A stretch of 35,456 nt of DNA from an uncultured Lachnospiraceae bacterium (GTDB taxonomy: Bacteria > Bacillota > Clostridia > Lachnospirales > Lachnospiraceae): assembly GCA_946631935.1 (NCBI GenBank), contig CAMPAP010000145.1:1-35456 (forward strand), read 5' to 3'. Position 1 is the first letter of the stretch, and each line of letters begins with the position of its first letter. This document shows positions 1-35,456 of this stretch, piece after piece. A program made the translations under genes and the position numbers. The notes under the pieces were generated by a model. That model saw only the letters and a list, made by a program, of their open reading frames with translations. It was not told where the DNA came from and did not search any database.

Positions 1-1146
1 TGGAGAGAGGTGCATGAGCTGCACGGCTATCAGGAGGTTTCCGCGCCGGTGCTCAACTCGAAGGCGCTCTGGGTGACCTCCGGACACTGGGCACACTACA
101 AGCACAATATGTTCCTTGCCCCGATGGATGAGGAAGTTCTCTATGAAGGAAAACCGATCGAGCTTGACGAGACGGCAATGTATTCGGCGAAGCCGATGAA
201 CTGCCCGAACGCCGTCATGATCTACAAGCGCAGCCAGAGAAGCTACAAGGAGCTCCCGCTCCGCTTCAACACGGTCGACGTTATTCACAGAAAAGAGAAA
301 TCCGGCCAGCTGAACGGCCTCTTCCGCGTGCAGCAGTTCCGCCAGGACGACTCCCATAACTTCATCACCGCGGACCAGATCGAAGAAGAGATCGCGGATA
401 TCATGGAGATCGCAGACCAGATCTATTCCACCTTCGGAGTTACATACAGGGCTGAACTTTCAACCAGACCCGATGACTTCATGGGTGATATCGAGACATG
501 GGACAGAGCAGAAGAAGCCCTTAAGAAGATCCTTGATAAAAAATACGGCGAGGGCGGATATGAGATCAACGAGGGAGACGGTGCTTTCTACGGTCCCAAG
601 ATCGATCTTCAGATGAAGGATGCTCTCGGAAGAGAATGGCAGTGCGGAACCATACAGCTTGACTTCCAGCTTCCTCACAACTTCGGACTTACCTATCAGG
701 ATGCAGACGGAGCGATGACACAGCCCATTGTCATTCACAGAGCCATCTTCGGATCCTTTGAGAGATTTATCGGTATCATAATTGAGAATTTCAAAGGAGC
801 ATTTCCTTTCTGGATCTCTCCTTACCAGGTCGCTCTTGTGCCCATTAAGCCGGAGCACAATGAATTCGCCAAAGACCTTCAGAAAAAGCTTGAAGATGCC
901 GGTATAAGAGTCGAAGCTGATTATGCCGACAGAAATATGAACGAGAAGATCAAATTCTTCAAGACAATGAAGGATCCTTATATTGTCGTTATCGGTGACA
1001 AGGAAATGGAATCAGGAACTCTTTCCATCACCGTAAGAGGCCAGAAGGAGCAGCTTCACGGAATCCCCGTCCAGGCATTTGTGGATGCCTGCAGACGTCT
1101 CAATGAAAACAGAGACCGTGAATTGGATGGACAGATAAATGGCTGA
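1..1146 (+). CDS. thrS: Threonyl-tRNA synthetase, C-terminal part (5' end outside window)
   Basis: Frame open to left edge (WREVHELHGYQEV...). Class II core with KPMNCP, HRKEKSG motif 2, DDSHNF and VIHRA (Cys/His/His zinc ligands kept), plus C-terminal anticodon-binding domain. Confidence 0.96.
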   Translation, partial: WREVHELHGYQEVSAPVLNSKALWVTSGHWAHYKHNMFLAPMDEEVLYEGKPIELDETAMYSAKPMNCPNAVMIYKRSQRSYKELPLRFNTVDVIHRKEKSGQLNGLFRVQQFRQDDSHNFITADQIEEEIADIMEIADQIYSTFGVTYRAELSTRPDDFMGDIETWDRAEEALKKILDKKYGEGGYEINEGDGAFYGPKIDLQMKDALGREWQCGTIQLDFQLPHNFGLTYQDADGAMTQPIVIHRAIFGSFERFIGIIIENFKGAFPFWISPYQVALVPIKPEHNEFAKDLQKKLEDAGIRVEADYADRNMNEKIKFFKTMKDPYIVVIGDKEMESGTLSITVRGQKEQLHGIPVQAFVDACRRLNENRDRELDGQING

Positions 1147-3430
1147 TAACAAAGCATATTCCAGAGGACAGGCAATATATGAAGCCGGAAGTGCCATCAC
1201 TTCACTGAGCCTTATAGCATCCGGGCGCGTCGCCGCTGTTTATCCCGGCGGTGCCATGATGCTTGAAAGAGGTGATGTTGCAGGCATTACCGATGTTGTT
1301 AACGAGGCTTTCTTTTTGGGCTATAAAGCGGTTGCGGATACTGTTGTGATCTCATATCCGTATTCCAATCCGGAGGCCCTTGAACAGCTTTTTTCACAGC
1401 ATCCCGATTTTGCCAGGGTGTCTCTATGCTCAATGTTTAAGCAGATAACGGGACTTTTAGGACAGTGCCAGAAATCCGAGCATCACACAGGAGACCTTCA
1501 CCAGAAGCTTGGCAGGGATATATCCCTTTATTCGGAGCTTTGCCGTAAGTACAGGATCAAAGCTGAAGATATCACAGAGGTTGATGAACTTGACACATAT
1601 ATGATCGAAGAGTCATCAGATACCTGGCTTGCGGATTATTATTCCGGTCTGGGAAAACTCTACCAGTCCGAAACCGGCAAGACTGTTACTTCCGACATGT
1701 CTGTCACAATGGGAATGGTCAGGAAAGGAAGTCTTGATGCGAGAAAAGCCTTTCAGCTTCTGGATAACTATTATTCCTTCAGACAGGAAATGGCTGCAAT
1801 CTACTTTAAGGAAAGCGGCGAAGATTTCTATTCAAAACTGACGGACCTCTTCGTAAGGATGAATCTCGGATCAAATGAGATCATGGATCTTCACAGGATC
1901 ATCTCACGCATTGAGGAATCGTATTTTGATGAAGCCGGACTCGATAAAGAGATCTATCGTAACAGGATCGATGAATTCGCAGACCGTGCTGACAGCATTT
2001 TTGAACAGGCTGACAGTCTTCCCGAAGAGGAAGAAAATGAAGAGATCATGCCTGCTCCGGAGCTGGATAATTCCCTGGATCAGATCATTGACTTTATTGA
2101 GGATGAATCAGAAACCGTCATCAATTTCAGAACCCACATAATGGATTATCGTAATGTGGACGATCCGGAATCCATCGATGATGATGTCTCCACATTAAGA
2201 AAGAGGATAGCAAAGGAATTCAATGAGATCTACAAGATGGTATTCTTCAAGTCTCTTGAAAAAAAGCCAACTCTTCCTGTCCTGATGTTTTTGTATTTCG
2301 GATATGTCGACGAGAAACTTGCAGGAAAAAAATATACGTCGATCCTTGCAAAACTGGCGCAGTCCGTTTCGGATAATTCCGATGCGGGAGTTTATACTTT
2401 TTACGGATGGCTTAAGAGTATTTATAACTGCAAAAAGGATCCCAGCCGTGACGAGTTTGAATCGGATTATGTGGACTCGGTTCACAAGCTGAAAGTTCAG
2501 GGCAAGATCGATGCGCAGGCCGAAAAAAAGATGCTGGCCGACGGAAAAGCCAGGGCTTCTTTTGAACTTGATAATTTCTTCAGGATCGCGGACAAGGTAA
2601 CCTATGGAAGGATCACCACATTCTGTCCCATCTTTACCGAAGGAACATGTATAAAAGATCCTTCATCCACATATGTTGATCTTGGCGGATTGTCCGAAGC
2701 ACTTGATGCGGTACGCTCAGTTGATTATTCAGCCTTCTACAGGGAAAGTCTCGATCATAAGAATCTTGACGTCATGGGTAAGGAGACCATCCATCTTGAA
2801 TACCTTCCCGACTTCATACTTATGCCCAACATGGGAACAAGAGCCGTTATGTGGCAGGAGATAGAAGGCAAGCTCAGGAATTCACCTGCAAGAGTTGCGA
2901 TCTCCATCTTCCATGCCGAGGAGCTGAAGAATACCATCATCAGGATCGCCGGAGAGTTCAGATGGGAGATGTGCAAGAGGGTCCAGGGCGCAAGATGGAA
3001 CGACGTCACGGAAAGATCACTTACCAGCGAATATTTCGATTATGTCCAGTTCTACAGAAAGAACAGGGACCTAAGCCCCGAGATAAAGGAAAGGATCAGG
3101 ACATCCCTTCAGAGGGCGAAGAACAGTTTCAAGGAAATGTTTGTGCGTGATTACATCCTCTATGTGATGTTTGAGGGCAACGGATCTCCCAGGCTCAATA
3201 AAGTGGCAAGACAGATAATCTATACATATTGTCCTTTTGACCGGGATACTACGGACAAGCTCAGGAAAAATCCCATCTACTCCGAGATAATAGAGCATGC
3301 GGATGTGAAGAGAGCGCAGAGACTTCATAAGCTTGAGACACTTGAAAAGAAGATAAGTAATGCAGGGCAGCAGGTTCCCGTGACACTCAGGGATGAGATG
3401 GCATTTGTTGCGGGAAAAGTAAAATTGTAA
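1139..3430 (+). CDS. Large protein with cyclic-nucleotide-binding-like N-terminal domain and uncharacterised C-terminal region
   Basis: 763-aa ORF overlapping the thrS end by 8 nt. N-terminus (YSRGQAIYEAGSAITSLSLIASGRVAAVYPGGAMMLERGDVAG) resembles a cNMP-binding beta-roll. Confidence 0.8.
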   Translation: MADNKAYSRGQAIYEAGSAITSLSLIASGRVAAVYPGGAMMLERGDVAGITDVVNEAFFLGYKAVADTVVISYPYSNPEALEQLFSQHPDFARVSLCSMFKQITGLLGQCQKSEHHTGDLHQKLGRDISLYSELCRKYRIKAEDITEVDELDTYMIEESSDTWLADYYSGLGKLYQSETGKTVTSDMSVTMGMVRKGSLDARKAFQLLDNYYSFRQEMAAIYFKESGEDFYSKLTDLFVRMNLGSNEIMDLHRIISRIEESYFDEAGLDKEIYRNRIDEFADRADSIFEQADSLPEEEENEEIMPAPELDNSLDQIIDFIEDESETVINFRTHIMDYRNVDDPESIDDDVSTLRKRIAKEFNEIYKMVFFKSLEKKPTLPVLMFLYFGYVDEKLAGKKYTSILAKLAQSVSDNSDAGVYTFYGWLKSIYNCKKDPSRDEFESDYVDSVHKLKVQGKIDAQAEKKMLADGKARASFELDNFFRIADKVTYGRITTFCPIFTEGTCIKDPSSTYVDLGGLSEALDAVRSVDYSAFYRESLDHKNLDVMGKETIHLEYLPDFILMPNMGTRAVMWQEIEGKLRNSPARVAISIFHAEELKNTIIRIAGEFRWEMCKRVQGARWNDVTERSLTSEYFDYVQFYRKNRDLSPEIKERIRTSLQRAKNSFKEMFVRDYILYVMFEGNGSPRLNKVARQIIYTYCPFDRDTTDKLRKNPIYSEIIEHADVKRAQRLHKLETLEKKISNAGQQVPVTLRDEMAFVAGKVKL

Positions 3431-3449
3431 AAGAGGGAATCAAACGGCA

Positions 3450-3683
3450 ATGAATCCAATCGCTATGATGCAGGCTGCCGGCCGCATAAAAATATTTCAG
3501 GAACAGCATCCGAAGGCACTTGCTTTTATCAGATCGGTCTCCGAAGGAGACATAAGAGAAGGATCGGTCATCGAAGTAAAGGTCATAACGCCGGAAGGCA
3601 AGGAATCGGTTTCCAATATAAAAGTGACAAAGGATGATATGGAAACATTCAAGCTTTTTAAAAACAGCAGCTCGGGTAACTGA
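3450..3683 (+). CDS. Small conserved-type hypothetical protein (77 aa)
   Basis: Compact ORF between co-directional genes with 2-nt gap to the MoxR gene. Confidence 0.7.
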   Translation: MNPIAMMQAAGRIKIFQEQHPKALAFIRSVSEGDIREGSVIEVKVITPEGKESVSNIKVTKDDMETFKLFKNSSSGN

Positions 3684-3685
3684 AA

Positions 3686-4609
3686 ATGAAGACAGATGAA
3701 GTTATAAGTGAAATCGAAAAAGTCATTCGCGGTAAGAAGGGAGTCATAACCATGACTCTGGCTACTCTTCTTGCTGGAGGACATGTTCTTTTGGAGGATA
3801 TTCCCGGAGTCGGCAAGACCACTCTTGCGGTAGCTCTTTCCAAAGCTCTCGGACTTGAGTATTCGAGAGTCCAGTTTACTCCTGATGTTGTCCCCGGGGA
3901 TCTTCTGGGATTTACATATTATGACCAGAAAAGCGGTGAGTTTATTTTTAGGGAAGGCAGTATATATACCAATCTGTTCCTTGCAGATGAGATCAACAGG
4001 ACGTCTCCCAAGACCCAGTCGGCACTTCTTGAAGTAATGGAAGAAAGAAATGCTACTGTTGAAGGCAAGACCAGAAAGCTCCCGGATCCTTTTTTTGTAA
4101 TAGCCACCGAGAACCCTTACGGTTCAAGCGGAACGCAGAAACTTCCCGAATCCCAGATGGACAGATTTATGACATGTATGTCAATGGGATACCCGGACCA
4201 TGCATGTGAGGTCGAAGTTCTCATGAACGATGCAAGGACAAGGATAGACGATATCAGACCCGTCCTTACTGCAGGAGAGATATCGGAAATACAGAAAAAA
4301 GTAAATGAGATCCACACGGATCCTTCTGTGTATGATTATATTGTGGCGCTTTCCGAAGCCACACGTAAGGATGAGAGATTGTCCTTAGGTCTTTCACCGA
4401 GAGGAAGCATTGCTCTTTATAAAGTTTCCTGTGCCCTTGCTTATATGTCGGACAGAGACTATGTCACTCCTTATGATATAAACGCAGCCTGGATGAGAGT
4501 CGCATCTCACAGGGTCCGCATATCTGCCAGAGGAAGGTCGTTGGGAATGACTTCGGATGAGGTCCTTGATCAGATATTCAGATCTGTCCCCGTGCCCAAG
4601 GTGGGCTGA
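3686..4609 (+). CDS. MoxR-family AAA+ ATPase
   Basis: Walker A-like GVGKTTLA, FLADEINRTSPKTQSALLEVMEE, ATENPYGSSGTQKLPESQMDRF; next to DUF58 and transglutaminase genes. Confidence 0.95.
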   Translation: MKTDEVISEIEKVIRGKKGVITMTLATLLAGGHVLLEDIPGVGKTTLAVALSKALGLEYSRVQFTPDVVPGDLLGFTYYDQKSGEFIFREGSIYTNLFLADEINRTSPKTQSALLEVMEERNATVEGKTRKLPDPFFVIATENPYGSSGTQKLPESQMDRFMTCMSMGYPDHACEVEVLMNDARTRIDDIRPVLTAGEISEIQKKVNEIHTDPSVYDYIVALSEATRKDERLSLGLSPRGSIALYKVSCALAYMSDRDYVTPYDINAAWMRVASHRVRISARGRSLGMTSDEVLDQIFRSVPVPKVG

Positions 4610-4621
4610 TCATCTCTTGAT

Positions 4622-5626
4622 ATGGAACATATTAAAAATGCTCTGTATATAGTTTCATATGTACTTATGGTAGCGGCACTTCTTATCGTGTCGGTATTTT
4701 TCAGGCAGATCCTTGCCTCGGTTCTTCTGATATTTCTTGTAATACTCCCATTTATTTCATTATATGCCGGATCTTACGGCGCACGTCGTTTAAGCGTAAG
4801 CGCATCCCTTCCTTCGGGAACTGTTGATGAAGGAGATGAATTCAGGATCCGTCTTAAGATCAGAAACACATGCGCTGTTCCTATGCTGCGCTGCATACTT
4901 GAATATACATTCTGTAATATGTACAGACAGGATGACAGGTCCTTTTCCATAACCCTTCCCGGGGAAAGCTTTGCAAATGATACATACGACGTATGCTTCA
5001 AAACGGGTATGCCCGGTGTCTTTACTTTCGATGCGGATCATCTTCTTGTGAGTGATCCACTGCATTTCCATACATTCAGGATAAAAAATGAAATCCACAT
5101 AAGATGCTATATCATGCCCCGGGTTATACCCATCCCTTATGTTCCTCTCGTCATGTATGAAGGAGAATCCGCAGACGAGTTGATATCGGAAAACGGTGAG
5201 CTTACAAGGGATATCAGGCAGCTTCGGGAGTACAGGGCCGGAGACAGGCTTAAGGATATTCACTGGAAAGCTTCCGCACAAAAGGGAGAACTCATAACCA
5301 AGGAGTACGAAAGAAGCACGGATCTGTTGTACCTGCTTCTCCCCGAAGTTAAAAAAGGCGCTGAGGAAAAGGTTCTCAGAAGATATTACTCTCTGGGAAA
5401 AGCAATGGTTGAAGCTTCAATGGGATTTGTCTGTGCGGTCTTTGATCCTTCCGATAAAAGCTTTGAAGAACTGAAGGTAAGCGATGCGGATTCTCTTAAT
5501 GACAGCATCTGCAGGATCATGGACCTTGGTTCTTCGTCAGATGACGTATATGCAAATTACATGTATCAGAATCCCGAATGCACGGGTGTTATAAGGATAT
5601 GTCCCGAAGAGATAATAAACACATAA
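4622..5626 (+). CDS. DUF58 domain protein
   Basis: Two N-terminal TM segments, then REYRAGDRLKDIHWKASAQKGELITKEYE, the DUF58 core signature. Confidence 0.92.
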   Translation: MEHIKNALYIVSYVLMVAALLIVSVFFRQILASVLLIFLVILPFISLYAGSYGARRLSVSASLPSGTVDEGDEFRIRLKIRNTCAVPMLRCILEYTFCNMYRQDDRSFSITLPGESFANDTYDVCFKTGMPGVFTFDADHLLVSDPLHFHTFRIKNEIHIRCYIMPRVIPIPYVPLVMYEGESADELISENGELTRDIRQLREYRAGDRLKDIHWKASAQKGELITKEYERSTDLLYLLLPEVKKGAEEKVLRRYYSLGKAMVEASMGFVCAVFDPSDKSFEELKVSDADSLNDSICRIMDLGSSSDDVYANYMYQNPECTGVIRICPEEIINT

Positions 5627-5640
5627 AAAAAATAAATATA

Positions 5641-8007
5641 ATGAGTCTTCAGACAGATCCCCATCCCGGCTTCATGGGAAGAAGAGAACTTGGGAAAAGA
5701 GCTGCGCAGCTGACTGAACGCGGAGTGTGTGAAGGGGATATCTTAAAGGAAAGACTTCCGCGAAAATATGTATCTGTCCTTTTAAGAGGGCTGCTCATCT
5801 TTCTTGCATCATACGGTACCGTTTGGGGACTGGTGTCTTCCTTTGACCTTGCATACGATCCCGTAAAAGTATTTTTCGGGATTCTGGTCCTTTCTGTTTT
5901 TTCCGCTTCGATCTACTACAACAGACTGACCTTCTATGTGGGATATGTGATAATGTTCCTTACGTTTTTCGTGTATTCCGTCACAAGGTATTCTTATATA
6001 AACTCAGGATTTCAGGCCATAATAAACGAGATTAACGAACACTATGTGGATTATTTTTCGCTTCCAGCATTAAGGGTGTCCCAGGAGATCATAGCCGACA
6101 GAAATCTTACGGTTCCCATCGCGTGCATCTTCATCGGATGGGTATACTGCATTATGCTGAATGTCACCATATCCAGCTATATGAACCCTGCCCTTACTTT
6201 TGTCATAACATTTCTTCCTCTTCAGGCTGCTTTCTATATCGACATCATGCCTCCGTATCTTTGCATGATGATGCTCATCATGTGCTACGTATCTGTTCTT
6301 GTGCTTTCGAGAGCAGGATATTATGCGCTTCCATACAGATATAAAAAATATGTACTCTTTTCAAGAAGGCGGAGAAAAAAAGGATTTGAAGATTCCTACA
6401 TTCTTTCCGCAAAGGGAATGCTTTCGGTATTCTGGGTATCTCTTGCGATCTCACTTGCATTTTATGTTGTGGCAACAGCTGTCTTCGGAGATAGTTTTTC
6501 GACGAAGTATGTATCCAACAAACTGAAAAACAAAATGGATGATTATGTCGAGATAATAGTCATGAACGGCATTACATCTGTTTTCAACAGATATGATGCC
6601 AAGGGCGGCCTGGCCAGAGGGAGGCTGGGGGGTATAGGTTCTGTTACTCCGGACTATGATACCGATCTTGAAGTTACTTATGTTCCCGATTCCACGGATA
6701 CGGTTTATCTGAGGGCTTTTGTGGGAGATACATATACCATAGACAGATTCAGCGAGGCGGATGATCCTAACTACAGCATTGTAAATGAACCCTTCCATCC
6801 GGATGAAGATGTCAGGGAGATGGAGATTTTCAATATCGATGCGGATGAAGGATATTATTATCTTCCGTATCATACCTTTGAAGCGGATGGGGACATGGAC
6901 GGAGCTTCCCATGTAACTTATGTTCCGGTTCATGAAGAAGATGATTATCCCATTGATGATGATGAGATGTATCCGTATTCCGAATATGTTTTTGAGCATT
7001 ACACACAGGTACCGGAATCCCTTATACCGGTTTTGGATGATGTCGTTGATAAGGGAGATCTTATTACCGATAAAAGGGGTAATGAAGGGATGCTTGACTG
7101 CTGCTACAGACTGCAAAAATATTTTGCGGAAAATTACAGATATTCCCTTCAGCCCGGCAGGACTCCCATGGGCAGTGATGTGGTGGAATATTTCCTTACA
7201 TCCCAGGACAGGGGCTACTGTATGCACTATGCCTCCGCATCCACTCTTATACTCAGGTATCTTGGGATACCCGCCAGATATTGTGAGGGATATGTGATCA
7301 CGGCATCATCTCTTTCCCAGGGTGAACTCGTATCTGAAGAAGGAGGAGAAAAGAAAGTAAAAGTACAGCTGACGGATGCCGCAGCCCATGCGTGGGTTGA
7401 GGTCTATATGATCAATTACGGCTGGGTGCCTTATGAAATGACACCTCCGTCATTCGGTGATGAAGAATATGCTGATATGGGTTCTCTTATGAGCATACTT
7501 TCGGGTCTCTTTACAAGCACCTCGAGACAGGAGGATGGTGATACGGCTGAAGAAAGCATTGCAGCCGGAACCGGCGAGATGTTCTCAAGGTTTGGAAAGA
7601 GCGTCGCTTTTCTGATAAAGCCTGTGGGTTTTTCCATAGCTGCGCTGATCCTTATCCTTATTATGAGACCCCTTGCTCTTTCACTGTATTCTTATCTGAA
7701 GGTTTTATTCTCCTTAAGGAAAGGAGATTACTCGGATGCATATCTGAGAAGATACAGATCGTATTCCTCAAGGCTTCTGAAGCTGAAAGCGATCTCCACG
7801 GTCAATGCTGATCCCCTGATCATTGCAGATGCGCTTGGCGGCTGCATTAAGGATGAAAAAGATCTTGAGAAGATCAGTCGTATCGCAGAGAATGCAAGAA
7901 GGGCAGCGTATTCCCGGGAAGGGATAGGAGAATATGAATACAAAACATCCTGTCCCGATATGAGACACATTGCAGCCGAGGTGAAAAAAAACATGAGTCA
8001 CCGTTGA
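5641..8007 (+). CDS. Transglutaminase-like membrane protein (TgpA/DUF3488 type)
   Basis: Multiple N-terminal TM helices, then DRGYCMHYASASTLILRYLGIPARYCEGYV and AHAWVEVYMINYGWVPYEMTPP. ATG at 5641 preferred over the upstream in-frame 5578. Confidence 0.92.
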   Translation: MSLQTDPHPGFMGRRELGKRAAQLTERGVCEGDILKERLPRKYVSVLLRGLLIFLASYGTVWGLVSSFDLAYDPVKVFFGILVLSVFSASIYYNRLTFYVGYVIMFLTFFVYSVTRYSYINSGFQAIINEINEHYVDYFSLPALRVSQEIIADRNLTVPIACIFIGWVYCIMLNVTISSYMNPALTFVITFLPLQAAFYIDIMPPYLCMMMLIMCYVSVLVLSRAGYYALPYRYKKYVLFSRRRRKKGFEDSYILSAKGMLSVFWVSLAISLAFYVVATAVFGDSFSTKYVSNKLKNKMDDYVEIIVMNGITSVFNRYDAKGGLARGRLGGIGSVTPDYDTDLEVTYVPDSTDTVYLRAFVGDTYTIDRFSEADDPNYSIVNEPFHPDEDVREMEIFNIDADEGYYYLPYHTFEADGDMDGASHVTYVPVHEEDDYPIDDDEMYPYSEYVFEHYTQVPESLIPVLDDVVDKGDLITDKRGNEGMLDCCYRLQKYFAENYRYSLQPGRTPMGSDVVEYFLTSQDRGYCMHYASASTLILRYLGIPARYCEGYVITASSLSQGELVSEEGGEKKVKVQLTDAAAHAWVEVYMINYGWVPYEMTPPSFGDEEYADMGSLMSILSGLFTSTSRQEDGDTAEESIAAGTGEMFSRFGKSVAFLIKPVGFSIAALILILIMRPLALSLYSYLKVLFSLRKGDYSDAYLRRYRSYSSRLLKLKAISTVNADPLIIADALGGCIKDEKDLEKISRIAENARRAAYSREGIGEYEYKTSCPDMRHIAAEVKKNMSHR

Positions 8008-8032
8008 ATAAAAAGCACGGAAACTGTATAAT
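8004..8032 (+). promoter_or_regulatory. Predicted sigma-A promoter of glp cluster (TTGAAT-N17-TATAAT)
   Basis: TTGAAT 8004-8009, 17-nt spacer, TATAAT 8027-8032; -35 overlaps the stop codon of the upstream gene. Confidence 0.75.
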
Positions 8033-8045
8033 ATAAATGTAGTTT

Positions 8046-8072
8046 CCAAACAAAGGGACGGTTCTGCCGTAT
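8046..8072 (+). repeat. Dispersed GGGACGGTTCYGCCGT element, copy A
   Basis: CAAACAAAGGGACGGTTCTGCCGTATC; reverse complement of elements at 31972-31996 and 32012-32034. Confidence 0.65.
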
Positions 8073-8110
8073 CAGGGCAGGTGCCGCCGAATTGGTAAAT
8101 TGAGGTGTTT

Positions 8111-9556
8111 ATGAGAGATGTGACGATAATAGGAGCGGGGGTTACCGGAAGTGCCGTGGCAATGGAACTGGCCGCATATGATCTGGACATACTTGTTATC
8201 GAGAAAGAATCCGATGTCTGCGAGGGCACGTCAAAAGCAAACAGCGGAATAGTCCATTCCGGTTACGACGCAGAACCGGGTTCGCTGAAAGCCCGCTTTA
8301 ATGTTGAGGGGAACAGACTGATCCATGAACTGTCCCGGGCTCTGGATTTTCCCTTCAGGGAAAACGGATCTCTTGTTCTTTCTCTTGAAGAGGAAGGGCG
8401 GGCAAAAGTGGAGGAGCTGTATGAAAGAGGATTGGCAAACGGCGTACCCGGCCTTAAGATCCTTGAAAGGGATGAACTGACAAAGCTTGAACCAAACGTC
8501 AGTGAAAATGCGGTATGCGCACTGTTTGCGCCCACCGGCGGGATCGTCTGTCCTTTTAACATGAATATCGCATTTGCGGAAAACGCTGCCGACAACGGAG
8601 CTGACTTTGTGTTTGATACTCAGGTAAAAAAAATCACAAAGAAAACTTCGGAAGACGGGAGTATTTTTTTTCATATCGAAACTTCCGGAGAAGATTTCGA
8701 CACAAAGGTTTTGGTAAATGCTGCCGGTGTATATGCCGATGTGATCCACAACATGGTATCGGATGAAAAGATCCATATAACTCCCAGGAAGGGCCAGTAC
8801 ATCCTTATGGATAAAAATGCCGGAAGTCTGGTAAGCCATACTCTTTTTCAGCTTCCCACCAAAATGGGAAAGGGTATTCTGGTAACCCCCACCGTTCACG
8901 GCAATCTCATGGCGGGACCCACTGCAGATGATGCGGATCCCGAAGATACATCCACAACGGCAGAAGGACTCGATACCGTTTTGACAAGAGGCGCTCTTTC
9001 CGTAAAAGCACTCCCACGCATGCCCATCACTTCCTTTGCGGGACTCAGGGCACATGAAGACGGAGGCGATTTTATCGTGGGAGAAGCAAAAGACGTGCCG
9101 GGATTTTTTGATGCGGCAGGAATTGAATCACCCGGACTTACGGCAGCTCCCGCCATCGGAAAATATCTTGGAACTCTTATTGCCGAAAAATTAAGTGCCC
9201 GCAAAAAAGCAGACCATATTTCGGAAAGAAAAGGAATTCCTTCAATCGCTCTTGCAGACGATGAAGAAAGGGAAAAACTCATAAAGCAGGATCCTTCCTA
9301 TGCAAAGGTCGTATGCAGATGCGAACTTGTGACGGAGGGAGAGATAAAAAATGCCATTACGAGAACCCTGGGTGCGAGAACTGTTGACGGAGTAAAAAGA
9401 AGGACCCGTGCCGGAATGGGAAGGTGTCAGGCCGGATTCTGTCTTGCCAGGACAATACCTATTCTTGCGGAGCAGCTTGGTGTAAGCTTCGAAGATGTAA
9501 CAAAAAGCGGCGGCGGGTCGTACTACATAGACGGAAATATCAAGGATCTTATTTAA
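8111..9556 (+). CDS. FAD-dependent glycerol-3-phosphate dehydrogenase-like oxidoreductase (GlpA type) with BFD-like [2Fe-2S] domain
   Basis: N-terminal FAD motif VTIIGAGVTGSAVAMELA; C-terminal CRCEL...GMGRCQAGFC. ATG 8111 preceded by GAGG. Confidence 0.92.
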   Translation: MRDVTIIGAGVTGSAVAMELAAYDLDILVIEKESDVCEGTSKANSGIVHSGYDAEPGSLKARFNVEGNRLIHELSRALDFPFRENGSLVLSLEEEGRAKVEELYERGLANGVPGLKILERDELTKLEPNVSENAVCALFAPTGGIVCPFNMNIAFAENAADNGADFVFDTQVKKITKKTSEDGSIFFHIETSGEDFDTKVLVNAAGVYADVIHNMVSDEKIHITPRKGQYILMDKNAGSLVSHTLFQLPTKMGKGILVTPTVHGNLMAGPTADDADPEDTSTTAEGLDTVLTRGALSVKALPRMPITSFAGLRAHEDGGDFIVGEAKDVPGFFDAAGIESPGLTAAPAIGKYLGTLIAEKLSARKKADHISERKGIPSIALADDEEREKLIKQDPSYAKVVCRCELVTEGEIKNAITRTLGARTVDGVKRRTRAGMGRCQAGFCLARTIPILAEQLGVSFEDVTKSGGGSYYIDGNIKDLI

Positions 9557-9571
9557 AACGGAGAAATAAAT

Positions 9572-10876
9572 ATGCAAGATAAAAAAGCAGATCTTGTGAT
9601 AATAGGCGGCGGACCGGCAGGACTTGCAGCTGCGGCAGCTGCAAGAAAAGAAGGACTTGAAGACATACTGATAATAGAAAGGGATGTACGTCTTGGGGGC
9701 ATTCTTAATCAGTGCATCCATAACGGATTCGGACTTCATACCTTTAAGGAAGAACTCACAGGCCCTGAATATGCCGCAAGATATATCAGGCAGATAATTG
9801 ATGAAAAGATACCCTTCATGACAGGCACCATGGCGGTAAACATTTCCTTTGATGAAAAGACCGGCCTTAAGACGGTAAAAGCCATGAACGGGGATGAAGG
9901 TCTTTTTAACATAGAGGCAAAAGCCGTGATCCTTGCTATGGGATGCAGGGAAAGACCCAGGGGAGCACTTAATATCCCCGGATACAGGCCTTCGGGTATT
10001 TATTCAGCGGGAACTGCCCAGTACTATGTAAATATGGAAGGCAGGATGATAGGAAAAAGAGTTGTGATACTCGGATCCGGAGATATCGGACTGATCATGG
10101 CAAGGCGTATGACATATGAAGGCGCAAAGGTTTTATGCGTTGCCGAATTGCAGCCCTATTCCGGAGGCCTTAAGAGAAATATCGTCCAGTGCCTTGATGA
10201 CTTTGACATTCCTCTTTTGCTGTCACACACGGTAGTTGATATAAAGGGTAAAAGAAGGGTGGAGGGTGTCACCATTGCAGAGGTTGATGAAAACCGCAAG
10301 CCCATTCCCGGGACTGAGCAGTTCTATGAATGTGATACTCTCCTTCTTTCCTGCGGACTTATTCCCGAAAACGAATTGTCTTTGGCTGTGGGAGTCAGGA
10401 TCAATCCTGTTACCGGCGGAGCATTTGTAAATGAAAGCCTTGAAACGAACATTCCCGGGGTATACGCCTGCGGAAATGTTCTTCACGTACATGACCTGGT
10501 GGATTATGTATCAGGTGAAGCCTCCGTTGCCGGTAAAAATGCAGCGGATTTCCTTCTGGGAAAAGAAAAAAAAAGCGGAGATGAAATAAAGTTTGAAATA
10601 AGACCCGAAAACGGCGTGAGATATTCCGTTCCTTCAACTGTCGATCTTGCGAAGATGCCCGATACGCTCACTGTAAGATTCAGGGTGGGCGCAGAGTACA
10701 GGAATGTAAACCTGGTGACATATGTTGACGGTAAAAAAATGACGAGTCAGCCAAAGGCGGTTATGGCACCGGGAGAGATGCAGCAGCTTATACTTGTTAA
10801 GAAAAGACTGTCGGAGCTTGCGGGCAGAGGGCCTTTTCATGAACTTACAGTCAGGATAGAAGAAAAAGATGCTTAA
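9572..10876 (+). CDS. NAD(P)/FAD-dependent oxidoreductase of the glycerol cluster
   Basis: Two dinucleotide-binding motifs: LVIIGGGPAGLAAAAAARKEG and RVVILGSGDIGLIMARRM; adjacent to GlpA-like and DUF1667 genes. Confidence 0.92.
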   Translation: MQDKKADLVIIGGGPAGLAAAAAARKEGLEDILIIERDVRLGGILNQCIHNGFGLHTFKEELTGPEYAARYIRQIIDEKIPFMTGTMAVNISFDEKTGLKTVKAMNGDEGLFNIEAKAVILAMGCRERPRGALNIPGYRPSGIYSAGTAQYYVNMEGRMIGKRVVILGSGDIGLIMARRMTYEGAKVLCVAELQPYSGGLKRNIVQCLDDFDIPLLLSHTVVDIKGKRRVEGVTIAEVDENRKPIPGTEQFYECDTLLLSCGLIPENELSLAVGVRINPVTGGAFVNESLETNIPGVYACGNVLHVHDLVDYVSGEASVAGKNAADFLLGKEKKSGDEIKFEIRPENGVRYSVPSTVDLAKMPDTLTVRFRVGAEYRNVNLVTYVDGKKMTSQPKAVMAPGEMQQLILVKKRLSELAGRGPFHELTVRIEEKDA

Positions 10877-10916
10877 CGAAAGAAGAGTTTCGTTCAAAAA
10901 CGGAGGTATATCCGGC

Positions 10917-11285
10917 ATGGATATAAGAGAACTTACATGCATCAGATGTCCCATAGGATGCCAGATAAAGGTTGAGATGGAAAACGGTGAAGTAAAGTCC
11001 GTAACCGGTAACAGCTGCCCGAGAGGTGAAGAATATGCAGTTAGTGAAGTTACGCACCCGTCAAGGATCGTAACATCCCTTGTCAGGATAAAGGGCGGTG
11101 AGAGACCTGTTGTTTCGGTTAAGACGGCATCTGATGTTCCCAAAGAAAAGATGATGGACGTTATTTCCGCACTTAAAGGTATAGAGCTTACAGCACCTGT
11201 GCATATTGGCGATGTGGTCATAAAAGATGTTGCCGGATGCGGAGCTGATGTAGTTGTTACTTCGGATATACCGGAAGGAGAATGA
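10917..11285 (+). CDS. DUF1667 domain protein
   Basis: [26 protein letters not shown]...[19 protein letters not shown], cysteine pattern of DUF1667. Start 10917 has an upstream GGAGG. Confidence 0.88.
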
Positions 11286-11286
11286 T

Positions 11287-12789
11287 ATGAACCAGCAGTA
11301 TATTCTTGCACTTGATCAGGGAACCACAAGTTCAAGGGCGATCATTTTTGATAAGGACTCACATATAAAGGCCATTGCCCAAAAAGAATTTGAACAGTAT
11401 TATCCGCAGCCCGGATGGGTTGAGCATAATCCCAGAGAGATATGGTCTTCGCAGATCTCCGTTGCAAGGGAAGCCATGGCAAACATCGGAATAGGAGCGT
11501 CCGATATAGCAGCAATCGGCATTACCAATCAGAGAGAGACCACCATCGTATGGGACAAAGAAACAGGAGAGCCTGTTTACAATGCCATCGTATGGCAGTG
11601 CAGGAGAACCTCGCAGATGATCGACAGGATAGTGACTGCGGGGCATTCCGATATGATAAGGGAAAAGACAGGTCTTGTCCCTGATGCGTATTTTTCTGCC
11701 AGCAAGATCGCATGGATCCTTGAGAATGTGGACGGTGCCAGAGAGAAAGCTGAAAAGGGAAAGCTGATCTTCGGAACCGTGGATACATGGCTTATCTGGA
11801 ATCTTACCGGAGGTCTTGTCCATGTAACTGATTATACGAATGCGGCAAGGACCATGCTTTTCAATATCCATACACTTGAATGGGATAAGGATCTGCTGGA
11901 TCTTTTCAATATCCCTTCGTCCATGCTTCCTGCTGTTAAGCCCAGCAGTTATCAGTACGGTTATTCAAGCGAGAAGGTCATGGGAGGATGGATCCCCATT
12001 GCGGGTGCTGCCGGTGACCAGCAGGCCGCTCTCTTCGGACAATGCTGTTTTGACAAAGGTGATGTAAAAAATACATACGGAACAGGATCGTTTATCCTGA
12101 TGAATACCGGAGACAGGCCGGTTGAATCTTCACACGGACTTCTTACCACCATTGCGGCATCCACATCGGAAAAACCCGAATATGCCCTTGAGGGGTCGGT
12201 TTTTGTGGCAGGCGCTGCGGTGCAGTGGCTCAGGGACAGCATGAGAATGGTAAAGACATCGGCCCAGACCGAAGAATATGCAGATAAGGTATCGGATAGC
12301 GGAGGAGGGTATGTTGTTCCTGCTTTTACGGGACTGGGTGCACCCTACTGGGATCAGTATGCAAGGGGAACGATCGTCGGTATCACAAGAGGTACCACAA
12401 AGGAACATTTTATCCGCGCCACTCTTGAATCCATTGCATACCAGTCCTCGGATGTTTACAGGGCAATGGAAGAGGACCTGGGAGTTTCCCTTAAGGAGCT
12501 TAAGGTTGACGGAGGAGCTTCCGCCAACAACTTCCTCATGAAATTCCAGGCAGATCTTGTGGGCTGTAATGTAAGAAGACCCAAATGCATTGAGACCACA
12601 GCCATGGGAGCCGCATATCTTGCGGGGCTTGCCGTCGGATATTTTAAGGATAAGGATGAGATACGTGCAAAATGGGAGCTTGGAAGGACCTTTGAACCGT
12701 CTTTAGACAAAGCGGATGTGGAGGCACTCATGAAAGGCTGGCACAGGGCAGTAAAATGTGCACGCGTTTGGAGCAGCCCGGAAGAGTAA
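11287..12789 (+). CDS. glpK: Glycerol kinase
   Basis: [63 protein letters not shown]. Confidence 0.98.
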
Positions 12790-12826
12790 TTTTTGCCTTA
12801 TATTCAATATATTGGATTTTTTGTGG

Positions 12827-12832
12827 TATAAT
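12827..12832 (+). promoter_or_regulatory. Extended -10 promoter of EAL gene (TGGTATAAT)
   Basis: TGG-TATAAT at 12824-12832; no good -35, but an extended -10 is present. Confidence 0.6.
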
Positions 12833-12920
12833 GGTTTTGGTCATAAAGTGCCGTTGGGGATTGTGGCAATATGTATGACCAAGGGGGTAAACGGCGGTAT
12901 ATGCGCCGGTATGAGCACTG

Positions 12921-14993
12921 ATGCATGACAAAATATCAGTAATTCGTGATTATCTTAGTGATGTGATGAGGGTCAATTCCGTAGGGGAATTGGAAGCGCT
13001 CACTGAACAGTACAAAAAAATCCTCGGGGAGATCGATGCTCCCCTTAAGTCTTTGTGTGAAGACTTCGATACACTCGGCAGAGAGATAATCTATCTTAAG
13101 ACGGGAAGCGATGACGAAAGAGGAAGCGGTCTTTTGGCCAGCCTCAGTGAAACGGAGAGCGCTGAACTTGAAGAGACGGAGAAGATCATTGCCGAGAATC
13201 TTTTTGATTATCATTTCCAGCCCATAGTAAGCGCTGTGGACGGAGATATCTATTCCTACGAGGTTCTTATGAGACCCCAGGGCAGAATAGTAAGAAGCCC
13301 TCTTCAGGTCCTTAAATACGCAGAACTGAGAAATAAATTAAATGAAATAGAAAGAGCGACATTTCTCAATATACTGGGGATACTTGATGCAGATCCCGAG
13401 GTCAGTCATGAGAAAAAGCTGTTTATCAACTCGATTCCCAAGACCCATGTCTCTGCGGAGGACAGGAAAAAGATCGATGAACTCATGTCTGCACACAGTG
13501 CCAAGCTTGTTGTGGAGCTTACGGAAAAAGCGGAACTTGATGATGTTGAGTATTCCGAATTCAAGAATCATTATGAGTCCATGAACATCGGCACGGCAAT
13601 TGACGATTACGGTACAGGTTATTCCAATGTCCAGAACCTTCTCAGATATATGCCTGATTATGTCAAGATCGACAGATCGCTGTTGAGTGATATTCAGGAT
13701 GATTCAAAAAAGAGGCACTTTGTCAGGGAAATCGTTGACTTCTGTCATGATAACGGTATCCTGGCTCTTGCAGAGGGCGTTGAGACAAGTGAGGAATTAA
13801 GATGTGTCATACTGCTTGGTGTTGATCTTATCCAGGGATTCTATACGGGAAAACCGACACCCAAGCCCGTAAAGTCTGTTCAGTATAAGATCAGGCAGGA
13901 GATAAAAAGCTATGCCCACGAACGCCAGGAAGGCATGGAGTCCAAGGTTTATGTCATGGACATCGGAGAGCATGTTAATCTTGGCAATATGGTCAAGGAC
14001 AAAATGGAATCCATCCTCATTGATAAGAGCGGCGATTTTTCCATCAGCGGAGAAGCGTCTATTGATGCAAGGATGGTCATAGATATTGCGGATAATACCG
14101 AAGTCAATCTTAACCTTGATAATGTAAGGCTGACCAATTCCTGGAAAACTCCCTGCATAGAAATAGGCAGGGGATGCATAGTCAACCTGATCATTAAAGG
14201 CGATAACAGACTCAATTTGGGAGGTATCCGTGTTCCGGAGGAATCTGAATTTGATCTTTCCGGAGACGGTAATCTGGGAATAGTCCTTGACTATGACGAA
14301 TATTTCGGAATAGGAAATGACATGAAATCCGGTCACGGAGATATGAAATTCAACCAGTCCGGACTTCTCAAGGTAGAATCCAACGGAAAGACCGGAATAT
14401 GCATCGGCTCCGGCCTTGGCGGTAAGATAGAACTGAACAAAGGAAAATACATTCTTGAAATGAACAGTGACAGAGCTGTGGGAATGGGATCTTTTGGCGG
14501 TGAAGTTACAGTCAGGATCAAGGGCAGTGATATAAATATCGATCTGAGCAGTATCAAGGGTATAGCCATAGGTTCTGAGGAAGGAAATGCCGATATCGAG
14601 ATAAGCGAGACTTCCACCAAGGTTTATATGAGCGGAAATGACGCTGTATGTTTCGGATCACTTTCCGGAAAGAAAGCTTCTGTATTTTTCCACGATGCAA
14701 GCACCACAATGAATATTCATAACGACAGATGTTCCGGAGTTGCGGCTCTTGACGGAAAGACCGAGTTCAGGATAGAAAGGGCTGCCATGAGGATATATGC
14801 CAAGGGTGAGAACGTTCTTCCCTTCGGCGGCTTTTCGGCGGATTCAGACTGCTACTTTACGGATACCGATGTTACCGTAAAGGTCATGACAGCGGTCAAG
14901 CTTGAAAAGTATCTTGATCCGGGAAGAATGAATGTAACTCACGGAAGCATCAGGATAGTTCTTAACGGATTTGAGTACGAGCTGCTGAAATAG
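12921..14993 (+). CDS. EAL-domain (c-di-GMP phosphodiesterase-type) protein with C-terminal beta-helix-like repeat region
   Basis: EVLMRP, LFINSIP, ELTEKAE, DDYGTGYSN, VKIDRSLL, LAEGVET, QGFYTGKP. Residues ~340-690 are beta-rich repeats resembling carbohydrate-binding beta-helices (Cthe_2159/DUF4353-like). No signal peptide or TM segment. Confidence 0.9.
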   Translation: MHDKISVIRDYLSDVMRVNSVGELEALTEQYKKILGEIDAPLKSLCEDFDTLGREIIYLKTGSDDERGSGLLASLSETESAELEETEKIIAENLFDYHFQPIVSAVDGDIYSYEVLMRPQGRIVRSPLQVLKYAELRNKLNEIERATFLNILGILDADPEVSHEKKLFINSIPKTHVSAEDRKKIDELMSAHSAKLVVELTEKAELDDVEYSEFKNHYESMNIGTAIDDYGTGYSNVQNLLRYMPDYVKIDRSLLSDIQDDSKKRHFVREIVDFCHDNGILALAEGVETSEELRCVILLGVDLIQGFYTGKPTPKPVKSVQYKIRQEIKSYAHERQEGMESKVYVMDIGEHVNLGNMVKDKMESILIDKSGDFSISGEASIDARMVIDIADNTEVNLNLDNVRLTNSWKTPCIEIGRGCIVNLIIKGDNRLNLGGIRVPEESEFDLSGDGNLGIVLDYDEYFGIGNDMKSGHGDMKFNQSGLLKVESNGKTGICIGSGLGGKIELNKGKYILEMNSDRAVGMGSFGGEVTVRIKGSDINIDLSSIKGIAIGSEEGNADIEISETSTKVYMSGNDAVCFGSLSGKKASVFFHDASTTMNIHNDRCSGVAALDGKTEFRIERAAMRIYAKGENVLPFGGFSADSDCYFTDTDVTVKVMTAVKLEKYLDPGRMNVTHGSIRIVLNGFEYELLK

Positions 14994-15038
14994 CATGCAG
15001 TGCCAGGCACCGGACGTGTCAAAACGCTGACCGTAAAG

Positions 15039-15070
15039 CGGGTTCCTGAAAAGGATCCCGTTTTTTTTAT
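15039..15070 (+). terminator. Rho-independent terminator after EAL gene
   Basis: CGGGTTCC-TGAAAA-GGATCCCG stem (one mismatch) followed by T8. Confidence 0.8.
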
Positions 15071-15088
15071 GTTTATTTATTTTGCTGA

Positions 15089-15117
15089 TTTACACTAACG
15101 CTTTAAAGTGATAAAAT
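15089..15117 (+). promoter_or_regulatory. Predicted sigma-A promoter of SSS symporter gene (TTTACA-N17-TAAAAT)
   Basis: TTTACA 15089-15094, 17-nt spacer, TAAAAT 15112-15117. Confidence 0.65.
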
Positions 15118-15239
15118 GTTGGGTGTCGTAGGCAGACAAGATTAAGACCCGGGACAGCTTTTTGATAACAGGTCCGAAGCAGCAGACAGTTTTTCTGAGG
15201 AGCTGGGATGAGCTGAACCGGTCGGTACCGGAGGTGGAT

Positions 15240-16775
15240 ATGATCATAAAGATTCTGATGCTGGTGATATTTTTTTCCGTTATGATAGGAGTCGGATTCT
15301 ATTGCAGGAAAAATGCAACGGACGTTAACGGATTTGTCCTTGGCGGAAGAATTGTAGGTCCCTGGCTTACGGCTTTCGCATATGGGACCAGTTATTTCAG
15401 CGCCGTTATATTTGTGGGATATGCGGGACAGTTCGGCTGGAAATACGGAATAGCATCCACCTGGATAGGAATAGGAAATGCGCTTTTAGGTTCAATGCTT
15501 GCCTGGAGAGTTTTGGGCAGAAGGACCAGGATCATGTCGCAGCATCTTGACTCTGCCACCATGCCGGAATTTTTCGGAAAAAGATTTGATTCAAAAGCAC
15601 TTAAGCTTTTTGCCTCTCTGATAGTGTTTGTTTTTATGATCCCATATACCGCATCACTGTATAACGGTCTTTCAAGGCTTTTTGGCATGGCTTTTAATAT
15701 TGATTACACAGTCTGCATCATAGCCATGGCGATACTCACCGGAGTGTATGTTATCGCCGGAGGTTATATGGCGACTGCAATAAATGATTTCATACAGGGG
15801 ATCATCATGCTCTTCGGTATCGTTGCGGTCATAGTTGCGGTGCTTAATTCAAGAGGAGGCTTTCTGTCATCCCTTGAGCAGCTTGCAGAGGTATCTGATG
15901 AAAGCGTGAGCACGGTACCCGGAATATTTAATTCGTTTTTCGGTCCGGATCCCGTTAATCTTATAGGAGTGGTTATCCTTACTTCCCTGGGAACCTGGGG
16001 ACTACCCCAGATGGTCCAGAAATTTTATGCCATCAAATCAGAACAGTCCATTACAAAGGGAACCATTATCTCAACTCTTTTTGCCGGAGTTGTTGCAGGA
16101 GGATGCTACTTCCTGGGAGGTTTCGGAAGACTTTTTTCTGACAGTGTTGATGTCGGAACCCAGGGTTTTGATGCGATAATTCCTGCGATGCTCAGCAGCT
16201 TAAGTCCCGCTCTTATCGGACTTGTTGTGATACTTGTTCTTTCTGCATCAATGTCCACTCTTTCGTCTCTTGTGATCACATCAGCTTCAACGCTGACCAT
16301 TGACTTTATCAAGGGAAACCTTATTAAGGACATGAAAGAAAAAAACCAGGTTCTCTGGATCAGAGTCCTCATCGTTGTCTTCATAGCGATCTCCGTTGTG
16401 CTTGCCGTGATCCAGTACAGATCGAATGTTACTTTCATAGCCCAGCTCATGGGTGTTTCATGGGGAGCCATGGCAGGTGCGTTTCTTGCTCCTTTCCTCT
16501 ACGGGCTTTACTGGAAACGTACAACCAAAGCAGGCTGCGGAGGGTGTTTTATATTCGGTGCAGGATTTATGATCTATAATCTGCTTTTCAGGGGAACGCT
16601 TCCGGTTCTGCTTCAGTCCCCTATCAATGCCGGAGCATTTACCATGCTTGCGGGACTTATAATAGTACCTGTTGTTTCCCTCATCACGGCAAAGCCCGAT
16701 GAAGCAAAGACCGATCAGATATTTGAATGTTATAAGCACAAAAACGAAGTGCCTGTAACACAGTCATTGGAGTGA
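15240..16775 (+). CDS. Sodium:solute symporter (SSS) family transporter
   Basis: Multi-TM protein; FVLGGRIVGPWLTAFAYGTSYFSAVIFVGYAGQFGWKYG. GGAGGTGG Shine-Dalgarno precedes ATG 15240. Confidence 0.93.
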   Translation: MIIKILMLVIFFSVMIGVGFYCRKNATDVNGFVLGGRIVGPWLTAFAYGTSYFSAVIFVGYAGQFGWKYGIASTWIGIGNALLGSMLAWRVLGRRTRIMSQHLDSATMPEFFGKRFDSKALKLFASLIVFVFMIPYTASLYNGLSRLFGMAFNIDYTVCIIAMAILTGVYVIAGGYMATAINDFIQGIIMLFGIVAVIVAVLNSRGGFLSSLEQLAEVSDESVSTVPGIFNSFFGPDPVNLIGVVILTSLGTWGLPQMVQKFYAIKSEQSITKGTIISTLFAGVVAGGCYFLGGFGRLFSDSVDVGTQGFDAIIPAMLSSLSPALIGLVVILVLSASMSTLSSLVITSASTLTIDFIKGNLIKDMKEKNQVLWIRVLIVVFIAISVVLAVIQYRSNVTFIAQLMGVSWGAMAGAFLAPFLYGLYWKRTTKAGCGGCFIFGAGFMIYNLLFRGTLPVLLQSPINAGAFTMLAGLIIVPVVSLITAKPDEAKTDQIFECYKHKNEVPVTQSLE

Positions 16776-16780
16776 TATAT

Positions 16781-17179
16781 ATGTCTGTATTTAAAAGCGC
16801 TGAAGAAGCAATTAAATATTTTGAAGGTGATAAATATGCGGTTCTTTCAGGCATGAAGCTTGAAGATCTTAAGGAAGATTACGCAAGGAGCAGTGTGGTC
16901 CTTACAGAAGATCACAAAAACGCAAACGGCGGCATCATGGGAGGTGCCATATTTACTCTGGCAGATCTTGCCTTCGCTGCACTTGCAAATAATATCCACA
17001 AACCCACCGTTGCACAGCAGGTGAGCATCTATTATCTTACCCAGCCAAAGGGAGATAAGCTTAGTGCCGAGGCAGAAATAATCCGTAACGGAAAAACCAC
17101 CTGCGTGCTGCAGATCAGGGTAAAAGATGATAAAGGAACGCAGATCGCCCTGTTTACGGGAACGGGTTATAAACTGTGA
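16781..17179 (+). CDS. PaaI-type hotdog-fold thioesterase
   Basis: NANGGIMGGAIFTLADLAFAALAN hotdog helix signature. Confidence 0.88.
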   Translation: MSVFKSAEEAIKYFEGDKYAVLSGMKLEDLKEDYARSSVVLTEDHKNANGGIMGGAIFTLADLAFAALANNIHKPTVAQQVSIYYLTQPKGDKLSAEAEIIRNGKTTCVLQIRVKDDKGTQIALFTGTGYKL

Positions 17180-17985
17180 ATAAGATATTTTTTTCGGACC
17201 TTGACGGGACGCTTCTTACATCAAAAAAAGAGATCTCTGAGAAAACAAGAAAAGCACTGGATGAATTTGTATCATGCGGAAACAGGTTTGCCATATGCAC
17301 GGGCCGTGGACTTGATAATGTGATACCTGTGGCGGAAAAACTGGGGCTGAACTACCCGGGTATGTTTCTTGTATGCTTTAACGGAGCAGAGATCTATGAC
17401 TGGGACAAAAAAACCTCCCTTCTTCATATAGGAATACCGTTTGAACTGATACCGAAGATCTTCGGTATTGCGGAACGCTCAGGCATTCACTGCCATACCT
17501 ATACACCGGATTATATGATAACTCCCGCTGATGATGAGGAGATCCATTACTATAACCGTGTTATTCAAAGGCCCTATGTCGTTACGAAGGATATTGTCAG
17601 CAGACTTCCCAAGGAGCCGTGTAAAGTGATCGGGATCGAGCTTCACGATCATGAGAAAATGGAAGCTTTCAGAAAAGAGATAGATTCAAAGCTTGGAGAC
17701 AGACTGACAACCGTTTATTCCAATCCTTATTATCTCGAGATCTTTATGAAGGAAGCCGGAAAAGGATCGGCGGTTTTAAGACTGTCTCAAATGCTTGGGA
17801 TCAGGATTGAAGATACCATCGCAGCAGGGGATGAAAAAAATGATATATCGATGATCGAAGCTGCAGGTGTCGGTATAGCAATGATAAACGCTTCGGAAGA
17901 GGTCAGAAAAATAGCCGATGTTGTTACGGCTGCAGACAACGATCATGACGGACTTGCTGAAATTTTGCGGTCTTTAAAGGATTAA
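17176..17985 (+). CDS. Cof-type HAD hydrolase
   Basis: FFSDLDGTLLTSKKEIS, CTGRGL, AAGDEKNDISMIEAAGVGIAM. GTG start overlaps upstream TGA (GTGA). Confidence 0.93.
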   Translation: MNKIFFSDLDGTLLTSKKEISEKTRKALDEFVSCGNRFAICTGRGLDNVIPVAEKLGLNYPGMFLVCFNGAEIYDWDKKTSLLHIGIPFELIPKIFGIAERSGIHCHTYTPDYMITPADDEEIHYYNRVIQRPYVVTKDIVSRLPKEPCKVIGIELHDHEKMEAFRKEIDSKLGDRLTTVYSNPYYLEIFMKEAGKGSAVLRLSQMLGIRIEDTIAAGDEKNDISMIEAAGVGIAMINASEEVRKIADVVTAADNDHDGLAEILRSLKD

Positions 17986-18017
17986 AGAGTAGATAGGCGA
18001 AAAATATGAAAAGAAAG

Positions 18018-18040
18018 ATCCGTGCATTTGCACGGATTTT
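18018..18040 (+). terminator. Rho-independent terminator after HAD hydrolase gene
   Basis: ATCCGTGC-ATTT-GCACGGAT perfect stem plus T run. Confidence 0.8.
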
Positions 18041-18086
18041 GTGATAAGTAACGGTTATTACAGGCAATAATTAATAGGTATTATAC
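18041..18086 (+). promoter_or_regulatory. Putative LysR-type activator site and promoter of metQ
   Basis: GTGATAAGTAACGGTTAT...ATTATAC; gapless match (~33/46) to the block upstream of cysK at 22003-22048. Confidence 0.55.
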
Positions 18087-18175
18087 AAATATGTATCAAA
18101 GTGCAATAATCACTTCATGACAGATCAAAAAGAGGAGAAAAGATCTGTCGGAAAGTTTGAAGGAGGTTTAAAATT

Positions 18176-19102
18176 ATGAAAAAAAATCTGATCGGAAAAA
18201 TATTAGGAACGCTTACAGCGGCAGTACTCAGCGCAGGACTTCTTGCAGGATGCGGAAAGAGTGCCGAAACATCTGCACAGCCTGCACAGACACAGGCACC
18301 TGCCCAGACTGAAACTACATCACCTGCAGAAAATGCTGAAGCTGAAGCACCTGCAGCAGATGTAGTTGAGTCCAAGGGAACCATTACCGTTGCAGCAAGC
18401 CAGACTCCCCATTCGGAGATCCTTGCAGAGGCAGCGAAGATCCTTGCTTCTCAGGGCTGGGACCTTCAGGTTACCGTTTTCGATGATTATGTACAGCCCA
18501 ATAATGTAGTTGAATCTGAGGAGTTTGATGCAAACTATTTCCAGCACATTCCCTATCTTGAGTCCTTCAATGCAGAGCAGGGCACACACCTTGTAAATGC
18601 AGGCGGGATCCACTACGAGCCTTTCGGTATCTATGCCGGAACCAAGTCTTCCCTTGACGATATAGCAGACGGCGATGAGATCGCGGTTCCCAATGATACC
18701 ACCAATGAAGCAAGAGCACTTCTTCTTCTCCAGGACAATGGAATTCTTACTCTCAGGGAAGGTGCGGGACTTACCGCTACTGTCAATGACATCGAAACCT
18801 ACAATGTTAAGGTCAAGATCATTGAACTTGCAGCAGAAAGTGTTAAGGATGCGATCCCCGATGCGGCATTTGTAGTGTTAAACGGAAACTACGCACTTGA
18901 GGCCGGACTTTCCGTAGGAAGAGATGCACTTGCATTTGAAGCTAACGATTCAGAGGCAGCAAAGACCTACGTTAATGTCATTGCGGTTAAGGAAGGTCAT
19001 GAAAATGATGAGGGCATCAAGGCGCTTGTTGAGGTTCTTAAATCTGATGAGATAAAAGAGTTTATAAACAGCACATATGACGGAGCAGTAGTTCCTTTCT
19101 AA
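18176..19102 (+). CDS. metQ: Methionine ABC transporter substrate-binding lipoprotein (NLPA/MetQ)
   Basis: Lipobox LLAGC; VAASQTPHSEIL, FQHIPYLESFN, GIYAGTKSSLDD, VPNDTTNEARALLLLQDNGIL. Confidence 0.95.
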   Translation: MKKNLIGKILGTLTAAVLSAGLLAGCGKSAETSAQPAQTQAPAQTETTSPAENAEAEAPAADVVESKGTITVAASQTPHSEILAEAAKILASQGWDLQVTVFDDYVQPNNVVESEEFDANYFQHIPYLESFNAEQGTHLVNAGGIHYEPFGIYAGTKSSLDDIADGDEIAVPNDTTNEARALLLLQDNGILTLREGAGLTATVNDIETYNVKVKIIELAAESVKDAIPDAAFVVLNGNYALEAGLSVGRDALAFEANDSEAAKTYVNVIAVKEGHENDEGIKALVEVLKSDEIKEFINSTYDGAVVPF

Positions 19103-19123
19103 AGATCATATATATACCCTCCC

Positions 19124-19162
19124 TGCCATGAGAACCGCACATACGGTTCTCGTGGCATTTTT
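19124..19162 (+). terminator. Strong terminator-like hairpin between metQ and metN
   Basis: TGCCATGAGAACCG-CACATA-CGGTTCTCGTGGCA, 14-bp stem with one G-T, then T5. Confidence 0.85.
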
Positions 19163-19274
19163 AACTTGAAAAGTTTATTATGTATTTTGATTGAAAATAC
19201 TTCTTTTTACCTTTGCGTATAAATTGACCATCAGGTAAAAAGGGAGAAAAATAATTTTTTTATCCGGTGAAGAT

Positions 19275-20312
19275 ATGAGTGAAAATATAATCGAGATAAA
19301 AGATCTGAATAAAAGCTTTGTCTCCGAAAAAGGACATGTGGAAGCACTTAAAAATGTCACAATAGGAATTAAAAAGGGTGATATCTACGGGATCATCGGT
19401 CTGTCCGGTGCGGGAAAATCCACTCTGGTGAGATGCATTAATCTATTGGAAAGGCCCACTTCCGGCAAGGTGATAGTAGGCGGAAAAGATCTCATGGAGC
19501 TTAATGACAGACAGCTTCGCTCAGAAAGAAGAAAGATCGGAATGATCTTCCAGCATTTCAATCTTCTGATGCAGAGAAGTGTCATTGACAATGTTGCTTT
19601 TCCTTTGGAGATCGCAGGAAAAAGCAAAAAGGAAGCAAGAAAGAAAGCACTTGAGTATCTTGAGGCTGTGGGACTTTCGGAAAAAGCAGCGGCATATCCC
19701 GCACAGCTTTCCGGAGGGCAGAAGCAGCGCGTTGCAATAGCCCGTGTCCTTGCATCCAAGCCTGAGATACTTCTTTGCGATGAGGCTACAAGTGCACTGG
19801 ATCCCCAGACCACAAAATCGATCCTTACTCTTTTAAAAGAGATAAATGAAAAATACGGCATCACTATCGTTGTGATCACCCATGAGATGAGTGTCATACG
19901 CGAGATATGCAGCCAGGTTGCGGTTCTTGACCACGGAGAACTTGTTGAAAGCGGGAGCGTTGAGGAACTGTTCAGAAACCCGAAAACCGAGGAAGCCAAG
20001 AGACTGGTATACAGTGGAAGCACCCATGTACTCAGCATGACGAGCAAGAAAGTGGTGAGGGTCTTTTTTAACGGACAGGATTCTTATGAACCTACCATCG
20101 GCAATATAATCCTTGAAACGTCGACGCCGATAAATATTCTCTATGCCAACACTGAGAATGTAAACGGAAATGCCGTGGGGGAAATGCTTCTGCAGCTTCC
20201 GGATGATGTAGAAAAGGCAGACAGGTTTATCAGATATTTTGAAGAAAAAGGATTGAATCCAAAGGAGGTGAAGTACGATGCTGACTCAGCAGGAAATAAT
20301 GATGATAATTGA
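19275..20312 (+). CDS. metN: Methionine ABC transporter ATP-binding protein with C-terminal NIL domain
   Basis: GLSGAGKST, QLSGGQKQRVAIARVLA, LLCDEATSALDP; C-terminal NIL-like domain. Confidence 0.96.
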   Translation: MSENIIEIKDLNKSFVSEKGHVEALKNVTIGIKKGDIYGIIGLSGAGKSTLVRCINLLERPTSGKVIVGGKDLMELNDRQLRSERRKIGMIFQHFNLLMQRSVIDNVAFPLEIAGKSKKEARKKALEYLEAVGLSEKAAAYPAQLSGGQKQRVAIARVLASKPEILLCDEATSALDPQTTKSILTLLKEINEKYGITIVVITHEMSVIREICSQVAVLDHGELVESGSVEELFRNPKTEEAKRLVYSGSTHVLSMTSKKVVRVFFNGQDSYEPTIGNIILETSTPINILYANTENVNGNAVGEMLLQLPDDVEKADRFIRYFEEKGLNPKEVKYDADSAGNNDDN

Positions 20313-20940
20313 AGGTCTCAGGGATACACTTATCATTGTCGGACTGTCCACCCTGTTCGGATATCTTCTCGGACTTCCCCTTGGAATAATACTTGCAGTC
20401 ACTGACAAGGATGGAATAAAACCCAACAGGATCATTTATAAGATACTTGATCTTGTGACCAATATACTCAGGAGTTTTCCTTTTATCATTCTTCTGGTAG
20501 TTCTTATCCCCGTGACAAGAGCCATCGTGGGTAAAAGCTACGGAACAGGTGCAACCATAGTGCCCCTTGTTGTTGCGGCAGCGCCTTTTATCGGAAGAAT
20601 GGTGGAGAGTTCTCTCAAGGAAGTTGACAAGGGTGTCATTGAAGCGGCCCAGAGTCTCGGAGCAGGGAATGGGACGATAATATTTAAGGTCCTTCTTGCG
20701 GAAGCGAGAACATCACTGCTTGTAGGTGCGACCATCGCTTTTGGTACCATCCTGGGATATTCTGCCATGGCAGGAGCTGTGGGAGGTGGCGGACTTGGAA
20801 GCATCGCCATAAGATACGGATACAACAGATTTCAGCCGCAGATACTCTGGCCTTCGGTAATAATACTCATCCTTCTGGTCCAGCTTTTCCAGATCCTTGG
20901 AATGAGGATATCCGGTAAGCTCGACAGAAGAAAGAAATGA
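20278..20940 (+). CDS. metI: Methionine ABC transporter permease
   Basis: MetI signatures RSFPFIILLVVLIPVTR, EAAQSLGAGNGTIIFKVLLAEA; overlaps metN by 35 nt. Confidence 0.95.
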   Translation: MLTQQEIMMIIEGLRDTLIIVGLSTLFGYLLGLPLGIILAVTDKDGIKPNRIIYKILDLVTNILRSFPFIILLVVLIPVTRAIVGKSYGTGATIVPLVVAAAPFIGRMVESSLKEVDKGVIEAAQSLGAGNGTIIFKVLLAEARTSLLVGATIAFGTILGYSAMAGAVGGGGLGSIAIRYGYNRFQPQILWPSVIILILLVQLFQILGMRISGKLDRRKK

Positions 20941-20947
20941 TCCGGGG

Positions 20948-21454
20948 TCACACGATCCTGAATCTTAATTCCCAGAAAAAGCAAAATATGAAAAGCAGGG
21001 AAACTGCTATGGCTGCGAAGACCCTTCCTTTTGAATCAAACAGTTTAGTCAAAAGCGGCACCATGAATTTCAAAAATAAAAGTGCCATGATCCCGAAGAT
21101 GCAGCTGCTTATCAGAGAGATGCGTCCCTTATAGTTAAGGAGCCATCCTTCGTATGTCCATAGAGTTATATGGAATTTGCAGAGCACGAACATATATGTC
21201 GCGTATTCAACAGCGGTGGTTATGAGGGTGCTTCCGAAAAATATCAAAAAAGGATTCTTTGTTTTTCTGAAAACAAAATATAGTGCAAGTATTCCGAATC
21301 CGTATATGGGACAACAGGGCAGGTGTAATACTCCCCGGTCCATATATGTGCCAAAAAGAACAAATACGCAGATGATCTCATAAAGCCATCCGATGAATGA
21401 TGCGCTCATGAACATCAAAAGATATTTTGCTGTTGAATAATAATATTTTTCCAA
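20948..21454 (-). CDS. CmpB-type putative ABC transporter permease-like membrane protein
   Basis: FIGWLYEIICVFVLFGTYMDRGVLHLPCCPIYGFGILAL, pattern of the ABC_trans_CmpB family. Confidence 0.85.
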   Translation of the reverse strand: MEKYYYSTAKYLLMFMSASFIGWLYEIICVFVLFGTYMDRGVLHLPCCPIYGFGILALYFVFRKTKNPFLIFFGSTLITTAVEYATYMFVLCKFHITLWTYEGWLLNYKGRISLISSCIFGIMALLFLKFMVPLLTKLFDSKGRVFAAIAVSLLFIFCFFWELRFRIV

Positions 21455-21457
21455 TGC

Positions 21458-21940
21458 TTATTGAATTGTCTTTGTATTTGACAGAGGCGCGGAAGATGCC
21501 TCGACGGAATATCTTCCGCATGCAAAAAAGAAAAGCGGAGCTGTAGGGGTTGCGATAAATGCGGGAAGGATCAAAAGAGAGTTGACCACTGAATGCATTG
21601 CCAGCGCATCGGCACTGATCCTTGAGTAAAAAAAGGATGAAAAATAGCTTGCAACAAATTCAAGCAGACTCATTATGATGTACAGGATGAGAAAGATCAT
21701 GGCAAGATTTTTTTTGTTATCGCTTGCCTCGTTATTTATCATGATGAAAAATACTGCGTAGAAGACAAGTGAGATCGTCATGGTGAAAAGGGCTGTCGGA
21801 TAAACCATTCCGTCGTACTCCATACGGGAAAAAAATACCGGGACAATGCTTTTTTGCATAGCAACGATGCCAAACGCAAGGAGTACAGCCAGGGACTGGA
21901 GAACAAGTACAATTGTTGAAATGGTTTTTGTGGTATTCAT
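21458..21940 (-). CDS. Hypothetical membrane protein
   Basis: Multi-TM ORF; likely start MNTTKTISTIVLVLQS at 21940 rather than the longer ORF from 21994. Confidence 0.65.
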   Translation of the reverse strand: MNTTKTISTIVLVLQSLAVLLAFGIVAMQKSIVPVFFSRMEYDGMVYPTALFTMTISLVFYAVFFIMINNEASDNKKNLAMIFLILYIIMSLLEFVASYFSSFFYSRISADALAMHSVVNSLLILPAFIATPTAPLFFFACGRYSVEASSAPLSNTKTIQ

Positions 21941-22002
21941 ATAGAAGCCTACATGAAAATCCTGAATCCAGATGATTATAACATATATGGTCATGATTTT
22001 TA

Positions 22003-22048
22003 GTGATAAGCAATAGTTATAACGAGTAATAGGTTTTTGGAATTATAC
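22003..22048 (+). promoter_or_regulatory. Putative LysR-type activator site and promoter of cysK
   Basis: GTGATAAGCAATAGTTAT...ATTATAC, same spacing as the metQ upstream element. Confidence 0.55.
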
Positions 22049-22192
22049 AGGAAGCTCATATCGGTATATAGTATCAATAACAGACATACGTCAGGAGCCT
22101 GTATAGACAGGAGAAGATCAGAAACTCCTGAAAATACCAAAAGAAGGCCGGTAACACCAAAAAACAAAAACCTTAAAAGGGAGGTAAAGAAA

Positions 22193-23128
22193 ATGGGAAA
22201 GATTTATAAAAGCGCAACAGAACTTATCGGACACACACCCCTGCTTGAACTTACCAATCTGGAAAAAAAATATGACCTGAAGGCAAAGGTCCTTGCAAAG
22301 GTGGAGTATTTTAATCCTGCAGGTTCGGTTAAAGACCGTATCGCAAAGGAGATGATCGAAGCGGCTGAGAAGGACGGATCGCTTAAGAAGGGATCCACCA
22401 TCATAGAGCCCACCTCTGGCAACACCGGTATCGGACTTGCAGCCATTGCCGCAGCCAAGGGATACAGGATCATCATTGTTCTTCCCGAGACCATGAGTGT
22501 TGAGAGAAGAAATATAATTAAAGCATACGGCGCAGAGCTTGTTCTTACCGACGGATCCAAAGGGATGAAGGGAGCTATCGCAAAAGCTGAGGAGCTTCAT
22601 GCGGAGATTGAGAACAGTTTTATTCCTGCACAGTTTGATAACCCGGCAAACCCCGAAGCTCATTACAAGACCACCGGTCCCGAGATCTGGGAAGATACTG
22701 ATGGTCAGGTGGATGCATTTGTTGCGGGTGTGGGAACCGGAGGAACCATCAGCGGAGTAGGAAAATTCCTCAAGGAAAAGAAACCGGATGTGAAGATCAT
22801 AGCCGTTGAGCCTGCTTCATCACCCGTACTTTCTGAAGGAAGAAGCGGATCTCACAAGATTCAGGGAATCGGTGCCGGATTTGTTCCTGCTACACTTGAT
22901 ACAAAGATCTATGACGAAGTCATTCCCGTTGAAAATGAAGATGCTTTTGAAACTTCAAAGGATCTTACACGCACGGAAGGTTTTCAGACGGGAATCTCAT
23001 CCGGAGCAGCTCTTTATGCTGCCATTGAACTTGCAAAAAGACCTGAGTTTGAAGGCAAGACCATCGTGGCGCTTCTTCCCGACAGCGGAGACAGATATTA
23101 TTCAACCGATCTTTTCAAGGCTGACTGA
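22193..23128 (+). CDS. cysK: Cysteine synthase A (O-acetylserine sulfhydrylase)
   Basis: GHTPLLELTNL, NPAGSVKDRIAKEMI, PTSGNTGIGLA, GTGGTISGVGKFLKE. GGGAGG precedes ATG 22193. Confidence 0.97.
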   Translation: MGKIYKSATELIGHTPLLELTNLEKKYDLKAKVLAKVEYFNPAGSVKDRIAKEMIEAAEKDGSLKKGSTIIEPTSGNTGIGLAAIAAAKGYRIIIVLPETMSVERRNIIKAYGAELVLTDGSKGMKGAIAKAEELHAEIENSFIPAQFDNPANPEAHYKTTGPEIWEDTDGQVDAFVAGVGTGGTISGVGKFLKEKKPDVKIIAVEPASSPVLSEGRSGSHKIQGIGAGFVPATLDTKIYDEVIPVENEDAFETSKDLTRTEGFQTGISSGAALYAAIELAKRPEFEGKTIVALLPDSGDRYYSTDLFKAD

Positions 23129-23155
23129 CAAGATGACAGATATACCCATTTGAAA

Positions 23156-23187
23156 GGCCGGCTGCCATATGCGCAGCCGGCTTTTCG
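23156..23187 (+). terminator. Rho-independent terminator after cysK
   Basis: GCCGGCTGC-CATATGC-GCAGCCGGC-TTTT. Confidence 0.85.
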
Positions 23188-23262
23188 TATTATCGGATGT
23201 TTCGGTAGACAATGAAATGTAATAATGAGAAAATGCAATAGTGGTTTTTCCCGGAGGAAGAT

Positions 23263-24711
23263 ATGACTGTTGAAGAATTAAAAAAATACAAGGATACCGG
23301 TAAATACGACATCGCCCCCGTGAGCCTGGAGATGCTGTCAGATATGAGGACTCCCATACAGGTTTTGAGGATCCTGAAAAAGGCTTCGGATCACTGCTAT
23401 CTGCTTGAGTCTGCCGGAGATAACGACAACTGGGGAAGATATACATTTCTCGGTTATGATCCGGGGCTTGAGATCACATGCCTTGACGGAAAGCTTAAAG
23501 TTGGAGGAACGGTAAAAGAAACCGGCAGCCCCCAGGATGACATCAGGGAAGTTCTCTCTCATTACAGAAGTCCCAGGATCCCGTCCCTTCCGCCCTTTAC
23601 CGGAGGCCTTGTGGGATATTTTGCCTACGATTATATAAAATATGCGGAAAAATCCCTTAAGATAACAAGCTATGATGAGGAGAGATTCAACGATATAGAT
23701 CTGATGCTTTTTGACAAGGTCATAGCCTTTGACCACCTGAAGCAGAAGATCATTTTGATCGTAAATATCAGGCTTGACGACGTTGAGGCTGAATATGAAA
23801 AAGCGTGTAAAGAGCTTGAAAAGATCAGGGATCTTATTGAAAACGGGGAAATGTCTGTGGATATAAAAGGTCATGCCACGGGTGAATTCGTTCCTTCCCA
23901 GAGCAAAGAAGAATTCTGTGATATGGTGCGTAAAGCCAAGAAACATATCATTGAAGGAGATATTTTCCAGATAGTTTTGTCCAACAGATTGTGCGCCGAT
24001 TTTGAAGGTTCCCTCCTTGATACCTACAGGATGCTCCGCACTATTAATCCCTCTCCTTATATGTTCTACTTCTGTTCGGATGATATAGAACTTGCCGGTG
24101 CATCCCCGGAGACTCTGGTAAAGCTTCAGGATGGAGTGCTCCACACCTTTCCTCTTGCGGGAACAAGAAAGAGGGGGCTTACGGAGGAAGAGGATAACAG
24201 GCTTAAGGAAGAACTTCTTTCCGATGAAAAAGAGCTTGCCGAACATCACATGCTGGTGGATCTGGGACGTAATGATCTTGGCAGGATCTCCAAATTCGGA
24301 ACCGTTAAGGTTGAAAGACTGAAGGATGTGCTTTTCTTCTCCCATGTAATGCATATCGGATCGACGGTAAGAGGCGAGATAAGGGATGATGAAGATGCGC
24401 TGTCTGCCATAGGAAGCGTCCTTCCTGCGGGAACTCTTTCCGGAGCACCCAAGATCAGGGCATGCGAACTGATAGATGAACTGGAACATGATAACCGCGG
24501 GATCTACGGCGGTGCCATAGGTTATATTGATTTTACCGGAAATATGGATACCTGTATTTCCATCAGGCTTGCCTATAAGAAAAACGGAAAGGTATATGTA
24601 AGGAGCGGAGCCGGCATCGTTGCGGATTCCGATCCCGAATCAGAGTTTACGGAATGTATTAACAAAGCCTCTGCAATGATAAAGGCCATTGAGAAGGCAG
24701 GGGAGGTGTGA
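23263..24711 (+). CDS. trpE: Anthranilate synthase component I
   Basis: YLLESAG N-terminal LLES motif, FPLAGTRKRG (Ala rather than the PabB Lys), GASPETLVKL, SGAPKIRACELIDELE. Confidence 0.92.
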   Translation: MTVEELKKYKDTGKYDIAPVSLEMLSDMRTPIQVLRILKKASDHCYLLESAGDNDNWGRYTFLGYDPGLEITCLDGKLKVGGTVKETGSPQDDIREVLSHYRSPRIPSLPPFTGGLVGYFAYDYIKYAEKSLKITSYDEERFNDIDLMLFDKVIAFDHLKQKIILIVNIRLDDVEAEYEKACKELEKIRDLIENGEMSVDIKGHATGEFVPSQSKEEFCDMVRKAKKHIIEGDIFQIVLSNRLCADFEGSLLDTYRMLRTINPSPYMFYFCSDDIELAGASPETLVKLQDGVLHTFPLAGTRKRGLTEEEDNRLKEELLSDEKELAEHHMLVDLGRNDLGRISKFGTVKVERLKDVLFFSHVMHIGSTVRGEIRDDEDALSAIGSVLPAGTLSGAPKIRACELIDELEHDNRGIYGGAIGYIDFTGNMDTCISIRLAYKKNGKVYVRSGAGIVADSDPESEFTECINKASAMIKAIEKAGEV

Positions 24712-24712
24712 C

Positions 24713-25279
24713 ATGATTCTGCTTATAGATAATTATGACAGCTTTTCCTATAATCTGTTCCAGCTGGTGGGAGAGATAAATCCCGATATAAAGGTTGTAA
24801 GAAATGATGCATTGGGGATAGAAGATATCAGAAAACTTGCTCCGTCACACATCATCATCAGTCCCGGACCCGGAAGGCCGGAGGATGCCGGCATCTGCAT
24901 AGATGTGGTAAAGGAGCTTTCCGGAGTTTTTCCGATACTGGGAGTGTGTCTCGGACACCAGTCGATCTGCGCGGCATTTGGCGCGACAGTTACCTATGCA
25001 AAGCAGCTTATGCACGGAAAAAGCTCGGTGGTCAAGATTGACAATACCTCGGTTTTGTTCAAGGGGCTTCCCGAAAAAACGCAGGTTGCAAGATATCATT
25101 CCCTTGCGGCTTTGGAAGATACCATCCCGGACTGCCTTAAGGTAACTGCGGTAACGGATGACGGAGAGGTGATGGCAGTTGAACATAAGGACCATAAGGT
25201 TTACGGTGTTCAGTTCCATCCCGAGTCCATCCTTACGCCGGATGGCAGAACAATGATAGGAAATTTCCTTAAAGTCTGA
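24713..25279 (+). CDS. trpG: Anthranilate synthase component II (glutamine amidotransferase)
   Basis: LLIDNYDSFSYNL, ISPGPGRPEDAG, GVCLGHQSI, VQFHPESILTPDG. Confidence 0.93.
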   Translation: MILLIDNYDSFSYNLFQLVGEINPDIKVVRNDALGIEDIRKLAPSHIIISPGPGRPEDAGICIDVVKELSGVFPILGVCLGHQSICAAFGATVTYAKQLMHGKSSVVKIDNTSVLFKGLPEKTQVARYHSLAALEDTIPDCLKVTAVTDDGEVMAVEHKDHKVYGVQFHPESILTPDGRTMIGNFLKV

Positions 25280-25297
25280 TCTGAAAGCCTGGCATAA

Positions 25298-25810
25298 ATG
25301 AGTGATACGGATAAAAAATATGAGATAGTTTTGGCAACGGAAGCAGATAAAGGAGAGCTGCTTTCTCTTTACGACTCCTTAAAAGGCTATGAAGGCTGCC
25401 CCTGGGATGAAGATTACCCCTCGGAGGAAACCATAGATTTTGACCTGAAAAGGGATGCGCTTTTTGTCCTTAAAGAAGACGGGATTATAAAAGCAACAGT
25501 TTCCATAGATGATGACGATCAGGTCAGTGCGCTTGAATGCTGGAATAGTGACCTTGCTCCTGAAGCAGAGATTGCAAGGATAGGAGTCCTTCCGGATTCC
25601 CAGAAAAAAGGATACGGAAAGACAATGATCGCTTTTATCATGGAAGAGGCGGGAAGACGCGGCTATAAAGGGATCAGGATGCTTGTAAACAGATATAACC
25701 AAAAAGCTATCCGTTTGTATGCAGGATTTGACTTTAATGTGGTTGGCGAGTGCCATATGTATGATGAGGATTTTCTCTGTTACGAAAAGCCTTTGCAGGC
25801 ACGCGGTTGA
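25298..25810 (+). CDS. GNAT-family N-acetyltransferase
   Basis: IARIGVLPDSQKKGYGKTMIAFIMEEAGRRGYKGIRMLV...NQKAIRLYAGFDF. Confidence 0.92.
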   Translation: MSDTDKKYEIVLATEADKGELLSLYDSLKGYEGCPWDEDYPSEETIDFDLKRDALFVLKEDGIIKATVSIDDDDQVSALECWNSDLAPEAEIARIGVLPDSQKKGYGKTMIAFIMEEAGRRGYKGIRMLVNRYNQKAIRLYAGFDFNVVGECHMYDEDFLCYEKPLQARG

Positions 25811-25824
25811 TATGAAAAATCAGG

Positions 25825-25854
25825 AACGCTCCGGATATCTCCGGGGCGTTTTTT
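25825..25854 (+). terminator. Rho-independent terminator after GNAT gene
   Basis: AACGCTCCGG-ATATCT-CCGGGGCGTT plus T run. Confidence 0.85.
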
Positions 25855-25920
25855 CTTGTGGGAAAGGGTGAAAATATGGTAATATATTGGCTAGGTATGG
25901 CCCGAAATAAAGCCTGTTTC

Positions 25921-26046
25921 GGCCGGGCAAAAGCTAAAGCTTTCGCTCACATAAATGAGTGTCGCTTCGCGACAAGAATGGGAGGCCGGGCGAAAGCTAA
26001 AGCTTTCGCTCACATAAATTGATGTCGCTTACGCGACAGATAAGGA
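25921..26046 (+). repeat. Two tandem ~63-bp repeats with internal hairpins, in pfkA leader
   Basis: GGCCGGGC(A/G)AAAGCTAAAGCTTTCGCTCACATAAAT... at 25921 and 25984. Each unit has AAAGCTAAAGCTTT and TGTCGC-loop-GCGACA palindromes and an AGGAGG-like run. Confidence 0.85.
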
Positions 26047-26053
26047 GGAAGGT

Positions 26054-27127
26054 ATGCTTAGGATCGGTATGCTTACAAGCGGTGGTGACTGTCAGGCCTT
26101 AAATGCGGCCATGAGAGGCGTTGTAAAGACTCTCTTAAACAGCGGAACTGATGTTGAGATATATGGATTTCTTGAAGGCTATAAGGGCCTCATATACGGA
26201 AATTTCCGTATGCTTACGGGATCTGATTTTTCCGGTATCCTCACCAAGGGAGGAACGATACTCGGTTCGTCCAGAACTCCTTTTAAGACCATAACGGAAC
26301 CCGATGAAAACGGACTCGATAAGGTCGATGCAATGAAGCAGAACTATTTCAAGTTAAGACTTGACTGCCTTGTTGTTTTGGGCGGAAACGGCTCCCATAA
26401 GACTGCAAATCTGTTAAGCGAGGAGGGTCTTAATGTTGTGACTCTTCCCAAGACCATTGACAACGATCTGTGGGGAACCGATATGACTTTCGGATTCCAG
26501 TCCGCCGTTGATATCGCAACACAGGCCATCGACTGCATACATACCACCGCAGCTTCCCACGGAAGAGTATTTATCGTGGAGGTCATGGGTCATAAGGTAG
26601 GCTGGCTTACTCTGAATGCCGGAATGGCAGGAGGAGCGGATATCATCCTGGTTCCCGAGATCCCCTATGATATTGACAAGGTGGTTGACAAGATCGAAGA
26701 AAGAGAAAAGGGCGGAAGTAAATTCACCATCATTGCCGTAGCCGAAGGTGCCATTTCAAAGGATAAGGCCAAGATGTCCAAGAAGGACCGCAAGAAGGCT
26801 GATGAAAAGTCAAAATATCCTTCAGTATCATACGAGATAGCAGACCGGATCTTTCAGAAAACAGGCCGTGAAGTAAGGGTTACCGTTCCCGGCCATACAC
26901 AAAGAGGAGGAAGTCCCTGCCCTTACGACAGAGTATTTGCCACAAGGCTTGGAGCTGAAGCAGGAAAGCTCATCCTCAAGAATGAATACGGTTTTATGGT
27001 CGGTTACAGAAACCGTGAGATAGTAAAGGTACCTCTTGATGAAGTAGCGGGAAAGCTTAAATATCTTGATCCCGATGCTACCATCATCAAGGAAGCAAAA
27101 CTCACCGGAATCTGCTTCGGAGATTGA
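26054..27127 (+). CDS. pfkA: 6-phosphofructokinase
   Basis: IGMLTSGGDCQALNAAMRG, LGGNGSHKTA, LPKTIDNDLWGTD, MGHKVGWLTLNAG, PGHTQRGGSP. Confidence 0.95.
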   Translation: MLRIGMLTSGGDCQALNAAMRGVVKTLLNSGTDVEIYGFLEGYKGLIYGNFRMLTGSDFSGILTKGGTILGSSRTPFKTITEPDENGLDKVDAMKQNYFKLRLDCLVVLGGNGSHKTANLLSEEGLNVVTLPKTIDNDLWGTDMTFGFQSAVDIATQAIDCIHTTAASHGRVFIVEVMGHKVGWLTLNAGMAGGADIILVPEIPYDIDKVVDKIEEREKGGSKFTIIAVAEGAISKDKAKMSKKDRKKADEKSKYPSVSYEIADRIFQKTGREVRVTVPGHTQRGGSPCPYDRVFATRLGAEAGKLILKNEYGFMVGYRNREIVKVPLDEVAGKLKYLDPDATIIKEAKLTGICFGD

Positions 27128-27130
27128 TAA

Positions 27131-28741
27131 ATGTCCTACGTTGCACTGTACAGAAAATTCAGGCCTTCCTCGTTTTCCGAGGTAAAGGGGCAGGATCATA
27201 TAGTTACGACTCTCCGCAACCAGCTTATAAGCGGAAGAATTGGTCATGCCTATCTTTTTACCGGCACAAGAGGAACGGGAAAAACCACCATAGCAAGGAT
27301 CATGGCAAGGGCTATCAACTGCGAGCATCCGACGCCTGACGGTCCCTGTGGGGAATGCGACTCGTGCAGAAGCATTGCCGACGGTTCAAGCCTGAATGTG
27401 TATGAGATCGACGGAGCCTCCAATAACGGTGTTGATAATGTAAGGGCGATAATAGAAAGCGTTACATATCGTCCCACCCTTGGAAAATACAAAGTATATA
27501 TAATCGATGAAGTCCATATGATCACAAATGAGGCTTTAAACGCTCTGTTAAAGACGCTTGAAGAGCCTCCGGAGTGGGTCGTATTCATCCTTGCCACAAC
27601 CGAGCTGCACAAACTGACATCAACTGTCGTATCAAGATGCCAGAGATATGAATTCCGCAGGATCGGCATAGAATCCATAGTCCGGAGAATGCAGGAGCTG
27701 ATGGATGCCGAGGGCAGGAAGATAGATGAAAGGGCTCTTACCTATATCGCAAGAAAAGCTGACGGTTCCATGAGAGATGCTCTGTCGCTTTTGGACCAGA
27801 CCATTGCATTCAGGTCTGAAGGTGAAATCACATATGATGAGACCCTGGAGGTTCTGGGCGCTGTCGACACCGAGGTTTTCAGCAGGCTCTATAACGGTAT
27901 AATCTCAAGGAATGCAACTGCCTGCATTGGCATCATTGACGAGATAACGATGCAAGGTAAGGATATCACCCAGTTTATAACTGATTTTGTATGGTATCTC
28001 AGAAACATAATGCTCATGTGTGCATCGCCGGACACGGAATCCTTGATCGATATTTCTTCCGGTAATATGAAGCGGCTTAAGGATGATGTTGCGCGCAGCG
28101 AGCTTGATAATGTCATAAGATATGTCAGGGTATTTTCGGAGCTTTTGTCCCAGATAAGATATGCCACCCAGAAAAGAGTGTATGTGGAGATAGCATGTAT
28201 AAGATGCTGTGAACCGAGAATGGCCATAAAAGATCCCGAGGCACTAAATGACAGGGTTTCGGCACTTGAAGAGATCATAAAAAACGGAAACTTTTCCGTT
28301 TCTTCCATGCAGATAAACGCCGCTTCCGAAGGGGATCCCAAGCCTGAAGTAAAAACCTCTGTTTTAAGGGCTGAGATGCCCAAAGCGGTTCCCGATGATA
28401 TAAGAAAAGTCATAGAATGCTGGTCCGATATCCTTTCTGACAGTAAGGATGAACTCAGGGCGATCCTCAGAAAATGCAAACCGGTTCTCGGAGATGACGG
28501 AAAGCTCATAATATATCTTCCCGAAGGCGATATGGGTGTAAAGCTTATGGCTGAGCCGGATCTGTCAGGGGAGCTTTCAGAAGTTTTCGAAGACCGTGTC
28601 GGAAAGACTGTGGATTATATCGTGAAAGCCGCCGAAAGCGGAGATATGTTCGATAACGGTATCTACGATCTCAGAAATCTAGTAAAACCCGGAGCATTAA
28701 ATGTTCCGATAGAATCAGAAGATGAAACGGAGGAAATATAA
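27131..28741 (+). CDS. dnaX: DNA polymerase III subunit gamma/tau
   Basis: YRKFRPSSFSEVKGQDHIVTTL, FTGTRGTGKTTIARIMA, CGECDSC zinc module, IIDEVHMITNEALNALLKTLEEPP. Confidence 0.97.
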   Translation: MSYVALYRKFRPSSFSEVKGQDHIVTTLRNQLISGRIGHAYLFTGTRGTGKTTIARIMARAINCEHPTPDGPCGECDSCRSIADGSSLNVYEIDGASNNGVDNVRAIIESVTYRPTLGKYKVYIIDEVHMITNEALNALLKTLEEPPEWVVFILATTELHKLTSTVVSRCQRYEFRRIGIESIVRRMQELMDAEGRKIDERALTYIARKADGSMRDALSLLDQTIAFRSEGEITYDETLEVLGAVDTEVFSRLYNGIISRNATACIGIIDEITMQGKDITQFITDFVWYLRNIMLMCASPDTESLIDISSGNMKRLKDDVARSELDNVIRYVRVFSELLSQIRYATQKRVYVEIACIRCCEPRMAIKDPEALNDRVSALEEIIKNGNFSVSSMQINAASEGDPKPEVKTSVLRAEMPKAVPDDIRKVIECWSDILSDSKDELRAILRKCKPVLGDDGKLIIYLPEGDMGVKLMAEPDLSGELSEVFEDRVGKTVDYIVKAAESGDMFDNGIYDLRNLVKPGALNVPIESEDETEEI

Positions 28742-29083
28742 ATGGCCAAAAGAGGCGGATTTCCCGGAGGCGCAATGCCCGGGAATATGGCTAATCTGAT
28801 GAAGCAGGCGCAGCGCATGCAGCGTCAGATGGAAGAAGGAAGAAAGGAGCTTGAGTCCACTGAATTTAACGGTTCCGCAGGCGGCGGTGCAGTACAGGTT
28901 ACCATAAACGGTGCAAGGGATGTTCTTTCCATTACTCTCGATAAGGATATAGTGGATCCCGATGATGTCGAGACTCTTCAGGATTCCATACTTGCCGCCA
29001 TCAAGGATGCAATGGACAAAGCTGACGCTGCGGGCGAACAGATCATGGGAGGCCTTAACGGAATGCCTCCGGGGTTATTCTAA
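28742..29083 (+). CDS. YbaB/EbfC family nucleoid-associated protein
   Basis: MANLMKQAQRMQRQMEEGRKELESTEFNGSAGGGAVQVTINGARDV; lies between dnaX and recR. Confidence 0.95.
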   Translation: MAKRGGFPGGAMPGNMANLMKQAQRMQRQMEEGRKELESTEFNGSAGGGAVQVTINGARDVLSITLDKDIVDPDDVETLQDSILAAIKDAMDKADAAGEQIMGGLNGMPPGLF

Positions 29084-29686
29084 ATGGAGCTTTACAGCGG
29101 ATATGTAAACAGACTGGTCTCTGAACTTGCCGCACTTCCCGGGATAGGCGATAAATCGGCCCAGAGACTTGCTTTCCATATGATAAATATGCCTCCGGAA
29201 AAGGTTAAGCGTCTTGCCGACACCATGATGGAGGCGAGAAGCAGAGTTAAGTACTGCTCGCTCTGCTATACCCTTACCGATGAGGAAGTGTGTCCGGTTT
29301 GCGCAAATACCGCAAGGGATCATTCTCTTATCATGGTGGTGGAGGATACCCGGGATATGGCTGCTTATGAAAAAACCGGAAAATTTGAAGGCGTATACCA
29401 TGTCCTTCATGGCGCTATTGCCCCGATGCTGGGTATAGGACCATCGGATATCAAGATAAAGGAACTGGTGGAAAGATGCTCTGAGGAAGGAAAGGTAAGT
29501 GAAGTCATACTTGCCACAAATTCCAGTATCGAAGGCGAGACCACGGCAATGTATATCAGCAAACTCATCAAACCTTTGGGAGTCAAGGTTACACGTATTG
29601 CCAGCGGAGTACCCGTGGGCGGAGATCTGGAGTACATCGATGAGATAACCCTTGCCAGGGCACTTGACGGCAGGATAGAGATTTAG
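29084..29686 (+). CDS. recR: Recombination protein RecR
   Basis: LPGIGDKSAQRLAFH, C4 zinc finger CSLCYTLTDEEVCPVC, Toprim VVEDTRD, TRIASGVPVGGDLEYIDEITLARAL. Confidence 0.97.
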   Translation: MELYSGYVNRLVSELAALPGIGDKSAQRLAFHMINMPPEKVKRLADTMMEARSRVKYCSLCYTLTDEEVCPVCANTARDHSLIMVVEDTRDMAAYEKTGKFEGVYHVLHGAIAPMLGIGPSDIKIKELVERCSEEGKVSEVILATNSSIEGETTAMYISKLIKPLGVKVTRIASGVPVGGDLEYIDEITLARALDGRIEI

Positions 29687-29722
29687 ACGTAAGAAAAACA
29701 GATTGATTTTGGAGGTAATGAT

Positions 29723-30766
29723 ATGTCTGTAACATCTGAGAATTTCGGAACGAGCAGGGATGGAAGAGAGATAAAGCTTTATACAATTACGGGCAGCACC
29801 GGGATGACGGCTAAGGTCACTAATCTGGGTGCGATCCTCGTTAGTCTTATCGTTCCCGATAAGGACGGAAATAAAGAGGATGTTGTTCTCGGATTTGACA
29901 AGGGTGAAGATTATTACGGAAATCCCAGCTTTTTCGGAGCTACAGTAGGTCCGTGTGCAAATCGTATCGGAAACGCATCCTATGAGATAGACGGTGTGAA
30001 TTACATACTTGATGTGAATGACAACGGAAGGAACAATCTTCATTCACATTATGAGAACGGATACCATAAAAGGATCTGGGAGGCTGTTGAAGGTGACGAC
30101 AGTGTCACATTTACCATTGAAGATCCCGGAACCCTTGGCTTTCCCGGCAACAAAAAGATGTCCGTAACCTACACTGTCACCGCGGATAATGAACTTAAGC
30201 TTTATTATCACGGAACAAGTGATGAAAAGACTATTTTAAATCCCACCAACCATTCATATTTTAATCTTGACGGATTTAAGGCTGGAAGCATTGTGGGACA
30301 TTCCATCAAACTTGAAGCGGACGAATTCACTCCCACCGACAATGAGTCCATCCCAAGCGGAGAGATTGCCTCTGTAAAGGGAACTCCCATGGATCTGACA
30401 GAAAAGACCGTTATTGGAGATCATATAGACGATGATTATAAGCAGCTGCAGTTTGCCGGAGGATATGATCATAACTTCTGTATCAGGGGCTATGACGGCA
30501 CTATGAGAAAGGCTGCCACCGTATGGGCTGAAAAGTCATCAAGAGTGATGGAGGTTTATACGGATCTTCCGGGTGTTCAGTTCTATGCGGGCAATTTTAT
30601 CGCTGAGGGACAGGTTGGCAAGGAAGGTGCCGTTTTCAATAAAAGATACGGACTTTGCCTTGAGACACAGTTCTATCCGGATGCCATCAATCATCCCAAT
30701 TTTCCAAGCCCTGTATTTGGTCCTGACAGGGAGCTTAAGACTACAACCATATATGCATTCAAATGA
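29723..30766 (+). CDS. galM: Aldose 1-epimerase (galactose mutarotase)
   Basis: FFGATVGPCANRIGNASYEIDG, NPTNHSYFNLDG, GVQFYAGNF. Confidence 0.94.
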   Translation: MSVTSENFGTSRDGREIKLYTITGSTGMTAKVTNLGAILVSLIVPDKDGNKEDVVLGFDKGEDYYGNPSFFGATVGPCANRIGNASYEIDGVNYILDVNDNGRNNLHSHYENGYHKRIWEAVEGDDSVTFTIEDPGTLGFPGNKKMSVTYTVTADNELKLYYHGTSDEKTILNPTNHSYFNLDGFKAGSIVGHSIKLEADEFTPTDNESIPSGEIASVKGTPMDLTEKTVIGDHIDDDYKQLQFAGGYDHNFCIRGYDGTMRKAATVWAEKSSRVMEVYTDLPGVQFYAGNFIAEGQVGKEGAVFNKRYGLCLETQFYPDAINHPNFPSPVFGPDRELKTTTIYAFK

Positions 30767-30782
30767 TCTTTAAAAGGATATA

Positions 30783-31970
30783 ATGGCAAGACTTCGTGCT
30801 ATAAAAGGCGGCAGATCCGATGATGATCCCCGCGAAAGTTACAAGAGCAAACTGAAAAAACACAGGGCAATGAATATGTACAAAACAGGGATATTCATTG
30901 TCCTTGTTGTGGTCATTGCCATAATCATCTATGCAAGATATGAATCCCATGTCTATACCGGGTATGAGGTCCTTGATTCCAATGAAAGGATCGCACCCGA
31001 ATCACAGAATGATGTAAGGCTCGGAGACCGGTTCGTATCCTACAGCCACGACGGAATCCATTGTATTGACTCATCGGGACGCACGGTCTGGGATCAGGGA
31101 TATGAGATACAGGACATCAAGATGGATATCTGCAATGACGTGGTGGCAGTGGCATCCTATAACGGCCGTGATATCTATATTCTGAATAAAGATGAAAAAC
31201 TTGGAAGCTTTAAGACCAATCTTCCCATACGTGATATTGCGGTTTCGGAAACCGGCCGTGTCACTGCGGTTTTAAATTCATCGGACTCTGCGCTCATCAA
31301 TACATACTCTCCTGCAGGAGACCTTCTCTACAGCGGGCAGATGCATATGTCCGGAAGCGGATATCCCGTTTCCATAGCATTATCTCCGGGCGGGAATCTT
31401 TTGTGTGTAAGTTTTATTTACGTTGATGCAGGTACCATCAAATCGACAGTCGCCTTCTACAACCTTACTGAGGTGGGCGATAACTATACGGACTTTCTTG
31501 TAAGCAGCTATGATTATACGGATCTCATCGTTCCCGAGGTGGGATTTCTTGATGACTCAACAGCGTATGCCGTGGGTGATGAAAGGTTCATGATCTATAA
31601 AGGCTCAGACCAGCCCGAGTCCATAGGGGAACACCTTTTCAGGGATGAGATCAAGTCTGTCTATGCGGGAAATGGCTATCTTGCCCTGGTGTTTAAGGGT
31701 GATGAGACGAAATACAGAGCGGATGTTTACAATACATCCGATGATCTTGTGGGAAAGTTTGATATCGATTTTGATTATTCGGATATTCTTTTCGAAAAAG
31801 ATGATCTTGTGATATACAACGAATCCCGCTGCCTTATCTATACATACAGGGGCAGGGAGAAATTCGACGGAAGCTTCAGAAACGGAGTCAGACTCATTGT
31901 GCCGACGGATAAGGCGTACAGATATGTCCTGTCGACCCAGATATCCGTTGAAAATATCAGACTAAACTGA
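30783..31970 (+). CDS. DUF5711-like protein (single TM plus beta-propeller-like ectodomain)
   Basis: N-terminal basic region and TM (TGIFIVLVVVIAIIIYARY), then repeating beta-strand pattern (VAVASYNGRDIYILNKDEK...). Confidence 0.7.
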   Translation: MARLRAIKGGRSDDDPRESYKSKLKKHRAMNMYKTGIFIVLVVVIAIIIYARYESHVYTGYEVLDSNERIAPESQNDVRLGDRFVSYSHDGIHCIDSSGRTVWDQGYEIQDIKMDICNDVVAVASYNGRDIYILNKDEKLGSFKTNLPIRDIAVSETGRVTAVLNSSDSALINTYSPAGDLLYSGQMHMSGSGYPVSIALSPGGNLLCVSFIYVDAGTIKSTVAFYNLTEVGDNYTDFLVSSYDYTDLIVPEVGFLDDSTAYAVGDERFMIYKGSDQPESIGEHLFRDEIKSVYAGNGYLALVFKGDETKYRADVYNTSDDLVGKFDIDFDYSDILFEKDDLVIYNESRCLIYTYRGREKFDGSFRNGVRLIVPTDKAYRYVLSTQISVENIRLN

Positions 31971-31971
31971 G

Positions 31972-31996
31972 ACGGCGGAACTGTCCCCTATGTTTC
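31972..31996 (-). repeat. Dispersed GGGACGGTTCYGCCGT element, copy B
   Basis: ACGGCGGAACTGTCCCCTATGTTTC on + strand. Confidence 0.7.
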
Positions 31997-32011
31997 GTCT
32001 TTGCTTTTGAA

Positions 32012-32034
32012 ACGGCGGAACCGTCCCCTGTTTC
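32012..32034 (-). repeat. Dispersed GGGACGGTTCYGCCGT element, copy C
   Basis: ACGGCGGAACCGTCCCCTGTTTC on + strand, flanked as GAAAC...GTTTC. Confidence 0.7.
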
Positions 32035-32043
32035 ACCTAAGTT

Positions 32044-33429
32044 TTAGCTCAGGAGGGAGAGGACTCCCTGGGCGGACTGGTTAGCCTGGGCCATCATATT
32101 CATTCCTGCCTGCTGCAGGATGTTGTTTATGCTGAGAGAAACCATTTCCTTTGCCATGTCGGTATCGCGTATACGGGATTCTGCTGCCTGTGTATTTTCC
32201 ACTACATTTTCATTATTGTTGATCGTGTGTTCCAGACGGTTCTGCTGTGCGCCTATGTCGGATCTTGCTTTGCTGATGATCTGAAGGGCGTTTTTAATTT
32301 TATCTATTCCCTCGGCTGCCGATCTTTCGGTGGTGGCGTCTAAGTCCGCAATTCCGATGGTCTCTTCGTTTATTCTGGGAAAAGTAAGATACAGGCCGCT
32401 TTCAGCCTCTGCGCCGGCCTGGATCCACAGCTTTCTGTCCTCTTCTCTGTATGTGATACCCGTAAGTGAAGATGAATTGACAGCGCCATAAGGGGATGTT
32501 GAGTTTTTGAATGCGTTTTTTGCCTGCTCCCCAGTCGGGTATCCGGTTGTTGAGTAAATGACAAGCTTGTCCGCACCTGTTTTTGTCAGCATGTTGGAAT
32601 GGCTGACTGCCAGTTCCCCGCTTGAAGTCGGAGTATATCCGTTAGGCATATTATTGGCTATATGCTGGCGCATCTTATCCACAAGTTCCGATCCGCTGCG
32701 GATATCGGATATACCGAGAACGTAATTATGCTGGATCTGTCCGGTCAGATCGGAGGCTGTGCTTTGTGAAAAACTTTTACCGTAGTCAAAGGTTATCTTA
32801 AATGCTTCGGGGCATGCCTGGGAACATGTAAAGGTGAAGGATTTGCCGTCCAGCAGATTAATGTTTGACCGGTTCACTTCACTGAAATCAAGACTTGCGG
32901 AGGGGTGATACAGACCGTCTTTTGCCAGGTAGCTTTCCGTAAGGTGGCCTGTTCCTGCGGCAGGAGAGGATACAAGGTTCACATCTCTGAATACCGGCTC
33001 TCCCAAAATATCTCCGAAAATGGGTCTTTCGTTGTATGTTGTGGTATTTCCGATCCTGGAGATCTCGGTTTTTATCTGGTTCATTTCGGACTGGATATAT
33101 GCTCTGTCTTCGGGACAAAGGGTGGAATTTGCAGCCTGAATGGAAAGCTCTGTCAGGCGGTGGAGCATGGTGGATGCTTCAGCAAGGGCTCCGTCAGCGA
33201 TCTGACACATGGAGACACCCTCCTGGGCATTTGTTGTGCCCTGGGAAAGTCCTCTTACCTGTCTGCGCATTTTTTCCGATATGGCAAGACCTGCTGCGTT
33301 ATCTGCCGCTCTGTTGATCTTATAGCCCGATGCGAGTTTTTCGGTTGATTTTGCGATTTTTCCTGTTGAGATACCAAGATTGCGGCTTGTGAACATAGCC
33401 ATCATATTGGTTTGAACGGATATTCCCAC
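32044..33429 (-). CDS. Flagellin
   Basis: SVQTNMMAMFTSRNLGISTGKIAKSTEKLASGYKINRAADNAAGLAISEKMRRQVRGL and C-terminal ARSDIGAQQNRLEHTINN...NNILQQAGMNMMAQANQSAQGVLSLLS. Likely GTG start at 33429 with upstream GGGAG. Confidence 0.94.
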   Translation of the reverse strand: MGISVQTNMMAMFTSRNLGISTGKIAKSTEKLASGYKINRAADNAAGLAISEKMRRQVRGLSQGTTNAQEGVSMCQIADGALAEASTMLHRLTELSIQAANSTLCPEDRAYIQSEMNQIKTEISRIGNTTTYNERPIFGDILGEPVFRDVNLVSSPAAGTGHLTESYLAKDGLYHPSASLDFSEVNRSNINLLDGKSFTFTCSQACPEAFKITFDYGKSFSQSTASDLTGQIQHNYVLGISDIRSGSELVDKMRQHIANNMPNGYTPTSSGELAVSHSNMLTKTGADKLVIYSTTGYPTGEQAKNAFKNSTSPYGAVNSSSLTGITYREEDRKLWIQAGAEAESGLYLTFPRINEETIGIADLDATTERSAAEGIDKIKNALQIISKARSDIGAQQNRLEHTINNNENVVENTQAAESRIRDTDMAKEMVSLSINNILQQAGMNMMAQANQSAQGVLSLLS

Positions 33430-33551
33430 GCTAAAATTCTCCCGGTTGTCCAAAATGCGGTCTTTGCTCCGCAGATACATACTTCCGATCCGATACCGGG
33501 ATCCTTCCCGTCCTTGCAATATCCGTTTGCTTAGAATCGATTGTTTCCTTA

Positions 33552-33579
33552 TATATCGGACAGATTATGAAAAAACATT
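33552..33579 (-). promoter_or_regulatory. Candidate sigma-28-like promoter for flagellin
   Basis: On minus strand TAAT-N16-TCCGATAT versus sigma-28 consensus TAAA-N15-GCCGATAA. Confidence 0.45.
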
Positions 33580-33672
33580 AGTGCTTTGCTTAAATCCGTG
33601 TTCCTTGAAAACAATTATGAATGATGTTACGCTATTAAAGCAGGTGACAAAAGATTTATGAAAGGAAAAAAG

Positions 33673-35235
33673 ATGAGAAAAATGATAACTCTGAGAAAAA
33701 AGTGTCTTGCTCTCGTCCTTTGTCTTATGATGGGCGCTGCAGCTCTTTCCGGCTGTGGAAAGGGCGAAAAAGACAGTCAGGAAAGTGCAGAGAAGGAAAG
33801 TGAGACGGAGGTTCCCGAGGTAAAGGGCAAAGAAAAGACTGTAGGCGCCTTTACCCTGCTTGTGCCAAAGGAAATGGACGCAGCGGAAGGCAAATCAGAG
33901 AGCGAAGTCGTTCTGACAGATGAGGATGGAAATTTCATCCTTCTTCAGGTCGTGGACAAGAAGGAAGCTAAAAGTTACATAAAGGAACTTCAGGAAGAGA
34001 ACGAGAAATTAAAAGATGAGTCCTTTACGGTTAACGGGATAAGCTATACGGGAGCTGCAACCAAAAAGGAATTCTATGTATACGGCAAGGTTGGAGGAAA
34101 GACCGTTCTTGCTTCCTCCGAAGGATTTAAACTTATGGACGACATCCCCCTTGCGGTGCTTGCCTCTCTTGAGGTTGATGAAGACGCAGAACCTGTAAGC
34201 TGCGGAGGATCGTCATCGGAAGGAACGGTACTTGAGGCATGCGAGGGATTGTATACCTATGAAAAGCCGGAGGATTTCAGCGAAACCGGACAAACAGACT
34301 ATCTTTTATCCGATAAAGGTTCTGAGATCTATCTTTCATACTTTTATGATGCCGATTCTCTTTATGACTTCATGGAGGATATTGAGGATTATGAAGAGGT
34401 GACCACAGCCGACGGATCTTCCGGCTATCTGCATGAAGATGGGTACGGCATCTATTTTATAGTGCCCTTTGATAACTTCTATGAATCAGGATTTGTCAGA
34501 GCTTCCGGAGTGTATATTTTTGCTTACGGACTGGAAAAAGACCCTGAGCTTTCAACCGTTTTCACAGATCTTTGCAAGAGCGTATATATCGATCCTGCAA
34601 ACCGTACCGATGATCCTGTGGAAAACACGGCAGGAGATTGGGAAAATTACTGGAACAGAGGCTGGTACGGATGGTATATCGTATATGACGGAGACGGAAA
34701 ATACAAGGATGATATCTCCTGGTCATATGACTGCCTTGCGGAATTTGAAGTAATGACTTCAGGTGATGTCAGATTTACCCTTGTTCAGGATGATGTGGAT
34801 GAATTTATCATGGATGTGAATCTTGTCCATTATAATGACAATACCGATATGGGTTACCTTGTATCCGACAGCGGTACGTTCCATTTCCCCGATACTGACG
34901 GAACAGGTAAGCTAAGCAGCTGGGTTGATTTTGAAATAGGTGAAATGGATTTCATGTTCGATCCTGAATTTGATATGAGTACTCTTGACGATTATCTTAC
35001 ATTTTCGATCCAGTTTGTGGATGATGATGCCGATACCGTTACGGTAAAAGGATTCCTTCGTCCCTGGGGAACCGATTGGGACGATATATATCAGCTTGAT
35101 GAGGATGATCTTCCGGAGATCGTAAACGGAGAAGGTCCAAGCTCTTACACGGATATGTTCCCCATTAATTATGATGACTGGTATAAGGATCAGATGTATG
35201 ATGCGTTTCCCGGAATCTATGCCATGTCAGAATGA
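33673..35235 (+). CDS. Hypothetical acidic lipoprotein
   Basis: Signal peptide with lipobox LSGC (LALVLCLMMGAAALSGCGKG); AAAGGA before ATG 33673 (ORF open from 33658). Confidence 0.8.
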   Translation: MRKMITLRKKCLALVLCLMMGAAALSGCGKGEKDSQESAEKESETEVPEVKGKEKTVGAFTLLVPKEMDAAEGKSESEVVLTDEDGNFILLQVVDKKEAKSYIKELQEENEKLKDESFTVNGISYTGAATKKEFYVYGKVGGKTVLASSEGFKLMDDIPLAVLASLEVDEDAEPVSCGGSSSEGTVLEACEGLYTYEKPEDFSETGQTDYLLSDKGSEIYLSYFYDADSLYDFMEDIEDYEEVTTADGSSGYLHEDGYGIYFIVPFDNFYESGFVRASGVYIFAYGLEKDPELSTVFTDLCKSVYIDPANRTDDPVENTAGDWENYWNRGWYGWYIVYDGDGKYKDDISWSYDCLAEFEVMTSGDVRFTLVQDDVDEFIMDVNLVHYNDNTDMGYLVSDSGTFHFPDTDGTGKLSSWVDFEIGEMDFMFDPEFDMSTLDDYLTFSIQFVDDDADTVTVKGFLRPWGTDWDDIYQLDEDDLPEIVNGEGPSSYTDMFPINYDDWYKDQMYDAFPGIYAMSE

Positions 35236-35270
35236 TATGCCTTGATCCAGGATACTTGGATGTAAACGGA

Positions 35271-35300
35271 GACTCCCGGCTCACTGCCGGGAGTCTTTTT
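35271..35300 (+). terminator. Rho-independent terminator after lipoprotein gene
   Basis: GACTCCCGGC-TCACT-GCCGGGAGTC-T5. Confidence 0.88.
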
Positions 35301-35324
35301 GTGTGTACGTCTTTTTGTGTGTAC
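35293..35324 (+). repeat. Perfect 16-bp tandem duplication GTCTTTTTGTGTGTAC x2
   Basis: Identical adjacent copies at 35293-35308 and 35309-35324, starting in the terminator T tract. Confidence 0.85.
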
Positions 35325-35419
35325 TAAAAGTATAAAAGCGGATAAGTCCCCCGTTTTTCGCCAAATAAGTGACTTTATATATAAAAAATGGTAAAATATA
35401 TGGGCTTTACGGAGTTTTT

Positions 35420-35456
35420 ATGGACTTAAGAAACAGTATCAAAAATATAAAAATAA
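35420..35456 (+). CDS. Possible start of next gene (truncated at window edge)
   Basis: ATGGACTTAAGAAACAGT... with upstream CGGAG; too short to identify. Confidence 0.35.
   Translation, partial: MDLRNSIKNIKI

Follow-up and report, generated by a model that had tools for sequence, protein, structure and literature searches.

Which role could a β-helix play in the cytoplasm when it is joined to an enzyme of c-di-GMP turnover? The question is raised by one gene in the window analyzed here, that is, the whole stretch of 35,456 nucleotides of a contig from an uncultured Lachnospiraceae bacterium. A first-pass annotation, made from the sequence alone, had described this gene as an EAL phosphodiesterase (PDE) fused to a β-helix. 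It had called the architecture unusual and had proposed that the β-helix senses a cytosolic glycan or precursor or serves as an assembly scaffold.

Gene and domain composition

The coordinates and the strand of the ORF had been given exactly (Table 1), and the start codon is backed by the aligned N-termini of the orthologues L003-L013. The fusion was intact in the independent MAG L002 (90% identity) as well as in orthologues of 55-60% identity over the full length, and an assembly artefact is therefore excluded. Rfam elements were not found in the window.

Table 1. Features of the EAL + β-solenoid gene and its 3' flank (window positions)
Feature	Position	Strand	Basis
Complete gene, EAL + C-terminal β-solenoid protein, 690 aa	12921..14993	+	ORF, orthologue N-termini
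Short helical N-terminal cap, aa 1-76, three predicted helices	12921..13148	+	AlphaFold2 model, profile-profile test
EAL c-di-GMP phosphodiesterase domain, aa 90-312	13188..13856	+	Pfam, residue alignment
Linker with one helix (aa 322-337), EAL to β-solenoid	13857..13955	+	predicted structure
β-solenoid, about aa 346-660, distant PF14262 (Cthe_2159) match	13956..14900	+	Pfam, AlphaFold2, conservation
C-terminal cap, aa 661-690, short helix and short strands	14901..14990	+	predicted structure
Intrinsic-terminator-like hairpin and T run, 3' of the gene	15040..15058	+	consensus match only

The maximum Kyte-Doolittle value of any 19-residue segment of the protein was 1.04. Since no segment exceeded this value, the protein has neither a transmembrane (TM) helix nor a signal peptide, in agreement with the cytoplasmic location assumed by the annotation. 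Hydropathy maxima were low in nearly all full-length relatives as well.

The EAL domain

The Pfam family EAL (PF00563) matched with E=1.7e-48 (165.5 bits, cut-off 31.3), and all of the motifs that the first-pass annotation had quoted were present. Nine catalytic or metal-binding residues (E114, N170, E199, E202, D228, D229, K249, E285 and Q305) were invariant in 76/76 relatives. Judged from these residues, the window protein is probably a catalytically competent cytoplasmic c-di-GMP phosphodiesterase, also in vivo.

A Foldseek search with the full-length model recovered FimX, LapD and RocR (E about 1e-11 to 1e-13). The best 50 matches listed were all EAL, and for this reason a separate model and a separate search were made for the C-terminal part. 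The EAL domain was recovered by sequence, too. In NCBIfam no equivalog reached its cut-off; EAL equivalogs were found sub-threshold only, and no name for the protein was obtained beyond these. The plasmid search gave matches at the EAL level only.

Fold and distant homology of the C-terminal part

For the full protein (alignment of 76 sequences) AlphaFold2 yielded a mean pLDDT of 88.9 and a pTM of 0.68. The C-terminal 351 aa alone (48 sequences) were predicted as a β-solenoid with a pLDDT of 94.8 and a pTM of 0.92, which supports the β-helix fold proposed earlier. Given the lower pTM of the full protein, the predicted placement of the EAL domain relative to the β-helix is tentative. Long strands were assigned by DSSP at residues 482-497, 508-524, 536-552, 565-580 and 594-609 (pLDDT 94-97). 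The coils comprise about 26-29 aa, and xGIGS/GIGN turns recur. Owing to the variable length of the coils, autocorrelation of glycine and hydrophobic residues across the entire β-helix did not rise above that of shuffled sequences; the evidence for periodicity comes instead from the DSSP strand spacing and the aligned GIG turns.

In the PDB, Foldseek matched the C-terminal part to PL6 lyases, phage tailspikes, GH28 polygalacturonases and AlgG, all of them right-handed β-helices. Among the matches listed, E was at least 0.02 (best 0.02) and TM at most 0.35, none being significant (none with E<0.001). As a fold class the predicted β-solenoid is well supported; we infer its specific relationship and its handedness, which is probably right-handed.

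The distant kinship with Cthe_2159 suggested by the annotation was recovered at the borderline. PF14262 matched residues 364-628 of the full protein with E=1.2e-5 and 25.1 bits (cut-off 25.8), and rose above the cut-off when the C-terminal part alone was searched (28.1 bits, E=1.6e-6). The match spans about 230 of 262 model positions. Among the family members only 2 of 48 reached PF14262 at E<=0.01. A PDB sequence search with the C-terminal profile returned only a chance match, a fimbrial subunit (E=0.014), and no Cthe_2159 structure; this structure was also absent among the best 50 Foldseek matches for the C-terminal part.

A β-helix of this kind apparently occurs within a flagellin, too. The ORF L118:769-1806 (+) starts with a flagellin N-terminus, its residues 246-327 match the β-helix profile (E=1.5e-6), and the Cthe_2159-like β-helix appears to be inserted in the variable region.

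Conservation and selection

In close pairs, dN/dS was 0.04-0.09 for the EAL domain and 0.04-0.10 for the β-helix, ratios that are rough because synonymous sites are near saturation. By these estimates, purifying selection on the β-helix is as strong as on the EAL domain. Every invariant position of the β-helix is a Gly, no charged or aromatic residue is invariant, and the positions conserved to at least 80% are mostly Gly, Ile, Val, Leu or Ser. The strongest polar positions of the C-terminal part were N429 (92%), N682 (91%), N466 (86%), H472 (83%) and D372 (82%), and a conserved polar patch is located at GIGND..xHGxLxFxQ (aa 463-479). The well-conserved N429, N466, H472 and D372 could mark a ligand site.

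Variable N-termini

The proteins of the family occur in three lengths of about 690, 1120 and 1270 aa. Long forms begin with a LacI-type periplasmic-binding-protein-like domain (PBP; Peripla_BP_3) and continue with about 180 aa of intervening sequence; the longest proteins have a GGDEF domain in addition. The LacI-type PBP was present in 60/60 long-form loci and is absent from the window protein, in which the N-terminal cap occupies its place. The GGDEF signature of the long forms was mostly degenerate (GNGEF, GNDEF, GNGEM), with one intact GGDEF (L078). Other N-termini were also found, namely a GGDEF domain in L100 and L106 and, by inspection, PAS-like plus GGDEF-like regions in L134/L135. A GNAT acetyltransferase was combined with the EAL + β-helix core at L097:1516-3882 (-) and L107:409-1743 (+).

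When the N-terminal 76 aa of the window protein were compared with the pre-EAL region of the long forms (profile-profile), only 13 residues before the EAL domain aligned. The N-terminus of the short form is hence better called replaced, and its interpretation as a remnant of the long-form pre-EAL helix was rejected.

Oscillospiraceae short forms are accompanied by a neighbouring gene that combines a LacI-type PBP with a GAF-like and a degenerate GGDEF-like region (L017:7003-9141; L018:5334-7460 (+)). By inspection it also carries an AraC-type HTH, that is, the sensor module is reused in a transcription factor.

Distribution and phylogeny

The scan of genome contigs gave 107 relatives, and 80 loci were kept. 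All of these belong to Clostridia (Lachnospiraceae, Oscillospiraceae, Ruminococcus and Eubacterium), mostly from rumen and gut. In total, the fusion is present at >100 Clostridia loci, mostly of rumen and gut Lachnospiraceae and Ruminococcus. When only the C-terminal profile was used for the search, EAL-fused matches were obtained in about 26/397 genomes of the family, about 13/391 of the class and 3/399 at the phylum level, all three inside the class. Within the window's own genome, which has 11 EALs, this profile matched one protein only.

A search for similar domain architectures had been recommended by the first-pass annotation and showed the fusion to be recurrent. Strong C-terminal-profile matches carried an EAL domain in the same ORF in 118 of 120 cases; this set is redundant, as some genomes may be counted twice, and the constancy of EAL + β-helix is partly ascertained since EAL-linked sequences were the source of the A2 profile. 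The remaining two loci overlap and encode a single long, multi-copy protein that lacks EAL. Weak matches mostly start with signal peptides and represent secreted homologues of the same orders. Truncation of the β-helix was rare; the case seen is L106:1498-3351 (-), a GGDEF-EAL protein that retains no more of the β-helix than about 116 aa at its start.

In the EAL-domain tree the β-helix EALs were separated from the EALs of the same and related genomes with a branch support of 99. The exception within their clade is a very long-branched EAL fragment (L038_8138) whose placement is unsure. At L038:8138-8872 (+) a short and very divergent EAL-like ORF, possibly a degenerate EAL, lies directly downstream of a long form. 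The window short form was placed among the long forms, in a clade consisting mainly of short forms (support 97); in this tree the length labels are unreliable for loci cut at the 5' end. The simplest scenario is a single fusion of EAL and β-helix, after which N-termini were swapped and the window lineage lost or replaced its sensor. The architecture regarded as unusual is real; it is not a single oddity, as might have been supposed, but marks a recurrent monophyletic Clostridia family with a constant EAL + β-helix core.

Genomic context

Our analysis extended the first-pass annotation by the carbohydrate-transport and hydrolase contexts of the relatives and by neighbouring c-di-GMP genes. The window gene is located between a glycerol kinase (11254-12789) and a sodium:solute symporter (15162-16775), the kinase itself lying behind a GlpO-like oxidase, a pyridine-nucleotide oxidoreductase and DUF1667. 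The gene order was the same in L002. Where the contigs of the orthologues L003-L013 extend far enough, an ABC sugar importer, made up of a binding protein and two permeases, lies directly upstream and separates the EAL gene from the glycerol kinase. This importer is missing from the window, where a 131 bp intergenic gap (12790-12920) is found instead, and also from L002. Glycerol signalling, considered for the adjacency of the glycerol kinase, was set aside since the importer intervenes in the orthologues.

The long form of Ruminococcus flavefaciens YAD2003 is followed 48-60 bp on by a LacI-type PBP-GGDEF cyclase, and GH11-esterase and CBM-dockerin-esterase genes are near. At L033:6657-14913 (Ruminococcus flavefaciens) the PBP-EAL-β-helix gene adjoins a PBP-GGDEF cyclase, with xylanase-esterase and dockerin-esterase genes close by; a PBP-GGDEF neighbour was also seen at L032, L036, L039, L045, L046, L048, L064 and L073. 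Overall, a GGDEF or EAL gene was located <=300 bp away in 16/60 long-form loci. The window's genome gave 23 GGDEF, 11 EAL and 1 PilZ matches and hence has, by domain content, an active-looking c-di-GMP network.

Putative function of the β-helix

We assign a probability of about 0.45 to the interpretation that the protein is a cytosolic carbohydrate-linked c-di-GMP phosphodiesterase whose β-helix would be a docking or assembly platform and not a sensor. The N-terminal module would provide the input, usually as a LacI/PBP-type sugar-binding domain and elsewhere as GGDEF, PAS, GNAT or a helical cap, and the β-solenoid would be the unchanging part that defines where the enzyme acts, as a rigid platform for docking or self-assembly in the cytosol. 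Such a platform would hold the PDE at a given partner or surface, so that c-di-GMP would be removed locally and in step with carbohydrate uptake and degradation. As the β-helix is constant and the N-terminal sensor changes, the β-helix is likelier tied to where and with whom the enzyme acts than to the signal sensed. Since the sugar sensor was lost or replaced in the window lineage, activity there may be set by expression, by partners via the helical cap, or by the β-helix. Points against a platform are the polysaccharide-binding fold relatives, several well-conserved polar positions and the C-terminal end, which looks capped; the cap predicted by AlphaFold2 argues against simple end-to-end polymerisation.

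Of the two roles proposed by the first-pass annotation, the scaffold is thus the better supported, and glycan sensing is not the best-supported reading because most full-length relatives carry an N-terminal LacI-type sugar sensor and because conservation of the β-helix is of the Gly/hydrophobic type with few members reaching PF14262. Less likely than the platform, but a serious alternative, is an intracellular glycan sensor: a cytosolic oligosaccharide, glycogen or the precursor of a cell-surface polymer would bind to the β-helix, which would then tune the EAL domain allosterically. The similarity to PF14262, whose characterised member Cthe_2159 binds cellulose and polygalacturonic acid (PMC6712302), the carbohydrate gene context of the relatives and the polar patch speak for this, as do the short forms without LacI sensor, where the β-helix is the sole large candidate sensor. 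The separate LacI-type sensor of most relatives, the 2/48 members with PF14262 at E<=0.01, the lack of an invariant charged or aromatic residue and the best Foldseek E of 0.02, which leaves glycan-binding and lyase β-helices without a significant structural match, count against it. We consider it quite unlikely that the β-helix, taken over once from a secreted protein, is a passive spacer that only stabilises or dimerises the EAL domain. Although the single origin in the EAL tree, the mostly structural conservation and the weak secreted homologues in the same orders would fit, the β-helix was kept, at a dN/dS of 0.04-0.10, while the lineages diverged strongly and the N-terminus was exchanged several times, and truncation is rare (L106, partial β-helix).

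The nearest Foldseek folds (PL6 lyases, GH28 polygalacturonases, phage tailspikes, AlgG) could suggest a polysaccharide-active enzyme, a cytosolic lyase or hydrolase moonlighting with the EAL domain; with only Gly among the invariant residues, no conserved acidic or basic catalytic set, and E>=0.02 and TM<=0.35 among the matches listed, this is very improbable. That the protein is exported and its β-helix works outside the cell like its secreted relatives is barely conceivable: signal peptides are found on those homologues, but the window protein has neither signal peptide nor TM helix, nearly all full-length relatives share its low hydropathy maxima, and the EAL substrate as well as the LacI and GGDEF partners are cytosolic. 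Beyond the platform interpretation, EAL + β-helix proteins might form a new class of spatially organised PDEs, in which a β-helix derived from polysaccharide-binding proteins of the cell surface assembles in the cytosol (or binds an intracellular polysaccharide, e.g. glycogen) and a local c-di-GMP sink, driven by sugar sensors, governs the attachment of fibre-degrading rumen bacteria to plant material; as a whole this is speculative and, in our view, unlikely.

Comparison with known systems

An already characterised family of this kind was not found in open-licence PMC papers or in NCBIfam, and neither an EAL + β-helix nor a LacI-EAL fusion was described in the open-licence PMC papers. The fusion appears to be an undescribed family of EAL PDEs with a constant partner domain. 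A constant β-helix combined with a swappable sugar sensor offers a testable handle on carbohydrate sensing and local c-di-GMP turnover in fibre-degrading gut bacteria.

Bactofilins are cytoplasmic β-helix polymers. They share the cytosolic β-helix with the window protein, and a scaffold role of the latter is proposed by works-like analogy only: the window protein has longer coils (26-29 aa), a C-terminal cap, a fused enzyme and no sequence match, Pfam bactofilin being without a match in the window protein and 48 relatives.

The known EAL phosphodiesterases (PF00563; e.g. RocR, PdeL, YahA, DosP) have the same fold and the same complete catalytic and metal-binding set; unlike the window protein, the EAL proteins matched in the PDB are without a C-terminal β-solenoid. 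The cytosolic LacI-type PBP-GGDEF proteins of c-di-GMP turnover have the same PBP sensor as the long-form relatives, which sometimes carry GGDEF as well, whereas the PBP is missing from the window form. A census of the sensory domains of c-di-GMP proteins mentions Periplas_BP, and its text does not mention a β-helix (PMC8846402). The Cthe_2159 family (PF14262) resembles the window protein in the β-helix, predicted for the latter, in repeated Gly-Ile-Gly turns and the borderline profile match. However, that family is secreted, whereas the window protein is cytosolic, fused to EAL and free of a secretion signal, and presents an unusual case of a surface-protein fold relocated to the cytosol.
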